Source: a virus. Taken from it: 64,000 nucleotides of DNA. Every line of letters begins with the position of its first letter. Position 1 is the first letter of the stretch. A model generated the notes under the pieces. It saw only the letters and a list, made by a program, of their open reading frames with translations. It did not search any database and had not been told where the DNA came from. The DNA lies in the IMG/VR virus record IMGVR_UViG_3300008113_000015, positions 62,001 to 126,000 of that record. One strand, given 5' to 3'. Below are positions 1 to 64,000 of this stretch, in pieces. Position numbers and translations under genes: made by a program.

Positions 1-362
1 CCAGGAGGGCCGCTCACAATCATAGCACGGATGTCACCACTCACTGTGGCCTTTGTCATCTCGTGCAGGATGTCAAAACGCTCACGGATACGATCCATGG
101 CCTCGTCGTCTGTCTCGACTACTGTGGGCTTCTCAAAATGTACTGTATTGTCTTGCATGGCATCTCCTGTTACATATTCAAAATCTTGGATGGAATCTAC
201 TTTGATACGCACGGTATCTGGGCAGTTGGGGAAGTTACCATCATTCTTGACAGTAACATAATTGCCTTTGGCGCCTGAGGCATAGCCTGACACCAAAGTA
301 AAAGCAATATTGCGGACGGGCTTGTTACGATACTTACCCTTAATGATACGAATGGCACTCAT
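1..362 (-). CDS. AAA+-type ATPase, N-terminal part (cut by window edge)
   Basis: Read from the ATG at 362 to the window edge, giving about 120 residues. The visible end reads AMIVSGPP followed by a partial glycine codon, the opening of a Walker A loop (GPPGxGK) preceded by a hydrophobic strand, so the ATPase core continues outside the window. The first 95 residues (MSAIRIIKGKYRNKPV...) form an N-terminal domain I do not recognise; it is followed by an acidic helix (ETDDEAMDRIRERFDIL). The start is supported by AAGGAG 8 nt upstream and by a sigma70-type promoter at 393-421. It belongs to the set of small early-looking cassettes at this end. Role beyond NTP-dependent remodelling is unknown. Confidence 0.7.
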   Translation of the reverse strand, partial: MSAIRIIKGKYRNKPVRNIAFTLVSGYASGAKGNYVTVKNDGNFPNCPDTVRIKVDSIQDFEYVTGDAMQDNTVHFEKPTVVETDDEAMDRIRERFDILHEMTKATVSGDIRAMIVSGPP

Positions 363-392
363 GGTTGGCTCCTTGTTGTGCGTTAAAATTAA

Positions 393-421
393 ATTATAGC
401 AGATGTTGAATTAAGCGTCAA
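393..421 (-). promoter_or_regulatory. Sigma70-type extended -10 promoter
   Basis: On the minus strand TTGACG (416-421) is followed by a 17-nt spacer and TATAAT (393-398), with TGC just before the -10 (extended -10). It faces the ATPase gene starting at 362 and overlaps the last codons and stop of the preceding gene. It belongs to a family of near-identical promoters at 841, 1086, 1403 and 38895. Confidence 0.85.
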
Positions 422-812
422 CCTTGACAGCCTCAATTCCAAACTGTTCGAGCAACACGGCTCGGCAGGCATCTACGGTGCGTTTAGTTACCACTACCTT
501 GCCGCCCATGAATCCCACATAGAGATTTCGGTGTGTTACAAACTTGATCTCACCATCGGCACCTGTGTGCTTTTGACGAGCGGCAGGTTTGGCTGTCGCT
601 GTCTTGGCAGGTGCCTTTGCAGGCTTTTCTGCTTTGGCAGGCACTGCCGCAGGCACTGGTGCTACCAGCTTAGGTGCGGCATTGACAGACCCATGCTTCT
701 TGTCATACTTGGCAATCTGCTCTGGAGTCATGCCCCAAGTGGCTAACAGACGTTTGACTTCTGTACCGGGCAGTTGATTCCAGTGGATGATTTTGTCGGT
801 CCAGTTCTGCAT
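411..812 (-). CDS. Unrecognised 133-aa early-type protein with Ala/Pro/Lys linker
   Basis: No family recognised. Three parts are visible: an N-terminal helical segment (residues 1-45, QNWTDKIIHWNQLPG), a low-complexity Ala/Pro/Lys linker (about 45-80, PAKAEKPAKAPAK), and a compact C-terminal domain (about 85-133, VTHRNLYVGFMGGK onward). The linker suggests two independently folded domains joined flexibly. The ATG at 812 has AAAAGGAGCCACA directly upstream, the same ribosome-site sequence used by its neighbours, and lies downstream of the promoter at 841-869. The small size and private promoter suggest an early, possibly host-directed protein; that is inference only. Confidence 0.7.
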   Translation of the reverse strand: MQNWTDKIIHWNQLPGTEVKRLLATWGMTPEQIAKYDKKHGSVNAAPKLVAPVPAAVPAKAEKPAKAPAKTATAKPAARQKHTGADGEIKFVTHRNLYVGFMGGKVVVTKRTVDACRAVLLEQFGIEAVKVDA

Positions 813-840
813 TGTGGCTCCTTTTAGTTACTATACAAGT

Positions 841-869
841 ATTATAACAAATTGGCAATTATTGGTCAA
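841..869 (-). promoter_or_regulatory. Sigma70-type extended -10 promoter
   Basis: Minus strand TTGACC (864-869), 17-nt spacer, TATAAT (841-846), with TGT before the -10. It lies in the gap between the 59-aa gene ending at 875 and the 133-aa gene starting at 812, facing the latter. Confidence 0.88.
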
Positions 870-874
870 CCGTT

Positions 875-1054
875 TTACGCAGAAGCAAACAACTTGCCCA
901 TTTCGCGGAAAACTACACGGCTTGCACGAAGCTGGTCAAATGTGAGATCGTCCTCACCGCTGTCTTGCATCTGTTGCAGGGTTTCCAGCAGTCCGGGCAA
1001 GGCCCAATCTTTTTGGTATTGCTGGACAACTTGCATGGCTTGTTCGAAGTTCAT
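875..1054 (-). CDS. Unrecognised 59-aa protein
   Basis: A short reading frame from ATG 1054 to TAA 875-877 (MNFEQAMQVVQQYQKDW... to ...MGKLFASA). It is Gln-rich and acidic in the middle (QQMQDSGEDDL) and looks largely helical. It is supported by its own sigma70-type promoter at 1086-1114 and by the ribosome site AAAGGAGCCACAA immediately upstream, identical in form to those of both neighbouring cassettes. No family recognised. It is short enough for a length-based gene caller to miss, but the promoter and ribosome site make it a convincing gene. Confidence 0.75.
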   Translation of the reverse strand: MNFEQAMQVVQQYQKDWALPGLLETLQQMQDSGEDDLTFDQLRASRVVFREMGKLFASA

Positions 1055-1085
1055 TTGTGGCTCCTTTGTTTCTTACTATGCTTAT

Positions 1086-1114
1086 ATTATAGCAAAATGG
1101 GAATATTCGGTCAA
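1086..1114 (-). promoter_or_regulatory. Sigma70-type extended -10 promoter
   Basis: Minus strand TTGACC (1109-1114), 17-nt spacer, TATAAT (1086-1091), with TGC before the -10. It faces the 59-aa gene starting at 1054. Confidence 0.88.
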
Positions 1115-1166
1115 CCAGCTAAAACTGCTGAAATTTTCAGCAGTTTTTGTGGTATTTTTGCAACAT

Positions 1167-1376
1167 TTAGCCGTTGCGACGGGCTAACAGACGTACAAAG
1201 TCTTGTTGCAATTCTGCAACATCTTCGTTTGACACATAGAAGTCAGTGGTAGGATCGTAGTACTCGCCTGCTTTGGGATCGTAGTACAGAACCTGACCGT
1301 TGGGGTAGTGGAAAGGACCTTCTAAGCCCTTGCGTGGACCGTATTCCTTGTTGTGCTTGAAAACGATGTAGCTCAT
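1167..1376 (-). CDS. Unrecognised 69-aa Tyr-rich protein
   Basis: Short protein MSYIVFKHNKEYGPRKG..., rich in Tyr, Pro and Asp in the middle (VLYYDPKAGEYYDPTTDFY) and ending in a basic helix (FVRLLARRNG). No known motif is seen. ATG 1376 has CAAAGGAGCCACC just upstream and lies 27 nt downstream of the -10 of the promoter at 1403-1431, so it is an independent single-gene cassette. The charged small size and strong promoter fit an early phage protein; function unknown. Confidence 0.72.
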   Translation of the reverse strand: MSYIVFKHNKEYGPRKGLEGPFHYPNGQVLYYDPKAGEYYDPTTDFYVSNEDVAELQQDFVRLLARRNG

Positions 1377-1402
1377 GGTGGCTCCTTTGTTGCTATGTTG
1401 TT

Positions 1403-1431
1403 ATTATAGCAAATTGGGTATTTTGGGTCAA
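1403..1431 (-). promoter_or_regulatory. Sigma70-type extended -10 promoter
   Basis: Minus strand TTGACC (1426-1431), 17-nt spacer, TATAAT (1403-1408), with TGC before the -10. It faces the 69-aa gene and starts 5 nt after the stop of the glycosyltransferase gene at 1436. Confidence 0.88.
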
Positions 1432-1435
1432 CCTT

Positions 1436-2176
1436 TTATTGCCACAGATCTTGTACTACTTTTTCGTTAATTTCGTGCGGTTTTGGGTGCCCGTGAAAAA
1501 CTAATACTGAAGTACGCGGGTCAATGTTGATGCCTGCGCCCGGTATCTTGTGACGACGCCGAGGAAAATCATACCCGCCGTCCACACACTGCCAGCGCCA
1601 ACTTTGAAACTGCCAGTCTGGCATGAGTCTGTAGCGGTTAACTCCCAGTTGATGTTGTATGTAATCTTGATCACCTGGGTAGCGGCGCATAGTGGTAGCC
1701 AAGTCTTTGGTGTTGAATTCGTCCCATAACCAGCTTACATTGGGCACATTAAACCACATCACACTGCTGTTAAGTCCTTGTTTGGTTGGCGTTTGCAAAT
1801 AACGAAAATCTCTAATAGCCCAGAGATAATTGAGATCTAATTTTGTGATCCAATCAATTTCACGCACAATCACAGTGTCAAGATCAAAGTACAGTAAATT
1901 GCCATTGAACAAATCTCGGTTGAACAACTGTAGCTTGTACCACCACGATTTCTTGGGCCCTGATACTCCGGGCCATTCTTCCAGGCAGTGCTTGACCATG
2001 TGCGGCGGAACTGATCTATGATGTTCAGTATACACATGTAATCTAATACCGCCAGGACGCACACGCTCCAACATGTTGTGCAGTTTTTCAACATACTGCC
2101 AATCATATCCTGTGCCGTGTATCACACAAGCACAGTCAATTATGTCGTCAGTGCGCTCTCTAATCTTTTTAACCAT
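1436..2176 (-). CDS. GT-A-type glycosyltransferase
   Basis: A 246-aa protein with the hallmark of GT-A nucleotide-sugar transferases: strand-DxD (LLYFDLDTVI, D98 and D100), which in these families binds the metal and sugar nucleotide. Upstream are the basic/aromatic PKKSWWYKLQLF and downstream SSVMWFN, typical of phage glycosyltransferases, and the C-terminus carries VLVFHGHPKPHE, a conserved late motif in such proteins. AGAGG precedes ATG 2176, and the gene overlaps the end of the upstream gene by 37 nt, suggesting coupling. Likely transfers a sugar to a phage or host surface structure; donor and acceptor are unknown. Confidence 0.75.
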   Translation of the reverse strand: MVKKIRERTDDIIDCACVIHGTGYDWQYVEKLHNMLERVRPGGIRLHVYTEHHRSVPPHMVKHCLEEWPGVSGPKKSWWYKLQLFNRDLFNGNLLYFDLDTVIVREIDWITKLDLNYLWAIRDFRYLQTPTKQGLNSSVMWFNVPNVSWLWDEFNTKDLATTMRRYPGDQDYIQHQLGVNRYRLMPDWQFQSWRWQCVDGGYDFPRRRHKIPGAGINIDPRTSVLVFHGHPKPHEINEKVVQDLWQ

Positions 2177-2991
2177 AGGCCTCTTTCTATTTCTTCCACA
2201 GTGTATTCAGTGTGACATATTTCAGTCAGCCACTGATCACGATCCACTGTGTAGGGCTGTTCAATATTGTCCAGGCTCACGCCCACTGGATAAGCCAAAC
2301 TGGTACTGTCGACCACGGGACGAACTCCAGCAATAGCGGCTTGTACGCCAGGTCCTGAATTGTAATTGACCACAGCATGACAATCAAAATGCATGTCAAA
2401 GCTGTCATAGGTATTTGCAATCTTTTGCGGATGTTCTATGTTCACACCTGGTGGTAATGGGAACAAAGGTGTACGACAACGTGGGTGCGGTCTTATTAAG
2501 ATAGGACGATCTGTGTGGGTGCGCAATTTGGTTAGGGTATTGCGCACCCATTCAGTCATGTTGGTAATGTGTTCAACCTGCAGGCTGCGAGCATGCTGCA
2601 TGGCCAAGATCACATGCGGCCGGGGTTTTATTTTTTGTGCCAGACTGATCTTTAATCGTTGCGGTCTGCCCCAGTCTAGATTTTCTGTGTGCCCATAATA
2701 ACCCTGTGCAGTGATATTGTTCACTGCAATTTTCCAAGTGTTGCCACGATACAGTGCGCCAATTTCCACAATGATTACAGGTTTGTTTTCCCTGCGGTAG
2801 TGTTCGTATACTTCACGATTTTTGCTCATGCGTCCGTGGAACAACGCCGACCAAATAATGACTGCGTCACTGTGCATGCTATTTTCTTGTGTTTGAATTC
2901 CACGTGCCTGTAGACTGTCTAACACAGCACTCATGACTGGTCCAGAATTAAGAGCACACTGCAAAGGAAAATAGGCTATGTTTTTGATCAT
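2140..2991 (-). CDS. GT-B/capsule-synthesis-like protein (paralog 1 of 4)
   Basis: About 283 aa from ATG 2991 (an upstream TTG at 3003 is possible). C-terminal half: THTDRPILIRPHPR, then HAVVNYNSGPGVQAAIAG, then IEQPYTVDRDQWLTEI. This order matches the GT-B-like half of capsule polysaccharide synthesis/export proteins, where the IRPHP and NS-x(6)-G segments line the nucleotide-sugar site. Three further proteins in the island (3794-4576, 5755-6684, 6674-7648) share the layout. The start lies only 11 nt from the divergent gene at 3003, leaving almost no room for a leader; no Shine-Dalgarno is seen. The biochemical role is inferred from family resemblance only. Confidence 0.6.
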   Translation of the reverse strand: MIKNIAYFPLQCALNSGPVMSAVLDSLQARGIQTQENSMHSDAVIIWSALFHGRMSKNREVYEHYRRENKPVIIVEIGALYRGNTWKIAVNNITAQGYYGHTENLDWGRPQRLKISLAQKIKPRPHVILAMQHARSLQVEHITNMTEWVRNTLTKLRTHTDRPILIRPHPRCRTPLFPLPPGVNIEHPQKIANTYDSFDMHFDCHAVVNYNSGPGVQAAIAGVRPVVDSTSLAYPVGVSLDNIEQPYTVDRDQWLTEICHTEYTVEEIERGLWLKRLESALTT

Positions 2992-2996
2992 AAGTA
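2989..2996 (+). promoter_or_regulatory. Late-type element variant CATAAGTA, 6 nt before ATG
   Basis: CATAAGTA then 6 nt then the ATG at 3003; no Shine-Dalgarno is present. It is a one-base variant of the TAAATA late element and has the same close spacing as at 13994-14001. Weak on its own; it gains weight from the recurring pattern. Confidence 0.4.
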
Positions 2997-3002
2997 TCAA
3001 CA

Positions 3003-3797
3003 ATGAAATACACAGTAGTTACCACATTTAATGCAGCCGGCTACGAGAAGTATGGACGCAGAATGATCCAGACCTTTTTGCAAACCTGGCCAACCACAGT
3101 AGAATTACAGGTCTACGCCGAAGGCTGCACAGTCACAGAGTCTGCGCCCAATTTGCGAGTGTTTGATCTAGAAGCTGCCAGTGCTGAATTAGTGGCATTC
3201 AAGACTCGTTGGCGTGGTGTGCCCAAGGCCAATGGCGATGTGTCAGCAGATCCTGTGCGTGCCAAAAGAAAAGATTCAGGCAAAGGATTTAAATGGGACG
3301 CTGTGCGTTTTGCACACAAGGTCTATGCTATATTTGCCGCTGCTCGAACCACACACGACTGGTTGATTTGGATGGATGCGGACATGGTATGTCACAGCAA
3401 CATCACTGAACAGCGCATTGCACAACTGTGTCCAGATGATCGTGAACTTTGCTTTTTGGGGCGACGTGGCAAATTCAGCGAGTGCGGGCTGTATGCTATC
3501 AATCTTGCCAGTCAGAATGGGCAGCGTTTTGTGCAACGTTTTCAAGAAGCCTACGATCATGACAGAATATTCTACTATGCAGAATGGCACGACAGTTATG
3601 TATTTGACGAAATAAGAAAAATAGTGGCTTGTGCTGAATTAGATTGGAGCAGCCATTTGATCACAGGCGAAGGCCATCCCTTGATCAATTCAGAGTGGGG
3701 TGCTTACTTGGACCATTTAAAAGGTGCTAGAAAAAACACAGGGCGCAGCCTGGCCACTGATTTAAAAGTGCAACGTCAAGAACAATATTGGTCATGA
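3003..3797 (+). CDS. GT-A-type glycosyltransferase
   Basis: A 264-aa protein beginning MKYTVVTTFN, a typical Rossmann strand start. A central strand-DxD motif WLIWMDADMV (D125, D127) marks a GT-A metal/sugar-nucleotide site, followed by FLGRRGKFSECGLYAIN, as expected for the acceptor side of the fold. It opens a plus-strand run of four genes (3003-5767) overlapping head to tail, so it is probably co-transcribed with them. The start has no Shine-Dalgarno but has a late-element variant 6 nt upstream. Sugar specificity cannot be read from the sequence. Confidence 0.75.
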   Translation: MKYTVVTTFNAAGYEKYGRRMIQTFLQTWPTTVELQVYAEGCTVTESAPNLRVFDLEAASAELVAFKTRWRGVPKANGDVSADPVRAKRKDSGKGFKWDAVRFAHKVYAIFAAARTTHDWLIWMDADMVCHSNITEQRIAQLCPDDRELCFLGRRGKFSECGLYAINLASQNGQRFVQRFQEAYDHDRIFYYAEWHDSYVFDEIRKIVACAELDWSSHLITGEGHPLINSEWGAYLDHLKGARKNTGRSLATDLKVQRQEQYWS

Positions 3798-4576
3798 TAT
3801 TTCTCAATAAAAACAGCAACGACGAATATGTAGAAATGTTTGCCCGCGGCTGTGGTGCCAAGCCTACTGCACTGGAAACCTGGCGCTACGAAGATAGCAC
3901 AGATCCTTTGCTGATTCGTGGCATAATGAAGCACAAAATAATCAAACGCTGTTGGACAGATCGCAGAGAATTTCTGTACATGGATTCTGGATACTTTGGC
4001 AACAGAGTCAGCAGACAAAATCCCAACGGTTGGAAACTGTGGCATAGAATTGTGCCCAACAATTTGCAACACGGAGATATTGTTGCTCGACCTGCTGATC
4101 GCTGGGAACAGCATGGGATTGAACTCAAGCCCTGGCAGTCAGGGCGTAAAATATTGATTGCAGCGCCAGACGAAAAGCCCTGCAAGTTTTATGGAATAGA
4201 ACTAGAAGAGTGGCTAGCAAACACAGTGGCCGCCATCAAGCGCCACACAGACCGTCCTGTGGAAATACGTCAGCGCACAAAAAATCGACAGGCCAGAGTG
4301 GCCAATGCATTTGAACATGCACTAGCAGATGTACACGCTGTAGTCACATTCAACAGCATAGCAGCCACAGAAGCCATAATACAAGGTGTTCCTGCATTTG
4401 TGTTGGCACCCAGTAATGCTGCCCTGCCTGTGGCCAGCACAGATTTAAGCACAATAGATAACCCACGACTAGCAGATAGATCAACAGTTGAGGCCTGGGC
4501 ACATCATTTGGCTTATGGACAGTTTCATATTAGCGAGCTCCAATCCGGGCTTGCAAAGGAGATATTAAATGTATGA
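3794..4576 (+). CDS. GT-B/capsule-synthesis-like protein (paralog 2 of 4)
   Basis: About 260 aa from ATG 3794, which overlaps the previous stop as ATGA. An N-terminal segment (RGIMKHKIIKRCW, FLYMDSGYFGN, LWHRIVP) is matched by the opposite-strand protein at 6674-7648 (RGITKRKEIAACR, FYYMDTGYFGN, TFHRITK), so these two are the closest pair. The C-terminal half has RHTDRPVEIRQR, HAVVTFNSIAATEAII and WAHHLAYGQFHISELQSG, the shared GT-B-like signature of the island. Likely a glycosyltransferase or capsule-type synthase component. Embedded between a GT-A gene and an FkbM methyltransferase. Confidence 0.62.
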   Translation: MIFLNKNSNDEYVEMFARGCGAKPTALETWRYEDSTDPLLIRGIMKHKIIKRCWTDRREFLYMDSGYFGNRVSRQNPNGWKLWHRIVPNNLQHGDIVARPADRWEQHGIELKPWQSGRKILIAAPDEKPCKFYGIELEEWLANTVAAIKRHTDRPVEIRQRTKNRQARVANAFEHALADVHAVVTFNSIAATEAIIQGVPAFVLAPSNAALPVASTDLSTIDNPRLADRSTVEAWAHHLAYGQFHISELQSGLAKEILNV

Positions 4577-5216
4577 ATTTCAAGGTTGGTGGTTTCCAGA
4601 CATGGAAGACCATTTCCCAAAAATGATCAACAAAAGCATCAGCAAAGGTGGTCCTGCTGAATATCAATATCAGGTACGCGACCGTAGCTTGCGCTATGTT
4701 AAAAACAATCGCGTGGCCCTGGACATTGGCGCCAACGTAGGCTTGTGGAGCCGCAGCCTGGTCAAACACTTTGATCAAGTCATAGCCTTTGAACCTGTGG
4801 CTATGTTTCGGGACTGCTTGAGCAAAAACGTTGTAGCAGAGAACCTGACTGTGCGCACAGAAGCACTAGGCGATCGCGACCAACAAGTCACAATGGTGCT
4901 AACTGAAGGCAACACAGGACACACTCACATTGATCCCAATGCACAAGGCGGCGAAACCACTGTGATACGCCTGGATAACTTGAAGTTAGAAAAAGTGGAC
5001 TACATCAAAATTGACTGCGAAGGTTACGAGTATCGTGTGTTGTATGGTGCGCAGGACACAATTCGTCGTTGCAGACCCATTGTTGTTGTGGAACAAAAGC
5101 CGCACGAAATGTATACCAAGGACTACGGACAACACGCTGCCATAGGCTTGTTGCAAGACTGGGGCATGGTTCGACTGGATCAAGTAAAAGATGATTGGAT
5201 CATGGGATGGCAATAA
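4569..5216 (+). CDS. FkbM-family methyltransferase
   Basis: A 215-aa class I SAM-dependent methyltransferase. Motif I is VALDIGANVGLWSRSL, the acidic end of strand 2 is VIAFEPV, and the FkbM signature VDYIKIDCEGYEYRVL follows in the C-terminal half. The family usually O-methylates sugars or polyketides; beside glycosyltransferases, sugar methylation is the likely role. AAGGAG lies 8 nt before ATG 4569, and the gene overlaps the preceding stop by 8 nt, fitting a translationally linked operon. The N-terminus (YEFQGWWFPDMEDHFP) resembles the short leader of phage FkbM proteins. Confidence 0.85.
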   Translation: MYEFQGWWFPDMEDHFPKMINKSISKGGPAEYQYQVRDRSLRYVKNNRVALDIGANVGLWSRSLVKHFDQVIAFEPVAMFRDCLSKNVVAENLTVRTEALGDRDQQVTMVLTEGNTGHTHIDPNAQGGETTVIRLDNLKLEKVDYIKIDCEGYEYRVLYGAQDTIRRCRPIVVVEQKPHEMYTKDYGQHAAIGLLQDWGMVRLDQVKDDWIMGWQ

Positions 5217-5767
5217 TAGATCAAGCATACCAGCAACAGCTGGATCAACTGCACAAAGGTGGCAAGTTCGACAATGGCTACAAAAGCTATCCTATTGTCA
5301 AAGACTTTTTAACACAATATCAACCCACCAGCTTGCTGGATTTTGGCTGCGGACAAGGTGGCTTGATTCGTGCCATACAAGAACAACATCCTAGCATATT
5401 CTGTGAAGGCTATGATCCGGGCAATCATCAGTTCCGTCAGTTGCCCAAACGCAGTTATGACGCTGTGATTAGCACAGATGCAATAGAGCACATTGAACCT
5501 GCGTACTTGGACGAAACACTACGCATCATTGACAGCAAAATTCAACGCTGTGGCTGTTTTAGAATTGCCTGCTATCCTGCCAAGAAAAACTTGCCGGATG
5601 GGCGTAATGCACATTTGATTGTAGAACTTCCTGAATGGTGGCGTGACAAAATATTGTCTACAATGAATGTGGATATTGTGTGGGAAAAGATCAAAGTAGT
5701 AGACAAAACTGCAACGTGGCCGCACGTGAAAGGCCACAACTATGATGTAATTGTTCAGCGCAAGTAA
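5207..5767 (+). CDS. Class I SAM-dependent methyltransferase
   Basis: About 186 aa from ATG 5207 (MAIIDQAYQQQ), overlapping the FkbM stop by 10 nt; a TTG at 5195 is less likely. Motif I is LLDFGCGQGGLIRAI, followed by EGYDP and the post-motif DAVISTDAIEHI, the typical layout of Methyltransf_11/23 enzymes acting on small molecules or sugars. It is the last gene of the plus-strand run and its 3' end overlaps the convergent gene at 5755 by 13 nt. Substrate unknown; context suggests a glycan or sugar nucleotide. Confidence 0.8.
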   Translation: MAIIDQAYQQQLDQLHKGGKFDNGYKSYPIVKDFLTQYQPTSLLDFGCGQGGLIRAIQEQHPSIFCEGYDPGNHQFRQLPKRSYDAVISTDAIEHIEPAYLDETLRIIDSKIQRCGCFRIACYPAKKNLPDGRNAHLIVELPEWWRDKILSTMNVDIVWEKIKVVDKTATWPHVKGHNYDVIVQRK

Positions 5768-6684
5768 GGCAAGAACTTTTGATAGATGCGCCCTTCTCTC
5801 GCATCTTGATCACTCCAGTGTGCAGCCGCTAGGTCATTGATCCATTGGCTGCGATCAAACTGTTGTGGTTGTTCGATTCGAGTGATATCTTTGTTGGCCA
5901 CTGCCCAACTCACACAGCTGGAATCATCAGCAAACACAGGAACTCCAGAACATGCTGCTGCCACGCTGGCGCTGCTGTTGAAAAACACTGCGGCATGAGC
6001 ATTTGCTAGATTGTCCAACAGTGTGCTGGTTCTTGGGTCAACTACTGTAATGCCAAGATTCACATGGTGTCGTGATTGATACTTCACAAAGTCTCTAGCT
6101 TCATAAGAACCCGGATGTGGTCTGATCAATATTGGCCTTTTGCTGTATTGGCGTATTTGCCCAATTTTTTGTTCCAGCCAAACCAAAGGATCCAGTGTTT
6201 TCATTGCGAATCCGCCATCTCGTTGCATGCACACCAGCACATGCCCACGTTTGCTACCGGTATAGGGCAAGAGATCCACATTCAGGCTGGCACGTATTTC
6301 GTTCCATTTGTCCGGCGTGCTGTTGCGATTGGCATATTCTGCTTTGTCGTAGAACGGTCCGCCGAGACTGTATCGCAAATAGGTGCCAGTGTTGTCCAGG
6401 TACTTGAAACAGCTGGCATCTATGCACATGGTGTGGCTGCCACGACGAGCCTGTTCAGCAATGATTTGTTTGCGCAAGGTAATGTTGGGTCCACCAGTGT
6501 TGGTTGTTGCCCACCCCAGGATCACTGCCAGTTTAGCAGGGCGATATTGACAGTCCCATTCCACCCGCACAGGATCGCCTGACTGTTTTACACCTTCAGC
6601 AAAGCTCTCCAAACACTGTATCTTCCTGGCATGCTTGCGAGGGTTAGCTACAGAACTAACATACACTACAACATCATTGGCCAT
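5755..6684 (-). CDS. GT-B/capsule-synthesis-like protein (paralog 3 of 4)
   Basis: About 309 aa from ATG 6684 (MANDVVVYVSSVA), chosen because it overlaps the previous stop by 11 nt like its neighbours; ATG 6708 or GTG 6711 are possible. The signature parts are SKRPILIRPHPGSY, HAAVFFNSSASVAAACSG and IEQPQQFDRSQWINDLA, in the same order as paralog 1 (2140-2991), with which it shares the RPHP form. It likely binds a nucleotide sugar. Close overlap with 6674-7648 implies coupled expression on the minus strand. Confidence 0.6.
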   Translation of the reverse strand: MANDVVVYVSSVANPRKHARKIQCLESFAEGVKQSGDPVRVEWDCQYRPAKLAVILGWATTNTGGPNITLRKQIIAEQARRGSHTMCIDASCFKYLDNTGTYLRYSLGGPFYDKAEYANRNSTPDKWNEIRASLNVDLLPYTGSKRGHVLVCMQRDGGFAMKTLDPLVWLEQKIGQIRQYSKRPILIRPHPGSYEARDFVKYQSRHHVNLGITVVDPRTSTLLDNLANAHAAVFFNSSASVAAACSGVPVFADDSSCVSWAVANKDITRIEQPQQFDRSQWINDLAAAHWSDQDAREGRIYQKFLPYLR

Positions 6685-7648
6685 TGAGAATCCGCCATGC
6701 TGTGCCATCACGCATTTCGGGTTCTGTAAACTGACAATAGGCCAGGTGTGCAGCCCAAAGATTTACTTCGTCCAAAGTTGGAATGTATGGCTTTTCTATT
6801 TCTGACAATTGTTTACTGCACAACGGAGCGGCTGCATTGGGTCCCAGTGTAATAGCAGGTTTGCCCAGCAACAGTGCTTCAGTGGCCGCAATACTTGAAA
6901 ATGTAACCAAACAATGTACGTCCTGCTCTAACGCCATGGCCATAGTATCGGTGCTCTGTCGCACACTACGGCTTTGCTTTTCACGCACAACAATAGGACG
7001 ATCAGTATGTTTTTTAATTTCTGCTTGTGTGTCTATTAACCACTGCTCAAGATTGATGTTGTAGAGATTCAGCAACTTTTGACTAGGCGGGGCTAGCAGA
7101 ATGTTGGTGCCTCGACGAAACTTGATGGGTTGTACGCCAGTGGCTTCTAGTCTGTCCCTGGGCCTATCAATAATAGGGCCAAAATACTGTACATCGTTTT
7201 TGGTAATACGGTGAAAGGTTTTCTTTTTTCCGTTGCCAAAATAGCCTGTGTCCATGTAGTAGAAGTCCCGACCACTGGTACGGCATGCAGCTATCTCTTT
7301 GCGCTTGGTAATACCGCGCAGTATCACAGGAGTCATTGCTTGTTCTTCTCGACTCCAGGTACTGATGCGGCCACCAGACCCTTGAATAAAACTTTGTAAG
7401 ATAGGATCGTACATGTGACCTTTTTCTGAAAATTTAAAATCTTTGCCATCGCTAGCAACTGCGGCACAAGCCCCGGTATTGAGTGCAGCTATTCTAGCGG
7501 CAATGTCTTCTACACTTTGTCCGTAGTACTCACCAGAAGGGTCCACTCTGTATTTTAATATGTCACGGAAGATAGCGGCTATCTCGGGTGTTACCATGTC
7601 TAGTTCATGGCGGGTCAAGGGCACTAGATCATCGTTTTCTTCACTCAT
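6674..7648 (-). CDS. GT-B/capsule-synthesis-like protein (paralog 4 of 4)
   Basis: About 324 aa from ATG 7648, which overlaps the upstream TGA as ATGA. It has an extra N-terminal region of about 100 aa (MSEENDDLVPLTRHELDM) not present in paralog 2, then the shared block RGITKRKEIAACR, FYYMDTGYFGN, KHTDRPIVVREK, HCLVTFSSIAATEALL, WAAHLAYCQFTEPEM. The near match to 3794-4576, encoded on the opposite strand 3 kb away, points to an inverted duplication followed by divergence. Glycan assembly role inferred from fold-level resemblance and neighbours. Confidence 0.6.
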   Translation of the reverse strand: MSEENDDLVPLTRHELDMVTPEIAAIFRDILKYRVDPSGEYYGQSVEDIAARIAALNTGACAAVASDGKDFKFSEKGHMYDPILQSFIQGSGGRISTWSREEQAMTPVILRGITKRKEIAACRTSGRDFYYMDTGYFGNGKKKTFHRITKNDVQYFGPIIDRPRDRLEATGVQPIKFRRGTNILLAPPSQKLLNLYNINLEQWLIDTQAEIKKHTDRPIVVREKQSRSVRQSTDTMAMALEQDVHCLVTFSSIAATEALLLGKPAITLGPNAAAPLCSKQLSEIEKPYIPTLDEVNLWAAHLAYCQFTEPEMRDGTAWRILNGQ

Positions 7649-8325
7649 AATCTTTGCTGGCAATATTCAGTAAGTATTCGTTCTCTGTGCCACTCGTTGC
7701 CTTGTGGAGTATCAGCAAACTCCTGAAAGCATGGCGTGCCAAGTGTGTAGTGCAGTAACTTGGCGTCGGCATTTGGCCCGTATTCATCAGGCAACCAGTT
7801 CCATTCAGGTGGGAGTTCGCCCACACGCTCATCATCCAGCCAAGTAAACCTGTGTAGTTCAGCACCGGTTGCTTTTTGCACAAACTCGGGAGTGAGTTTG
7901 CGATTGGGAAAACTGTTGCAGTTCCAGAGTATGACACTTGACCAGTTCTTGCGTGGATAATCTTCGTTCTTGGACCCTAGATACTTCTCAGTCATTCGAG
8001 TTTTGTAGTCATGCTTGACCACCATGACATCATTATAGGGATTTTGCAAGTCCCATAATTCAGCAATGTCCCCACGTACAATCATGTCGCCGTCTATAAA
8101 GATAGCCCATCCTGTGTACTCCATCAAGTGAGGCACCAAGAAACGTGTGTAGATAAAATGATTTGAGCCGTCTGTGTGCGTTTCTGAATAGTCCCGAAAC
8201 AGATTAAGTGCCACAGGCACAATAGCAACAGGTCTAGAACTGTTGCGAATGATTGAATTCACACAGGTATGATATGCTATGGCTTCTCTAGGATCATATC
8301 CTACAAATACAGGAATAGCTTTCAT
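7645..8325 (-). CDS. GT8-like glycosyltransferase
   Basis: A 226-aa protein beginning IPVFVGYDPREAIAYH, the typical opening of GT8-like phage and bacterial transferases. A central FIDGDMIVRGD carries the DxD metal site (D78, D80), and SSVILWNC follows as in related enzymes. It ends near the H-containing motif KLLHYTLGTPC, the usual third metal ligand position in GT8. ATG 8325 overlaps the preceding stop (ATGA). Likely adds a hexose-type sugar; acceptor unknown. Confidence 0.8.
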   Translation of the reverse strand: MKAIPVFVGYDPREAIAYHTCVNSIIRNSSRPVAIVPVALNLFRDYSETHTDGSNHFIYTRFLVPHLMEYTGWAIFIDGDMIVRGDIAELWDLQNPYNDVMVVKHDYKTRMTEKYLGSKNEDYPRKNWSSVILWNCNSFPNRKLTPEFVQKATGAELHRFTWLDDERVGELPPEWNWLPDEYGPNADAKLLHYTLGTPCFQEFADTPQGNEWHRERILTEYCQQRL

Positions 8326-9080
8326 TTACGCTCAATGTCCTCTTCCACACAATCTTCGCCGTACTGAATTTCAATTAACTTGAGTGGTTGATTGGTTTCA
8401 TTGCACAACTGATGCCACTCACCAAGTTTGATCCAGGTGTGTTGGTGTCGCGCTGGACTAGCCATCAAGTCATAATCAGTGCTGTGTGGATCCACTGTGT
8501 ATACTGTGGCTTCACCTTCAGCAACAAACCAAAACTCTGCACGTTTTTCGTGCCGTTGCATGCTCAAGCATGTCTTGGGATTTACTGTGAGTTCTTTGAG
8601 TTTGGTGTTGGCACCCACTTCGTGTAACACTCGATAGTAACCCCAAGTGCGTTCAGTGCGCGGTTTCTTCCAGTCCTCAAGAATCCAGCTGGAGCTGTTC
8701 TTCTTGTCATGTCCCCCAACACCAAACACAAACTCAACGTCGGGCACTGACATTTCAGGAATGTTTTCCTGTGTGCGATCTCCGCCGTTGGCAAAAATGA
8801 TTTCAGCATTGGGATGTCGTGCTTTTACCATACGGATAGCATCACAACTGGACCCATCGTCGTCGTTGTAAACCACAACTTCGTCAACCACTGCAAGATT
8901 GCCAACAATGGCCATGCGCTCTTGCAAAGGCATGAAAGGCCTACCTTTTTTACGGGTAAGCCATTCATCAGAGTTAAGTCCTACTATCAGTCTATCACCC
9001 AGTGTTCGGGCAGCTTTGAAATAGGCAATGTGTCCAGAGTGCAGGGGATCAAATCCCCCAGTAACTATAACAATTTTCAT
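8322..9080 (-). CDS. Cytidylyltransferase-cupin fusion (sugar/polyol nucleotide synthesis)
   Basis: A 252-aa two-domain protein. Residues 1-135 form a nucleotidyltransferase: GGFDPLHSGHIAYF holds the HxGH site (H14, H17) of glycerol-3-phosphate/heptose-type cytidylyltransferases, with LIVGLNSDEWLTRKKGRPF and the PLQERM segment that lines the active site. Residues about 165-245 form a cupin resembling type II mannose-6-phosphate isomerase (CLSMQRHEKRAEFWFVAEGEA, with metal-type His/Glu). A CTP-dependent activating enzyme joined to a sugar-isomerase-like cupin would supply activated donors to the neighbouring transferases. ATG 9080 has no Shine-Dalgarno; a TAAATA element lies 5 nt upstream. Confidence 0.8.
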   Translation of the reverse strand: MKIVIVTGGFDPLHSGHIAYFKAARTLGDRLIVGLNSDEWLTRKKGRPFMPLQERMAIVGNLAVVDEVVVYNDDDGSSCDAIRMVKARHPNAEIIFANGGDRTQENIPEMSVPDVEFVFGVGGHDKKNSSSWILEDWKKPRTERTWGYYRVLHEVGANTKLKELTVNPKTCLSMQRHEKRAEFWFVAEGEATVYTVDPHSTDYDLMASPARHQHTWIKLGEWHQLCNETNQPLKLIEIQYGEDCVEEDIERK

Positions 9081-9085
9081 ATTGC

Positions 9086-9093
9086 TATTTACT
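9086..9093 (-). promoter_or_regulatory. Late-type element AGTAAATA, 5 nt before ATG
   Basis: Minus strand AGTAAATA then GCAAT then ATG 9080. No Shine-Dalgarno is seen. If used as a T4-type late promoter, transcription would begin at or beside the start codon. Confidence 0.5.
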
Positions 9094-9103
9094 GGCAGTG
9101 CTG

Positions 9104-9556
9104 TTACACGGTAATATCTTCCATGCCAGCTGTGCGTAATCTAGTGATATGACCCAGCTGCCATTGCTTGGTTTCTAGGCCTTTCATGATACCCAACCAG
9201 CGGTTACGCAATAACGCCACTTCGTTGATAATGGTTTCAAAATCAACCACTTCGTCTTCGCCATCAGCATACTTTTCAGCATCTCGACTAGTTAATGCTC
9301 TAGCATAGCTTTCAAGGTACTTTTGAAAATGTTTACGACGAATTTTGCGCAGTTGTATGTTGAGATAATTTAGCACAGCCTCAATTTCTTGTAGTTGGTT
9401 AAATCTGTGCTCCGTATGTCCCGGTAGTTCTTTAAGAGCACGTTCAACTAACCCACCAATTCTACAATCGCGTTTGGCATCTTCTAGCTCACGTTCATAG
9501 TGAGCAATAAAATCAGGAATCGCCCCAAGATCAGCAACAACTTTACTGTACCACAT
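9104..9556 (-). CDS. uvsY: Probable UvsY-like recombination mediator
   Basis: A 150-aa, highly charged and helical protein. Its C-terminal third (FETIINEVALLRNRWLGIM, then KQWQLGHITRLRTAGMED) has the layout of T4 UvsY, where a similar segment ends in an Arg/Lys-His-Ile-x(2)-hydrophobic tail; UvsY is 137 aa. In T4, UvsY loads UvsX onto gp32-coated single-stranded DNA. It lies in the same minus-strand run as uvsX and gp32, and its start overlaps the upstream stop (TAATG). The identification rests on size, tail pattern and context. Confidence 0.62.
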   Translation of the reverse strand: MWYSKVVADLGAIPDFIAHYERELEDAKRDCRIGGLVERALKELPGHTEHRFNQLQEIEAVLNYLNIQLRKIRRKHFQKYLESYARALTSRDAEKYADGEDEVVDFETIINEVALLRNRWLGIMKGLETKQWQLGHITRLRTAGMEDITV

Positions 9557-10815
9557 TATATGTTTTTCTCATTGAAATATTGATTTATTTCTGGCCAAAG
9601 CTTTTTCCAATCAGTGCCGCGCCGTTGATCAATTGTGTCTAATGTTTGTTTTAGCATGTGCAATCGATCAATTTCGACAGTACCAGCAGCCGCAAGAGCT
9701 GCAATACCTTCCAGACGTTTTCGAGACTCAATGTCCCAGTCTGTAGCAATAGGAAATTCAGTTATCAGTTGATCAAACTGATGTTGAAAAAACTCACCAC
9801 CAAAAATTTGAGGATGATATATTTTCTCAAGTCCGCTGTCAACCAAGTGATAATCCTGCAGAATTTTAGGATTGATTTTTTTATACTCTGCAATTCTTTG
9901 TTGCAGATCAATAGCAGTTTTCATTGTTAATGAGGTTATTACTTGATGTACTGACAATGCCATCCACCGATGCTGCATTAACGATTCAAAATTGCGCTGC
10001 CAATTTTGTAAATTCAACCCATAGCGAACAAACTCTGCTTGATCGCCCCAGCAGTCTAAACTAGCAGACACATGAACTTGTTTGATTTTTCTTTTAACTG
10101 TGAGATCTCGACCAGCATCAATAAACCGTTGCAGGGTTTCTGCATTGCAGTTGAGATTTGTGTTTATTGCAAGCTCAAGATTTTTATTGTCAAGGCTGTA
10201 TAAGATCTCTAAGATTTGCCAGAATTCATTTTGCAACAAAGGCTCGCCACCGAGTATACTGAGCCTTGACAACTTTGATCCATTGTTTTTTAACCAATCA
10301 AGATATAGTGAAAAAAGCTGATCACGATCTGGAGATTTATTCACAGATTCTATGCCCAACGGGTATGGTCCAAACTTTTTAAGTTCTTGGTTTAACTTGG
10401 AACTAAACACTGGCAAACAATATACACATGCTAGATCGCAGGTATTGTTTAGATAAATTTCGCTGATGCGAGGTGTAACATCTAGGTTATCAGTAGCAAA
10501 ATCAACAGGGGTCAATCCTGAAATTTGATTGTGGTGCAGGCGGTCGCTAACGCCGCCTGCTTGCTCTATGTCTTGGCAGTATTCACAACCGCGTCCCGAC
10601 GGCCATTTGCCTTGCAGCATAAGGCGTCGATCATCAAGAACTTCAGGAGTATTGTGAAATGAATCAAAAGTTTCTGGGGTCACTTCGACAGGAGAAACTC
10701 TATGACAACTTGACGACTTGCCATTGTAGAGTCTTAGAGTATTCCAACCCCATTTAAGCACACATGCAGATGCATTGTGAATAGGAAAAACGCTGTTATT
10801 CCCATTCTTCGTCAT
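9556..10815 (-). CDS. Radical SAM protein (twitch/SPASM-like)
   Basis: About 419 aa from ATG 10815; longer readings into the overlapping upstream gene give a low-complexity Thr/Lys stretch and are unlikely. The radical SAM cluster motif is CDLACVYC (C126, C130, C133), followed by LSILGGEPLL, the usual SAM-binding GGEP. An earlier pair GRGCEYC (C77, C80) sits where related phage twitch-domain proteins have auxiliary cysteines. It should bind a 4Fe-4S cluster and make a 5'-deoxyadenosyl radical. It lies between uvsX and uvsY. Substrate unknown; a second member lies at 21550-22689. Confidence 0.82.
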   Translation of the reverse strand: MTKNGNNSVFPIHNASACVLKWGWNTLRLYNGKSSSCHRVSPVEVTPETFDSFHNTPEVLDDRRLMLQGKWPSGRGCEYCQDIEQAGGVSDRLHHNQISGLTPVDFATDNLDVTPRISEIYLNNTCDLACVYCLPVFSSKLNQELKKFGPYPLGIESVNKSPDRDQLFSLYLDWLKNNGSKLSRLSILGGEPLLQNEFWQILEILYSLDNKNLELAINTNLNCNAETLQRFIDAGRDLTVKRKIKQVHVSASLDCWGDQAEFVRYGLNLQNWQRNFESLMQHRWMALSVHQVITSLTMKTAIDLQQRIAEYKKINPKILQDYHLVDSGLEKIYHPQIFGGEFFQHQFDQLITEFPIATDWDIESRKRLEGIAALAAAGTVEIDRLHMLKQTLDTIDQRRGTDWKKLWPEINQYFNEKNI

Positions 10816-11053
10816 TGTATTCACTGTCTTCGTCGTACTCTTCTTCTTGTTCGTAGTCCTTGTCGTTGTCAAGGTAACTAGTGAGAGCACGTTTAACATC
10901 CGAATCGTGTTTGAAGACATCTCGAATGTCTTCGGGATCTTCGTCGTTGTCAATGAGAATCGATACCAACGTTTCCGCGGCTTCTGTTCTATCAACGGTG
11001 TTAACGTAGCGTTTTAGCTCACCCCAAATTTCGCTAGCGATATGTGAATGCAT
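10796..11053 (-). CDS. Small acidic protein downstream of uvsX
   Basis: An 85-aa protein. The first 55 residues look helical (HSHIASEIWGELKRYVNTV), then a strongly acidic tail begins (YEQEEEYDEDSEYNDEEWE). Its ATG overlaps the uvsX stop as TAATG, and GAGGAGG lies just upstream, so it is well translated and coupled to uvsX. No family recognised. Acidic tails of this kind are common in proteins that compete for single-strand-binding or basic DNA-binding surfaces; that is only a suggestion. The 3' end overlaps the radical SAM start by 20 nt. Confidence 0.75.
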   Translation of the reverse strand: MHSHIASEIWGELKRYVNTVDRTEAAETLVSILIDNDEDPEDIRDVFKHDSDVKRALTSYLDNDKDYEQEEEYDEDSEYNDEEWE

Positions 11054-12114
11054 TAGACCTCCTCGTTGTCAGCTTCGCTGGTACTTACCTTGTCTGCTTG
11101 ATTGGCAAAATCTGCCATGATCTTGTCAAGACAACCGTCTTCGTTGGCTTCCCAAGCTTTACGGAACTGTTTGATAATTTCACCGTCTGATGTAACAAAC
11201 ATCAATCGGTTACCGTCTTTTTTCAGCATGCCTTTCTTTTCAGCCAAGTCAACAAGACCACTGTAAGGGCTCATGCCTTGTTCATAAGGAATTTTAACTT
11301 GCACACCTTCAAATGGTTTGGCATAGCGAGTTTTCATAACCTTGCATGCACTTCGAATGCCCATGACGTCTGTGACTTTGTTGCCATCCTCATCTTCTTT
11401 GAGTTTGAGTTTGCGCATGGCCACAACAATTGAGCTAGCGTAAATGAAACCTTGACCGCCTGAGATTTTGTCGTCTGGGTCAAACATGTCTTGTGAAGCG
11501 TATGTATGATTAGTACATACCAAGCCAACGTTGTAGCTACCGAACATATTGACACAATTGCGAACCAAGGCTGTGAGTGCTTTGGGCTTGCGACCTAAGT
11601 CACCTTTCATTTCGCCTGCTTCAAACTGATTAACGTCTGTGGGAGTCAACAACATACCCAGGCTGTCGATTACAAACATGACTTTAGGGCGCTCACCGTC
11701 GGGCAGAGCCTTGTAATCACTCATGAATGTAGCAATGGTCTTGGCCACATCATCGATCATGGCCATACTCAGCTTCAGCAATTTGCTTTCGTCTGTGCTT
11801 ACACCAAGTGCGTGTAGCCAGGCTTCGTCAAGAGCGTTTTCTGAGTCAATCAGCACAACATAGATGCCTTGTTCTTGTGCGTGTTTGATAATGTTGCCTG
11901 AGCAGATGTAACTTTTACCTGCGCCGGATTCTCCAGCAAACACAGTAACCTTGCCTAGTGGAACGCCTTTGTTGAAGTCTCCACTGATTAGATAATTCAG
12001 TGCATAGTTGCCTGTTGAGATCCAATCTGTAGGATCATTAAAGCCGATACTAAGGCCGTCAATGCTCTTAGTGATTTCCTTGCGGAATTTTGAAATGTCA
12101 AATGGTTTACCCAT
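11053..12114 (-). CDS. uvsX: UvsX RecA-like recombinase
   Basis: A 353-aa RecA/UvsX-family strand-exchange ATPase. Walker A is GESGAGKS (about residues 61-68) after GKVTVFA, Walker B region is KVMFVIDSLGML, and VGLVCTNHTY corresponds to the conserved motif before the DNA-binding loop. Other T4 UvsX-type landmarks are VLIDSENALD and ISGGQGFIYASSIVV. It catalyses homologous pairing in phage recombination-dependent replication, with gp32 and UvsY encoded nearby. The ATG at 12114 (MGKPFDISKF) is chosen over the upstream TTG at 12120; the gap from the upstream stop is 2 nt. Length is close to T4 UvsX (about 390 aa). Confidence 0.95.
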   Translation of the reverse strand: MGKPFDISKFRKEITKSIDGLSIGFNDPTDWISTGNYALNYLISGDFNKGVPLGKVTVFAGESGAGKSYICSGNIIKHAQEQGIYVVLIDSENALDEAWLHALGVSTDESKLLKLSMAMIDDVAKTIATFMSDYKALPDGERPKVMFVIDSLGMLLTPTDVNQFEAGEMKGDLGRKPKALTALVRNCVNMFGSYNVGLVCTNHTYASQDMFDPDDKISGGQGFIYASSIVVAMRKLKLKEDEDGNKVTDVMGIRSACKVMKTRYAKPFEGVQVKIPYEQGMSPYSGLVDLAEKKGMLKKDGNRLMFVTSDGEIIKQFRKAWEANEDGCLDKIMADFANQADKVSTSEADNEEV

Positions 12115-12116
12115 GA

Positions 12117-12863
12117 TCAATCCTTAAACAATTTTATATAATCTACTGTATTAGTAGGAAAGAATTTTAATCTGCGCGGTTGCTCATAAAATCTTTTATT
12201 GGTTTTTTGCATTACCAACATATGACACATCGCTGTTTCAAAAAAATCAAGATCAACTGCGTATTCCTTTCCGTCGGTAACATCAGTTGATATTTTAACA
12301 CACTTTTCAATAGTGTTAAAGTATTCTTGGTTAGACTCTGCAACAATGTGACAAAAATCTTCAACCTTTTCATCCACAGGGTGCAGTCCACACTCTTTCA
12401 AAAACAACGACACAGCGGCCGGGCTATTCCAAAAACTTGTTATGTCAAGCACGTGGTCAGCATCTGCAAACCAACCTTCAGACTGATGTACTTTGTCCAA
12501 CAATGTGTTAGATAATACTTCAATCTGTTCTTGAATAGTAACTCCATCTTGACGTAGAATCACAGGTTTGTTGAACTCAGGAATAGCCTTTTTCCACTTT
12601 TTTAATCCCATCAATATAATCAATAGCCTACCAAACGTACTAAACGAACTTGAACTAATGATTGTATTGCCTGCTGCTCTTTCTTTGACCATATCAATAT
12701 CTGGATGTTTTACTTGATAGAATCTAGAAAGAGGATAGTGATGATGTAAGTTGTTGCCCTTAACAAAAGAAGGAAACGCAGAGTTTCCTTCTTTTGTACA
12801 ACAGTCCATTAGAGCTGTTACTGTATGCCCTAATGCACCGTTGTGGTAGCAAAAAGCAAGCAT
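12117..12863 (-). CDS. Unrecognised 248-aa protein between gp32 and uvsX
   Basis: No family recognised. It begins MLAFCYHNGALGHTVTALMDCCTKEG, Cys/His-rich with a Rossmann-like hydrophobic start but no P-loop. The C-terminal half resembles tails of sulfotransferase or glycosyltransferase-like proteins (FWNSPAAVSLFLKECGL, ESNQEYFNTIEKC) without a binding motif I can name. Its ATG overlaps the gp32 stop (TAATG) and its stop is 2 nt from uvsX, so it is expressed with the recombination block. It may be a nonessential insertion in a core cluster. Confidence 0.65.
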   Translation of the reverse strand: MLAFCYHNGALGHTVTALMDCCTKEGNSAFPSFVKGNNLHHHYPLSRFYQVKHPDIDMVKERAAGNTIISSSSFSTFGRLLIILMGLKKWKKAIPEFNKPVILRQDGVTIQEQIEVLSNTLLDKVHQSEGWFADADHVLDITSFWNSPAAVSLFLKECGLHPVDEKVEDFCHIVAESNQEYFNTIEKCVKISTDVTDGKEYAVDLDFFETAMCHMLVMQKTNKRFYEQPRRLKFFPTNTVDYIKLFKD

Positions 12864-13858
12864 TACTTGGTTTGACGGCTACGGATCATGGCCAAAATGT
12901 CTTGTGCATTTTGTGTTGCCTTGGGTGCTGCAATCGGTGCAGCGGCTGCTTCAGCGGCGTCTTCTTCCCATGGTGCTGCTTCTGCTGCCGGAGCAGGAGT
13001 TGCTGTACGTGCCACAGGTGCAGGTGCTGCTGGTGCTGCGGCTTCGTCTGTGCTGCCGCCTTGAGGAGCGCCAACTCCGGCTGGGCGGAAGTACTGACCC
13101 CAACGCTCTGTGTCGTAAGGCTGACCATCTACTGATGCTTCAAACATCTCTTTGATCACTTTGAGTTCAACATCGCCTGGCTTCTTGGGCAGGAACGTAC
13201 TCAAATCAAACAAGCCATGTTTTTCGACAGCGGCTTGCTCGTCTTCAGTGAGTGCTGACTCTTTACGTGCCCACTTGCTTCCGTTGTAGTCAGCGAAACC
13301 GCCCTTGCTGCCTTTGCTGATGCGGAAGTCCAAGCCACGCAGATAATCTGTGGGCAGTTCTTCCAGTTCAGGATCCATCAACGCACCTTTGATGGTGGTA
13401 AAGATCTGAGGACCAATAATGAACTTACGGATTGGGTTTTCAGGAGTTGTATCATCGCTGAGTGGATTCTCGCGAACAAAACCTTGGAAGATGTAGCTAC
13501 GCTTCTTCCAGTATTTGCGACCCATGTCTTCAAGGCTCTTGTCCTTGAACCAGGTACGCACCTCTGTCAAGATAGGGCAGGTCTCGCCCCACATTTCCAC
13601 GCAAGGTACTTGAACCATAACTTGCTTGGAGTCCATTTCGCCTTTGACGCCGTTGAAGGGTAGACGAATCATTGCTCGTTCTTGCCAGAAGAAAGTGTTC
13701 TTAGGATTGCCATCTGGGAGGAAGCGCAGTGTGGCGCTTTGGCCTTCTTCCATATTCCAGTGTGGGTAGATTGATCGGTCACCGCCTCCGGTGCTACCTT
13801 CTTTGCCTTTGTTTTCTGCTGCCTGTAAACGTGCGCGGATTTCTGCTAATGATGCCAT
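12863..13858 (-). CDS. 32: Single-stranded DNA-binding protein gp32
   Basis: A 331-aa T4 gp32 homologue (T4: 301 aa). The N-terminal basic segment (SLAEIRARLQAAENKGK) serves cooperativity in this family. The core binding domain follows with aromatic/basic residues (YPHWNMEEGQSATLRFLPDG, NTFFWQERAMIRLPF) and the cysteine pair in VPCVEMWGETCPI (C86, C94), where T4 gp32 has its zinc site. The last 70 residues are an Ala/Pro-rich linker with acidic patches (WEEDAAEAAAAP) ending in a short basic helix, the protein-interaction tail. AAAGG precedes ATG 13858. The AT-rich gap upstream (13859-14006) separates it from a divergent gene. Confidence 0.93.
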   Translation of the reverse strand: MASLAEIRARLQAAENKGKEGSTGGGDRSIYPHWNMEEGQSATLRFLPDGNPKNTFFWQERAMIRLPFNGVKGEMDSKQVMVQVPCVEMWGETCPILTEVRTWFKDKSLEDMGRKYWKKRSYIFQGFVRENPLSDDTTPENPIRKFIIGPQIFTTIKGALMDPELEELPTDYLRGLDFRISKGSKGGFADYNGSKWARKESALTEDEQAAVEKHGLFDLSTFLPKKPGDVELKVIKEMFEASVDGQPYDTERWGQYFRPAGVGAPQGGSTDEAAAPAAPAPVARTATPAPAAEAAPWEEDAAEAAAAPIAAPKATQNAQDILAMIRSRQTK

Positions 13859-13993
13859 AGTATTTTACCTTTCTAAAGTTGCCTATGTTATATGCCTATC
13901 TAATAATTTAGATGTTTAGTTGCCTGTGCATACAAGTTGTATTGTACGCGAATGTATTTAGTATCACAATACAAAAGGCAAAGTTTTTTGTTC

Positions 13994-14001
13994 AATAAGT
14001 A
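13994..14001 (+). promoter_or_regulatory. Late-type element variant AATAAGTA, 5 nt before ATG
   Basis: AATAAGTA, then CTGTG, then ATG 14007, with no Shine-Dalgarno. It shares the TAAGTA variant and close spacing with 2989-2996. The rest of the 148-nt divergent gap (13859-14006) is AT-rich; a weak minus-strand TATAAC near 13888 could serve gp32, but no clear -35 is present. Confidence 0.4.
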
Positions 14002-14006
14002 CTGTG

Positions 14007-15347
14007 ATGGACAACAATCCTTTTTATGTCTACGACACGCATGACTGTGTGTGGACCAGCAATCCTGAATTTAAAAATTTAACCGAATGGTTTGTGTGGG
14101 ACCCGCATACCTGGTGGGAGTATGCCTATGCATTGTCGCAGGGTGTGGAGTTCTTCCCAAACGCAGAAATATATCGCGGCGTACGGCCACCTGGTCCAGG
14201 AGAGATTGACTTTGGCAACGACAAACGAAAAAAAGTTGCTATCTTGTTTTACGAACATGTTAGACGACATCTTGCATCTGGACAGGTATCTGACTCTGGT
14301 CCCATTGAGGACTACCCAAATGAGATTGTAAACACAGCATTGAACTGGGCTGACATTGTTATTACCTACAGTACAGAACCACTGCAAAATTGGTGGCCTC
14401 GTATCTACGGAGACATCAACTATGCGGTACACCATGACAAAATCAAATGTGTGTTTGCCAGCCACATGCCCTATACTGATCCGCCACCTGATCGTTTTTA
14501 TACAGATCAATTGAGTTTCTTCAGCATGGTTGCCACAGCTAACCAATACAAAGATATAACCGAAGTCACTGTGCCATTTAGGAAATACATGTTTGATATC
14601 TTGATGGGTACAGTGAAGACCAGTCGTTTGTATTTGATGTATCGATTGCTAGAATCTGACTTCATGGATCAATGCTTGATCAATTTGCAGCCCAGCCCAC
14701 ACGGCGACGATGTCAGCAGATTGCGAACTGTTGACCCGCAAGGCTTCAAAACACACGGACTTATTCAACGTTTTCAAAGTCCTGCACTGGCGGACCTAGA
14801 AGAACCTGTGATTGCCAAATTCAAAGAACAAACCAAAGATCTCGATGCAAGAGGACAATACAGTGTGAATCTTGTGCACCGTCCAGATTTTGGTGTGCCT
14901 GGGGACAATGTATCAATGAGTTGCATTGTGCCTTGGGGAGTGTATCAATCCAGCTGGTACAGTGTTGTTTGCGAGACTGCGGATTTTGGTAATGTAACTT
15001 TTTTGTCTGAAAAAACAGCCAAGTGTTTGTTTGCAAAACGTGTCTTTATTATGTTCGGGGGCCGTGGTCTTTTACGTAGGCTACGCAATCTAGGATTCCG
15101 CACGTTTCACGGAGACATCATTGACGAAAGGTACGACGACGAGCCTGATAATTCCAAACGCTATGCCCTAGCCTGGCAACAAATAGTAAAACTACAGCAC
15201 ACAGATGGACCTCGTCGGGTGTACGATCATTTCAAAGAAGTACTAGAGCACAACCATCAAATGATGTTGGCTTTGCCTAAACAACAACTCAAGAACATTC
15301 AACAATTTATTCACGCTCCTTTTGCTCTAGAGCAAACAAAAATATAA
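14007..15347 (+). CDS. GT-like 446-aa protein
   Basis: No confident family. The C-terminal third contains FLSEKTAKCLFAKRVFIMFGG followed by LLRRLRNLGFRTF. This layout (ExEK-T-hydrophobic-FGG, then LxxLGF) matches the donor-binding C-terminal part of fucosyltransferase-like GT-B proteins and many uncharacterised phage proteins. An SVVCETADFGNVTF strand precedes it. The N-terminal half is aromatic-rich (WFVWDPHTWWEYAYAL). ATG 14007 is preferred to GTG 14004. It heads a two-gene plus-strand unit with the oxygenase-like gene at 15379. Glycosyl transfer is inference from the motif. Confidence 0.6.
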   Translation: MDNNPFYVYDTHDCVWTSNPEFKNLTEWFVWDPHTWWEYAYALSQGVEFFPNAEIYRGVRPPGPGEIDFGNDKRKKVAILFYEHVRRHLASGQVSDSGPIEDYPNEIVNTALNWADIVITYSTEPLQNWWPRIYGDINYAVHHDKIKCVFASHMPYTDPPPDRFYTDQLSFFSMVATANQYKDITEVTVPFRKYMFDILMGTVKTSRLYLMYRLLESDFMDQCLINLQPSPHGDDVSRLRTVDPQGFKTHGLIQRFQSPALADLEEPVIAKFKEQTKDLDARGQYSVNLVHRPDFGVPGDNVSMSCIVPWGVYQSSWYSVVCETADFGNVTFLSEKTAKCLFAKRVFIMFGGRGLLRRLRNLGFRTFHGDIIDERYDDEPDNSKRYALAWQQIVKLQHTDGPRRVYDHFKEVLEHNHQMMLALPKQQLKNIQQFIHAPFALEQTKI

Positions 15348-15365
15348 AAAACTCAGAGATTTATT

Positions 15366-15373
15366 AGTAAATA
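15366..15373 (+). promoter_or_regulatory. Late-type element AGTAAATA, 5 nt before ATG
   Basis: AGTAAATA then CCATT then ATG 15379; no Shine-Dalgarno in the preceding 30 nt. One of the close-spaced set. Confidence 0.5.
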
Positions 15374-15378
15374 CCATT

Positions 15379-15918
15379 ATGACTATTCACCATATCTACG
15401 ATACTGCCTCTGAAGTCACCTCTGTTGCCAGCAACCTATGGAGTGTAAAAGACTGCTTTGCTGAAGACACATTTCAACAGTTGGCTACCACACATTTGAA
15501 TCATGTGGATGCCTGGCACCGACACGCTGACTGCCTGGAGTATCGACTACAACTCACACCTGAGTCTCCTACGCTAAAACGACTGCAGGACATGGCTCCC
15601 AAAATTATGCCTGAGCTAGAAAAAATCACTGGGATCAAGCTAATGCCTGCAGAGTGTAAAATGTGGCTGGATTTGAGTAACTGGCATTGTCCTTATCACT
15701 CAGATGCTGAATTGCTGGTTGTAACTTATCAAGTGTACCTGTGGACACATGGCGATGTGCATGGCACTGAATTCACGCATAGTGATCCACGCACAAGGAT
15801 TGATTTTGTGCCCAACACAGGCTATATCAATTTAAACACTGACTGCAAAGAACACCACGTAGACACTATCACAGGCACACGGTTAAGTGCTTGCTGGCAG
15901 TTCCGCGCCAAAGTGTAA
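15379..15918 (+). CDS. 2OG-Fe(II) oxygenase-like protein
   Basis: A 179-aa protein with the layout of phage 2-oxoglutarate/Fe(II) dioxygenases: an HxD motif in NWHCPYHSDAELLVVTYQVYL (metal ligands), a loop (HGTEFTHSDPRTRIDFVP), a strand GYINLN, a distal His in KEHHVDTITG and an Arg in TRLSACWQFRAK that would bind 2-oxoglutarate. Such phage proteins hydroxylate proteins, sugars or nucleotides; the substrate here is unknown. The 3' end overlaps the convergent gene at 15883 by 36 nt. Confidence 0.6.
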   Translation: MTIHHIYDTASEVTSVASNLWSVKDCFAEDTFQQLATTHLNHVDAWHRHADCLEYRLQLTPESPTLKRLQDMAPKIMPELEKITGIKLMPAECKMWLDLSNWHCPYHSDAELLVVTYQVYLWTHGDVHGTEFTHSDPRTRIDFVPNTGYINLNTDCKEHHVDTITGTRLSACWQFRAKV

Positions 15919-16464
15919 GTTCACTGTTTCACGCACCGAGTTAGGTGCAACTTCGTATGCCGTTCCAAAGAACGTTCTAGGTTGATTGATCATTAACCAA
16001 GCTTCGTTGGGGCGGTATTTTATTTTGACCAAATCTTCAGGCTGGAATTCAGAAATGTCTGCGTAGTCAGCAGGGTGCTCTGCGTTCACAGTCAGGTTGT
16101 TGCAAAACACACTGCTCATTTCAGGAGCAGGTTCTGTGCCCATGAACACCTGTATAAAACATTTGATGTCTGGATGCAATCTATGCATCATGATTTGACT
16201 GCCTGATAAATCAATGCTAGAGTAAATCACTTGCTGTTGTACAGCGTAGCCTGTTAGTTGTTTGATCTGAGCAGGTGCTTGTGCTAGTGCAGACTCTAAT
16301 GTATTATTAGACCCCCAAGGTGTTAACAATCTGTTGGGATACTGTGTGGTCCATTTTTGTTCAGGGCTTCGATAACTGCGGCACACAGAATCAAAGTCCA
16401 AGAAAAAGTCTGGCAGGCGCCAGACTGTGGGAAGGATTTGTTGGGCATTACTAAAATTTAGCAT
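15883..16464 (-). CDS. 2OG-Fe(II) oxygenase-like protein, divergent
   Basis: A 193-aa protein with a layout like its convergent neighbour: HRLHPDIKCFIQVFMG (candidate H...D), a loop with conserved NNLTVNAEHPADY, a strand NEAWLMINQ, FFGTAYEV and a terminal Arg strand SVRETVNLHFG. The HxD is degenerate (HRLHPD), so catalytic competence is uncertain. ATG 16464 has a TTTAAATA element 5 nt upstream and no strong Shine-Dalgarno. Together with 15379-15918 it forms an end-to-end pair of similar proteins. Confidence 0.5.
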   Translation of the reverse strand: MLNFSNAQQILPTVWRLPDFFLDFDSVCRSYRSPEQKWTTQYPNRLLTPWGSNNTLESALAQAPAQIKQLTGYAVQQQVIYSSIDLSGSQIMMHRLHPDIKCFIQVFMGTEPAPEMSSVFCNNLTVNAEHPADYADISEFQPEDLVKIKYRPNEAWLMINQPRTFFGTAYEVAPNSVRETVNLHFGAELPAST

Positions 16465-16469
16465 GCCTA

Positions 16470-16477
16470 TATTTAAA
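16470..16477 (-). promoter_or_regulatory. Late-type element TTTAAATA, 5 nt before ATG
   Basis: Minus strand TTTAAATA, then TAGGC, then ATG 16464. It fills the short gap after the 915-aa gene. Confidence 0.45.
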
Positions 16478-19225
16478 TCACTTGATCATGGCTAGACTTT
16501 TTATTCTAGCCAGCAATGCATCATCAGACTTGCTTTCGTAGTATGCACCTGTAATCGCACCGTTGTAGTTGATAGGGTCATCATTGCCTTCTTCTAGACC
16601 TACATTGCCCGGTTGTGCTCCGTTGGCTACACGCCATGCATCGTCAAATGATCGATATGTAGAGTCTTGACGGTCAATTGTTCTGTCAGAACCATCTTGC
16701 GTCCAGCCACCGGGCAACTTTGTCCAAGTTCTGCCTTTGGCGTCTTTGATTTGCGGTTTTATTTTAGGTGGTACATCCACTATGCCATTGAACTTTTGTA
16801 GTGTGTTCACATCAACGTTGCTCTTGATACCTTGAACACCTCCAGGTGCCGCAGGTGCTGCGGCTTGTGGAGCAGGTGCTGGGTTAGCTGCCGCGGGCTT
16901 TGCTACTGGTGTAATTTTCTTAGTCATGTCCAGAGTGCCGCCCTTTTTTACCGTGCCCGGACCCGCCTTTAGACCCGACTTTGCAACAGTCAGTGGTTTG
17001 CCAGTGTTTGGATCATATCCTTGCGGGGCAGCCGCAATTCTTGCTTGGGTGGCTGCATTAGGAACTACCGGAGCAGGTGCTGCCGCTGTAGCAGGTGCTG
17101 CCGCAGGTGCTGCCGCAGGTGCTGCCGCAGGTGCTGCCGCAGGTGCTGCCGCAGGTTTTGCAAACATACTTTTGACTTTGTTGACTGCATTGCCAATAAC
17201 ACCTTCGTCAACTTCATCTTCGGGCTTGCCGTACAAGTATGTAACAGTTCCCATTGGACTGATAACGTGAGTAACATCATAACCTTCATCGTCAAACCGA
17301 GCCAGTAACTTTTTAGCACCAACAACTTCATAACGTTCAGGTTTATATTCGTGAACTAGTTCGTCACCGTCCATGATTCTCCAGATGTCGTTGCGTAGAT
17401 AGTAGTGTTTGTCTCTACCGTCATCATCGCCTTCACCTATAACTGGAGCCATACCGCCTGCAACTGTGCCCATTTCATACATGCTACCACATTCGGCAAG
17501 ACCGTGTTCAGGACAGTATTCACCTTCTGTGGTCATGTTACATGAGCCCTCGCCTAACACAGCGGCAGCGTCAGTTTCAAATGTAGCCACAGGATCAGCT
17601 TCTCCTAGTGCACGAAAGCCCATGCCGCCTAGATCTTGATCTAAACGCTGTGACACCCACTCATAGGGATCGCCGTCACGAGCTTTGGCTACGCCATAGG
17701 GAATTTCTCCGCGATCGCTGTAGTAGTCAAACAGTGCTTCATACAAGTCACTGTCTAACTCGCCACCTTTGCGGAACTGATTTACTTCAAATTTGAAACG
17801 ATCTAAAATGTGACCAAGTGTTTCTCCTGCTTCGTCAAGTATTTGAGCTTCAGTTACAACGCCAGCAAGTTTTAGAATACGAGCAAAGTCTTCTGCTACA
17901 CTTTGTTGCGGAGCAGGTGCAGGGGCAGGTGCAGCAGCATCGGGTGCAGCAGCATCGGGTGCAGCAGCCATGGTATCTTCGGCGCCAGCAGGCGAAATGC
18001 CTTCAGTTTCAATACCCAACTCACGCAGTCTGTTCATGACTTCTGTATCGTTCCATGCATTAGCTCTAGGGTCACGTTGAGCTAGATCACCAAGACGATC
18101 AAACAACTCATCATCACCTATTAGATCATACAACTGTTCAGTGGCATTGGTAGCATCTGGGCCCACAATGAGTTCTTTGCCCATGAGCTCTTTTAATTTG
18201 GCAACTTGTTCAGGAGTTTCGGGCAAGCTCCACGTGCCTTCGACCAGTTGGTTCATCCAAGATTCAAAAATGTCTGCTTCTTTCATAGTATTTCCTTGTT
18301 GCTGTATTCGAGCCAATAACGGTAGTGCAGCTTCGATACGTGTGTCTAGAGTTTGTTCAATGAACATGGTCTTGATATCTTCTACCAAGCTTTCTTGTTC
18401 TTGAACATCCAGCGGGTGCCAGCTTTCAAAATAGGTTTTATAACCGCGGCTGTTGCCAAGATGTTTTATACTTTCTTGCAGCTTGGCATAGTAGTGTTGT
18501 GCTTGTTCAACAATTTGTTGAGTCACGCCTTCCATCACACGATGGCCAGCAGCACGATTAAAACGGCTCAGCACTTTCATTTCTGTGACTATTTCACAGA
18601 TATGATTGCCGCGAACATCATAGGGCTTGCCACCTTGACGAACATGTTCAAGCATGGCCCGAGAACCTGACATATTTGTAAATGGTAGCTTGAAACGTTC
18701 GCCGTCGGCTGTTTCAATAAAAACGCTTTCAACATATCGGAATCGTGCGTCATTTTCGCCTAGGGTCCGATTGTGTTTGATCATGAGACGAGCCTCAGTG
18801 GGCTCGCCAGTGTAACTTATTTTACGTGTACCGTAGTAACCTTCAAACAAGCCTTCTTTGATGGCAGCAATGCCTGCTTGTACACGTTTGAGTTTGCCAA
18901 TGTCCATCAACGTACCGCTCCAGCGATTACGATTGGCAAGATCCATGAGTTGTTGCTGAAAGTCAAAAAATTCTGAACGATCATCTGTGTCTTCGATGGT
19001 TTTACCTAGGTTATCGCCGTACATGATATACATTTCGTTGTCGCTGCCTAGGACAACTACCATGGTGCCATAGTTTTTGCCTGAGCCAGAAACATAGTCA
19101 AAGCTGAATGTTTTGGCGTTTTCTGCGTCTGCAGGCCGGCCATCTTTGCCCAGCATTTCAGGGTGAAAATCGCGGGTGTCTAACAAGTCTGCTAGTTTTT
19201 GTTCAAGATTAAGTTCTGTGGTCAT
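16478..19225 (-). CDS. Large Ala/Pro-rich phage protein, likely virion-associated (915 aa)
   Basis: No family recognised. The N-terminal 330 residues are folded-looking (TFSFDYVSGSGKNYGTMVVVLG; RYVESVFIETADGERFKLPF; GNHICEIVTEMKVLSRFNRA). Then come two Ala/Pro linkers (DAAAPDAAAPAPAPAPQ near 425-440, and the perfect PAAA repeat near 690-710), with short domains between them. AEDFARILKLAGVVTE and DDALLARIKSLAMIK resemble the LxxLAG helices also seen in the 653-aa protein at 25963. It lies directly downstream of terminase gp17, so a virion or maturation role is plausible. ATG 19225 has a GCTAAATA element 7 nt upstream. Confidence 0.7.
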   Translation of the reverse strand: MTTELNLEQKLADLLDTRDFHPEMLGKDGRPADAENAKTFSFDYVSGSGKNYGTMVVVLGSDNEMYIMYGDNLGKTIEDTDDRSEFFDFQQQLMDLANRNRWSGTLMDIGKLKRVQAGIAAIKEGLFEGYYGTRKISYTGEPTEARLMIKHNRTLGENDARFRYVESVFIETADGERFKLPFTNMSGSRAMLEHVRQGGKPYDVRGNHICEIVTEMKVLSRFNRAAGHRVMEGVTQQIVEQAQHYYAKLQESIKHLGNSRGYKTYFESWHPLDVQEQESLVEDIKTMFIEQTLDTRIEAALPLLARIQQQGNTMKEADIFESWMNQLVEGTWSLPETPEQVAKLKELMGKELIVGPDATNATEQLYDLIGDDELFDRLGDLAQRDPRANAWNDTEVMNRLRELGIETEGISPAGAEDTMAAAPDAAAPDAAAPAPAPAPQQSVAEDFARILKLAGVVTEAQILDEAGETLGHILDRFKFEVNQFRKGGELDSDLYEALFDYYSDRGEIPYGVAKARDGDPYEWVSQRLDQDLGGMGFRALGEADPVATFETDAAAVLGEGSCNMTTEGEYCPEHGLAECGSMYEMGTVAGGMAPVIGEGDDDGRDKHYYLRNDIWRIMDGDELVHEYKPERYEVVGAKKLLARFDDEGYDVTHVISPMGTVTYLYGKPEDEVDEGVIGNAVNKVKSMFAKPAAAPAAAPAAAPAAAPAAAPATAAAPAPVVPNAATQARIAAAPQGYDPNTGKPLTVAKSGLKAGPGTVKKGGTLDMTKKITPVAKPAAANPAPAPQAAAPAAPGGVQGIKSNVDVNTLQKFNGIVDVPPKIKPQIKDAKGRTWTKLPGGWTQDGSDRTIDRQDSTYRSFDDAWRVANGAQPGNVGLEEGNDDPINYNGAITGAYYESKSDDALLARIKSLAMIK
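17091..17150. repeat. 12-bp tandem repeat encoding Ala/Pro linker
   Basis: Five exact copies of GCAGGTGCTGCC in tandem, in frame inside the 915-aa gene and encoding a PAAA repeat on the minus strand, with partial copies on both sides. Such arrays change length by slippage, so linker length may differ between relatives. Confidence 0.95.
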
Positions 19226-19232
19226 AGCAGTG

Positions 19233-19240
19233 TATTTAGC
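19233..19240 (-). promoter_or_regulatory. Late-type element GCTAAATA, 7 nt before ATG
   Basis: Minus strand GCTAAATA then CACTGCT then ATG 19225; no Shine-Dalgarno. It overlaps the terminase stop codon. Confidence 0.45.
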
Positions 19241-20819
19241 GCATCATAGCAATGAATGGCATAGGTTCAATGATGTTGTCCCCATGATCTTTAAGGTGTG
19301 AATCCAGCTCTTGATGATAGGTCTGCAACAGCATCAGCATACGAGTGGCCAGCAGTGTACCCATTACCAAATCGTCTGTTTCGCCAGGTTTGGCTGCATA
19401 GCTGTTGCCTAGAGCCACAAAGTTTTTGAGTTCGCTGATCAAGGGTTTGCTGTACAGTTTCATGCGCCCTGACTCCACGAGAATTTTAAACTTGTTGCAG
19501 GCCACAATCTTGCTTTTGTTTGTGGTGGTGAATCCCTTGCGGATTCTACGGCCGTTTTGGCCTTGCACACTGTTGTCACTGAGAAAATAACCAGGAATGT
19601 TTTCTTCGCCGTATTCGTTGATGGAGATCAAGGCTGCTTCGCCCAGGGTGTTGTTTTCCACACTGTAGTAGATTTTTTTGTCGTCTCGTACCACTGCATG
19701 CAGTTCTTTCACAATGTCTACCATGATCTTGATCTGTGTGGGCACATCTGTTTTGTTGTGTCGCCATTCAGCCACTTGTTCCGTGGTATCTGCTTCAAAC
19801 ACCTGTATGGCAGCAGGATCGCCGCCGGTGCCCAGGCTAGGGTCCAGGGCCACAATGTATATCTTGTCTGCTTGTATGGGACGATACCAGCGCACCTGTC
19901 CAGTTTTGCTTGTGGGTTCTACGCCTTCAAGATCCAGCAGTTTCAAGGGCGAAATCAAGGTCTCATCGTTGATAACGAATTCGCAGTCCATTTCTCGACG
20001 GAATCGTTCTTCTCCTAGTTGTGCCCGTTGTTCTTCGGCCCAGGTGTCATCACGATCTGGATGTTCTCGCCAGAATGCACGGAATGCACGGAATCCATTG
20101 ATGCCCAAGCCGTTGGGTCTAGGGTTACCGTACTCGTCTTCAATTTTGTTGGCGCCTTTCCAGATCAGGGCAAACTGATCTTCGTCTGAGTTGGGGGTGC
20201 TAGTAATAATAGCTTTACCACCTGTGCTGAGTGTGGGTGTGATAGAAGTCCAGAACTCTTTGGCAATGGTGGGTCGCACGAACGCAAATTCGTCTAGATA
20301 CAGCAAGGTAATCGACATACCTCGACCAGTGTTTTCAGTAGTAGTCTGACTTACAATACGTGATCCGTTGTCAAACTCCAGACTACCTTTGTTGTAGCTG
20401 GTAGCACCTGCACGGATATGATTGGGGCACAACTCATAAGCATATCTTATACGTTGCATAATTTCCTGTGCGCCTAGGTACTTGTGTGCTGCCACAAGAA
20501 TAGTAGCGTCGGGTACAAACATAGCATACCACAACAGGTAGCCGGCTGCTGATGTTGACTTACCGGTTTGTCGCGGCATCAGGGAAATTGAGAACCTGCT
20601 GTTGTGATAGTTTTCAATCAGTCGCTTTTGGTATTCAAACGACTGGTACAGCATCTTGCCACGTGTGGGGTGCTGAATGTAAAAAAAGTGATCCATGAAG
20701 TACATGGGCCCAGTCACAGGGTCAGCACACTTCATGAATTCTTCAATTTCTTGTTGAGTATATGTTTCTCTACGATGCGGTGCTTTTACCAGTACTGTAT
20801 CTAATCCAGGTTTTAACAT
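19236..20819 (-). CDS. terL: Terminase large subunit gp17
   Basis: A 527-aa DNA-packaging motor (T4 gp17 is 610 aa). ATPase: Walker A MPRQTGKST (about 81-89) after FSISL, Walker B LLYLDEF (about 172-178), and the coupling motif IITSTPN. Nuclease: acidic IVALDPSLGTGGDP (D326), YSVENNT and GETDDLVMG supply the RNase H-like metal site. It translocates DNA into the prohead and cuts the concatemer. No Shine-Dalgarno precedes ATG 20819, which overlaps the previous stop, so translation is probably coupled. The small subunit gp16 is 8 kb away at 28558-29052, not adjacent as in T4. Confidence 0.97.
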   Translation of the reverse strand: MLKPGLDTVLVKAPHRRETYTQQEIEEFMKCADPVTGPMYFMDHFFYIQHPTRGKMLYQSFEYQKRLIENYHNSRFSISLMPRQTGKSTSAAGYLLWYAMFVPDATILVAAHKYLGAQEIMQRIRYAYELCPNHIRAGATSYNKGSLEFDNGSRIVSQTTTENTGRGMSITLLYLDEFAFVRPTIAKEFWTSITPTLSTGGKAIITSTPNSDEDQFALIWKGANKIEDEYGNPRPNGLGINGFRAFRAFWREHPDRDDTWAEEQRAQLGEERFRREMDCEFVINDETLISPLKLLDLEGVEPTSKTGQVRWYRPIQADKIYIVALDPSLGTGGDPAAIQVFEADTTEQVAEWRHNKTDVPTQIKIMVDIVKELHAVVRDDKKIYYSVENNTLGEAALISINEYGEENIPGYFLSDNSVQGQNGRRIRKGFTTTNKSKIVACNKFKILVESGRMKLYSKPLISELKNFVALGNSYAAKPGETDDLVMGTLLATRMLMLLQTYHQELDSHLKDHGDNIIEPMPFIAMMR

Positions 20820-21553
20820 AATTTTTCTACATCCTTTGCAACTACCTGCGCAAATGCTCGATTATTTAACCTACCTGGATGCAATAAGTCACGACCTAAA
20901 TCTATCTGCTTTTCGTCCCTAATCAGTGTACAATAAGCATCAGGTGCATATACAATCAAAGGAATATTGTGTTGTAAACAAATGCTGCGAATTGCTTCAC
21001 GATTTTTTTCTGCGGCCAAGTTTAAATTTTCTTCATTTAGCAACAATTCTTTAATGTAAGTACCGGACCAATTTTTGTAATCGTATGCCCAATTTAACAC
21101 TAAGGGAGCATGAGATTGCGACGAAATTATTTCTGTTCTATTGTATCTAGGCTCAAGGTACACTACAAACTTAGGTAATAGCTTTGGCACGTAATGTTTT
21201 GCAACTCTAAAACAAGTGTCCCCGGCGGCACCAGCAATTCCAAGGTTCCAACAATGCAATTTAATTTCTTGTGAAACAGCAGTAGTCCATCTGTCTTGTA
21301 CGTTAACTCCGGTTCCTTGTGTAAAACTGCAACCAATGGCCATCCAATTTGATCTAGAATCAAACTCGTCAACTCTAAACCCTTCACTGTTAAACGTATA
21401 CTCAATGTCAACGTCAACCCAGCCAAATAGATTCAACAGTCGCGCATGTTCTGTGTTGGCCAAGTGTTTGTTGTAGGCTTCTTCGGAGTCAGGACTCAAC
21501 CACTTGATTGTTGTACCTGCATGTTTGCTCCATTGATGTAGTGGCGCTGTCAT
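20813..21553 (-). CDS. SGNH/GDSL-type hydrolase
   Basis: A 246-aa protein with the four-block layout of SGNH hydrolases: block I AIGCSFTQGTGV with the nucleophile Ser, a Gly/Asn block WNLGIAGAAGDT, and the terminal catalytic pair in GRDLLHPGRLNN (Asp...His). These enzymes de-esterify lipids or glycans, often O-acetyl groups on surface polysaccharides. No signal peptide is seen, so it acts in the cytosol or is carried in the virion. Start 21553 overlaps the radical SAM stop (ATGA), and its stop overlaps terL. Confidence 0.75.
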   Translation of the reverse strand: MTAPLHQWSKHAGTTIKWLSPDSEEAYNKHLANTEHARLLNLFGWVDVDIEYTFNSEGFRVDEFDSRSNWMAIGCSFTQGTGVNVQDRWTTAVSQEIKLHCWNLGIAGAAGDTCFRVAKHYVPKLLPKFVVYLEPRYNRTEIISSQSHAPLVLNWAYDYKNWSGTYIKELLLNEENLNLAAEKNREAIRSICLQHNIPLIVYAPDAYCTLIRDEKQIDLGRDLLHPGRLNNRAFAQVVAKDVEKLC

Positions 21554-22689
21554 TTTATCAAACTCGCAAACTCAGGCCACAGTTTCTCAAACTGCCCAGC
21601 TTGATCAGGGTGGTATTGAGTTTCAATCTCTTGGATATGCTTGGCCAACTTGCGAGCCACGGCAGGCTTTGATTCTGTCACTGCTTGATAGTTACGCAAT
21701 GCCTGGTCAAGGAAGCCACGGTCAGCAGGTGTAGCAAGTCCTGAAGCATAAAAGCGTTCAATTTCTTCAGCAGCCGGCTTGGCGACTTCTGGCCCATGCA
21801 AGAACGGATCAAGATAGTCTGGTTGAAACAAGTTCTGCCATAACACACTCACACCCTGATCTGCTGCAAACTGTCTAAACTCTGTGATCCTTGTAGCATT
21901 GTAGATGTTGTACACTGCATGAATGCCGCCCCAGTGCCCTTGTTTGAACAAGTCTTTGACAATAGCAAGGTTATGTAACACTTGGTCCCACTTACCGCCA
22001 TAACGCACATATTCAAAACGATCACCTGTGTTGTCAAAGCTCATTGACCAGCCAACTTTCTTGCGCTGTGCTAGCTTGCGGAAAATTTTATTTTTCTCAA
22101 GATCCACGTTCATGTTGGTAATCAGTGTGACTGTGCAATCTTCAGGGATAACATCCAACAAGCGTTCGTTCTCAGGAAGCAACAATGGCTCGCCACCAAC
22201 AAGTGCAACGTCTCGAATGTGTGCTTTATGCTCTTCCAAGAAGTCACACACCTGTTCATAGTAGGGACGACTACCAGACTTGAATGGAATGCCTTTGAGT
22301 GCAGACCATTTGGAGCTTGCCCACTCTGAACAATAGTTACAGCTTAGGTTACAGGTGGTATTCCAGCGCACGTCTACAATTACAGGATAGTGATAGTGTT
22401 CACCAGCTGTGGCATAGTCAAAGTTGGGATTGGTATCGTTGTGCCACTTGCGTTCAGAGTCTGCACCAAAACGTTCGGCCTGTACACAGTTACTACAGTA
22501 CTTGTGTGCTCGCCCTTGCGACATTTCACTGCGTATTTGTTTCAGGAGATCCGAGTCCAAGATCTCTGTAATAGTGTGATCATTGAGGTTGCCCAGCATG
22601 TTGGGGTCACCTGCACAACAGGTTTTGACATCGCCACGTGGATTGATATGCAGCCCACGCCAAGGGGCTGCGCAAAAGAAATTGGTCAT
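21550..22689 (-). CDS. Twitch-domain radical SAM protein
   Basis: A 379-aa protein. The N-terminus FCAAPWRGLHINPRGDVKTCCAG and the pair YCSNC (C65, C68) match the auxiliary cluster region of twitch/SPASM proteins. The radical SAM motif CNLSCNYC (C113, C117, C120) and VALVGGEPLL follow, then LITNMN. Unlike most SPASM enzymes the auxiliary cysteines precede the SAM core. Similar proteins recur in T4-like bacterioplankton phages with unknown substrate. The start is preceded 4 nt away by TAAATA within a CCCGT-ATTT-ACGGG dyad. It is coupled to the SGNH gene. Confidence 0.85.
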   Translation of the reverse strand: MTNFFCAAPWRGLHINPRGDVKTCCAGDPNMLGNLNDHTITEILDSDLLKQIRSEMSQGRAHKYCSNCVQAERFGADSERKWHNDTNPNFDYATAGEHYHYPVIVDVRWNTTCNLSCNYCSEWASSKWSALKGIPFKSGSRPYYEQVCDFLEEHKAHIRDVALVGGEPLLLPENERLLDVIPEDCTVTLITNMNVDLEKNKIFRKLAQRKKVGWSMSFDNTGDRFEYVRYGGKWDQVLHNLAIVKDLFKQGHWGGIHAVYNIYNATRITEFRQFAADQGVSVLWQNLFQPDYLDPFLHGPEVAKPAAEEIERFYASGLATPADRGFLDQALRNYQAVTESKPAVARKLAKHIQEIETQYHPDQAGQFEKLWPEFASLIK

Positions 22690-22693
22690 CCCG

Positions 22694-22701
22694 TATTTAC
22701 G
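22694..22701 (-). promoter_or_regulatory. Late-type element CGTAAATA in a dyad, 4 nt before ATG
   Basis: The element sits inside a perfect inverted repeat (CCCGT 22690-22694, loop ATTT, ACGGG 22699-22703) directly abutting ATG 22689. No Shine-Dalgarno is present. Confidence 0.5.
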
Positions 22702-22707
22702 GGCAGG

Positions 22708-23145
22708 TCATTGGCACCAAGATGTTTTGGCTTCGCCGTAATACTCACGGGCGAATCCGTTGGCAATCAGCATGCCACGCAGGCTTTGGCCATTCAGTAG
22801 CACATCGCCCAGCACACGGCCGCCATACTTGTCCCAGTCCATGAGCACAATTTGACGCTTTTGTGAGTTGGCAACGGCTTGTTTGGTAAATGCTGAGGCT
22901 GCTTCGCCACGTTGTGCTTCACTTGGGCACATTGCTCTATGTCCTTTTTCAGGAGTGTCTACACCAAACACACGAATGCTGAGTTCAGATTTGAGTGGTG
23001 CTGGCAGCCAAGTGGCTTGAATACCTACTGTGTCTCCATCAATCACTCGTGTGATCACAGCGTCATAAACAACACCAGGTTTTTGTTTGGGTTGTGCTAG
23101 TACTAGACAAGGCACTAAGAGTAAGAGTGTTAAGAGTTTTTTCAT
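22708..23145 (-). CDS. Secreted staphylococcal-nuclease-like thermonuclease
   Basis: A 145-aa protein with a clear signal peptide (MKKLLTLLLLVPCLVLAQ, cleavage near residue 18). The SNase core is complete: VIDGDTV (Asp), IRVFGVDTPEKG (Arg, Asp, Glu), and DKYGGRVLGDV (second Arg), followed by SLRGMLIANGFAREYY. Family members hydrolyse DNA and RNA with Ca2+. Export would place it in the host periplasm or outside the cell, unlike most phage nucleases; it could degrade nucleic acid released at lysis or rival DNA during entry. It lies between a virion protein gene and the radical SAM gene. Confidence 0.9.
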   Translation of the reverse strand: MKKLLTLLLLVPCLVLAQPKQKPGVVYDAVITRVIDGDTVGIQATWLPAPLKSELSIRVFGVDTPEKGHRAMCPSEAQRGEAASAFTKQAVANSQKRQIVLMDWDKYGGRVLGDVLLNGQSLRGMLIANGFAREYYGEAKTSWCQ

Positions 23146-23157
23146 TTTGTTTTCTTG

Positions 23158-24750
23158 TTAGTTTGTGAGTTCTTGCCAACCAAATTTGTATAGTACATCA
23201 CCGTTGGTTTGAGTATAGGCCACGCACAGTGTAAGGCTTTCAGGATTGCCGTTGACATCGCGTGCCAACTGCAAACGTTTGGCTACATCTTCACCAATAT
23301 TGACTTCATCCCTGGAACTGCTGAGTCCTTGATACACCACTGTGCCATCTGTGATTACGTTGCTGGTTTTCACTGTTTGAACCACAGAGTTTGGCACATT
23401 GCTCCAGGTCACATTACCAATGTTGGCACCTTGTACCAATTGGAACTCGCCATATCTCACATCCAACAACAAGAGGCCAATTTGACTGGGCAGCACCACA
23501 GCATCAGGATAGGCAGGATTGAGCCTGATGCTGGCCAAAGCCACAAGTGTGTTGGCTGAAGATATTCTAGTTATACTGGTATTGTTGGTCACATACTGGA
23601 CCTTGGTGCTGGGACTAAACCCACCTTCACTGATCACAGTTGAGCAGATCTGCTTCATGGTTCTTGAACCAGCGGTGTTGGCAGTGTTGGTTATTTCGTA
23701 TCTGGGATTCAGCGTGGCCGAAGTCATGTACACTGTGGTATTACCAGCTTGGTTAGCATGCTGGAATCGATGACACACAATAAATTCGCCATTGATGACA
23801 AATCCTGCTCGCACGTTGCCCACACCCAACCACTCAATGTCACACCAGAATATTTGTGTGAGTTCAGGGTTGAGGTTGATGCCAGATGGGTTGGGGGCGG
23901 CACCTGTTTTCAATGTGTCGCCGTTCCAGGCTGTTTGTGCTATGCGTTCTTCTACCACAACACCAGTGGTGCTGCTGCGGATGACCAAGTAAAGATCTTC
24001 GCCATCTGCTTCAAAATACACACCATTCTTGTCTGTGAAATAGCCCACACGCTGGCGACAACCCACAGCACGATCAGCAAAACAAAACGAACCCATGAAC
24101 AACAGGCTCTTGCCCGGCTGATAGGCCTGTGTAAATCTTGCTTGTGTGATCACACTTGAACCATTGGCAGCAGTCACTGCCATGTTGTGTGAGCTTTCAT
24201 TGGCTACATAAGTGTAAGTGCCGCCAGTGGCCGTGACATTGCTGAACTGCCCACCATTGATGTACATGTTCTGGCTATCAAACAAGGTGTAGGGTTCGCT
24301 TACACGCATGCGACCAAACGCATCAAGATTGGTTCCAGTGATTATGGCGTTGACATTTCCACCAGTGATATTGGCGTTGACATTACCATCCACTGTGATT
24401 GATCCGCCACCATCTACCACTGTGACATTGGCTGTGATTCCAGCAAGATTGCCACTGAGAGTAGAAACCACGTTGCCAGTAACTGCGGCGTTGACATTGC
24501 CTGTGACTACCCAAGGACTAGTGCCTTGGTACACTGTGACATTGCCAGATTCTACAGTGACTGGCATGGTGTTGCCTGTAAGATCAATATTTCCTATTGA
24601 TCCAATAGCAACGTTGCCTACCGACACGTTGCCAATAATGGCTGCATTTGTTCTGATAAAAACATTGCCAGTCGCTTCGTCAAGCTCCAGGGCTTGATTG
24701 ATATTCCGTAGATACCACGGTGCTACTTGAGTTGGGTCTGGGATTGCCAT
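23158..24750 (-). CDS. Virion structural/adhesion protein with GNV repeats
   Basis: A 530-aa protein. Residues 25-150 are a Gly/Asn/Val repeat (GNVSVGNVAIGSIGNI, TGNVNAAVTGNV), like the fibre genes. Then comes GRMRVSEPYTLFDSQ, a motif shared by head/tail decoration proteins, followed by a folded domain (RVGYFTDKNGVYFEADGEDL; CDIEWLGVGNVRAGFVI; NPRYEITNT). The same domain occurs in the 1321-aa protein at 42087 (RAGIFDDQNGLFWEHNGQ; LGVEYSWYGAGYVQW; LPGRYEAVN). It is likely a trimeric appendage. AAGGA precedes ATG 24750. Confidence 0.75.
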   Translation of the reverse strand: MAIPDPTQVAPWYLRNINQALELDEATGNVFIRTNAAIIGNVSVGNVAIGSIGNIDLTGNTMPVTVESGNVTVYQGTSPWVVTGNVNAAVTGNVVSTLSGNLAGITANVTVVDGGGSITVDGNVNANITGGNVNAIITGTNLDAFGRMRVSEPYTLFDSQNMYINGGQFSNVTATGGTYTYVANESSHNMAVTAANGSSVITQARFTQAYQPGKSLLFMGSFCFADRAVGCRQRVGYFTDKNGVYFEADGEDLYLVIRSSTTGVVVEERIAQTAWNGDTLKTGAAPNPSGINLNPELTQIFWCDIEWLGVGNVRAGFVINGEFIVCHRFQHANQAGNTTVYMTSATLNPRYEITNTANTAGSRTMKQICSTVISEGGFSPSTKVQYVTNNTSITRISSANTLVALASIRLNPAYPDAVVLPSQIGLLLLDVRYGEFQLVQGANIGNVTWSNVPNSVVQTVKTSNVITDGTVVYQGLSSSRDEVNIGEDVAKRLQLARDVNGNPESLTLCVAYTQTNGDVLYKFGWQELTN

Positions 24751-25133
24751 TATTTGTATCCTTTAAAGCTGTTTAAAGGACTTTTAGTTGCCACGAAGTT
24801 GGGTTCTTCACTGGCTGCTGTGCTCACTGGCTTTTTGCCGCCAGGCGTCTTGGTCATTTTTAATGCGGCATCAATCACAGGATCAACATTGTTGTTGAAA
24901 CCCACAATCACAGCATGTTCGCCAAAGGCAGTTTCTGCTGACCACTCTGGGCGAAATTCATTCACATCGTCTGCTGCTTGATCGCTTCTGGCACGAGCCA
25001 TTGCAACACCAAAACGATAGTTTTTATACGGGTCTGACGCACTCAGCCCGGGAAGCACAAATGTGTTCTTCATGGGTTCTTTGGTTTCTGGGGGCAAGTC
25101 AGCCTGCTCAGTGACGAATTCACGTGCTCGCAT
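24750..25133 (-). CDS. MRAxEF-type structural protein (A)
   Basis: A 127-aa protein starting MRAREFVTE and ending SFKGYK. The same start and end occur in the next gene upstream (25133-25498), so they are a paralogous pair with shared terminal tags. The body (YRFGVAMARARSD; AETAFGEHAVIVGFN) is well folded. Proteins of this type recur in virion gene clusters of bacterioplankton T4-like phages; a role in head or tail assembly is inferred. Translation is coupled to the gene upstream (overlapping ATG/stop). Confidence 0.65.
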   Translation of the reverse strand: MRAREFVTEQADLPPETKEPMKNTFVLPGLSASDPYKNYRFGVAMARARSDQAADDVNEFRPEWSAETAFGEHAVIVGFNNNVDPVIDAALKMTKTPGGKKPVSTAASEEPNFVATKSPLNSFKGYK

Positions 25134-25498
25134 CAGTAGCCTTTGAAGCCTTGCACGGGGCTTTGAGTGTTGGTACTAGCTAGTTCTTCACTGTCAAGGT
25201 CGCCTGAATTTAGGTCGGTATATTCAGCACCAGCTGCTTTGAATGCCTGTTTCAGCATGTCGTGTTCAACTCTGGTGTATGGATAGGCACCACGTTTTTT
25301 TCCTATCCAACTTTTTTCATCCATATCCAGTATATCGCCTGATCCGTCAGCCATGGCCACTGCCATCATCACACGATTCAGAGTGTAGTCACTGTTGGCA
25401 CGTTCGCCGTCACTGAACAGGGTCAACCCTACAGTGGCAGCTTGACGACGTTTTCCAATCTTGCCGTCTCGCTCAGTGATAAACTCTTGTGCTCGCAT
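25133..25498 (-). CDS. MRAxEF-type structural protein (B)
   Basis: A 121-aa protein starting MRAQEFITE and ending VQGFKGY, paralogous in layout to 24750-25133. The middle (NRVMMAVAMADGSGDIL, DEKSWIGKKRGAYPYT, EHDMLKQAFKAAGAEY) is characteristic of this phage family. The short N-terminal helix plus C-terminal FKGY may be a targeting or assembly tag; the 653-aa protein nearby ends in a similar WRAYKG. Function unknown. Confidence 0.65.
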   Translation of the reverse strand: MRAQEFITERDGKIGKRRQAATVGLTLFSDGERANSDYTLNRVMMAVAMADGSGDILDMDEKSWIGKKRGAYPYTRVEHDMLKQAFKAAGAEYTDLNSGDLDSEELASTNTQSPVQGFKGY

Positions 25499-25788
25499 TA
25501 GCTGCCTGCGCCGATCACACCTGCTGTAGCAGAGCTTGCTGTGCCCAGTTCTAGTGCAGTAAAAGGTGTTCCAGTCACAGTGACTCGATTGCCTGCGCCA
25601 GCATACACTTCAAACACAGTGTTTGCAGGTATGGCGATTGGTGCACTATAAATGTTGCCTGCTGCCGCAGCACTACCCAGCGACACTGCAAACGACTGAT
25701 AAGTTACAGCATTGGCTGCTGTGGAAATTTGCAGCTTGTCAGTGTAGACCACAGCATTGGCCAAACTGGTGTATACATTGGCTGGCAT
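25498..25788 (-). CDS. Small virion decoration-like protein
   Basis: A 96-aa protein rich in Ala, Val, Thr and Gly with alternating beta pattern (NAVTYQSFAVSLGSA, IPANTVFEVYAGAGNRVTVTG), like small beta-sandwich decoration or fibre-tip proteins. It has no Cys and few charges. Its ATG overlaps the stop of the 56-aa gene (TAATG). The composition resembles the 110-aa protein at 50175. Role inferred from composition and position in the virion cluster. Confidence 0.6.
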   Translation of the reverse strand: MPANVYTSLANAVVYTDKLQISTAANAVTYQSFAVSLGSAAAAGNIYSAPIAIPANTVFEVYAGAGNRVTVTGTPFTALELGTASSATAGVIGAGS

Positions 25789-25958
25789 TATTTGGCATCC
25801 TTGTTGGGTTGTGACACCACAGGTTGGTACAACTCACGAGTTTGGTACAGCACGCCTGGTATTTCCACAGGTGTTTGACGTCCTGTTTGTGGTGCTGGAG
25901 CATGTGGATTCAACACTGGCACAGTGGTCAATACTGATTCTTTAAGAATTTTACTCAT
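25788..25958 (-). CDS. Pro-rich 56-aa protein
   Basis: A short reading frame from ATG 25958 to TAA 25788-25790. It begins MSKILKESVLTTVPVLNP, then is Pro/Gln/Val-rich and extended (APAPQTGRQTPVEIPGVLYQ) and ends QPNKDAK. An AAGGATAATATC ribosome site precedes it, and its stop overlaps the next start, so it fits the tightly packed gene run. Likely an unfolded linker-type virion protein. No family recognised; it is below the usual length cut-off. Confidence 0.6.
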   Translation of the reverse strand: MSKILKESVLTTVPVLNPHAPAPQTGRQTPVEIPGVLYQTRELYQPVVSQPNKDAK

Positions 25959-25962
25959 GATA

Positions 25963-27924
25963 TTATCCTTTGTATGCTCGCCATTGGTTAGTTAAACCAA
26001 AAATGCTTTCTTGAACTTTTTCCATGTCACCATCACCGTCGAGGTCAGCTTCTTTTTTACCAGCAGCACGGGCCTTGGCTAAGTTACCAGTAAACTTGTT
26101 GCCTTCTTCTACATCATCTTCGTCGACTTTTTTGGCTTCTTTGATTCCGGCCATTTCCATCATGCGTTTGATAGCATCTTCTTCGGCTTCAGCATAGCTG
26201 TGTTGACGATCATCTTGACTGGCCAACACAGGAACTGTGCTTTGTCCTGTTGACTTGGGGCCATTCAAGCCGCCACTGTATTCTAATGCATTGCCTTCTT
26301 CAGTGTTGGTAGGATAGTCAGGTTGATTCATATCAACTTCGTCTACTTTTTCGTCGCTGCAACCGCAGCCTGGTTGACCGCAACCGCAGGCTGACTTATA
26401 GCCACCGCCACCATAGCCTTCGCTGTCGTTGCCGCCAAGACCTGCATTTTTCAACAGTTCTGCTAACTTGACTGCATCATCGTCACTGGCAGTAATGGTC
26501 AAACTTTTACCGCCTTCGGTGCTGTTGCTCATGTTAATACTCATGCTTTCGTTGAGCGTAGCGTCAAGGCGACTCATGCTTTCAGCAATCATTTCTTCAA
26601 GATCGCGGTTCATGCTGTCATAGATGCCTTTGCCATAGCTGAAACCACTGCTTGCGGTAGGTGTACCCGAGCCGCCGGCTTCTTCAGTTTTTTCTTTCTT
26701 CTTGGGAGCCTTCTCAGGCAAGCCTTTGTGCTTGGTAGCAGCAAAGTCTTCTGCGTCTTTCTTGCCCATGCTCTTGGCAACTTTAGCAACTTCTTTGCTC
26801 GGGGCTTTTTCGCCCTTTTGCGTTGCATGGACCATGCCCATGAACTTTTGTTGCTTTTTGCTTACAGCTTTTTCGTCAAGCTCTTCTTCTCTAACTTGTG
26901 CGTCACCTGATTGTTGATTTTTAATCAGGGTCATTGCTGCATACAACACAGACTCTAACCGGCTAGCAAAACCTTGTGGGAATTCGCCGCCGCGCTGTGC
27001 TTGCTTTGCCGCTGCACGAATATCAGCAAGGTCGTCATAAATTTGTTGTGCTTGACCATGATCAGCACCTTCTTTGGCCATTTTACGACCACCTTTGTGC
27101 TTGGTAGCCTTGGCTGTTACACGCTCAGGAGCCTTGGGTGCGCCTTTGGGACGTCCACGACCGCGTTTCTCTAACTTGTTGCCTTCGTCATCGGTTTCAC
27201 TTCCAACGCTCATGCCTTGATCGTCTACTCGTCGTGTGACTTTGCGACCTGTAGCGGTGTGTTCAATATCGTGCTTGTGACCTCGCTCGACACTGCCAAC
27301 TTTTGGTTTGTCAGCACGTGGTTTTTTCCAGGACGTGAATGGATTGTTATCATCGTCTTCGCTGGCAACAACTTGTTTCTTGCCACCTAATGCTTGCTTC
27401 ATTGCTTCAGCGGCCACGTCGCCTAGCATTTCGTCAACTTCTTTTTTGGCACCGGCAATCTTGTCAGCAAAAGTGATCTTGTCTCGGGGCTCAGCCAGTG
27501 CAGCAAAGCTCTTGGCTTTCTCTGGGCTCATCTTTTCTTTGAGTGGGTGCTGTTGTCCTAGACGTTGTTGAGCACGTTTCAGGCCTTCGGGACTGGTAGG
27601 ACTCTGTGTGCGTTCTTTTTCAAGATCTTGTAAGGTCATTTTGTTACCAGGACGCTTCACAGCAGGGATCTGACTCTTGTCTGGACCTGCTTGATAAGCA
27701 CCTTCGTCTACTTCGTTATCATACTTGTCGTACTTTTTACGCACAGGGTCCAAGGCCTTGCCTTCACGCCCGGCCTTGGCCAAGGCCTCCATGCCTTCTT
27801 TACCGTACTTTTCGTAGCCCTTGGCAGCACGGCTCATGTCACGCTCATTGAGTTGACCATGTGTAACACTGGGCAAATCGCGAATGGCGTTTAGTTTGTT
27901 GTTTAAGTTGTAAAAGAAACTCAT
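25963..27924 (-). CDS. 653-aa charged protein with AT-hook-like motif, probable virion/internal protein
   Basis: It starts MSFFYNLNNKLNAIRDLP, then becomes very charged and Lys/Glu/Asp-rich. A motif KRGRGRPKGAPKAP near residue 250 matches the AT-hook core (GRP flanked by basic residues) used for minor-groove DNA binding. Near 525 a cysteine cluster (ACGCGQPGCGC) could bind metal. Helices LAELLKNAGLGG and MMEMAGIKEAK resemble LxxAGL segments of other virion proteins here. The DNA-binding-like, disordered makeup fits an internal head or DNA-associated protein. AGAGGA precedes ATG 27924. Confidence 0.65.
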   Translation of the reverse strand: MSFFYNLNNKLNAIRDLPSVTHGQLNERDMSRAAKGYEKYGKEGMEALAKAGREGKALDPVRKKYDKYDNEVDEGAYQAGPDKSQIPAVKRPGNKMTLQDLEKERTQSPTSPEGLKRAQQRLGQQHPLKEKMSPEKAKSFAALAEPRDKITFADKIAGAKKEVDEMLGDVAAEAMKQALGGKKQVVASEDDDNNPFTSWKKPRADKPKVGSVERGHKHDIEHTATGRKVTRRVDDQGMSVGSETDDEGNKLEKRGRGRPKGAPKAPERVTAKATKHKGGRKMAKEGADHGQAQQIYDDLADIRAAAKQAQRGGEFPQGFASRLESVLYAAMTLIKNQQSGDAQVREEELDEKAVSKKQQKFMGMVHATQKGEKAPSKEVAKVAKSMGKKDAEDFAATKHKGLPEKAPKKKEKTEEAGGSGTPTASSGFSYGKGIYDSMNRDLEEMIAESMSRLDATLNESMSINMSNSTEGGKSLTITASDDDAVKLAELLKNAGLGGNDSEGYGGGGYKSACGCGQPGCGCSDEKVDEVDMNQPDYPTNTEEGNALEYSGGLNGPKSTGQSTVPVLASQDDRQHSYAEAEEDAIKRMMEMAGIKEAKKVDEDDVEEGNKFTGNLAKARAAGKKEADLDGDGDMEKVQESIFGLTNQWRAYKG

Positions 27925-27928
27925 TGTA

Positions 27929-28537
27929 TTATCCTCTTGGGTTTGCGCCAGTTGCTGGCTTGGGTGAACGTTTGATGTTGGTCATAGGGCTCTTTACACC
28001 CTGTGGCAACTCATTGGTGGTCTTAGCTGGAGGAGTTTTTCCGCCAGCAATGGTAAACTTGGTGCGATATGCATTTTTCAGCACAGCATGGTCATATGGG
28101 CCAGTTGCATAGTCTTTCTTGAGAGCACGCTGAACTGCGTCATCTTTGGGATATTCAGGATCGTCTAGCAGATTTTTGTTCTGATCCACAATCTTCTTGT
28201 TTTCGTCGTCGAGGCTTTGTTCATAGGCATCGGTGTTCATCACAATACGATTGGGATCCATGCCCAGCAACTGTGCCAACTGCTTGATCTGCGGCTCGAT
28301 AGCTGGATAGCGAAACTCCACATCCACAATGGTCAGCGGCTGATTGGGGAAGGCCGGGAAGTCTGGAATGTTTTTACGCACAGGTGTAGTCTTGGGCGAG
28401 CCCATCTTGGCTACATCAAACTGCGACATCTTTGACTCAAGGTCTTTGATAAAGCCTGCGGGCACGTCGCCAACTATCTTGATACGATATTGGTATGTGC
28501 GTTCACTTTCGGCCAGGTATTTTGCAAATGGTTTCAT
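27929..28537 (-). CDS. Conserved-type structural protein, unrecognised (202 aa)
   Basis: A 202-aa protein MKPFAKYLAESERTYQYRIKIVG... with an alpha/beta N-terminal half (YRIKIVGDVPAGFIKDLESKM; LTIVDVEFRYPAIEPQI) that looks like a ferredoxin-type fold, an acidic middle (SLDDENKKIVDQNKNLLDD) and a basic Pro-rich tail. No family named. It lies between the small terminase and the 653-aa gene with 4 nt spacing, so it is in the head/packaging unit. A late-type AATAAATA element lies 17 nt upstream of ATG 28537. Confidence 0.62.
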   Translation of the reverse strand: MKPFAKYLAESERTYQYRIKIVGDVPAGFIKDLESKMSQFDVAKMGSPKTTPVRKNIPDFPAFPNQPLTIVDVEFRYPAIEPQIKQLAQLLGMDPNRIVMNTDAYEQSLDDENKKIVDQNKNLLDDPEYPKDDAVQRALKKDYATGPYDHAVLKNAYRTKFTIAGGKTPPAKTTNELPQGVKSPMTNIKRSPKPATGANPRG

Positions 28538-28554
28538 GTCAGTGTCCTATTGTA

Positions 28555-28562
28555 TATTTATT
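28555..28562 (-). promoter_or_regulatory. Late-type element AATAAATA, 17 nt before ATG
   Basis: Minus strand AATAAATA overlapping the gp16 stop, 17 nt before ATG 28537. AGGACA in the leader could act as a weak ribosome site. Confidence 0.5.
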
Positions 28563-29052
28563 CTTTTGCTGCGTTTTGGTCTTTGCCTTTAAGCAAACGC
28601 TCTAGCAAATCATTGCGGCTCAAAACCATGCCTTGTGCAGTTTGTGTAACGCCTGCATTGGGGTCTTCGGGCCGGCTTTGGTCCAATTTTGCTTTTTTAA
28701 GTTGCAAGTCAATCATTTTGAGTTTTTTGTCTAGCTTGGCTGTTTTGGCTGTGATTGCATGGCCTAACATGTTTGAAGCTACACTGAAGATTTCGCTGGC
28801 AAACCTTGAATCAACCTGCATGCCCAGATCCATGAGATCTTTGTAGCTGCCTTTGGCCAGGTCTGCAAGATCGTCCATTTCAGTGTCTGTGGCGTCTAGC
28901 CCGCGCACAGCCGGCAAAGCTTCGTCTATCTTGTCAATGGTTTCATCTAGTGCTGCCAGGATTTCGCGATTGGCTGGCAATGTTGGGATAGCAGAGTCAA
29001 TCTCTTGCTCTGTGGGAGGCAAATCAAAAAGTTCTTCCAGTTTACGAGTCAT
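28558..29052 (-). CDS. terS: Terminase small subunit gp16
   Basis: A 164-aa protein matching T4 gp16 in size (164 aa) and layout: an N-terminal LEELFDLPPTEQEID, a central coiled-coil oligomerisation region (ALDETIDKIDEALP; DTEMDDLADLAKGSYKDLMD; LGHAITAKTAKLDKKLKMID), and a C-terminal segment (LSRNDLLERLLKG). It recognises DNA and regulates gp17. Strikingly, the TATAAATA element lies only 4 nt before the ATG, within a perfect ACCCTAT-TT-ATAGGGT dyad. Confidence 0.85.
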   Translation of the reverse strand: MTRKLEELFDLPPTEQEIDSAIPTLPANREILAALDETIDKIDEALPAVRGLDATDTEMDDLADLAKGSYKDLMDLGMQVDSRFASEIFSVASNMLGHAITAKTAKLDKKLKMIDLQLKKAKLDQSRPEDPNAGVTQTAQGMVLSRNDLLERLLKGKDQNAAKE

Positions 29053-29056
29053 ACCC

Positions 29057-29064
29057 TATTTATA
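29057..29064 (-). promoter_or_regulatory. Late-type element TATAAATA in a dyad, 4 nt before ATG
   Basis: Perfect T4 late consensus TATAAATA inside an inverted repeat (29053-29068), immediately before ATG 29052 of gp16. Transcription from a T4-type late start site would produce an mRNA with no leader. The sequence AGGG between them is a poor Shine-Dalgarno at that distance. Confidence 0.55.
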
Positions 29065-29067
29065 GGG

Positions 29068-29499
29068 TCATCCTCGACCGTTGTGGAACATTTGGTCTTC
29101 TGTGATTACTCTGAATGTGATGCCCTGGCGCTGGCACCATTTTTGGGCTGCCGCCCATTTGGCATAGTTGATGGCTACCACAGCACGGTCTCGGCTGCTC
29201 ATTTTTGACTCAACCACGCTTTGCTTTTTGGGCTTGATTTCCACTAGTTCTGCTCGCATGGTATTGTTGCGAGTGCGATATGTTATCAAGAAATCTGGAA
29301 CATAAATGGTTTGTTTGCCTGTGAGCGGATGTCTGTAAGGTATTTGTATGGCTTCACTAGCCCACTGTAGCACATTGGTATTTGTGTCACAAAATCGCAT
29401 GAAGCTGAGTTCCCACCCTGAACGATATCTAGGCTGCTTGGTGCCTACATACTTGTCAGGATTTTGTATTTGATAAAAACCTTGCGCCCATTTGGTCAT
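29068..29499 (-). CDS. 4: Head-completion nuclease-like protein gp4 (gp50 type)
   Basis: A 143-aa protein matching T4 gp4/gp50 (150 aa). Landmarks: YRSGWELSFMRFCDTN, VLQWASEAIQIPYRHP, TIYVPDFLITY and ELVEIKPKKQ. The E..(x)n..PDF..(x)n..EIKPK pattern is the PD-(D/E)xK nuclease core found in the TnsA-like head-completion proteins. The protein finishes packaged heads before tail joining. It is coupled to the next gene (overlap 29496-29499) and ends next to gp16. Confidence 0.82.
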   Translation of the reverse strand: MTKWAQGFYQIQNPDKYVGTKQPRYRSGWELSFMRFCDTNTNVLQWASEAIQIPYRHPLTGKQTIYVPDFLITYRTRNNTMRAELVEIKPKKQSVVESKMSSRDRAVVAINYAKWAAAQKWCQRQGITFRVITEDQMFHNGRG

Positions 29500-29855
29500 T
29501 GTAACACTGCTCTGGCTGCATTAACATTAGGCGATACCGCTGCACCAACACCCAACAAGGTAGCGCGACTGCGAATAAGATTAAGGTAATAAGCCAAAGT
29601 AACTGTCAACTGTATTCCAGATGCACCTTGAAATGCCTGTAACAGTGTCAGTGCAGATGTACCAGTTTCTTGTGCAACTCTAAACAGTGCACTGGAAAAA
29701 TTACTAGCTGCACGGTCCGTGGTCATTGTACTTCGAAAATACGAATATACCACGTCCCATTCACTGGAAGATATACTGGCTTCGTATTTGTAAAAACGAT
29801 CAAACACTCTAACAGTGAGATCTTGATTGAGATTGGTTTGATTAACAGTTGACAT
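29496..29855 (-). CDS. Unrecognised 119-aa virion-cluster protein
   Basis: A 119-aa protein with an all-helical appearance: VRVFDRFYKYEASISSSEWD, VVYSYFRSTMTTDRAASNF, TSALTLLQAFQGASG, LAYYLNLIRSRATLLGVG. Small helical proteins of this kind sit in the late clusters of related phages, but no function can be assigned. It lies between the gp4-like gene and the tube-like gene; ATG 29855 has no clear Shine-Dalgarno. Confidence 0.6.
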   Translation of the reverse strand: MSTVNQTNLNQDLTVRVFDRFYKYEASISSSEWDVVYSYFRSTMTTDRAASNFSSALFRVAQETGTSALTLLQAFQGASGIQLTVTLAYYLNLIRSRATLLGVGAAVSPNVNAARAVLQ

Positions 29856-29870
29856 AAAATTATTCAGTTA

Positions 29871-31025
29871 TCAAATACCTGGTGGTTGTACACCCGAAGA
29901 CGCTGCTTGTGATGCTCCTGCACCTGTGGTCGGAAAAGACCACCCACCATTGGTGTTAGCAACAGCTCTTACGGCTCCTGGTATAGCGGCCTGTGCTGCC
30001 AGCACTGCACCACGTTTTACTTCATTGGAAAGTGTTTGTCCAATGTTGACATTTTTCAAGGTATTGTAAGCTGTGCCTGCTTTTTGTGTTGCACCTATCA
30101 GTCCCAATACAGATCCTGACTGCAAGTCTTGGAATATGCCGCCGGCTGCATCCAGGAGACCACCTTGGCCGAGAATGGTCTGAGTTGACCCTGGTCGAGA
30201 AATAGGACTAGTCTTGGTGTCGTAGTGTGTAGGATCTGCAAATCCTGGTGCTTGTTTGTTAGGAGCACCTTGAAAGTATTTCACAGTTTCGTAGGCAATG
30301 GTCATCGAATTCTGCATGGTGCCATTGCCTTGACTGTAGTCATAGGTATCATGACTCCAATTAGTAATCAACGGATTGATCAATACATATTCTGCGTATT
30401 TCTGCTGGTAATCAAATCCAAAAATTCTAATGTCTTTGAAGAATGGAGGTTTGCCCGATCCACCTGCAACACCATCGCTGATGGCTTCGCCGATATAGCC
30501 CCAGTCGTTGACTATACGATCGTTGTTGTAAATGTCGCGACTGTTGTAGCCAAATCCAGTGGTACGATTACCTTGGGCACCAATACTGCCGTTGGTGTTG
30601 TTCGCTGCACCATACTGCTGAGTAGGATCTTTGTAGTAGTAACTGTAGTAGTTGTACCACAAGTTACGCATCAGATCTCCGCCGTCATCATGGAATGTGA
30701 TGTTGATGGGTTCATAGTTGATCTTGGTTTGTACAATGCGTTTGCGATTGTACTGATTGAGTGTTTCGGTTTGAACAGCATACTTGGGCAGGTCAACAGT
30801 TTTTACCACGTAACTGATATTGTTGACATCAGTTACTCCCAATGCTCCGCGCAGTGATGGAATTTCTGCGGTGTTAATAGAAAAAGCCACGTGGAATAAA
30901 AACTTAAACCGTGGCTTTAATTCATATCCGTCAGTTCTAAATACTTTGGCTGCGTGAGTGTAATCACGCAGCGTATCAGTACCAAAAAAACCTTTAAGGA
31001 AGTCCTGTCCCCAGGTAGCTGGCAT
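29871..31025 (-). CDS. Tail-tube-fold baseplate protein (gp54/gp48-like)
   Basis: A 384-aa protein immediately downstream of gp19 and overlapping its stop. It shares the gp19-type features YELKPRFKFLFHVAF, TVDLPKYAVQTETLNQYNRKR and MTIAYETVKYF, typical of tail-tube-fold proteins. T4 gp54 (320 aa) starts tube polymerisation on the baseplate hub and gp48 (364 aa) caps it; size and neighbour suggest this class, but I cannot tell which. A Tyr/Asn-rich insert (NYYSYYYKDPTQQYGAAN) and an Ala/Gly/Gln-rich tail add length. Confidence 0.68.
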   Translation of the reverse strand: MPATWGQDFLKGFFGTDTLRDYTHAAKVFRTDGYELKPRFKFLFHVAFSINTAEIPSLRGALGVTDVNNISYVVKTVDLPKYAVQTETLNQYNRKRIVQTKINYEPINITFHDDGGDLMRNLWYNYYSYYYKDPTQQYGAANNTNGSIGAQGNRTTGFGYNSRDIYNNDRIVNDWGYIGEAISDGVAGGSGKPPFFKDIRIFGFDYQQKYAEYVLINPLITNWSHDTYDYSQGNGTMQNSMTIAYETVKYFQGAPNKQAPGFADPTHYDTKTSPISRPGSTQTILGQGGLLDAAGGIFQDLQSGSVLGLIGATQKAGTAYNTLKNVNIGQTLSNEVKRGAVLAAQAAIPGAVRAVANTNGGWSFPTTGAGASQAASSGVQPPGI

Positions 31026-31660
31026 TAGACGCTCCCGCCACCAGCACCTGTTACAACGTCGCCTAGAGTTCTTGCAAGGCCTGTAGCAACACCAACACCA
31101 TAAGGAATCTGGTTGGCATTATCAAACGCAATGGTCATGTTGATTGTCACCGGTGCCGACTCACCATAGTTCATGGCACCATAATCAGCGCTCTTGAGAT
31201 AGCAACCATACAATTCCCAGGTCTCTAGCACGTTAGGCTGTTCGGCTCCGTTGCCGCCGTCTAGGATTTCGAAACGAGTCAAGAACTTGTAATCGATACC
31301 AGAACTTGCTGAAGCCATTTCCAAGAAGTCCATTTGCTTTTGTATCTGCTCACCAACCAAGCGACTGACTTGTCCCGAGGCGTCGTCTCGGATTTCACAA
31401 GTGGTATCTGCCCAGGTATGCTTGCCTGCCAACTTCAGTGTTGAGTTGTAGATAGGCAATGTGATTTCTTCAAAGCTCAAGTTGGGACGAGCAAAACTCA
31501 TCACTTGTTTGGTTAATTCTGTACGAGGGGTTGACACTCCGAAATTTTCAAACATCACGCGGAAGCGATATTTGAGTTTGGGCATCAGCAAACCTTGAGT
31601 ACTTGAACTCTGATCGCTGGCCAACGGTACTGTCATTCTCTGTAATGATGAAACTGCCAT
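31025..31660 (-). CDS. 19: Tail tube protein gp19
   Basis: A 211-aa protein; T4 gp19 is 163 aa. Landmarks are the N-terminal LLMPKLKYRFRVMFENFG, the tube strand LTKQVMSFARPNLSFEEI, and the C-terminal NYGESAPVTINMTIAFDNANQ. It polymerises as hexameric rings forming the inner tail tube inside gp18. AGGAG lies 8 nt before ATG 31660, 21 nt downstream of a GGTAAATA late element. It follows gp18 after a strong hairpin. Confidence 0.9.
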   Translation of the reverse strand: MAVSSLQRMTVPLASDQSSSTQGLLMPKLKYRFRVMFENFGVSTPRTELTKQVMSFARPNLSFEEITLPIYNSTLKLAGKHTWADTTCEIRDDASGQVSRLVGEQIQKQMDFLEMASASSGIDYKFLTRFEILDGGNGAEQPNVLETWELYGCYLKSADYGAMNYGESAPVTINMTIAFDNANQIPYGVGVATGLARTLGDVVTGAGGGSV

Positions 31661-31681
31661 TTTTTATATCTCCTATGTCTT

Positions 31682-31689
31682 TATTTACC
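31682..31689 (-). promoter_or_regulatory. Late-type element GGTAAATA upstream of gp19
   Basis: Minus strand GGTAAATA, 21 nt before the gp19 ATG, with the ribosome site AGGAG in between. The same GGTAAATA form precedes the genes at 37407 and 58529. Confidence 0.6.
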
Positions 31690-31691
31690 TT

Positions 31692-31722
31692 AACTGGGGG
31701 GTTAAAAATTAACCCCCCAGTT
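31692..31722 (-). terminator. Strong hairpin between gp18 and gp19
   Basis: A perfect 14-bp stem with a 3-nt loop: core CTGGGGGGTTAA (31694-31705) pairs with TTAACCCCCCAG (31709-31720), and two A-T pairs extend it. It lies 2 nt after the gp18 stop. No clean U tract follows on the minus strand (TAAGGTAA), so it may act as an mRNA end-protection or pause element rather than a full terminator, limiting read-through into gp19. Confidence 0.75.
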
Positions 31723-31724
31723 TA

Positions 31725-34700
31725 TTAGGCTGCTGCTCCAGAGATCTCACCAGTGTTCTTGATGCGCAATGGAATGTAGATAAACTCCACTGCTTTCACT
31801 GGTTCGATGGCAACGTCTACCCACAGCTCGTTACGATCAATACGTGCAGGTGTGTTGTTGCTCAAGTCACACACTACCAAGTAGTCGTAGATTGCTCGCT
31901 TAGAAATCAAGTCAATCATCAAACTGTTGACGGTGTTACTGATCTCGTTACGAGTAATTTCGTCGTTGGGTTCAAACAAGTACAACTTGCCAATCTCTTC
32001 CAAGCGTCCACGCAAGAACGCAACCAAACGTGATACGTTGATACGATCCAGTGCACTGGTAATGCTGGTTGTGGTCTTGTTACCAAAGTTGGTAATGCCC
32101 ACGCCTGGAATAAAGGTAATTGGGTTGATGTCGTTTTCATACAGCACATCTCTAATACCTTGTCCCACGTTGATTTGAATAAACTCACCTGTGGTAGAAT
32201 CAATGTAACCAATTGCTGTGGCGTTGTCCACAACACCGCGACGTGTACCAGCAGGTGCTAGCCATGGATAGCTTACACTGTCACTGCGGATGATTGTTCT
32301 CATCATCATGTGACTTGGTGCTGTGACCACTGGGTTACCTGACAAGTCTGTGGTCTGGCAACTTGGATAGAATGTGGCCATGTACTGGCTAGCAGAAACC
32401 AAACCATCTTCTGTTGGCAAACCTAGACCGTTGTTATTGGTAGCCCATGCAGCAAGATCTGTTCCTGTAGATGGCAGACGCATTGGTGTGTCGCCTACCA
32501 CAAACAAGGTGTTGTTACGCTCGTTGCTGAGTGCAATCATGTTAGGCATCAGTTCAGGATAAGCAGGTGTAGCAATCAAGCTGTACAAGCTTTGTTCTTC
32601 ACGTGCAGCACTGCTGGTGTCAATACCACTCTTCAGTGCTTCAACTACCATTTGGCGTTGAGCCTGACGTCCTGACCACATCGATCCGTTGTCTTTGTTG
32701 CCACTGGCAGTTACCCAGGTGTTGGTATCAATCACAGACCAATAGGTTGTGTTGGTAGGTGCGGTTCCCACACTTGGAGGTGCAAGCTTGCACACATAGA
32801 TGATGCCGTTGTAGACCACAAAGTCATTGTAGACATACACGGTTGTTGCAGAATAGGCATCAACACTGTAGTCGGTGCTTTCAGTATTAAAATAGTCTAA
32901 TGCAAAACGCTTGACATTGTAGCCACTGCGACGAGTGTTAAACAACAACATACCTTGAGGATATAGAGCTGGATTAGGAGCATCAAGATCCAAATAGTTT
33001 GCACCAGTTCCAGTATTCAATGATACAATGGATGGTACAGGATCAGCTATGGGATCTACAGTACCTGTTGAACTCCAACGTGCATCGGCAAACAAGATAC
33101 CATTCTCACTAACCTGATCTGATGTATCAACTGCCACCCATTGGCTCACGCCATTTAGTGGTTCCCAACGATACAGTTTAGGATAATTTTCTAAGTCGCT
33201 GGTATCAATCCACAAATCGCCAAGTTGCAATGGGCTTGTGTTGGCATCTGTCTGTGTAGTTGGTGCTGTAGCAGCAACAATAGGACCTGCAACGTTAGTC
33301 AAGCTGAGGTTAAAACCGCGAACGTCGTTAGTGACGTTTCGATATCCTGTCCAGGCACCGTTGTTTTGAATCATGATGTCAGCTTCGCTTACGGTGCTAT
33401 AGTACCACAGGCGTCCATCTGCTGGATCTTGGTCCGGTGCTGTGGTGCTGGCGGTGTATGTAAACAGTGGAGAAGCTACCCAGTTAGATAATACTAATGT
33501 ATTGGCAAATGTACCTGATGCTCGACACAATGGGGTACTTGCAGTAAAACCAGCCAACGCAACTGGTGTTCCAGAAACGTCAGTTAGACTAATTGTTCCG
33601 CCCTGGGAATGGGTAAACACAATATATCCATCACTGTTGATAGAAGCACTTGTGTAAGGAGCATTAGCCGCACTGACCGCAGTAACAAAATCTGTAGGTG
33701 TTGTTCCAGCTAATGTTACAAGGTACGGACCAGCAAAGGCGTCTGATCCTGCTTCGGTTACTCTAATCTGGAAACTGTTGCCAATGCTAAAAACTGCATC
33801 GTTGATGCTGGATGTGACTACTGTGGCTCCTAGTGCATATCGTTTGAATATGGTAAAGGCAGCTGATATTATACCACCAGTATTGAGCTGATTATTATTC
33901 CATTGAATGTAAGTTGTGCCAACAGGAATATTTTTTCCGCCGCCTGCTGGATCAAGACCATAAGTTGCTGTTGCGAAATTCCCATATGCTGGAGTTGTTT
34001 GTGCAACAAACGTTCCCAGTGCAGCATTGTACACCCGCATAACAATGTTTAATCCATTGTTTGCTGGGCTCATGTTATTCCAGATAGAACCAGTAGGGCG
34101 TGGACTTGTATCTGTGCTTCTCCAACGAGGAGCCTGATAGCTGTATGCAGGCAAATAAGTTGGTGCTGCATACTCACCAGTTAAAAGTCCAAGGCTAGCT
34201 AGCAACACAGATCCGTTGTTAGGACCTGCATCAATGGTAATCAAACCGTTGTTGCTCAGTGTTGAACCATCGTTGGCTGCGGTAGAATCCGCATATATAA
34301 CCAACTTACCGCTGCTGACACCAGCCGAAACACCAGTGATGTTGGTGTCGTTGATGGCCTGCGCATATCCAGCTACTGTGGCTGCGGTTCCGTTGAATCC
34401 CACAGCAACCAAACTGTCGTTGATGAAGAGGTCATAGCCGTTGACCAGAGAAGTTGGGGTACCAGTACCGGTCACTGTAGGCCAGCTGTCTTTCCAGGCA
34501 TTGGTTCCCAACTGCACCCATTGGTTGCTGGTATTTTTGTAATAGATTGGAATATCAACAGCTTGTTCAACTACTGCGTAGTCGCCAATACTACCAATGC
34601 TTTGCAATGGGGCATAGTTTCCGCTGCCTGCGTTGACTACATCTGTGTCTTCGGTAATTATCAGCGGTGTTTTTACTGTAAATGTTGCAGTGGTTTGGTT

Positions 34701-35147
34701 CCATTCCTGGATACCCCAGACACTATTTGCGGCATCTAGCCAGTAGCTGCCAGATTCTGCGTTACCAGTAGGACGACTCAAGCTAGCAGTAAGTTCTGAC
34801 AAATCAATGTCCACACGCTGAACATAAGCACGATTGGTAATGCCCAATGAACTATATGCAGCAAGCAAACCGTATTCGTTGAGTTCGTAACCGTTGATAG
34901 GTGTACCAGCAGTGGTCTGATAGAAGAATGGCACGCCAAAAGTGGCAGCCAAATCACGCTGACTGGTGATGAGATATGTTTTGTTAGCATTTGCTGCTAA
35001 GGTACCTGGAGCTACACCGATTCCACTAGCACTGATTTTGTTCTGTGCTGTGGCGATGAGAAAATAAGGTACTGTGTTGACAGCAGAAGGGATATATTGA
35101 CTTTCGTCAATTACTGTTACTTCTACGCCTGGTGATACTAGAGCCAT
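31725..35147 (-). CDS. 18: Tail sheath protein gp18, strongly enlarged
   Basis: About 1140 aa against 659 in T4. N-terminus LVSPGVEVTVIDESQYIPS and the C-terminus (FIPGVGITNFGNKTTTS; RLVAFLRGRLEEIGKLYLFEPND; YDYLVVCDLSNNTP) are classic contractile sheath motifs. The central several hundred residues hold beta-rich inserts. One of them (residues about 760-810, TTVYVYNDFVVYNGIIYVC then TYWSVID) resembles a CBM5/12 carbohydrate-binding module. These inserts probably protrude from the sheath surface. ATG 35147 follows AAGGA; the TTG 6 nt upstream is less likely. A TATAAATA late element lies 25 nt upstream. Confidence 0.93.
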   Translation of the reverse strand: MALVSPGVEVTVIDESQYIPSAVNTVPYFLIATAQNKISASGIGVAPGTLAANANKTYLITSQRDLAATFGVPFFYQTTAGTPINGYELNEYGLLAAYSSLGITNRAYVQRVDIDLSELTASLSRPTGNAESGSYWLDAANSVWGIQEWNQTTATFTVKTPLIITEDTDVVNAGSGNYAPLQSIGSIGDYAVVEQAVDIPIYYKNTSNQWVQLGTNAWKDSWPTVTGTGTPTSLVNGYDLFINDSLVAVGFNGTAATVAGYAQAINDTNITGVSAGVSSGKLVIYADSTAANDGSTLSNNGLITIDAGPNNGSVLLASLGLLTGEYAAPTYLPAYSYQAPRWRSTDTSPRPTGSIWNNMSPANNGLNIVMRVYNAALGTFVAQTTPAYGNFATATYGLDPAGGGKNIPVGTTYIQWNNNQLNTGGIISAAFTIFKRYALGATVVTSSINDAVFSIGNSFQIRVTEAGSDAFAGPYLVTLAGTTPTDFVTAVSAANAPYTSASINSDGYIVFTHSQGGTISLTDVSGTPVALAGFTASTPLCRASGTFANTLVLSNWVASPLFTYTASTTAPDQDPADGRLWYYSTVSEADIMIQNNGAWTGYRNVTNDVRGFNLSLTNVAGPIVAATAPTTQTDANTSPLQLGDLWIDTSDLENYPKLYRWEPLNGVSQWVAVDTSDQVSENGILFADARWSSTGTVDPIADPVPSIVSLNTGTGANYLDLDAPNPALYPQGMLLFNTRRSGYNVKRFALDYFNTESTDYSVDAYSATTVYVYNDFVVYNGIIYVCKLAPPSVGTAPTNTTYWSVIDTNTWVTASGNKDNGSMWSGRQAQRQMVVEALKSGIDTSSAAREEQSLYSLIATPAYPELMPNMIALSNERNNTLFVVGDTPMRLPSTGTDLAAWATNNNGLGLPTEDGLVSASQYMATFYPSCQTTDLSGNPVVTAPSHMMMRTIIRSDSVSYPWLAPAGTRRGVVDNATAIGYIDSTTGEFIQINVGQGIRDVLYENDINPITFIPGVGITNFGNKTTTSITSALDRINVSRLVAFLRGRLEEIGKLYLFEPNDEITRNEISNTVNSLMIDLISKRAIYDYLVVCDLSNNTPARIDRNELWVDVAIEPVKAVEFIYIPLRIKNTGEISGAAA

Positions 35148-35172
35148 GGTCAATTCCTTTTCAAGATATCAA

Positions 35173-35180
35173 TATTTATA
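35173..35180 (-). promoter_or_regulatory. Late promoter TATAAATA upstream of gp18
   Basis: Exact T4 late consensus TATAAATA on the minus strand, 25 nt before the gp18 ATG, with AAGGA in the leader. It sits within a longer dyad (GATATC ... GATATC) at 35165-35186. Confidence 0.75.
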
Positions 35181-35229
35181 GATATCTTCCAAAATCGCCG
35201 TTCTACGTTGCCCTTTGGCAAAGGTCCAC

Positions 35230-35237
35230 CATAAATA
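35230..35237 (+). promoter_or_regulatory. Late-type element CATAAATA, 4 nt before ATG
   Basis: CATAAATA then CCGC then ATG 35242. No Shine-Dalgarno lies close; AAAGG at 35219-35223 is too far. Close-spaced class. Confidence 0.45.
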
Positions 35238-35241
35238 CCGC

Positions 35242-35589
35242 ATGCAAAGACCCGTGTGCCAGGCCTGTAATCAAAAATCTTGTGCTGTGAACTACGTCAA
35301 AGACGGAGTCAAGCACTATCGCAGTCGCTGTGACAACTGCTTGCGCAAAGGACGTGGCCTTAAAAAAAGAACACCCCGCTGGGAGGCAGCAGGGTACAAG
35401 AAGAAAATGACATGCGATCGTTGCGGATTCAAAGCCCGCTATTCAGCACAAACTCTAGTGTATCATGTGGATGGTGATCTTAACAATGTCACTCAAAAGA
35501 ATCTTAAAACAGTGTGCCGTAATTGTGAAGTCGATTTAGCAAAAACTGATTCAGTGTGGCGGCCTGGTGATTTGCAACCAGACGTGTAA
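35242..35589 (+). CDS. HNH-like zinc-binding protein (possible homing endonuclease)
   Basis: About 115 aa from ATG 35242 (an upstream TTG is possible). Three Cys pairs are visible: CQAC, CDNC and CDRC, then the core YHVDGDLNN, LKTVCRNCEV. This order resembles free-standing HNH-like proteins of T4-like phages, in which the His-Asp-Gly segment and the following Asn build the metal site and the Cys pairs bind zinc. It is encoded opposite to gp18 and the kinase gene, as expected for an intruder gene. Its last 86 nt overlap the 3' end of the convergent kinase gene. Confidence 0.68.
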   Translation: MQRPVCQACNQKSCAVNYVKDGVKHYRSRCDNCLRKGRGLKKRTPRWEAAGYKKKMTCDRCGFKARYSAQTLVYHVDGDLNNVTQKNLKTVCRNCEVDLAKTDSVWRPGDLQPDV

Positions 35590-36073
35590 CTAACTCACGT
35601 GTGTTGCGCTTGAGATCTTCTAACGTGCCATTGTTATCAATTACATAATCAGCCATCCAGATTTCCAAGCTCATGCTAGACTTGTCTTCAGCTGGCAAAT
35701 GATCACTGCGATCCACCCAGACAGCAAAGTCAAACACACCTGTATTACGCATGGCATGAAACTCTGATTTGTTGCGCAATCCGCAGTAGATTTGATTTTC
35801 AGCAAAAATTTCCCTGCCTAATCGAGCATAATCATCCCGACAATACTCATGAATCATGTCGTACCACTCAGCACGATGATTGTGCCTATCTTCAAAACAC
35901 TGCTCATAACTGGTGTACCCATACTTGAGTTTGAGCTCATTGTAGATAAACTTTTCCGCACAAAAGTCTGAACTAGAGCGGAAGCTGTAGTTAAATTCTT
36001 CACGTAGAATATCACATACAGTATCTTTACCATGGCGAGCATTGCCAATGATCAGCAGTTTAGGAAGGGTCAT
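35504..36073 (-). CDS. P-loop deoxynucleotide monophosphate kinase-like protein
   Basis: A 189-aa protein. The P-loop is IIGNARHGKDTVCDIL, the GxxxxGKDT form of dNMP kinases (T4 gp1 type) and dephospho-CoA kinases. A lid-type Arg segment (DDYARLGREIF) and AVWVDRSDHLPAEDKSSM follow. It likely phosphorylates dNMPs to supply phage DNA synthesis. It overlaps the exonuclease gene upstream (ATGA at 36070-36073). The 3' end overlaps the HNH-like gene antisense by 86 nt, so both C-termini are constrained. Confidence 0.78.
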   Translation of the reverse strand: MTLPKLLIIGNARHGKDTVCDILREEFNYSFRSSSDFCAEKFIYNELKLKYGYTSYEQCFEDRHNHRAEWYDMIHEYCRDDYARLGREIFAENQIYCGLRNKSEFHAMRNTGVFDFAVWVDRSDHLPAEDKSSMSLEIWMADYVIDNNGTLEDLKRNTRELVTRLVANHQAATLNQFLLNRLHNYGTLF

Positions 36074-36594
36074 TTGAGTTGGGTTACGTTAAGGTGTTTT
36101 AGGGTACGTTGCAACATACCAATCTGTCTGCGACAGTCTTCTAGTGCATGATGGCTTGTAGGAGGAATGGGCTGATCTGGCCATAGGCTAAACACTGTAC
36201 GACTGTCACGAACTGCATAGAATTTCCAAGGCAATGCTTTACCGTAGCTCTTGTAAGCATGCTCAAGAATGTTCATGTCGTATGTGGGACCTTGTGCCCA
36301 GATTCTGTTGGAGTGCCAAATCAACCGACCTAACTGGTCCAATGCTTGGTCTAGGGGAATACGATCTTGTTCGTCAAACGCTTCGTCGCGCACCACAGCA
36401 GGTTGTGTGGCCCACCATTCAATGGTGCTTTGGTCAATGGCACGATCTTCTTGGCTTTCTAGTGTAATTCTGGCGTAGTAACTCTGGCCAGAATACCCCT
36501 GCCCAAACGGGTCAAAGCTCTGTGCCGCAATGGTTAAAATACAGGTGTCTGGGCCTGTTGCAAGCCCTTCTAAGTCGATCATTAAATCTGCCAT
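36070..36594 (-). CDS. DEDD 3'-5' exonuclease
   Basis: A 174-aa exonuclease of the DEDDh type (Rv2179c-like). Exo I is MIDLEGL (Asp, Glu), Exo II GPTYDMNILEHAY (Asp), and Exo III TSHHALEDC (His, Asp), all in order. Such enzymes trim RNA or DNA 3' ends; T4 DexA is a functional analogue. ATG 36594 lies 6 nt after a TATACT -10 box, so the mRNA may be leaderless. It is coupled to the kinase-like gene. Confidence 0.85.
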   Translation of the reverse strand: MADLMIDLEGLATGPDTCILTIAAQSFDPFGQGYSGQSYYARITLESQEDRAIDQSTIEWWATQPAVVRDEAFDEQDRIPLDQALDQLGRLIWHSNRIWAQGPTYDMNILEHAYKSYGKALPWKFYAVRDSRTVFSLWPDQPIPPTSHHALEDCRRQIGMLQRTLKHLNVTQLK

Positions 36595-36600
36595 ACTACA

Positions 36601-36629
36601 AGTATAACAGAATTCTAATTCTAAGTCTA
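36601..36629 (-). promoter_or_regulatory. Sigma70-like extended -10 promoter
   Basis: Minus strand TAGACT (36624-36629), 17-nt spacer, TATACT (36601-36606) with TGT before it. It directly precedes ATG 36594 by 6 nt, so transcription would begin at about the start codon. The -35 is weaker than in the 5' cassette set. Confidence 0.5.
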
Positions 36630-36636
36630 CAAGTGA

Positions 36637-37407
36637 TTAGCCGATTACCCAGGTCAACGGTTGCGAACCATCCATGTACAGTTTGAGTTGTTCTTCTAGA
36701 GCTGTCATGGCTTCTTTGGCTTCAGCTTTCATGGCTGCGCCGTTTAGAGTGCCGCCACCTTGTGGTCCAGCAATGGTACCAAACTTTTCACGTGCTTCGC
36801 CCACAATCATTTTGCAGTTGGCAACCATGTAGTCTTTGATCCATTGCTGAATCTGATAGTCGCTGAGTAAATTGATTTCAGGTTTGAGGTTATAGGTCCA
36901 CAGTAACACATTTTCTCCAGTGCCTTTGGGATCACGAATGATCTGTAATTTTTTGGTCACTGGATTAAAAGTATAGTTCACATAACCGCCGAACATACGT
37001 GCGGCTAGTTCTACGTACTGGCTGTAGAAATCGTAGGTAGCAAGGCCACCGGCTACGTTGAAGTTCATGAGATACACGTTCAAACTGGCCTGTGCAAACG
37101 GGTCAAAGTTTGATGCAAATGGCCCAGTGGAATCACCAAAAGTTCTACGAAATATTTGTCTTACAGAAACAACTTCTTGCGGTAGTTGGTAAATGTTTAC
37201 GTCACGTACCAGTTCCATAAAGGAATAGCTTTCCTCATAGGCATTTTGCGCACGTTGACGATAAGTGCCAATGGTTTTTTGATAGGCTGTTTCGTAGTGT
37301 GCAGGGTCCAACTCGATGTCTACGATATCGCCACCAAGTTGAAGCCGTACATAATCATTGAGATTTTGCTTGAGAGTTTCGAGACTGTTTTGTTGCTGTT
37401 CTGCCAT
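36637..37407 (-). CDS. 13: Neck protein gp13-like
   Basis: A 256-aa protein. N-terminal LETLKQNLNDYVRLQLGG and HYETAYQKTIGTYRQRA form a helical half, followed by SFMELVRDVNIYQLPQEVVSVRQIFRR, PVTKKLQIIRDPKGTG and a C-terminal helical section (IQQWIKDYMVANCKMIVGEAREKF). This resembles T4-like neck protein gp13, which joins heads to tails; gp14 and gp15 follow at 38944 and 40261, the canonical 13-14-15 order but with a strand switch. Its ribosome site GGAG lies in the loop of a small hairpin. Confidence 0.68.
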   Translation of the reverse strand: MAEQQQNSLETLKQNLNDYVRLQLGGDIVDIELDPAHYETAYQKTIGTYRQRAQNAYEESYSFMELVRDVNIYQLPQEVVSVRQIFRRTFGDSTGPFASNFDPFAQASLNVYLMNFNVAGGLATYDFYSQYVELAARMFGGYVNYTFNPVTKKLQIIRDPKGTGENVLLWTYNLKPEINLLSDYQIQQWIKDYMVANCKMIVGEAREKFGTIAGPQGGGTLNGAAMKAEAKEAMTALEEQLKLYMDGSQPLTWVIG

Positions 37408-37409
37408 TG

Positions 37410-37424
37410 GGGGACTCCGTCCCC
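37410..37424 (-). promoter_or_regulatory. Hairpin presenting the gp13 ribosome site
   Basis: On the minus strand GGGGAC-GGA-GTCCCC: a perfect 6-bp stem with a 3-nt loop. The loop plus the first stem base spell GGAG, 7 nt before ATG 37407. The ribosome site is thus at the apex of a GC-rich hairpin, which may protect the 5' end or tune translation. Confidence 0.6.
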
Positions 37425-37426
37425 TT

Positions 37427-37434
37427 TATTTACC
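37427..37434 (-). promoter_or_regulatory. Late-type element GGTAAATA upstream of gp13
   Basis: Minus strand GGTAAATA 19 nt before ATG 37407, overlapping the stop of the gene upstream. Transcripts from a T4-type late start site would begin near the hairpin at 37410-37424. Confidence 0.6.
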
Positions 37435-38569
37435 AGCTTTTTAGAATGATCAAGTTCTCTGTACCACGTCCGTTGAACGGTGTTTCTGTAGTGGTCAAGT
37501 CCTTGTAGATCTTACGGGCGGCTGGCTTGCCTGCGGCACCCATGGCTTTGAGCACGTCAGCGGGCTTGCGCACAGTTTTTTGCTGGCTCTCTACTGTGCT
37601 AAACCCAATGACAGCATTGGATTTCACAGTAAAAACTTTGGCGTATTCGTCTGCCACAAGATGAATCAGTTTGCGTTTTTTGGTATCATACAACCAGGCT
37701 TCTGCTTTGTCTACCAGGCTGGCAGCCGGTAGACCTTTGAGTTTGAGTTCTGCAAATTCTGTTATACACTTGAACTTTGCGGCTTTCTTTTCTGGACTTA
37801 CTGCTTTAACTGCACGTGGCTTGCGCTCGACCTTTTTAATCTGCACATAGGCGCCGCAGTCTGAAATTACAAGCTCACAGAACTTTACACAATTCTTCAA
37901 CTGCACCTTGGTCAAATAGCCGTAGCCCTGCGTCAGGTCTGCATCCTTGCCTGCTACTGCTTCGTCAAACTCTACAAGTTTACGAGTCCAGATTTGCTTG
38001 ATGTCATTGACCATTTGTGGAGCAATGTTCATTGAACGCATGAGCATCACTGGCTTGTAGTCTGCATTGAGCTTGGCACCTGACGCAATAAACTCGTCAA
38101 ACAAGCCATCCATCTCACCAGCACACTCGCTGACTTTTTCTCGCAGTCGGTCCTGGATAGTGATTTTAGGCACTGCATCTTCCGCAGGTGGCGCTTCTTC
38201 TGCTTCTTCATCTTGCTTGGATTCCAAAATTTCTTTAAGCAAGTTGTCCAATTTGATCTGTTCTTGATCCGTGAGCTCTAGTCCCACCATGCTCATACGG
38301 CACAGCCAACCTGTGGTCAGTCGGATTGAGCTGTCAGGAATGCGTTTGAGTGTACGAACGTCAGCTTTACGACCATGCAATTCCAAATAGTTTACAATCA
38401 TCTCACGAGCATCTTTTTTGCTGTAAAAATAATTGTACCAAGAAAACGCATGACTAAATGCGCTGATACGATTGTCTGTGGGTTGCACTCGCCACGTGGG
38501 CTCCATACCCATGGCATTGGTATCGGCACTACGAGGGTTCAAGGGCTTGACAGATTTGGTTGCGATCAT
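37430..38569 (-). CDS. Unrecognised 379-aa protein
   Basis: No family named. It has a charged, mostly helical layout: FSHAFSWYNYFYSKKDAREM near residue 40, an acidic linker (SKQDEEAEEAPPAEDA) around 120, a helical middle (DRLREKVSECAGEMDGLFDE; MVNDIKQIWTRKLVEFDEAV), a Lys-rich stretch (KKVERKPRAVKAVSPEKKAA) and an end TPFNGRGTENLIILKSW. The end resembles terminal segments of DNA-binding or packaging proteins only loosely. It shares a unit with the 95-aa gene at 38579 and gp13. Confidence 0.65.
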   Translation of the reverse strand: MIATKSVKPLNPRSADTNAMGMEPTWRVQPTDNRISAFSHAFSWYNYFYSKKDAREMIVNYLELHGRKADVRTLKRIPDSSIRLTTGWLCRMSMVGLELTDQEQIKLDNLLKEILESKQDEEAEEAPPAEDAVPKITIQDRLREKVSECAGEMDGLFDEFIASGAKLNADYKPVMLMRSMNIAPQMVNDIKQIWTRKLVEFDEAVAGKDADLTQGYGYLTKVQLKNCVKFCELVISDCGAYVQIKKVERKPRAVKAVSPEKKAAKFKCITEFAELKLKGLPAASLVDKAEAWLYDTKKRKLIHLVADEYAKVFTVKSNAVIGFSTVESQQKTVRKPADVLKAMGAAGKPAARKIYKDLTTTETPFNGRGTENLIILKSW

Positions 38570-38578
38570 AATTGTTCC

Positions 38579-38866
38579 TTACTTAGTCTTGGGCAAGTTT
38601 TTTACAGTGTCAAAAAGTTTTGCGGCACGTTTAACGTCAAAATTTTTGTGTTTATACATCCAGGCTTTTTTGCGCTCTGCTACTTCCAGAGCTTCTGCTA
38701 GTTTCCATTTGGTGTTGAAGTCTGCAGACATTATTATACGGCTCATGTCTACAATGTCAAGAGCATACTCTACCCATTTTTCTGTGGCTTTTACTTTGTC
38801 ATAAGACTGTATAAAGCCCTTGCCTTTTGGACCTGTGTACTTTGCTACAAAGTTTGCGGCTTTCAT
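38579..38866 (-). CDS. Unrecognised 95-aa Lys-rich protein
   Basis: A 95-aa, strongly basic and helical protein (MKAANFVAKYTGPKGKGF; AEALEVAERKKAWMYKH; DVKRAAKLFDTVKNLPK). It has its own strong sigma70-type promoter (38895-38923), the same class as the early cassettes at the left end, and TAGGAG before ATG 38866. This links it to early expression although it lies among late genes, and read-through could also drive the 379-aa gene. Nucleic-acid binding is possible from charge alone. Confidence 0.65.
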   Translation of the reverse strand: MKAANFVAKYTGPKGKGFIQSYDKVKATEKWVEYALDIVDMSRIIMSADFNTKWKLAEALEVAERKKAWMYKHKNFDVKRAAKLFDTVKNLPKTK

Positions 38867-38894
38867 ACCATACTCCTAGAGTGGATAAGTGTGT

Positions 38895-38923
38895 ATTATA
38901 GCACTTTGGGATTTATTGGTCAA
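38895..38923 (-). promoter_or_regulatory. Sigma70-type extended -10 promoter
   Basis: Minus strand TTGACC (38918-38923), 17-nt spacer, TATAAT (38895-38900), with TGC before the -10. Same form as the promoters at 841, 1086 and 1403, but 37 kb away. Confidence 0.87.
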
Positions 38924-38928
38924 CCGCC

Positions 38929-38936
38929 CATAAATA
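38929..38936 (+). promoter_or_regulatory. Late-type element CATAAATA, 7 nt before ATG
   Basis: CATAAATA then 7 nt then ATG 38944 of gp14, inside a CCAT-AAATA-ATGG dyad and without a Shine-Dalgarno. It lies back to back with the early-type minus-strand promoter at 38895-38923. Confidence 0.5.
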
Positions 38937-38943
38937 ATGGACT

Positions 38944-40257
38944 ATGCCCCGTTTAAGCCTTTACCGCCCGAATCGTACCCGTGATTATCAATTTTTGGAT
39001 CGTACCATCCGAGAGATGTACACTGTTGGGGGTGTGGACATCTACATCCACAAATACATGGGTCCACAAACTGGCGGCGAAGATTCGGCATTTTCAGGCA
39101 ATGCTGATGCCACACAGCCTGTGTATGAAACACAGAGCCCGCTGAACATACAGGATCTGCTGTTGTTAGAAAACCGCGACAGAATATACGATCAAGACGT
39201 GTATGTCATGCGCGGAGTGTTCCAGACTCAGGACATTGATTTTGATTTAAGTCAATTTGGATTGTTTTTAAACAACGACACCCTGTTTATCACATTCCAC
39301 TACAATCGCATGATTGATGAATTTGGGCGCAAACTCATGAATGGTGACGTTTTAGAAATTCCTACACTGAAAGACTACTATCCATTGAATCCGGCTATTC
39401 CACAACCCTTGCCCAAGTATTATGTGATTCAAGACGCTGCTTTTGCATCCGAAGGATTCAGCCAAACCTGGTTGCCACACCTTTGGCGTGTGAAAGCCAC
39501 ACCTTTGGTCAACGCACAAGAATACAAAGACGTACTCAAAAAACCCATGGTCCAAGAGAATATCTGGGACTCAGACAATTTCTATCCTGCAGGTACTGTT
39601 GTTAATTACGGTAACACTTATTATCAGGCTGTGCAAAATGTGCCTGCAGGAACTACTATCAACAACACCAGTTATTGGCTGGAGTACACACCGTTGACCC
39701 AGAGTGATCAAATGACCACTCGCACCAAGGATCAAGAAATCAATGATGCTATACTTGCACAGGCCGATGTTGAAGTTCCATTAAGTGGCTACGATGTTGA
39801 CAAGTTTTATATTACTCCCACGTTGGAAAATGGACAGCCTGCCAACCCTGTGGGACTCAATACCAGTTCTACTACCACAGTAGACGGCACCGAAGGTGGT
39901 ATGAACTCTACCCCTCGCGGATTTGGATATACCCTGGGCTACTTAACCGGTGATGGCAAAGCACCAAACGGTTTCCCAGTCACTCCAGGAGTAAGCTTCC
40001 CGGACAGCCCAGTCAGCGGAGACTACGCTTTGCGGTTGGATTACTTGCCCAATCGTTTGTTCCGCTTTGATGGCAATCGTTGGGTACGTATCGAAGACAA
40101 TGTTCGCACAGATCTCAACAATGGACCAAATAACAAGACCCTACGCTCAGGCTTTGTAAATAACACAGCAGAAGTTCGTACTACAGATCGCGGCATGATT
40201 CCAAGTCGCCAGAGCCTTAGCGAAATTCTCAAACCCAGAGCCGACAACGGCGGATAA
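38944..40257 (+). CDS. 14: Neck protein gp14-like, enlarged
   Basis: A 437-aa protein (T4 gp14 256 aa). LSQFGLFLNNDTLFITFHYN followed by KLMNGDVLEIPTL corresponds to the core of T4 gp14 (SNFGMQVQDEVTLSI; PKEGDLIYFPM). An insert near residues 205-250 (NFYPAGTVVNYGNTYYQAV then TSYWLEY) resembles a CBM5/12-type sugar-binding module. A C-terminal extension with YALRLDYLPNRLFRFDGNRW resembles the RFDGxxW repeats of other phage proteins. Together with gp15 and the Nudix gene it forms a plus-strand unit. Confidence 0.72.
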   Translation: MPRLSLYRPNRTRDYQFLDRTIREMYTVGGVDIYIHKYMGPQTGGEDSAFSGNADATQPVYETQSPLNIQDLLLLENRDRIYDQDVYVMRGVFQTQDIDFDLSQFGLFLNNDTLFITFHYNRMIDEFGRKLMNGDVLEIPTLKDYYPLNPAIPQPLPKYYVIQDAAFASEGFSQTWLPHLWRVKATPLVNAQEYKDVLKKPMVQENIWDSDNFYPAGTVVNYGNTYYQAVQNVPAGTTINNTSYWLEYTPLTQSDQMTTRTKDQEINDAILAQADVEVPLSGYDVDKFYITPTLENGQPANPVGLNTSSTTTVDGTEGGMNSTPRGFGYTLGYLTGDGKAPNGFPVTPGVSFPDSPVSGDYALRLDYLPNRLFRFDGNRWVRIEDNVRTDLNNGPNNKTLRSGFVNNTAEVRTTDRGMIPSRQSLSEILKPRADNGG

Positions 40258-40260
40258 ACA

Positions 40261-41658
40261 ATGCAACAATTCTTTTACGATGACCAAATACGTCGTTTCT
40301 TACTGCAATTTACTAGAATCTTTTCAGGGTTCCAAATAGAGTACGGCCGAGATTCTGCCAATCCTGACCAGTATGCGCTGTTGCGTGTGCCAGTTCGTTA
40401 CGGTGATGCCAGTCGAAATGCGCAGACTATCATTCAAGAAAACTCAGCCAACAGTTTGCCCAGCTCACCGTTGATGACTTTTTATATTGCAGGACTGGAC
40501 TACGATCGTCCACGCATGCAAGAACCTTACTTTGTGTCTCGCTTTGCAGTCAAACAACGTACCTACGACACTGTTACAGAAACCTACGAAACTTCCCAAG
40601 GCAATGCGTTCACTATTGAACGACTAATGCCTGTGCCCTACAAGCTGACCTTGAACTTGGATATTTGGACCACAAACACCAATCAAAAGATGCAGTTACT
40701 TGAACAGATTTTAACCTTGTTCAATCCTTCACTGGAAATACAAAGCACAGACAACTACATTGACTGGACTAGTTTGAGCGTAGTTGAATTAGAAAGTGTG
40801 CAATGGTCTAGTAGAACTATACCTATATCCACAGAAAATCCCATAGATATTTGCACGTTGCGATTTAACTTGCCTATCTGGATCAGTTCTCCTGCCAAGG
40901 TCAAGAAACTGGGAGTGATCGAACGTGTGATTGCCAGCATGTACGATGCGCAAGGAGATTTACGAGATGCAGTGACCAACAGTGATTTGTTGCTGGGTAC
41001 ACGTCAGGTTATAACACCTTTCAACTACAAAATTATGTTGATTGGCAACAGCATACAAATACTGCAAGAGCGTGCAATTGTGGATCAACCAAATACTAGC
41101 CTAGAACCGCCAGACATTGTGAGTGGCAGCGGGCTACTATGGCCTGCTGTGATTGGCATGTATGGCGTACTGAGGCCTGGTATCAGTCAAATACGACTAA
41201 CACAGCCCGATGGTTCAGAAGTGGTTGGCACAATAGTGGTTGATCCCAACGATGAACGTTTTGTGTTGTTTAGCGTGGACCAAGACACAGCACCTCAAAA
41301 CACCATGCTACCAGTGAATGCCGTGATCAACCCCTTGATCAGTGCGCCTGGCAACGGGTTACCAGCAGCAGTTGCTGGACAACGATACTTGTTGACTGAG
41401 GGTACTGGTGCAGTGAACAACGCATTTCCTGCAACAGCCTGGTTGGGTGCGTCAAACCGTCCTGTAGTAGCGCAAGAAAACGACATCATTGAATACAACG
41501 GTAGCTGGTGGGATGTAACTTTCTACGCACAGCAACAAACACAAATTCAATACATAAGTAACCTCACCACAGGCATACAGTACGAATGGACAGGCGGCTC
41601 ATGGATCAAAAGCTATCAAGGAATTTACCCCGGCGGCGACTGGAGTCTGGTATTGTGA
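40261..41658 (+). CDS. 15: Tail terminator gp15-like, enlarged
   Basis: A 465-aa protein; T4 gp15 is 272 aa. The N-terminal half matches gp15: FFYDDQIRRFLLQFTRIFSG, LLRVPVRYGDASRNAQ, LMPVPYKLTLNLDIWTTNTN, KMQLLEQILTLFNPSLEI and TLRFNLPIWISSPAKVKKLG. The C-terminal half adds a beta-rich module ending with YNGSWWDVTFYA and YEWTGGSWIKSY. gp15 caps the tail tube/sheath. ATG 40261 is 3 nt after the gp14 stop; its own stop overlaps the Nudix GTG. Confidence 0.82.
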   Translation: MQQFFYDDQIRRFLLQFTRIFSGFQIEYGRDSANPDQYALLRVPVRYGDASRNAQTIIQENSANSLPSSPLMTFYIAGLDYDRPRMQEPYFVSRFAVKQRTYDTVTETYETSQGNAFTIERLMPVPYKLTLNLDIWTTNTNQKMQLLEQILTLFNPSLEIQSTDNYIDWTSLSVVELESVQWSSRTIPISTENPIDICTLRFNLPIWISSPAKVKKLGVIERVIASMYDAQGDLRDAVTNSDLLLGTRQVITPFNYKIMLIGNSIQILQERAIVDQPNTSLEPPDIVSGSGLLWPAVIGMYGVLRPGISQIRLTQPDGSEVVGTIVVDPNDERFVLFSVDQDTAPQNTMLPVNAVINPLISAPGNGLPAAVAGQRYLLTEGTGAVNNAFPATAWLGASNRPVVAQENDIIEYNGSWWDVTFYAQQQTQIQYISNLTTGIQYEWTGGSWIKSYQGIYPGGDWSLVL

Positions 41659-42086
41659 ACGCAGTAGGTGTTTGGTTTCGAAGCAACCAAACCAATCGTT
41701 ATCTGTATCTACTAAGAAACGATGCCAAGCACCCAGGAACCTGGGGGCTGCCAGGTGGTAAAATTGAACCAGGTGAAACCTTGCTAGGTGGCATGGAGCG
41801 AGAATGCATCGAAGAGCTAGGTAGCTTTCCTGCATATCGTCGACTGGTACCCATTGAAAAATTTACTTCAGCTGACAATAAGTTTGTATATCACACATTT
41901 GTATGTGTGGTAGATGATGAATTTGTTCCTGTGCTCAACAACGAGCACTTGGGCTATGCCTGGATTGACGAAGGCACATGGCCCAAACCTTTGCATCCCG
42001 GGCTTTGGAGTACTGTGAATATGGACACAGTACAAAACAAAATCCTGCGTGTTGCGCAGGATTTTGTTGTTTCCAAACAGGCCTGA
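41655..42086 (+). CDS. Nudix hydrolase
   Basis: About 143 aa from GTG 41655, which overlaps the gp15 stop as GTGA; reading from the upstream in-frame ATG is unlikely. The Nudix box is complete: GGKIEPGETLLGGMERECIE followed by ELG, with the REx2EE catalytic Glu residues, after the NTP-type LPGGK. T4 NudE and related phage enzymes hydrolyse ADP-ribose, Ap4A or damaged nucleotides; specificity is not visible here. The last codons double as a bidirectional terminator hairpin (42037-42067). Confidence 0.9.
   Translation: MNAVGVWFRSNQTNRYLYLLRNDAKHPGTWGLPGGKIEPGETLLGGMERECIEELGSFPAYRRLVPIEKFTSADNKFVYHTFVCVVDDEFVPVLNNEHLGYAWIDEGTWPKPLHPGLWSTVNMDTVQNKILRVAQDFVVSKQA
42037..42067. terminator. Bidirectional terminator inside the end of the Nudix gene
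   Basis: A perfect 13-bp inverted repeat, ACAAAATCCTGCG (42037-42049) and CGCAGGATTTTGT (42055-42067), with a 5-nt loop. The A-rich 5' arm and T-rich 3' arm give U tracts in both directions, so it can end the plus-strand unit and also the minus-strand fibre unit after 42087. It is encoded in frame within the last 17 codons of the Nudix gene. Confidence 0.85.
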
Positions 42087-45000
42087 TCAGGCTTGAGATT
42101 CTTGGAATTGCAATTGAACTTCTCCCACTGGACTTGACTGTGTGGTCAATGCGGTAAGTTGCACTGCCAACACTTCAGGTCCGTTGGGATAGGTTCCTGT
42201 GCCTGGTATACCACTGGTTCCAATCTGTTTAACTGAGCTCAAATCCAGCACTCCCGAATTGGTAGTAGATATCGGGATAGCAAACAGCCTTTCGCCGCCA
42301 CTTAGTTCAGTGGTAATAGCTTGAATGGTCATGTTTAAATCGTTAGACGGGGTGCCCCCACCCAACGCATTGCCCAAAATCTTCACAGTATCTCCCACAG
42401 CATAACCTGTACCAGCATTTTGTATTGAGATCTGAGTGGTTGAATTAGTGTAACTTGTACCAGAAGCCGTTAACTGTACTGTGACGTTGGCTGAGGACCC
42501 TGAGCTTGACACGTTGGTCAACGTTAATCCACTGAAGGTTCTAATCGCTGATCCGCCAAACAGCACTTTGGTACCTGACTTGGAGAAGCCGCCAGTAGTA
42601 CCAAACAAACTGGATGTTACACCGCCTGTGGTTTCACCGGTATATCGCGGAGCAGTTGCAAACTGTGTGAAACTAGGTTGGAATCCTCCACCCAAATTGT
42701 TCAGCCCTGACCAAGTGGTATTAGCTGAATCAATGTTGTTGGGGTTGAGAATACCTTCAACCAAGTATCGGCCAGCACTTACTTGAATGTTGAGATTGCT
42801 CAGTGTTAGTTGGGCTCGATTGATCAAGGTGCGTACACCCAAATCACCAATAATACCATCGCTTACACTAGGACTCAATCGCATGGCAAACACTGTTTGC
42901 TTTGCGCCAATGGTACCTGGCAAACCATAGTTGGTACGGTTGAATGTAAATTGATAACCTTCGTCGCCGTCAAAATTACCGTCCATGATCACTGAACTAC
43001 CCCAGTGGTTGACCAACGGAGCACAGGTATTACTGATCAAGATTACACCAGTGTTATCTGTATGGCTTGCGGCAGCACTAGAAGTAAAGCTACGACTAGC
43101 TCCATCTACCCATTGGTCGAATGTAGCTGCTCGTGTAACTCCTGTGAGTGTGTTTCCGCTCTTGCCTGAATACTTGATAATTTCACTATCAATCATCACA
43201 AACACAGGATAGGTAACACTGGCTGCAGGATACTGGCTAGCATCACGCAAGTCTATAGTAGTTTGGCTGTCATTGATTGCGCCATCTAAACTTGACACTG
43301 GAGTTTCATTGACTGCTTCGTAGCGACCAGGCAAGTTACCTGAACGCATGTATGCTTCGTTGTTCAAGTTGTTGTTGGGTCTACGATGCGCAGGAATCAT
43401 AGTACCTTGTTGGCCTCGAATCATCCATTGTACATAGCCAGCACCGTACCATGAATATTCTACTCCCAACATCTGCATTTTGTTTGCGTCTACAGTGAAA
43501 CCACTGGGTCCTGTACCATCCAATGTATCAACGTTGAAATCGTCTTGAACCACGCGAATTTCCTGGCGAAGAGCCATTTTTACACGTACTTGATTGGACA
43601 CTCCGCGGAATGTAGGCACCACTGTCATACGATTGTTGTCCAACACTGATGTCACTGTGTGTGTCATACCTTGTATAACAACTATGTCGCCGTTGTTGAG
43701 TTGGTCTTGGAAACGGCAAGTGCCATCACCTGTTACCAAATTTGATCCCACACCCACTGACACTAGGCCAGCTAGTTGGAAGGTGCTTGAACGTTGTACC
43801 ACGTTCAGTGTTTGGCCGTTGTGTTCCCAGAACAAACCGTTTTGATCATCAAAGATACCGGCTCGTACACTAGAACCGTGCCATTGTGTCACAGAAATTC
43901 GTGGTTGTTGACCCAACTCAGGTGCAACACTGCCTAAGGTGTTTTGTGCTTGAACTACAAAGCTGATATCACTGCCGATACTGGTTACTGTGTAGTTGGT
44001 GTCATTGTATCCTGAGGTGGTTACACCACTGATTGTAATAGTTGCTCCAGGGTTGAGTCCGTGTTCTAGGTCTGTAGTAACGGTAATGTTGCTACCAGCC
44101 GCGGTTCCTGCTGCTACAATTCCTGCAATGTCAAATGTGGGCTTGAGCATACTACCTGATGTAAACAAGATACCTTTACCAGATTGATAGCGGAAATATT
44201 TCTTGGTCTGTCGAACAGCGGCTGCTCCTCGAGTAGGAGTACCAGTGCTCAATACAACACCACCATCAAACGGTCTTGGTAAGAATGCAGCATTGCTACG
44301 AACGTTGATAACACCTGCAAGGCTACCGCTTACCGCTGCACCTGATTTGGCAGTGTAGGCAAAAGTAGTGGTACTGGGCACAGCAGTAACAAAGAAACTG
44401 CCGGTAGCATAGGCCTGGTTTGTTCCTGACGACAGCGCAACCAAAATTGGAGTTCCTGGGACCAGACCGTGAGCATACGTAGTTGTTACGGTGATAGTAC
44501 TAGGCGTTAATCCGTCGCTGACAATGCTGGCGATGTCAAGATCAGCACCAGTGTACGGGAACGCTTGACGGACCACGCTGTCATATTGATTCAACGGATA
44601 ACCTGGTGCCAAATTTGGTAATCTTCGTGGATAGAAAGCAAAGTTATTGTCATTGGCATAGTAAACATAGCTCACGCCTTCAGCGTTGCTACTAGCTTGG
44701 TTTTGCATACTGACATATTCGCCAGCTGTCAATCCATGGCTGTCTGCGTTGACAGCAACTTGAGGAATATTGGTATTGCCAGTAGCATCATAAATGCCTG
44801 TCATGCGGATCACAGGAGATCCAACCCCAGCAGCAGCCAATGCTGTGGTATTAAACTGACCACGAGCAATTGTTTGTGTTCCGTTGACTGCTGTACTAAC
44901 TGCACTCATATTAACCAGTTCTACGTTGCTACTTAGGCGTTGCATCACTGAGCCAGTGACAAAAGCATTAGCTGGACTTGTGTTGTACCATCCTCGTGTA

Positions 45001-46052
45001 AGCTGCAAAGTTGTACCATTGGTTACTTCATAAACTCTGGCTATTTCAATGTTGTTTACTGCATAAACGTCATTGCCAATGGTAATGTTAGCTGATCCAC
45101 CGTTGGACTGGTTTGACTGTCGAACCACTGTGAGAGCGTTGCCTGCCACGTTAGTCACAGACATTACTTCATAAACATTGGCTGTATCTGTTTCAACTAT
45201 GATATAGCTACCGTCCGAAATACCAGCAGCAGTTACGTTGGCCACGTTAACAGTAGTAGTAGCCACGCTGGTAATGTTGGCCACTGCAACTGTGGTACCA
45301 CCTGTACCAGGATTTCCAATAATGATCAAGTTGTCGCCTACGCTTAACCCAGTAGTGCTGGCCACAGTGAAAGTTCGTTCAGCCGAACTGTTGACATTGG
45401 CTGTCAATCTAGTGCTTACAAACGGAGTCACGTTGCCCTGTGTTTGACTAATAATCAACGCAAAATCATTGGCTACCCACTGTGCTGTACTTTGGTTTTG
45501 CAGTCTCACACTGGTATCTACGTTGCTGGTGATTTGGTCATCGCCCGCTAACATTGTAGCATAACCATTGGTATTGATTACAATGTCTGCACCAATGTCT
45601 TCATAGAAAGCTGGAATATTGTTAATAGTAGCAAAGTTTTGCCACTTGGTATTTTGCAGACCATATTCAAAGTCAGCGTCAATTAGGGCCTGTGGGTTAC
45701 TGATTCGTTCACGTCCAATTGCGTCTAGACCAAAACTCCACGGTTGTACAATCATCTCAGCGTTTTCTACCCAGATAGCCAACTTGTCATTGGGATCCAT
45801 GGCAGAAGTATCAGTGTCCAAGGTAAGTGTTGTAACACCATCGTAGGCTGCAGGGAAGTCGTTGGTTGGGCCTGCTGTCCAGGCCACTGTGCCGCCTAAC
45901 GAAGGATCACCAAAATTGTAGATGCAGATACCGTCTGTTGTGTTATAAATGGCAAGGAATTCAGGCAAATTTACCCGGCCTACTATTTTGACGGTGCCTA
46001 CACCAGCAGTGCTAGGGGTAAAAACGTAATTATTAACTCGTTGTCGTGCCAT
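42087..46052 (-). CDS. Large virion structural/adhesion protein (1321 aa)
   Basis: A 1321-aa protein, among the largest here. N-terminus VNNYVFTPSTAGVGTVKIVG and a DADFEYGLQNTKWQN segment near residue 125 are typical of large virion proteins in bacterioplankton T4-like phages. Many Ig-like/beta repeats follow (GLTAGEYVSM; HGLNPGATITISGVTTSGYND), then a domain shared with 23158-24750 (RAGIFDDQNGLFWEHNGQ; LPGRYEAVN). The C-terminus has FSGLTLTNVSSSGSSANV and NSGVLDLSSVKQIG repeats. Likely a baseplate or fibre-hub component. Confidence 0.75.
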   Translation of the reverse strand: MARQRVNNYVFTPSTAGVGTVKIVGRVNLPEFLAIYNTTDGICIYNFGDPSLGGTVAWTAGPTNDFPAAYDGVTTLTLDTDTSAMDPNDKLAIWVENAEMIVQPWSFGLDAIGRERISNPQALIDADFEYGLQNTKWQNFATINNIPAFYEDIGADIVINTNGYATMLAGDDQITSNVDTSVRLQNQSTAQWVANDFALIISQTQGNVTPFVSTRLTANVNSSAERTFTVASTTGLSVGDNLIIIGNPGTGGTTVAVANITSVATTTVNVANVTAAGISDGSYIIVETDTANVYEVMSVTNVAGNALTVVRQSNQSNGGSANITIGNDVYAVNNIEIARVYEVTNGTTLQLTRGWYNTSPANAFVTGSVMQRLSSNVELVNMSAVSTAVNGTQTIARGQFNTTALAAAGVGSPVIRMTGIYDATGNTNIPQVAVNADSHGLTAGEYVSMQNQASSNAEGVSYVYYANDNNFAFYPRRLPNLAPGYPLNQYDSVVRQAFPYTGADLDIASIVSDGLTPSTITVTTTYAHGLVPGTPILVALSSGTNQAYATGSFFVTAVPSTTTFAYTAKSGAAVSGSLAGVINVRSNAAFLPRPFDGGVVLSTGTPTRGAAAVRQTKKYFRYQSGKGILFTSGSMLKPTFDIAGIVAAGTAAGSNITVTTDLEHGLNPGATITISGVTTSGYNDTNYTVTSIGSDISFVVQAQNTLGSVAPELGQQPRISVTQWHGSSVRAGIFDDQNGLFWEHNGQTLNVVQRSSTFQLAGLVSVGVGSNLVTGDGTCRFQDQLNNGDIVVIQGMTHTVTSVLDNNRMTVVPTFRGVSNQVRVKMALRQEIRVVQDDFNVDTLDGTGPSGFTVDANKMQMLGVEYSWYGAGYVQWMIRGQQGTMIPAHRRPNNNLNNEAYMRSGNLPGRYEAVNETPVSSLDGAINDSQTTIDLRDASQYPAASVTYPVFVMIDSEIIKYSGKSGNTLTGVTRAATFDQWVDGASRSFTSSAAASHTDNTGVILISNTCAPLVNHWGSSVIMDGNFDGDEGYQFTFNRTNYGLPGTIGAKQTVFAMRLSPSVSDGIIGDLGVRTLINRAQLTLSNLNIQVSAGRYLVEGILNPNNIDSANTTWSGLNNLGGGFQPSFTQFATAPRYTGETTGGVTSSLFGTTGGFSKSGTKVLFGGSAIRTFSGLTLTNVSSSGSSANVTVQLTASGTSYTNSTTQISIQNAGTGYAVGDTVKILGNALGGGTPSNDLNMTIQAITTELSGGERLFAIPISTTNSGVLDLSSVKQIGTSGIPGTGTYPNGPEVLAVQLTALTTQSSPVGEVQLQFQESQA

Positions 46053-46055
46053 TTC

Positions 46056-46448
46056 TTAAACTCCAAATATGATTTGATTAGCTGTCAACGTTGCTTGAGT
46101 AGTCGTTGAAAACTTGTTATAACCAATAGTACCATTGGCAATTTTACTGTTGGTCACTGTGCCATCGCTGGGTGTGCCAGTATATAGTGTGTCACCCATA
46201 ATGACACCAAAGAATGGTGTCAATGTTGCCGGCGGTGTGGTAAAACTGATATTTGATCCTGATATACTAAATCCCACTCCAGGGTTCAATACAACATTGT
46301 TCAAGCTTACCATCATTGCATAGGCAGTGGGAGGAGAGAAAGATGTTCCGCCCACGGTGATCGGAAACACTGTGTCTGTGCCGTTGAATGCCGGCGTGTC
46401 CATGTATCTGTATTGCCCAATCTGCGGTGTATTACCCAAGTAAGCCAT
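46056..46448 (-). CDS. Small fibre-cluster protein
   Basis: A 130-aa protein MAYLGNTPQIGQYRYMDTPAF..., beginning like many short tail-fibre attachment proteins (YLGNTPxxG). Later residues YAMMVSLNNVVLNPGVGFSI and PFFGVIMGDTLYTG form a beta fold, with an alpha end (SKIANGTIGYNKFS). AAGGA precedes ATG 46448. It lies between the 1321-aa protein and the repeat fibre gene and probably binds both. Function inferred. Confidence 0.68.
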   Translation of the reverse strand: MAYLGNTPQIGQYRYMDTPAFNGTDTVFPITVGGTSFSPPTAYAMMVSLNNVVLNPGVGFSISGSNISFTTPPATLTPFFGVIMGDTLYTGTPSDGTVTNSKIANGTIGYNKFSTTTQATLTANQIIFGV

Positions 46449-46457
46449 TTGTTTTCC

Positions 46458-46646
46458 TTATAGTCTGCCAACCACAACTTCAATTGTGCCTGACTCTCCG
46501 TTGAAATCTTCCAACGCTTTTCCAATTACACTGCCCAGTGTGGGTGTTGTGCAGGCCATGGCATGACCGTTGCCTGCTGACACCATCATTTGTCCTTTGC
46601 GCACTGTGCCAATGACCTTGACAGGAACTCGTCCCATCAATGCCAC
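46458..46646 (-). pseudogene. Displaced C-terminal module of the fibre gene (other frame)
   Basis: In the +1 frame, the sequence from 46646 to the TAA at 46458-46460 encodes VALMGRVPVKVIG, RKGQMMVSAGNGHAMAC, GSVIGKALEDFNG and TIEVVVGRL. This matches the intact ends of the 958-aa fibre (VALQGRVPCLVQG; KGDMMVSAGNGRAQAC; GAVIGKALENFDG; TIEVVVGRI). About 35 residues present there between FGG and VALQGRV are missing, at a point where GGTGGCA repeats in both parts. An internal deletion with loss of frame best explains it. The next gene's ribosome site starts at this TAA, suggesting it was the original stop. Confidence 0.7.
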
Positions 46647-49600
46647 CAAACTCAACCACTGTTCCTGGCTCATATTCAGCATCTGCTGAATAGTTTTCTG
46701 CCAAGTCGGCATACTGTGCTGTTGTTGCTTTGGCAAACACAGTGTTGAATGTGGTAGTTGTGCTACCGATGTTGCCAACGCCAGTTGATGCACCGTTTAC
46801 AATAGCAGTAGCGGCTGCACCTGAATTCACTGTGATTGCGCCACTTACTGTGAGTGCAGTGAGTGTACCAACACTTGTGATGTTACCTTGCGCGGCTGTG
46901 GTCACTGTACCTGCTGTGGTTGCCGAAGTGGCTGCTCCACTCAATGTAGCAGTAATAGTACCTGCACTAAAGTTACCTGACGCATCACGAGCAACTACTT
47001 TGCTGGCTGTATTAGCACTAGTGGCATCAACTGCGGCTGTAACGGCTGAACTACCATTGTAGCTTGTGCCGGTTAAGTATGTGCCCAAAGTCAGTGCATT
47101 AGTTGCTGTGGCTGTTATAGTTCCCGATCCGCCTAGGGCAATTGCAGTACCGTTAACCGTCAAGCTAGCGTTGGCCAATCTAGCTTGTGCCAATGTGCCT
47201 GATGAAATATTAGTAGCACTGATTGATGTTACGTTTGCACCTGAGCCGTTGAGTGTTCCAATAAAGTTACCGCTGGTGGTGTTACCAGTTACTGCCAAAC
47301 TGCCTAGTGTACCTACACTAGTAATGTTTGTTTGTGAGGCTGTGGTCAATGTACCTACAATGCTAGTACCACTTAGGTTACCTGATGTGATATTGCCAGT
47401 TACTGCCAAACTGCCTAGTGTACCTACACTAGTAATGTTTGTTTGTGCGGCTGTGGTCAGCGTACCAACAATACTTGTGCCTTGCAAGTTACCTGATGTG
47501 ATGTTGCCAGTTACTGCCAAACTAGTCAATGTACCAACACTTGTAATGTTAGCTTGTGCCGCATTAGTCACTGTGGCTGCTGTAGTTGCAGAAGTGGCTG
47601 CACCACTTAGAGTAGCTGTAATTGTATTGGCTGCAAAGTTACCAGCACTATCACGCAATACCACGGTGCTTGCACTGTTGGCAGTGTTTGAACTCAATGT
47701 AACTGTGATATTGCCAGTACCAGCACTGGTAGTAATGCCTGTACCGCTGACAGCAAAATTACCAACACCTGTGTGAGTGTGGTCTGCGCGAGCGTATCTT
47801 AGGCTGGTACCAATTGCGGCTGAACCAATATTGGTTGGAGCCACTGAACTGGCCTGTCCAACTACATAAGCAGTTGTAGCAACTTGGGTAGTATTTGTAT
47901 CTGCCGCAGCAGTGGCAGCAGTGACAATGTTGGTAAATGCAGCGTTGTTGGCAGTGATGTTGCCACTGGCACTAACACTGGCTCCAATTACTGCCGCAAC
48001 AGCAACTAAATTGCCGCCAGCTACGTTAGCAGTAGATGTAATATTGCCTGTGGCTGTAACTAGTCCAGCTGTAACAATGTTTCCGCCTGTGACGTTGCCT
48101 GTAGTTGATACTGAGCCACCAACTGATATAAGACCAGTAGTGAGCAAGTTACCACCAGTAACGTTGCCACTTGCACTTATGGTTGTGGCACCTGTAATAG
48201 CACCAGTTAATGCCAAACTAGCTGCATTGACTGCACCAACGGCTGTAATCAGTCCACCTGTGACAATGTTACCGCCTTGAATGTTGCCAGTGGCTGTAAT
48301 CAACCCCGCTGTGGTAATATTGCCACCAGTAATGTTGGCTGCAGAAACAATGTTTGCTGTGGCTGTTATTCTGCCACCAGTTGTTAAGTTGCCGCCAGTG
48401 ACGTTACCAGTGGCTGTTATCAAACCAGCTGTGGTAATGTTGCCGCCAGTGACGTTACCAGTGGCACTAGCAATACCAGTTACATACACTCCGTCTGTTG
48501 CAGCAACTAATACGTTAGCTGTGCCACCAACCTGTACTGTGACGTCGGAGTTAGCAATTACTCTGACGTTAGATGTGCCATTAGTAAGTTGTGTGGTACT
48601 CAATCCACTCAACAAGGATCCATTGCCTAATATGAAGTTTCCAGATATGTTTCCTGTGGCTGTGATGTTTCCTGTGGCACTTAAAATTGCTGCATTTACA
48701 TTGCCGCCATTGATGTTACCTGTGGCTGAAACTAGTCCGCCTGTGTTGATATTGCTACCTGTGACATTACCTGTAGCAATAACAGCTCCGGTTGCTGACA
48801 CAATAGCGGTATTAACATTGCCGCCATTGATGTTACCTGTGGCTGAAACTAGTCCGCCTGTGTTGATGTTGCTACCTGTAACGTTGCCTGAGCCGCTGAG
48901 TGTGGTTCCAGAAATTGCTGTACCAGTAATGGCTCCACCAGCAGTGATCAAACCAGTACTGATGATGTTTCCACCAGTGACATTGGCTGCACTGGTAATA
49001 TTTCCAGTAGCGGTGATCAATCCACCTGTTTGAACATTGGCTCCGAGTACATTGCCTGCGGCGCTGAGATTGCCTGTAGTAGTGGCCAGTCCTGTGATAG
49101 CAACACCAGTTGAACTAATAGTGGCAATCGTGATACCATTTACGTTTTGAACGATGCTGCCATTAGGGCTAGCAATAATAACTTTAGAATTGGCATTGAG
49201 AATCTGTGTAGTATCAGTACTGATTCCAGTAAGAGCACTACCATTGCCTACAAAGTATGCAGCATCAACATTACCAGACGCACTTACAGTACCAGTAACA
49301 AAATCCTCAAGTACAAAGCTGGCATTGCCGGTATCAACTACTGTGGTAGGTTTGGCAGTTAAGTTACCAAACAGCTTCCATCTTCCGTCAGTGATATCAC
49401 GGAACAGTCCTGAGTATCGTGTGACTCCATCATTGTATTCAGTTACAAAACCCGAATCGTATGTGTCGCCAGGGTTGGCATTGGCCAAGAAAATAAATGG
49501 ATCAGTTACGTCCAGACTGTCGGTGCCTGTTGTGGTAAATGTTCCGTTGACAACAAAGTCGCCCACACAGGTGATATTTTGCCCAACATTCAAGTTGCCA

Positions 49601-50175
49601 GTTATACCCACACCACCGCCAAATACACCACTGCCTGTGGCTACGTTTGAACTAACTGTAGTGCTAGTAATAGACAAATCACCGTTGGCATTGATATTGC
49701 CAGATACACCAACTCCACCGTTGAGCACCAAAACTCCAGTGGTGTTACTGGTGCTAGCAGCGTTTGAATTTATGGTTATTTTTTGTGAACCTGCCACTGT
49801 CACTGACATAGAAGTAGCGTTTGCCCAATACAATCCTGTGTTGTTGGCCGCAAGGCTATAAACGCCGGGTGCTCCTACTGTGCCTGCTGGAAAAGCAGTG
49901 GTTTGTAAATTTAGGGTGTTAAGTGCTCCAGCACGAAAAGTAACAGTGATATTGTTTGTTGCTGATGCAGGAGGTGCTGTAAACAGTAACACAGTGCCTT
50001 CTGCATCGTAATCAATGCCAGGGCGTTGCGCAGTACTACCAATCAGCACATCCAAATCGCTGGCTGATGCCACACTGCGATTTAACGCAAATTGCAAAGT
50101 AATACCATCCCCACTGAAATATTGGGTACTGGTATTCAGCAGCGGTGTATTTGGATTTAGGCCGATATAGCTCAT
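46480..50175 (-). CDS. Repeat tail-fibre protein with frameshifted C-terminus (1231 aa as read)
   Basis: N-terminus MSYIGLNPNTPLLNTSTQYF, a fibre attachment-type segment (FSGDGITLQFALNRSVASAS; RPGIDYDAEGTVLLF), then dozens of short repeats of the type TGNVTGGNITTAGLI that should form a rigid beta-structure. The C-terminal region FAKATTAQYADLAENYSAD onward aligns with the end of the 958-aa fibre (58624). After EFGG, however, the reading leaves the conserved frame and continues as an unrelated basic 48-aa tail (DGTSSCQGHWHSAQR...). The conserved end is present in another frame to 46458. Either a damaged gene or a frameshifting signal. Confidence 0.8.
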   Translation of the reverse strand: MSYIGLNPNTPLLNTSTQYFSGDGITLQFALNRSVASASDLDVLIGSTAQRPGIDYDAEGTVLLFTAPPASATNNITVTFRAGALNTLNLQTTAFPAGTVGAPGVYSLAANNTGLYWANATSMSVTVAGSQKITINSNAASTSNTTGVLVLNGGVGVSGNINANGDLSITSTTVSSNVATGSGVFGGGVGITGNLNVGQNITCVGDFVVNGTFTTTGTDSLDVTDPFIFLANANPGDTYDSGFVTEYNDGVTRYSGLFRDITDGRWKLFGNLTAKPTTVVDTGNASFVLEDFVTGTVSASGNVDAAYFVGNGSALTGISTDTTQILNANSKVIIASPNGSIVQNVNGITIATISSTGVAITGLATTTGNLSAAGNVLGANVQTGGLITATGNITSAANVTGGNIISTGLITAGGAITGTAISGTTLSGSGNVTGSNINTGGLVSATGNINGGNVNTAIVSATGAVIATGNVTGSNINTGGLVSATGNINGGNVNAAILSATGNITATGNISGNFILGNGSLLSGLSTTQLTNGTSNVRVIANSDVTVQVGGTANVLVAATDGVYVTGIASATGNVTGGNITTAGLITATGNVTGGNLTTGGRITATANIVSAANITGGNITTAGLITATGNIQGGNIVTGGLITAVGAVNAASLALTGAITGATTISASGNVTGGNLLTTGLISVGGSVSTTGNVTGGNIVTAGLVTATGNITSTANVAGGNLVAVAAVIGASVSASGNITANNAAFTNIVTAATAAADTNTTQVATTAYVVGQASSVAPTNIGSAAIGTSLRYARADHTHTGVGNFAVSGTGITTSAGTGNITVTLSSNTANSASTVVLRDSAGNFAANTITATLSGAATSATTAATVTNAAQANITSVGTLTSLAVTGNITSGNLQGTSIVGTLTTAAQTNITSVGTLGSLAVTGNITSGNLSGTSIVGTLTTASQTNITSVGTLGSLAVTGNTTSGNFIGTLNGSGANVTSISATNISSGTLAQARLANASLTVNGTAIALGGSGTITATATNALTLGTYLTGTSYNGSSAVTAAVDATSANTASKVVARDASGNFSAGTITATLSGAATSATTAGTVTTAAQGNITSVGTLTALTVSGAITVNSGAAATAIVNGASTGVGNIGSTTTTFNTVFAKATTAQYADLAENYSADAEYEPGTVVEFGGIDGTSSCQGHWHSAQRTNDGVSRQRSCHGLHNTHTGQCNWKSVGRFQRRVRHN
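48698..48879. repeat. 65-bp direct repeat in fibre gene
   Basis: Copies at 48698-48762 and 48815-48879 differ at one base and are 117 nt (39 codons) apart, so a crossover between them deletes or duplicates 39 residues in frame. Confidence 0.9.
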
Positions 50176-50507
50176 TATGTGATTTCCAAAATGCTAAGAA
50201 TTGCGTCTACAGAGCTGGCCGCACTGCTTTGCACATAAATTTTATCGCCTGTGACCATCACAAGCTTTTGATCGCCACCAACTGCTACAAGGCTGGCGCC
50301 TGAAGAAATTGGAGCATTGGCAGTAACAAAGACATTTGATGCTCCGTCATTCAGCCAAACATTGGCAGTTATTGCACTTCCTGTTTTATTTGTCACAGTC
50401 ATGCCAACCACTACCGTTGTGGTGTTAGCAGCCACAGTGTAACTTCCAACCTGAGTGGCTGTTGTTCCTACGTTTGTGCTCAGTTTTCTTGTAAAAGTAT
50501 TTGCCAT
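50175..50507 (-). CDS. Small beta-rich virion protein
   Basis: A 110-aa protein MANTFTRKLSTNVGTTATQVG..., with alternating strands (YTVAANTTTVVVGMTVTNKTG; ANVWLNDGASNVFVTAN) and few charges, like small head- or fibre-decoration proteins of related phages. AGGA precedes ATG 50507, 6 nt after the giant fibre gene. The stop overlaps the downstream fibre start (ATGA-type overlap). Role inferred. Confidence 0.7.
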   Translation of the reverse strand: MANTFTRKLSTNVGTTATQVGSYTVAANTTTVVVGMTVTNKTGSAITANVWLNDGASNVFVTANAPISSGASLVAVGGDQKLVMVTGDKIYVQSSAASSVDAILSILEIT

Positions 50508-50513
50508 TTCGTT

Positions 50514-53500
50514 TTATCCTAAAGCTATCGACAGTGCTACCGCATCATCTACTGTTGCTACTGGTTGTCCGTTGATATTTATGACCCCAGAAACTGCCAC
50601 GTTACCGCCAACAATGTTTCCAGTGGCTGAAATTCGTCCGCCTGTGTTGATGTTGCCACCAGTGATGTTGCCTGTGGCTGTTACCAAACCAACTGTGGTT
50701 ACATTTCCTGCAACAACGTTTCCAGTTGCGCTGACAGTGACTCCTTGCACCAGAGCCAGGCCAATTACATTACCACCAGTTATGTTACCAGTAACTGATA
50801 CTAGGCCAGCTGTTAACAGATTGCCACCAGTTATGTTACCTGTTACCTGAGCAGTTGTAGCTGTCAGTGTTACAATGTTTCCACTGCCAGTGATGCTGAT
50901 ATTTCCGCCAATGATGTTGCCAGTGGCAGAAATATTTCCGCCTACTAGGCTTGCCGCAGTTACTGAACCATCAACGCCAAGGTTGCCTAACACGTTGCCA
51001 GTTAGACTCAGTGTACTACTGATCAAGTTTCCGCCAGTAATGTTACCAGTGGCCGATATTAAACCGCCTGTTCGCAGGTTACCACCAGTGACGTTGCCGC
51101 CCGCAGTAACTTGTCCGTTGGTAATAAAGTTTGCACCCAACACATTACCTGTGGCTGAAACATAACCTGTAGCATCTGTATTACGAATAGTTAAGTCGAG
51201 ACCAGTAATGTTGCCACTAGCTGATATGTCACCACCGGTGAACAAGTTTCCGCCTGTGACTGTACCAGATGCACTGATTAGTCCACTAGTAATTAAATTG
51301 CCGCCAGCAATGTTGCCTGAACTAGTAACAATATTGCCTGCGGCTGTAATTGCGCCGTCTGCGGTGATATTGCCACCGTTGGCTGTGCTGATTGGACCGC
51401 CTACTGTGAATACATTTCCAACTTTGTTAAAGACCAGTCCTGCTGATCCCAGAGCCGACCCGTTGTCATTGTAAATGATCTGAGTGTTAGAAGATCCAGA
51501 CAGTATCAGAGTTCCAATTAGGTTGCCACCAGTGATGTTGCCTGTGGCTGATATCAATCCGCCTGTTCTCAAGTTTCCACCAGTGATGTTGCCTGTGGCC
51601 GTGATCAATCCGCTGGTGCCTATGTTAGCACCTGTCACGTTTGACAAACTTGTAACGTTACCTGTGGCAGTTACATACCCGTTTGTAATCACATTGGCGC
51701 CAAGCAAGTTGCCCGCTGCACTCATGTATCCCAGAGATATCAAGTTGCCAGATGTGAAATCTGCAATCACTGCTGAATTGCCAGTGACACTAAATCCACC
51801 ATTAACTGTAACATTGCCAGTGGCACTGAGATTGTTGGTGTTGACAAAATTAACTGCTACAATATTACCGTTGCCGTAGATTTCTCCAGTAGCAAAAAAT
51901 CCACCACTCAATGACACGTTACCAGCTGCAACGTTGCCTAAGGTTGTAATATTACCCACCGCAGAAACATGCCCAGTGGTGTTAAGATTTGCGCCAATGA
52001 TATTACCTGTAGCAGAAACTAGTCCACCGGTATTAACGTTTGCGCCCTGAATGTTACCTGTGGCAGTTACTAATCCACCTGTGTTGATGTTACTACCAGT
52101 GACATTACCTGAAGCTGAAACAATGCCTGTATTGACATTACCGCTGGTGACGTTGCCTGTGGCCGTAATCAATCCACTGGTGTTGATATTACCACCTGTG
52201 ACATTGCCTGTGGCTTGTACTCCGGCAGATGTGTTGACGTTGCCTGTGGCAGTTACCAACCCACCAGTAGCAACATTACCACCAGTGATATTGCCTGTGG
52301 CTTGTACTCCAGCAGATGTGTTAACATTGCCTGTAGAAGTAACTAGTCCACCAGTGATCAGATTGCCTCCAATTACGTTGCCTGTTATTTCAGCAATACC
52401 AGATGCACTCAAATTACCAGTTGATGTATTAGCTGTAACCGTTAGGTTAGTAAGAGTACCAACTCCTGTGGCTATCACACCAGTGAGCTGACTACCATTG
52501 CCAATAAAGAACGGTGCAGTTATGTTACCAGTGGCATTCAATGCTGTAGTAACGTTTCCACTCAAGCTCAATGTAGCTGCTTGCACTGCTCCTGTGATAA
52601 TAGCGTTACCGACTGCTACGTTGGCAGTGGTTGTGATGTTGGCAGTGGTGTTAATTGCGCTGACCACGTTGCCACTTAGGCTCAAGCCTGCGGCATTCAA
52701 ATTACCACCAGTTACGTTGCCTGTGACTGCTAGGCTGCCCAGTGTACCTACTGCTGTAATATTGGTTTGACTGGCAGTAGTCAAGGTACCAACAATGCTG
52801 ACCCCTTCTAAGTTACCGCCGGTGATATTACCAAATGCGCTTACTTGTCCCAATGTGGTGATGTTACCGCCAGTAACGTTGCCAGCAGCAGTTACACTGC
52901 CTTGAGCACTGACCAATCCTGTGGTATTGATATTCCCACCAGTTACATTACCAACTGCACTGGCAGCACCAGCTGAGTTAACTGTGCCTGCTGTGATTGT
53001 TCCTGTTACATTTAGAGCACTTACAACATTACCACTTATACTCAATCCTGTGGCATTCAAATTACCGCCGGTGATGTTGCCTGTGGCTTGAATAGTTCCT
53101 GTGGCTGTAATCAACCCGCCAGTGATCAAATTGCCACCAGTTACGTTGCCAGTGGCTTGAATGGCTCCTGTGGCTGTAATCAACCCGCCAGTGATCAAAT
53201 TGCCACCGGTGACATTGCCATTTATAGTTGCCAATCCGCTCGATACAATGTTACCGCCAGTTACGTTGCCTGTAGCGTCAACTGTGGTGCTAAACACTCC
53301 AGTGGCATTGACATTGGCTGCTGCAACGTTGCCGCTGAATGCTCCTGAGGTAGCAATTACGTTGCCACCGCTGATGTTTGCACTGCTAACAATGTTGCCT
53401 GTGGCTTGAACAAATCCACCTGTGAGTATGTTACCGCCAGTTACGTTGCCTGTTGCGCTGATTGATTGGCTAGCAGTGACTACATTGCTTTCTAATGTTC

Positions 53501-56500
53501 CAACTTTGAACGTACCAAAGCTGTTGACCGTGACTACTTCGTTGGCAATAGAAACATCTGTGGCCGCAAACATCTTAGAATTCAGATTATCATAGCCAAC
53601 AAACGCTTGTTTTTCTGCTCCAGAGAAATACCAAAGATCAATACCTCGATCTTTGCCATCGTTGGTTACCAAAGGCGTTCCATTGGGACCACGACCCATT
53701 TCAATAATTGGATCTTCGACTGCCAGGGTGCTGACGTTCACATAGCTTATATTGCCGTTTACTGCAAGATCTCCACCAATGACAACATTACCTGTTGTTG
53801 TGATTGTGGCTGCACTCACTGAGCTTGCTGTACTAATTGCGCCAGTTGCATTGACCAGTCCTGTGAGATTGATATTGCCTGCATCCACATTGCCTGTGAC
53901 ACTCAAAGACGGTAGTGTTCCAATGCTGGTGGCAACTACGCCAGTAAGTTGGCTACCATTACCAAGATAGAACGGAGCAGTTACATTTCCAGTGACATTC
54001 AACGGACTAATAACGTTTCCGCTGAGGCTTAGGCCAGTGCCAAAGTAGATTCCAGCTTGAACGTTGCCGGTTGAACTCAATGCCGCTGCGGTCACTGTGC
54101 CTGTGGCTGAAACATTTCCTGATGCAGCCAATCCAGTGGTATTGATATTACCGCCGGTGATGTTGGCTGTGGTTGTAATTGCACTAGTAGAGTTGATTGC
54201 ACTCAGTACGTTGCCACTCAAACTCAATGCACCAGTGTTGACGTTGCCACCAGTGATATTACCAGTGGCTGTGATCAAACCACTAGTGTTTAAATTGCCA
54301 CCAGTGATATTGCCAATAGTGTTTACACCGCCAGTTGAACTGAGCACGCCATCGGTGTTGATATTTCCACCACGAACGTTGCCGGTTGCAGTTACTACAC
54401 CACCAGTTGTAATGTTGGCACCATTGATATTACCAGTGGCTGTAATCAAACCACCTGTGCTGATATTTCCGCCAGTGACATTGCCAGTGACGTTTAAGCT
54501 TCCTAGGGTGCCAACCGCGGTAATATTGGTTTGGCTTGCAGTGGTCAACGTACCAGTAACAAATGTACCTGTTACGTTGCCTGTGGTCACGTTGCCAGTA
54601 AATGATCCTGTACCTGTAATGCTCAAACCTGTTGCTGCAAATGTTGCTACTCCAGATCCTGCTACACCCACCGTAACGTTACCACTTGCAGCGGCAACAA
54701 CGTTTGATGTTCCATTGACAATCGATGTTGGAGTTCCGCCGCCTGATATGCCAGTTAACAAACTACCGTTACCAATAAAGAAACTACCTGCAATATTAGC
54801 AGTAGTTGTGATGTTGGCTGCTGAAACTAACGCACTTACAACGTTGCCACTCAGACTCAAGCCTGCGGCATTCAAATTGCCTGCGGCTACATTTCCTGTT
54901 GCGCTCAATGTTACACCAGAGATCACGTTGGCACCAGTGATGTTGCCCAGCGATCCAGATGTTGTGATGTTGCCAGCAGTGATGTTGGCTGTGGTTGTGA
55001 TGTTGGCTGTGGTGTTGATTGCACTTACAACGTTGCCACTTAGACTCAATCCTGTGGCATTTAAGTTACCACCGTTGATGTTACCAGTTGCAGTAATTAA
55101 ACCAGCTGTGGTGATATTACCACCGGTAACGTTACCTGTAGCTGAAACTAAACCACCTGTATTAAAGTTGCCGCCACCAATGTTGCCAGTTGTCAATATT
55201 GGATTATTTGCAAAAGCAGCCAAATTAGCCGCCACGTTGGCGTTGCCATATGTTGCTGCCAGGCCAGTTAGCAACGAGCCATTACCAATGAAGAATCCGC
55301 CTGCAATGTTTGCAGTAGTTGTGATATTGGCTGCTGATACCAAAGCTGATACAACGTTGCCACTTAAACTCAATCCTGCGGCATTTAGGTTACCACCTGT
55401 GACGTTACCTGTAACACCCAATGATGTTAATGTGCCAACACTGGTGATATTAGGTTGTGCGGCTGTACTCAATGTGCCAGCAATACCGGTTGCGCTAATG
55501 TTACCGCCTGCAATGTTACCAGTTACTGCTAATGAGCCTAGTGTACCAACACTGGTAATATTGGTCTGAGCGGCTGTTGCCAAAGTACCAACAATATTGG
55601 TACCACTTAGGTTGCCACCAACAATGTTGCCTGTGGCCGAAATTAACCCTGCGGTATTGATGTTACCACCAACCACGTTGCCGCTGGCGCTAACTGTTGC
55701 TGCTTGAACCAAAGTTGTAGCTGCAATGTTGCCAGCACTGATGTTACCAACAGTGTTGACGTTGCCACCAACCACGTTGCCTTGAGCACTCACAATACCC
55801 AATACTGCCAGTGTGTTGGCATCTTTGTTGTAGGTCAATCCGCCAACAGCATCTACGTTGCCGTTGGTGTTGAACAATACTTGTGTGTTAGCACCAGGAA
55901 CAACAATGTTACCTGTGATGTTGCCAGCAAAGTTACCCACAAAGAACGCATCTGTTACAATGTTTCCAATTGCACTTACAATACCTTGTGTGGTTAAGTT
56001 ACCGCCGGCTACGTTGCCTACAGCAGTAACGCTGGCTGGAGAAAACGCACCAGTTAGACTCAAGTTACCACCAGCAATGTTTGCTGTTGTAGTGATGTTG
56101 CCTGTGGCACTTACAACACCTGTGTTAACATTGCCACCAGTGATATTTGCAGTGGTTGTAATTGCACTTGTGGTGTTGATTGCACTCACAACGTTACCAC
56201 TTAGACTCAATCCTGTGGCGTTTAAATTACCGCCAGTGACGTTACCGGTAGCTGTAATCTGCCCTGCTGTGCGTAGATTACCGCCATCTATGTTGCCAGT
56301 GACCGAAACATTGCCCACGGTCAATAGATTGTCATCGGTACGGTAGGTAAGATTCACATCCGCCCGTGCTATCTGGGCCGTGGTACGATTCTCTACGAAT
56401 GTAGGATAGTAAATGGTTGTTAGGCCGTTTGTGTCTGTTACATCAACGGTTACAGCATTGACCCCTGTGAGTTGTGAGCCATTACCTAAAATGTAGTTGC

Positions 56501-57887
56501 CTGAAATGTTAGCAGTAGTTGTAATATTAGCTGCTGAAACTAACGCACTCACAACGTTGCCACTCAAGCTCAAGCCTGCGGCATTTACGTTACCGCCAGT
56601 GATATTGGCTGTGGTTGTGATTGCACTTGTAGTATTGATTGCACTCACAACATTACCACTTAGACTCAACCCTGCGGCATTTACGTTACCGCCAGTGATA
56701 TTACCAATTACTGATACCGTTGATCCGTTGTATGTTCCAGTAATATTAACATTGCCACCAGCAATATTTCCACTTGCTAGCACATAATTAACGTGAAGGT
56801 CTCCAGCGGTTACCAAATTGCCACCGCTGATGTTGCCAGTTGTGATGATGTTAGCTGTATCTGTACCAGAAGCTAGGTAGTTTGCTACATCAGCATTGCC
56901 ATAGCTTGAAGCAACGCCTGTTAGGAAAGCACCGTTACCTAAAATGTAATTACCGCTGACGTTGGCACCACTGAGAATGTTACCTGAAGCACTGATTACG
57001 CCTGTTACATATTCACCTGTTGCGGCAAATGTAGCAACACTGGTACCAGCCGCACCCACAGTAACGTTGCCCGAAGCGGCTGCTACCACATTGGATGTGC
57101 CGGTTGTGACATTGCCTTGTAGTGCTACCAAGTTGCCCGTGTATGTGGGCAAGTATGCAGCCACGTTAGCATTTGAATAGTTACCTGCTGGCAAGTTCGT
57201 CAGCTGACTACCATCACCAAGAATAAATGCACCAGTTACGTTGCCACTTGCACTTACATTGGCAGCAGTAATTGCGCCAGAATATGTGGGCAAATAAGCC
57301 GCTACGTTGGCATTGCTGTAGTTTGCTGAGATACCAGTTAGTTGGCTACCATTACCAAGGAAAAATCCTGCTGTGACGTTGCCTGTGGTTAATATAGGAT
57401 TTGAACCAAATGCTGCCAAATTGGCTGCTACGTTGGCGTTACCATATGCAGTGATTGTGCCAGAACCAGACAACACAGTCTGTTGTCCTGACTCATTGGT
57501 CATTATGATTGAAGTTGCGTTGGCGCTGATTGAAGCATTGCCAAGGAAGATAGTACCATTGGCTAGGAACAAGTCATTGAACGCATTGGTTGCACTACCA
57601 ATGTTTTTTAATACGTTGCCAGCAGGCAATAAGTTGCCTGAAATTGTTAAATCTGTGCTGGAGAATACTGCTACGTTTCCTACACCTGCAACTTGAACTG
57701 TTACATTGGCTCCTGATCCACTGATGCTGACATTAGATGATCCATTAGTAATTGCCGCGCCACCGGATGCTACGATACCAGTAAGTGCAGCACCGTTACC
57801 AACAAAGTATGTGGCCAAAACATTTCCAGCCGATTGGATATTACCCGATGCGCTTATGCCTGTGGTGCCGTCTAGTTGAATTGCCAT
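50514..57887 (-). CDS. Giant repeat tail-fibre protein (2457 aa)
   Basis: One open frame of 2457 codons. N-terminus MAIQLDGTTGISASGNIQSA, then repeats such as SATGNVTGGNINTGGLV, SLSGNVVSAINTTSAITTT and FIGNGSLLTGI, about 17 residues per unit. Interspersed are nonrepetitive segments, for example VEDPIIEMGRGPNGTPLVT with FVGYDNLNSKMFAA near residue 1410, like the ‘EDPIIxLG’ modules of other fibre proteins. The protein should form a long fibrous adhesin. A CATAAATA element lies 21 nt before ATG 57887, with AAGGA between. It has no obvious chaperone-like end; the 958-aa paralog does. Confidence 0.85.
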   Translation of the reverse strand: MAIQLDGTTGISASGNIQSAGNVLATYFVGNGAALTGIVASGGAAITNGSSNVSISGSGANVTVQVAGVGNVAVFSSTDLTISGNLLPAGNVLKNIGSATNAFNDLFLANGTIFLGNASISANATSIIMTNESGQQTVLSGSGTITAYGNANVAANLAAFGSNPILTTGNVTAGFFLGNGSQLTGISANYSNANVAAYLPTYSGAITAANVSASGNVTGAFILGDGSQLTNLPAGNYSNANVAAYLPTYTGNLVALQGNVTTGTSNVVAAASGNVTVGAAGTSVATFAATGEYVTGVISASGNILSGANVSGNYILGNGAFLTGVASSYGNADVANYLASGTDTANIITTGNISGGNLVTAGDLHVNYVLASGNIAGGNVNITGTYNGSTVSVIGNITGGNVNAAGLSLSGNVVSAINTTSAITTTANITGGNVNAAGLSLSGNVVSALVSAANITTTANISGNYILGNGSQLTGVNAVTVDVTDTNGLTTIYYPTFVENRTTAQIARADVNLTYRTDDNLLTVGNVSVTGNIDGGNLRTAGQITATGNVTGGNLNATGLSLSGNVVSAINTTSAITTTANITGGNVNTGVVSATGNITTTANIAGGNLSLTGAFSPASVTAVGNVAGGNLTTQGIVSAIGNIVTDAFFVGNFAGNITGNIVVPGANTQVLFNTNGNVDAVGGLTYNKDANTLAVLGIVSAQGNVVGGNVNTVGNISAGNIAATTLVQAATVSASGNVVGGNINTAGLISATGNIVGGNLSGTNIVGTLATAAQTNITSVGTLGSLAVTGNIAGGNISATGIAGTLSTAAQPNITSVGTLTSLGVTGNVTGGNLNAAGLSLSGNVVSALVSAANITTTANIAGGFFIGNGSLLTGLAATYGNANVAANLAAFANNPILTTGNIGGGNFNTGGLVSATGNVTGGNITTAGLITATGNINGGNLNATGLSLSGNVVSAINTTANITTTANITAGNITTSGSLGNITGANVISGVTLSATGNVAAGNLNAAGLSLSGNVVSALVSAANITTTANIAGSFFIGNGSLLTGISGGGTPTSIVNGTSNVVAAASGNVTVGVAGSGVATFAATGLSITGTGSFTGNVTTGNVTGTFVTGTLTTASQTNITAVGTLGSLNVTGNVTGGNISTGGLITATGNINGANITTGGVVTATGNVRGGNINTDGVLSSTGGVNTIGNITGGNLNTSGLITATGNITGGNVNTGALSLSGNVLSAINSTSAITTTANITGGNINTTGLAASGNVSATGTVTAAALSSTGNVQAGIYFGTGLSLSGNVISPLNVTGNVTAPFYLGNGSQLTGVVATSIGTLPSLSVTGNVDAGNINLTGLVNATGAISTASSVSAATITTTGNVVIGGDLAVNGNISYVNVSTLAVEDPIIEMGRGPNGTPLVTNDGKDRGIDLWYFSGAEKQAFVGYDNLNSKMFAATDVSIANEVVTVNSFGTFKVGTLESNVVTASQSISATGNVTGGNILTGGFVQATGNIVSSANISGGNVIATSGAFSGNVAAANVNATGVFSTTVDATGNVTGGNIVSSGLATINGNVTGGNLITGGLITATGAIQATGNVTGGNLITGGLITATGTIQATGNITGGNLNATGLSISGNVVSALNVTGTITAGTVNSAGAASAVGNVTGGNINTTGLVSAQGSVTAAGNVTGGNITTLGQVSAFGNITGGNLEGVSIVGTLTTASQTNITAVGTLGSLAVTGNVTGGNLNAAGLSLSGNVVSAINTTANITTTANVAVGNAIITGAVQAATLSLSGNVTTALNATGNITAPFFIGNGSQLTGVIATGVGTLTNLTVTANTSTGNLSASGIAEITGNVIGGNLITGGLVTSTGNVNTSAGVQATGNITGGNVATGGLVTATGNVNTSAGVQATGNVTGGNINTSGLITATGNVTSGNVNTGIVSASGNVTGSNINTGGLVTATGNIQGANVNTGGLVSATGNIIGANLNTTGHVSAVGNITTLGNVAAGNVSLSGGFFATGEIYGNGNIVAVNFVNTNNLSATGNVTVNGGFSVTGNSAVIADFTSGNLISLGYMSAAGNLLGANVITNGYVTATGNVTSLSNVTGANIGTSGLITATGNITGGNLRTGGLISATGNITGGNLIGTLILSGSSNTQIIYNDNGSALGSAGLVFNKVGNVFTVGGPISTANGGNITADGAITAAGNIVTSSGNIAGGNLITSGLISASGTVTGGNLFTGGDISASGNITGLDLTIRNTDATGYVSATGNVLGANFITNGQVTAGGNVTGGNLRTGGLISATGNITGGNLISSTLSLTGNVLGNLGVDGSVTAASLVGGNISATGNIIGGNISITGSGNIVTLTATTAQVTGNITGGNLLTAGLVSVTGNITGGNVIGLALVQGVTVSATGNVVAGNVTTVGLVTATGNITGGNINTGGRISATGNIVGGNVAVSGVININGQPVATVDDAVALSIALG
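53083..53220. repeat. Two tandem 69-bp units in fibre gene
   Basis: Adjacent near-identical 69-nt units (53083-53151 and 53152-53220), 23 codons each, differing at a few bases. Recombination here would change fibre length without breaking frame. Confidence 0.85.
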
Positions 57888-57908
57888 TTATTCAGTCCTT
57901 TAATCTTA

Positions 57909-57916
57909 TATTTATG
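57909..57916 (-). promoter_or_regulatory. Late-type element CATAAATA upstream of giant fibre
   Basis: Minus strand CATAAATA, 21 nt before ATG 57887, overlapping the stop of the 205-aa gene; AAGGA lies in the leader. Confidence 0.55.
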
Positions 57917-58529
57917 GTACCACATTGAATGTCGATGAGCTGGGTACAGTAATAGACAATCCGCTAGGGATTGTCAAGGGGCTTACCATCATTGCAGATA
58001 CATTGGCCTGTACTGTAATGTTAGCTGAAAGTGTACGAGGAGTTGCGATTACACCGTTGACAAACAATGATGTTTGACTCACAGTGACTACATTGCCTGT
58101 GCCAGAAATGCCAATGGTCACATTGCCGTTGGCCGTGCCAATAGACACATTGGAGGTACCGTTTACAATGGCCTGACCGTTGCCAGACCCGCCAGAAATA
58201 CCAGTTAGCAAACTACCGTTACCAACAAAATAACCAGCATAGATTGTGTCAAATCGCAAACTGTTGCTGCCAATATCATGCACATTGCTGATATTAGGTA
58301 GTATACTGGCGTTGGCTTGTATTACACCAATGCCATTGGGTTTGAGAACAATGTTGGTATTTGTAGTAGTGGTTGTGATGGTGTTGTTGGCAATTTGTAT
58401 ATTGCTACCAACCGGTCCAGCTGTATAAATTTCAGTGAAATTACTATTGACCGCTTCAAACGCATTGCGCAACGGTTCGCCAGTGCCATCGTTAGCATTT
58501 GCACCAATATCGATTATCTGTTGAGACAT
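57912..58529 (-). CDS. Short fibre/base protein, NDGTGEPLR family
   Basis: A 205-aa protein. IIDIGANANDGTGEPLRNAFE then AVNSNFTEIYT is a widespread motif in phage tail-fibre and adhesin attachment domains. The rest contains the same NGSLLTGI and GNVTIG strands as the giant fibre. It probably adapts or shortens the fibre. AAAGGA precedes ATG 58529, and a GGTAAATA element lies 22 nt upstream. Confidence 0.78.
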   Translation of the reverse strand: MSQQIIDIGANANDGTGEPLRNAFEAVNSNFTEIYTAGPVGSNIQIANNTITTTTTNTNIVLKPNGIGVIQANASILPNISNVHDIGSNSLRFDTIYAGYFVGNGSLLTGISGGSGNGQAIVNGTSNVSIGTANGNVTIGISGTGNVVTVSQTSLFVNGVIATPRTLSANITVQANVSAMMVSPLTIPSGLSITVPSSSTFNVVP

Positions 58530-58551
58530 TACAATCCAAGTCCTTTGGTTG

Positions 58552-58559
58552 TATTTACC
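58552..58559 (-). promoter_or_regulatory. Late-type element GGTAAATA upstream of 205-aa gene
   Basis: Minus strand GGTAAATA, 22 nt before ATG 58529, with AAAGGA in between. Third occurrence of the GGTAAATA form. Confidence 0.6.
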
Positions 58560-58587
58560 AAAAGGTTTAGACTGCTGTTTTGTGGAA

Positions 58588-58611
58588 AACTGCGTTAGTA
58601 ATACCGCAGTT
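58588..58611 (-). terminator. Likely terminator after the 958-aa fibre gene
   Basis: AACTGCG (58588-58594) and CGCAGTT (58605-58611) form a 7-bp stem with a 10-nt loop. On the minus strand it is followed by TTTT at 58584-58587, and lies 13 nt after the stop of the fibre gene. It separates that gene from the GGTAAATA promoter of the next one. Confidence 0.6.
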
Positions 58612-58623
58612 GGCGTTTTTTAA

Positions 58624-61500
58624 TTAGATTCTGCCCACTACCACTTCAATGGTGCCTTGATCACCGTCAAAGTTTTCCAGGGCTTTGCCTATCACTGCGC
58701 CTACTGACGGATTGTCACAGGCCTGTGCTCGGCCGTTGCCTGCGCTGACCATCATGTCACCTTTGGCAACAGGGCCTTGTACCAAACAAGGCACACGACC
58801 TTGCAGCGCAACCACAGCAGTGTGCTCTGCTTCCAGTCCGGCATTCATGAGATAGCTGGGTTTGGCAGAAACTACTCCGGCTATTCTGCGATCGTTAGCA
58901 GTTGTGCTTGCTGTGACTTCAGCTGTGCCGCCAAAGCTGACCACTGTGCCCGGCAGATAGAACTGATCTGCTGTGTACTTTTCTGCCAAGTCAGCGTACA
59001 GTGCTGTGGTTGCTGTGGCAAAAACTTGGTTGAAATAACTTGAGGCACTACCAATGTTGCCCACAGCATTGGTACCTGTGTGAGTGATACTGTTGACACT
59101 CAGGATACCTGCGGTGCCGCTGGTTATTAGGTTGCCGCTGGTGATGTTGGCAGTGACAGTTAAACTGCTCAATGTGCCTACGCTGGTGATGTTGTTTTGT
59201 GCTGCTGTTGCGATGGTACCTAATAAATTACCACCCGAAATGTTTGCGGTTGTAGTGATATTGGCTGCGGTATTGATTGCGCTGACCACGTTGCCACTCA
59301 AACTCAATCCGGTAGCTTGTAGATTGCCGCCTATCAAATTACCAGTGGCTGATACTAGCCCGCCTGTGTTGATGTTGCCCCCAGTGACGTTGCCACTGAC
59401 AGAAATAGATGAACCAGTGATTGCAGAGCCAACAATGGTGCCAATTAAGTTGCCCCCAGTGATGTTACCAGTTCCGCTAACAGAACCAGACCCAAACGCA
59501 ACACTTCCTACATGCGTACCTAATAAATTACCACCTGAAATATTTGCAGTTGTAGTGATATTGGCTGCGGTATTGATTGCACTGACCACGTTGCCGCTCA
59601 AACTCAATCCAGTGGCTTGTAGATTACCACCTATCAAATTACCAGTGGCCGATACCAATCCACCTGTGGTGATATTGCCGCCGCGCACGTTGCCAACTGC
59701 TGATACTAGCCCGCCAGTGTTGACATTTCCACCAGAGATATTACCAGTGGCTGTAACTAACCCTGCTGTGCTCAAGTTGCCAACTGTGGCATTTCCAACA
59801 ACAATCACAGATGTTAAGTTGCCTACCGATGTAATGTTGGCCTGGGCTGCATTGGTCACTGTGGCTGCGGTACCTGACACGTTGCCTGTGACGTTAATGG
59901 TGTAACTTCCACTCAAACGATCTGAACTTACAGTTCCTGATGTTAGTGCGTTGGCATTGATGTTATTGGTCAACAACGTACCAATATTAGCTGTACCAGT
60001 TACAAGAATGTTGGCTGCGTTTACATTGCCAGTGACACTGACGTTAGCAGAAGCATTTACGTTGGCAGCAGAAACGTTGCCAGTGACACTTACCGCTCCA
60101 ATGAAATTTGCGCCGCCTGGCCATAACACCATAATGTTACCAATAGCGTTGACAGTGGCAAAAATGTTTCCATTAGGACTAGATACTGCCAAAAGTGTTG
60201 TACCGCTAGAGATTTGGCTGACTGCAAGATTAGATACCGCAGTTACGTTTGACAAGAACCCGCCGTCGCCGATGAAGAAGGCACCGCCTTGAGCAGTAAT
60301 ATTTCCAACTGAATAAACTTGTCCAGCAGAATAAACTGCGCCAGCGTTGACGTTGCCTGTGGCAGATACTAGACCACCAGTGACTAGATTAGCGCCAGTG
60401 ACGTTGCCTGTGGCTGTGACGTTGCCTGTGGCTGTGAGCATGCCAGTGCTGACCACATTTCCAGCATTTATATTATTGGCAATCACGTTGCCTTGTGCAG
60501 TGACAATGCCTTGAGTAATTAAATTTGTGCCAGTGATATTGCCTACGGCAGTGATTTGAGCATCACTGACTATGTTACCGCCTCGAACGTTGCCTGTGGC
60601 CAGTATACCCCCTGCACCTGCGGTGATTGATCCTGCGGTAATAAGGTTACCACCATTGATATTACCTGTAACAGTAACTAGTCCGGCAGTGACAAGGTTG
60701 CCGCCAGTGATATTACCTGTAGAGGTTATCAATCCTGCGGTAATTATATTTCCGCCTGTTAGGTTGCCAACTGCTTGTAGTGTGCTACTAAAATAACCCG
60801 TGCCAGTAACACCAAATGTTGTAGTAGGTTCTGCATTAGCAATACCAACATTGCCATTTGGTAAAACAGTTACCACCACAGATGGAGTAACGGTCGTTCC
60901 TGTTAAAATTTCTAGTTTAGCGTTTCCTGTTGCATCAGTATATGTTGAACGTAACGCCGTGGCTACACGAGCACCTGGAGTAGTAACGTCAGCAGTAAAC
61001 CATTCAATTGCACCTACTACTGTGTTGGCCGTAGCTGTAGTATCTGTGTCCTGGAATCTCATAGTGGGCTGAGCTGCGCTGGCGTCTCGTTGAATTGTAA
61101 TATTGCCCAAAGAAACTACGTTGCCGCTGCGAACGTTGCCGGTAGCACTAACAAGCCCGCCGGTGTTGATGTTTGCTCCAGTGACGTTACCTGTAGCCGA
61201 TAACACTCCACTAATGAAAGCACCAGTATTAGCAAAAACAGCCACGTTGCTGGTGCCGTAAACACCAATGGTCACATTACCGCCTAGCCCCGACGATAAT
61301 ACTTGAACGTTGGAGTTACCTGAGAAAATTTGACTTACTGAAAGATTACCAGTTAAACTGGTATTTCCAGTAACAGTTAAATTGCCATCGACTACAACGT
61401 CAGCTTGTGCATTTCCTAGACCGCTAGAAAGGGTAATGCTGTCCCCTACTCCCAGCGTTTGAATGGTGTAGTCACCGTTGACAATTTTATAAGTGGCCAT
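58624..61500 (-). CDS. Repeat tail-fibre protein with intact C-terminal module (958 aa)
   Basis: N-terminus MATYKIVNGDYTIQTLGVGD, then repeats such as LITSTGNITGGNLVTAGLV and QATGLSLSGNVVSAINT. The C-terminal 130 residues (ATATTALYADLAEKYTAD; LPGTVVSFGG; DRRIAGVVSAKPSYLMN; VALQGRVPCLVQGPVAKGD; GTIEVVVGRI) form a globular module resembling the peptidase/chaperone-type ends of phage fibres that trimerise or self-cleave; whether it is cleaved is unknown. It is the intact reference for the frameshifted 46480 gene. AAGGA precedes ATG 61500 and an AATAAATA element lies 18 nt upstream. Confidence 0.83.
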   Translation of the reverse strand: MATYKIVNGDYTIQTLGVGDSITLSSGLGNAQADVVVDGNLTVTGNTSLTGNLSVSQIFSGNSNVQVLSSGLGGNVTIGVYGTSNVAVFANTGAFISGVLSATGNVTGANINTGGLVSATGNVRSGNVVSLGNITIQRDASAAQPTMRFQDTDTTATANTVVGAIEWFTADVTTPGARVATALRSTYTDATGNAKLEILTGTTVTPSVVVTVLPNGNVGIANAEPTTTFGVTGTGYFSSTLQAVGNLTGGNIITAGLITSTGNITGGNLVTAGLVTVTGNINGGNLITAGSITAGAGGILATGNVRGGNIVSDAQITAVGNITGTNLITQGIVTAQGNVIANNINAGNVVSTGMLTATGNVTATGNVTGANLVTGGLVSATGNVNAGAVYSAGQVYSVGNITAQGGAFFIGDGGFLSNVTAVSNLAVSQISSGTTLLAVSSPNGNIFATVNAIGNIMVLWPGGANFIGAVSVTGNVSAANVNASANVSVTGNVNAANILVTGTANIGTLLTNNINANALTSGTVSSDRLSGSYTINVTGNVSGTAATVTNAAQANITSVGNLTSVIVVGNATVGNLSTAGLVTATGNISGGNVNTGGLVSAVGNVRGGNITTGGLVSATGNLIGGNLQATGLSLSGNVVSAINTAANITTTANISGGNLLGTHVGSVAFGSGSVSGTGNITGGNLIGTIVGSAITGSSISVSGNVTGGNINTGGLVSATGNLIGGNLQATGLSLSGNVVSAINTAANITTTANISGGNLLGTIATAAQNNITSVGTLSSLTVTANITSGNLITSGTAGILSVNSITHTGTNAVGNIGSASSYFNQVFATATTALYADLAEKYTADQFYLPGTVVSFGGTAEVTASTTANDRRIAGVVSAKPSYLMNAGLEAEHTAVVALQGRVPCLVQGPVAKGDMMVSAGNGRAQACDNPSVGAVIGKALENFDGDQGTIEVVVGRI
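59216..59680. repeat. Long direct repeat, 300-bp spacing, in fibre gene
   Basis: The segments 59216-59380 and 59516-59680 are near-identical, 300 nt apart and in frame. Both encode the same GNLIGGNLQATGLSLSG and INTAANITTTANISGG peptides. Crossover would remove or add exactly 100 residues. Confidence 0.88.
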
Positions 61501-62085
61501 TTACAGATCCTTTGTGTTATTTATTCTGTTCAAGAACTCTGTCATTGGCATGGTTGTGTAGTTAGTGACACTTTCAAATTCTTTCACGTGCACAGTGGTA
61601 TCGCCTATGACCCTTACAAACGGTGTTTTAGCGTGATCGCGCATGACCGTGGCCAGTTGTCTAGCCCAGTTGCCAGTATAGGTGGGCACAGCAGAACTTT
61701 TTTTGTAAAATTCTGAATCAGCATACACATTGTTGAATTTATTGTTTACAGGACCCATATCAAAGCCCACAAGATAGACAATTTTAGCTCGATCAAAGCA
61801 GGCAATGCTGGCAGCAATAGGACCCGAACTGAAGCCATAGTACTTTTGCGGCACACTCAACGCTCCTAGATTTGCTATTGGCCGCCGGGTATAAAATCTA
61901 TGATTTTTAGCATAGCCTTCGGTTTGTATTCTTTCGCTAATAGGACGGTCAGTGCTGACTAGTACTGTGGGCACAAAGTCCCTATAGAGAGCGTTGCAGC
62001 CATAGATATTGCCCATGTGACGCAGGTTGTTGAGATCTACCTGCTGTCTACTTACTCCATTACCTAATACAAATGCTGCGGTCAT
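61501..62085 (-). CDS. Unrecognised 194-aa protein with LGNGVSR motif
   Basis: A 194-aa protein MTAAFVLGNGVSRQQVDLNNL..., then IYGCNALYRDFVPTVLVSTD and AKIVYLVGFDMG. The start VLGNGxSR plus GCNALYRDF recurs in phage proteins and resembles nucleotide-sugar binding starts of sialyltransferase- or DUF115-like glycosyltransferases; the match is only partial. It lies inside the fibre gene run, so modification of fibres is a possibility. Its AGGAGG ribosome site is part of a terminator-like hairpin. Confidence 0.62.
   Translation of the reverse strand: MTAAFVLGNGVSRQQVDLNNLRHMGNIYGCNALYRDFVPTVLVSTDRPISERIQTEGYAKNHRFYTRRPIANLGALSVPQKYYGFSSGPIAASIACFDRAKIVYLVGFDMGPVNNKFNNVYADSEFYKKSSAVPTYTGNWARQLATVMRDHAKTPFVRVIGDTTVHVKEFESVTNYTTMPMTEFLNRINNTKDL
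61519..61526 (-). promoter_or_regulatory. Late-type element AATAAATA upstream of 958-aa fibre
   Basis: Minus strand AATAAATA inside the end of the 61501 gene, 18 nt before ATG 61500; AAGGATC in the leader serves as ribosome site. Confidence 0.55.
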
Positions 62086-62090
62086 AAAAA

Positions 62091-62117
62091 ATCCTCCTAG
62101 TAGTTATCTAGGAGGAT
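62091..62117 (-). terminator. Terminator-like hairpin that contains the next gene's ribosome site
   Basis: A perfect 10-bp stem (ATCCTCCTAG 62091-62100 with CTAGGAGGAT 62108-62117), 7-nt loop, followed on the minus strand by five further T. It has the form of an intrinsic terminator, but the 3' arm carries AGGAGG (62093-62098), placed 7 nt before ATG 62085. When folded it would hide the ribosome site and might stop transcription; both effects would lower the 61501 gene. Confidence 0.8.
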
Positions 62118-62134
62118 CCTGGAGTTACACCAAA

Positions 62135-62887
62135 TTAGGAGGTAACGTTGTCTACCAAAGCCAGATTGACAGTGGTTTGAGCAGTACCAGACTTGATTAC
62201 TGTGCCTTCGTCTGTGAAGAAGTTGGCAACGTAACGAACATCGTTAGTAACTTCAGATTGAGTAAATCCTGAACCGCCAGTGAAGTCCAACAAGAATTTG
62301 TTGGTTAGCTTGCTGATTGGGGTAGCAGTAGAGTCACCTGTGGCTTCTGTGAATGTAATGCACATTAGACCAGCTGCTGGTGTTGTGTCATTGTCCAGTA
62401 CACAGACCCCAACACTGTAGGCAGAACCATTGCCGCCACCGTCGGCACCAGTTGCTGTGAAAATTCCGCCTACTGCAAGGTCAGCTTCTGCACCAATTGA
62501 TTGCCAATTGGTGGTGCCTAACGCAGCAACTTGATATGCTTGTCCAACCACAAAACTGCCGTCGTTAACGCCTGTGACATCGCCAACTAGATATTTGCGG
62601 GAACCTTTCTGACGAATGACGTAGCCTTGAGCTACACCTATACCTGAGCCCGAAGGATCAGCAATGTTAACAATTACATCAACACGAGGAAATGTAGCAC
62701 TAGGGGTGTCTGTAGGTGTTGCTCCGCCGACCACGCCCAAGAATTGGGTAGAATTCAGTGTGTCGGATGAATTGACCACAGGATTGGTCAGGCTTGCGAA
62801 ATTTGGAAAACCAAGGTCAACACTGACGCTAGCGCCGCCGTTGCCTGAACCAGTGGAAATTTTTTGTATTTTTAGAGGACGTCCCAT
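62135..62887 (-). CDS. Virion structural protein, MGRPLKI type
   Basis: A 250-aa protein starting MGRPLKIQKISTGSGNGG. It has beta-rich GVVGGATPTDTPSATFPRVD and a central segment VGQAYQVAALGTTNWQSIGA followed by GGIFTATGADGGGNG, a short module common in phage virion and adhesin proteins. The end is CITFTEATGDST, DFTGGSGFTQSEV. Likely part of the tail or fibre base. AAGGAG precedes ATG 62887, but the nearest late element is 91 nt upstream, giving an unusually long leader with a possible short reading frame. Confidence 0.72.
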   Translation of the reverse strand: MGRPLKIQKISTGSGNGGASVSVDLGFPNFASLTNPVVNSSDTLNSTQFLGVVGGATPTDTPSATFPRVDVIVNIADPSGSGIGVAQGYVIRQKGSRKYLVGDVTGVNDGSFVVGQAYQVAALGTTNWQSIGAEADLAVGGIFTATGADGGGNGSAYSVGVCVLDNDTTPAAGLMCITFTEATGDSTATPISKLTNKFLLDFTGGSGFTQSEVTNDVRYVANFFTDEGTVIKSGTAQTTVNLALVDNVTS

Positions 62888-62927
62888 TTGTTTTCTCCTT
62901 AAAGAAGTCCGATGTGGGTTCTAGCCA

Positions 62928-62954
62928 CTACGCGGTGGGTTTAAAGTACCGCAT
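62928..62954 (-). other. Candidate 8-residue leader peptide
   Basis: In the leader of the 62135 gene, ATG CGG TAC TTT AAA CCC ACC GCG TAG would encode MRYFKPTA. Nearby short inverted repeats (CCAC...GTGG; GCGGT...ACCGC) overlap it. No strong ribosome site precedes it. It may be a chance frame or a translation-coupled control element. Confidence 0.25.
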
Positions 62955-62978
62955 AAAACACCGTATTGTGTTGACAAG

Positions 62979-62986
62979 TATTTATA
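62979..62986 (-). promoter_or_regulatory. Late promoter TATAAATA
   Basis: Exact late consensus on the minus strand, 91 nt before ATG 62887. It begins the fibre-side unit and overlaps the divergent region of the plus-strand gene at 63027. Confidence 0.65.
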
Positions 62987-63013
62987 GAAATAGCAGATAT
63001 ACCTCAAGTTGCC

Positions 63014-63021
63014 ATTAAATA
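63014..63021 (+). promoter_or_regulatory. Late-type element ATTAAATA, 5 nt before ATG
   Basis: ATTAAATA then TCCAC then ATG 63027, without a Shine-Dalgarno. Close-spaced class. Confidence 0.45.
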
Positions 63022-63026
63022 TCCAC

Positions 63027-64000
63027 ATGAACCCCAACGAACTTATTGAAACTGGAAACCAATTTAGATCCAAAAACCAACCCGAACAAGCATTAAGTTG
63101 CTATGCGCAGGCCTTTGTTCAAGATCGACACTATGCCGCTGCATTCAACAACTACGGCAATGTACTGCGAGAAGTTGGAGAACCAGAAAATGCCGTTCCG
63201 TTTTTACAACGTGCAATACAGTTGGATCCTAATAACATCACTGCCAAATTTAATCTAGCCATTGCTTATTTGTTGGCTGGAGATTACAAACAAGGATGGC
63301 CCGCCTATGAACATCGCTGGGACTACGAGCACCTAGCAGGAACCATGCCGCCATTTACTAAACCAAGATGGCGTGGAGAAGATCTTCGAGGTAAAACTAT
63401 TCTAGTTGTAGGCGAACAAGGCCATGGGGACAATATTCAGTTTGTGAGGTTTTTATACAACCTGCATGTGATGGGTGCAGAGATTATACTGCAAGTAACT
63501 GACGGGCTGATTCCGTTATTGAAATCCAGTGCCATACTAAAACGAGTCACAGGATACGATTACAGCATTGACGATTTTGATGTTTGGACTCCCATAATGA
63601 GTATTCCCGGACTGCTAGGGGTGGACTTGTCTAACTTACCTCGTCCTGTGAACTATCTCAACGCAGATGCTGGGCTACAAAAACAGTGGCTTGCTTACTT
63701 TGGTCCAAAAACAAAAATGCGAGTAGGATTCAGTTGGAGTGGTCGTCGAGACAACTGGTTGAATCGTCACAAAGGCATGCCATTTGATCAAATGATGGAA
63801 TTGATCAAATCAAATCCTCAATACGAATGGATTAACTTGCAGGCAGACTGTACTCCAGAAGAAGAGATGCAGCTCAAACAAGCAGGCGCACATTGTTTGC
63901 CGCCTAATCCAAACATGTGGGCTGACACCGCTGCTCAGATGATGAGCATGGATGTAATTGTCAGCGTCGATACTGCTGTGGCCCATTTGGCTGCGGCCCT
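63027..64000 (+). CDS. TPR-repeat glycosyltransferase-like protein (cut by window edge)
   Basis: About 324 residues are visible. Residues 1-90 are TPR repeats (NQFRSKNQPEQALSCYAQAF; YAAAFNNYGNVLREVGEPENA; NITAKFNLAIAYLLAGDYKQG). Then the linker WPAYEHRWDYEHLAG, WRGEDLRGKTILVVGEQGHG, FVRFLYNLHVMG and, at the window edge, IVSVDTAVAHLAAAL. These belong to TPR-linked GT9/GT41-like transferases, where the DTAxAHLAAA motif lines the donor site. Acceptor unknown; with the left-end island it points to substantial glycan modification. Confidence 0.82.
   Translation, partial: MNPNELIETGNQFRSKNQPEQALSCYAQAFVQDRHYAAAFNNYGNVLREVGEPENAVPFLQRAIQLDPNNITAKFNLAIAYLLAGDYKQGWPAYEHRWDYEHLAGTMPPFTKPRWRGEDLRGKTILVVGEQGHGDNIQFVRFLYNLHVMGAEIILQVTDGLIPLLKSSAILKRVTGYDYSIDDFDVWTPIMSIPGLLGVDLSNLPRPVNYLNADAGLQKQWLAYFGPKTKMRVGFSWSGRRDNWLNRHKGMPFDQMMELIKSNPQYEWINLQADCTPEEEMQLKQAGAHCLPPNPNMWADTAAQMMSMDVIVSVDTAVAHLAAA

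Follow-up and report, generated by a model that had tools for sequence, protein, structure and literature searches.

A conserved hairpin with a late promoter-like loop, predicted to bury the ribosome-binding site of the LGNGVSR gene in freshwater T4-like phages

How is a gene expressed when the hairpin in front of it resembles an intrinsic terminator and also takes the gene's Shine-Dalgarno sequence (SD) into its stem? The question is raised by two genes on the minus strand of the DNA considered here, a stretch of 64,000 nucleotides ("the window") taken from a virus record of 127.6 kb that encodes a T4-type tail sheath. The upstream gene is designated gene A, the downstream one the LGNGVSR gene, and the locus is laid out as follows.

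62979..62986 (62986-62979), minus strand: late promoter TATAAATA of gene A, from the sequence and its relatives
62885..62973, minus strand: freshwater-2 RNA (RF02980), the leader of gene A (Rfam match, 71.8 bits)
62135..62887 (62887-62135), minus strand: gene A, a late open reading frame of 250 aa upstream of the hairpin
61501..62085 (62085-61501), minus strand: LGNGVSR gene, an open reading frame of 194 aa (phrog_4603; predicted structure)
61518..61525 (61525-61518), minus strand: fibre-gene late promoter AATAAATA, lying within the 3' end of LGNGVSR

Gene A opens a leftward unit in the window and is itself late; at its promoter position, 91 of 93 distinct relatives have TAAATA preceded by CA, GC, TA or AC. 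The Rfam model of freshwater-2 begins, in the window, 6 nt after the TAAATA core, which is the predicted transcription start of gene A, and of 14 related loci 13 have the RNA, in most cases spaced equally or almost equally from the promoter core. (A side note on this RNA, which in T4-like freshwater phages forms the 5' leader of a late gene: the loci are L271, L091, L089, L219, L103, L030, L235, L226, L109, L114, L260, L031 and L228.) The gene A protein matches no PHROG or Pfam family. Its promoter is adjoined by a divergent gene on the plus strand (63009-63998), whose product has N-terminal TPR repeats.

The LGNGVSR protein has nothing in Pfam and a weak match to a PHROG alpha-2,3-sialyltransferase; the four best PDB matches of its predicted structure (pLDDT 86) are the GT42 sialyltransferases Cst-II and Cst-I (E 3e-4 to 9e-4, TM 0.54-0.57, 12% identity), and a GT42 sialyltransferase-like fold is predicted for it. 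The bacterial and archaeal genome collection yielded no relative with the query used. The late promoter of the fibre gene is written into the LGNGVSR coding sequence: nearly all relatives in which this 3' end persists have kept the codons ATA AAT of ATAAATA. (The synonymous positions, I = ATA and N = AAT, are fixed in nearly all relatives; several relatives with a different 3' end are without the fibre promoter.)

The hairpin between gene A and the LGNGVSR gene has the order AGG-ATCCTCCTAG-ATAACTA-CTAGGAGGAT-TTTTT-ATG on the minus strand. Its parts are these.

62108..62117 (62117-62108), minus strand: 5' arm ATCCTCCTAG (sequence, fold, covariation)
62101..62107 (62107-62101), minus strand: loop ATAACTA, 7 nt, with TAACTA one step off TAAATA
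62091..62100 (62100-62091), minus strand: 3' arm CTAGGAGGAT, which holds the SD AGGAGG (paired in predicted folds)
62098-62093, minus strand: SD AGGAGG, 7 nt before the ATG
62095, minus strand: predicted transcription start of the putative loop promoter (RNA AGGAUUUUUUAUG...)
62086..62091, minus strand: run of 6 T between stem and ATG, its first T pairing with A 62117
62090-62086, minus strand: T run beyond the 10-bp stem, abutting the ATG
62085-62083, minus strand: start codon ATG of the LGNGVSR gene

The stem of 10 bp (62117-62108 with 62100-62091), the T run and, 7 nt ahead of the ATG at 62085, an AGGAGG within the 3' arm are all present just as a first-pass annotation of this DNA had described them. 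There is a single occurrence of TCCTCCTA...TAGGAGGA in the window, as compared with 0.00 expected in shuffles. RNAfold assigns -27.3 kcal/mol to 62060-62160 (z = -2.63, with 4 of 200 shuffles equally good), and the predicted fold is dominated by the SD-masking hairpin, for which no Rfam family match was found.

Is the structure peculiar to one sequence? Relatives of the LGNGVSR gene were sought in IMG/VR, with matches in hundreds of contigs, and the set of upstream regions comprised 85 distinct sequences at first and 138 after a distant search (about 275 loci). The SD is paired in the minimum-energy fold of every one of these 138 distinct related upstreams; gene A lies upstream of the hairpin at all 273 of the 273 loci that could be judged; and in relatives with a readable upstream region the hairpin ends at the start codon, the homologues in Pelagibacter phages excepted. 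(In contig L292 an extra ATG lies 3' of the hairpin and the start is shifted.) The LGNGVSR homologues of Pelagibacter phages HTVC008M and Mosig stand in a different neighbourhood and have no hairpin, and three homologous places in Pelagibacter phages are without gene A as well as without the hairpin.

The two arms have changed together. A MAFFT alignment of 61 distinct sequences has 97.2% of its cells paired and double changes (that is, on both sides) in 6 of the 10 stem pairs; double-change cells number 49, as compared with 13.1 +/- 2.9 in shuffles (0/500), and slid controls give far lower values. A second set of 41, made up of the window sequence and mostly more distant relatives (one subclade being register-shifted), has 47 double-change cells where 17 are expected (0/500). 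Swapping flanks between lineages, a test that dispenses with alignment, raises the folding energy from -18.6 kcal/mol with own flanks to -13.8 (the best of 2000 permutations reaching -14.6). The letters of the SD themselves vary among relatives (GGAGGA, GGGGGA, GTGGGGA, also GGGGA) and the opposite arm changes to match: exact AGGAGG is not the conserved feature, and the pairing partner arm tracks the SD variants. The structure also keeps to its place. One exact form of it, 25 bases long, searched as DNA against 2.9 million viral contigs, has 14 matches, all directly before the LGNGVSR gene, and each of 13 phage records contains a single strong match to a covariance model.

(Weak matches to the covariance model were examined and rejected: those in records G003 and G004 are plain terminators, the latter after a porin-like gene, and the one in G002 is a TAAATA-containing hairpin whose nearby ATG is not the start of a long frame. 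As a separate observation, record G004, which is viral and 286 kb long, has at L193 133-1023 a gene for a porin-like outer membrane protein, with a strong terminator after it.)

The hairpin is no accident, because the SD is paired in all 138 sequences and compensatory changes are plentiful; at the level of sequence comparison, this shows that it is maintained by selection in freshwater T4-like phages. The first-pass annotation had proposed looking for the stem in relatives, and would have given up its reading had the stem not been conserved; on that point the comparison bears it out.

What of termination? The G+C-rich stem of 10 bp is followed directly by 5 U, as in intrinsic terminators, and its d'Aubenton-Carafa-type index of +23 falls within the 20 to 39 spanned by four canonical terminators from these phages. 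The loop is a conserved 7 nt and not the short one, typically of 4 nt, of intrinsic terminators, although termination does not strictly depend on a short loop; with just 5 U after the 10-bp stem, the base of which can extend into them, the predicted U run is short. The T run is retained in nearly all relatives, with single breaks in a few (TTTTCT, TTTCTT, TATTTT). Of 401 genes in four genomes, only 6 have five or more T among the 7 nt that precede the ATG, and 4 of these 6 are the LGNGVSR gene. Other terminators in the four genomes are without a TAnnTA loop, their loops differing and many being of 3-5 nt. In relatives, the SD of the LGNGVSR gene ranks among the strongest 5% of genes in the four genomes. 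The first-pass interpretation, that one structure couples termination to a block of translation, is thus partly supported: the terminator-like stem, the U run and the SD in the 3' arm are conserved, while termination and SD masking in the cell, like the promoter activity of the loop that is considered next, are what we infer from these features. A lowered output of the LGNGVSR protein would be a consequence, and the abundant virion protein that the annotation saw encoded upstream is a putative one, matching no PHROG or Pfam family.

The earlier annotation did not remark on the loop, which is nearly invariant and late promoter-like, and which makes the hairpin resemble the device of T4 genes e, soc and 49. 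A loop hexamer TAnnTA stands at the expected distance from the ATG in 137 of the 138 distinct sequences (the exception, L030, also has a UACAUA loop, farther from the ATG). TACATA accounts for 83 of the 137, TAACTA for 18, TAAGTA for 15, TAATTA for 12, TAAATA for 7 and TATATA for 2, so that nn is CA, AC, AG, AT, AA or TA, at most one change from TAAATA, and the exact TAAATA loop is carried by seven distinct sequences. In these phages TAAATA forms the core of late promoters: 88 copies lie upstream of genes as compared with 5.5 expected, a 16-fold enrichment. Of 10 related records, 8 encode a gp55-type late sigma factor (phrog_234, at about 1e-24); the search gave none in the 127.6-kb record of the window itself, possibly a fragment.

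Where would transcription from the loop begin? The predicted start at 62095, placed by the distance from promoter core to freshwater-2 at gene A (about 6 nt downstream), lies in the window ten nt before the ATG, and nearly all relatives have AGGA or GGGA there (AGGAU or GGGAU, or AGGAC/GGGAC). Such a start would trim AGGAGG to AGGA and leave a leader of just 10 nt; when the predicted RNA is folded alone, AGGA is unpaired. Most loops deviate from the exact late promoter, and a strong late promoter in the loop was ruled out for most clades, TAAATA being found in 0 of the first 85 sequences and almost always in the neighbouring promoters. A weak promoter came back into consideration because distant relatives carry the exact TAAATA; in T4, late promoters that deviate at a single position are known to occur, and they are used in vitro (PMC2988020). 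The loop looks like the carrier of a weak late promoter-like start signal for the downstream gene. (A technical note: enrichment of variant hexamers upstream of genes was set aside as promoter evidence because TAA stop codons and sigma70-type boxes confound it.)

A second hairpin in the window has a similar design, in front of a gene of the baseplate wedge/fibre connector family (57912-58529).

58540..58565 (58565-58540), minus strand: second hairpin, before gene 57912-58529 (fold, swap test)
58557-58552, minus strand: TAAATA in the loop of the second hairpin; the SD AAAGGA is in the 3' arm

TAAATA is present in 65 of 66 distinct regions upstream of this gene, and in most of them a hairpin is predicted that has this hexamer in its loop and the SD in its 3' arm. 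RNAalifold gives no signal for this hairpin, because the sequences differ by insertions, and the alignment-free swap was therefore applied: self-folding gives -11.8 kcal/mol as compared with -9.0 after swapping, beyond all 2000 permutations. The second hairpin has no U run. The promoter-in-loop design thus recurs, since gene 57912-58529 too has a covarying SD-masking hairpin with a TAAATA loop. It is not a genome-wide rule: 51 late promoters in four genomes have no general tendency to lie in hairpins (mean z -0.35), and the design is therefore specific to a few genes.

(An observation apart from the hairpins concerns the placement of TAAATA generally. Its distances to the ATG fall into two main classes, of about 22-31 nt and 10-13 nt; 31 of the 88 copies lie at -13, -11 or -10, with the predicted RNA start at or next to the ATG, suggesting, as far as spacing goes, that the short-distance class gives leaderless late mRNAs. 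Examples are at 22690-22699 and 29053-29062, minus strand, in the window; other genes in G000, G007, G010 and G011 have the same arrangement.)

On balance we take the hairpin to be a compact insulator between two late genes, which would terminate transcription, silence what reads through and carry a weak late promoter. Comparison establishes the anatomy and its conservation (the predicted burial of the SD, the covariation, the U run, the loop motif); the sequence of events would be as follows. RNA from the strong late promoter of gene A would fold into the hairpin, and stem and U run would make part of the polymerases terminate. In the RNAs that are extended, the SD of the LGNGVSR gene would be buried in the stem and read-through transcripts would be poorly translated. 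The DNA of the loop, in turn, would supply a promoter hexamer for late transcription, either TAAATA or one change away from it (TAACTA in the window), from which RNA would begin about 6 nt downstream at AGGAUUUUUUAUG; because this RNA lacks the 5' arm it could not form the hairpin, and it would be translatable. Output of the LGNGVSR gene would in this way be uncoupled from gene A and set by its own weak promoter. Since gene A is first in its leftward unit and is itself late, it is unlikely that the hairpin silences early RNA arriving from upstream on that strand, and insulation or dosage is a likelier purpose than an early-to-late switch. That a single hairpin of 27 bp at once ends transcription of the upstream late unit, locks translation of read-through RNA and supplies the next gene with its late promoter, and that selection keeps this promoter sub-consensus, is a more tentative proposition, quite possible though short of probable.

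Would less suffice? The reading offered by the first-pass annotation needs only an attenuator, a leaky intrinsic terminator plus SD mask that fixes a low output from the upstream promoter, with a loop that is devoid of promoter activity and conserved for another reason, e.g. loop structure. Conservation of stem, U run and SD burial agrees with it, as does a terminator score resembling those of canonical terminators, and attenuation would hit the LGNGVSR gene alone because the fibre gene has its own late promoter within the LGNGVSR 3' end. It is nevertheless rather unlikely: terminators need no conserved loop and the other terminators of these phages differ in theirs, while here TA..TA is kept in 137 of 138 sequences, with a middle no more than one step from AA and seven exact copies of TAAATA. 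One may equally discard termination and keep the rest, a plain device of the T4 gene e/soc/49 type in which the SD is masked, the loop is a promoter and the U run is an unstructured spacer. Gene 57912-58529 has just such a form and no U run, and T4 gene 49, laid out similarly, has TTTATT as its spacer; the retention of the U run in nearly all sequences, rare as it is before an ATG (6/401 genes), makes this simpler device improbable here.

The loop might also act as RNA, a UAnnUA that a protein binds or a nuclease cuts so as to open or lock the SD. T4 gp43 does bind an operator hairpin with a UAAC loop (PMC3014915), and a conserved loop is what a translational operator or processing site calls for. 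The variation that the loop allows, however, tracks the late promoter core and not a fixed RNA loop, the hairpin of gene 57912-58529 shares the promoter motif despite its different stem, and no such binder has been identified; we consider this account very improbable. As for a chance palindrome with no role, it has in its favour nothing beyond the fact that single sequences often fold, and compensatory changes across 138 distinct sequences contradict it so directly that its likelihood is negligible.

If the insulator is what it appears to be, the mechanism of T4 genes e, soc and 49 extends to a widespread, uncultured group of freshwater T4-like phages. Were the loop promoter real, the merger of terminator, translational lock and promoter in 27 bp would make this a very small natural insulator, allowing a minor enzyme, encoded amid late structural genes, a dosage of its own; and the loop variants would constitute a natural series of weakened late promoters whose strengths are directly measurable.

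How does the arrangement compare with known ones? Rfam RF02980, freshwater-2, is likewise a conserved cis element of the gene A/LGNGVSR unit, but is a different element, about 770 nt upstream of the hairpin. With the intrinsic (rho-independent) terminators of T4-like phages the hairpin has in common its G+C-rich stem, the U run directly after it and the range of its score; it differs in its conserved 7-nt loop, as against the usual 4-nt loop (PMC2988022), in the SD within its 3' arm and in a U run that abuts the start codon. The mobE gene of T-even phages and Aeh1 comes with a weak terminator, a hairpin at the ribosome-binding site and a separate promoter for the next gene (PMC2988022). There, as would be the case here, a weak terminator and an SD-masking hairpin limit an intercalated gene, and in both the following gene has its own promoter; in the case of mobE, a homing endonuclease gene, terminator and hairpin are separate, whereas the present hairpin combines the two features in front of a GT42-like gene.

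The closest likeness is to T4 genes e, soc, 49 and I-TevI (also segB, and mobE of Aeh1), in which a late promoter overlaps a hairpin that masks the ribosome site (PMC3014915, PMC2988022); T4 gene 49, which reads AATAAATACCCTTATCTATTTAAGGTAAGGGTTTATTATG, folds with its SD in the stem. As in these genes, read-through RNA is predicted to form a stable hairpin that takes up the SD in its 3' arm; their T4-type late promoter is so placed that its own RNA lacks the 5' arm, as would be the case for the candidate promoter here. The differences are several: the promoter hexamer is in the loop here and at the outer edge of the 5' arm there; it is usually one step off consensus here; the U run makes this hairpin terminator-like as well; and the upstream gene A is itself late and first in its leftward unit. 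The best reading, in our opinion, is that the hairpin represents the mechanism of T4 e, soc, 49 and I-TevI with a putative terminator merged into it.
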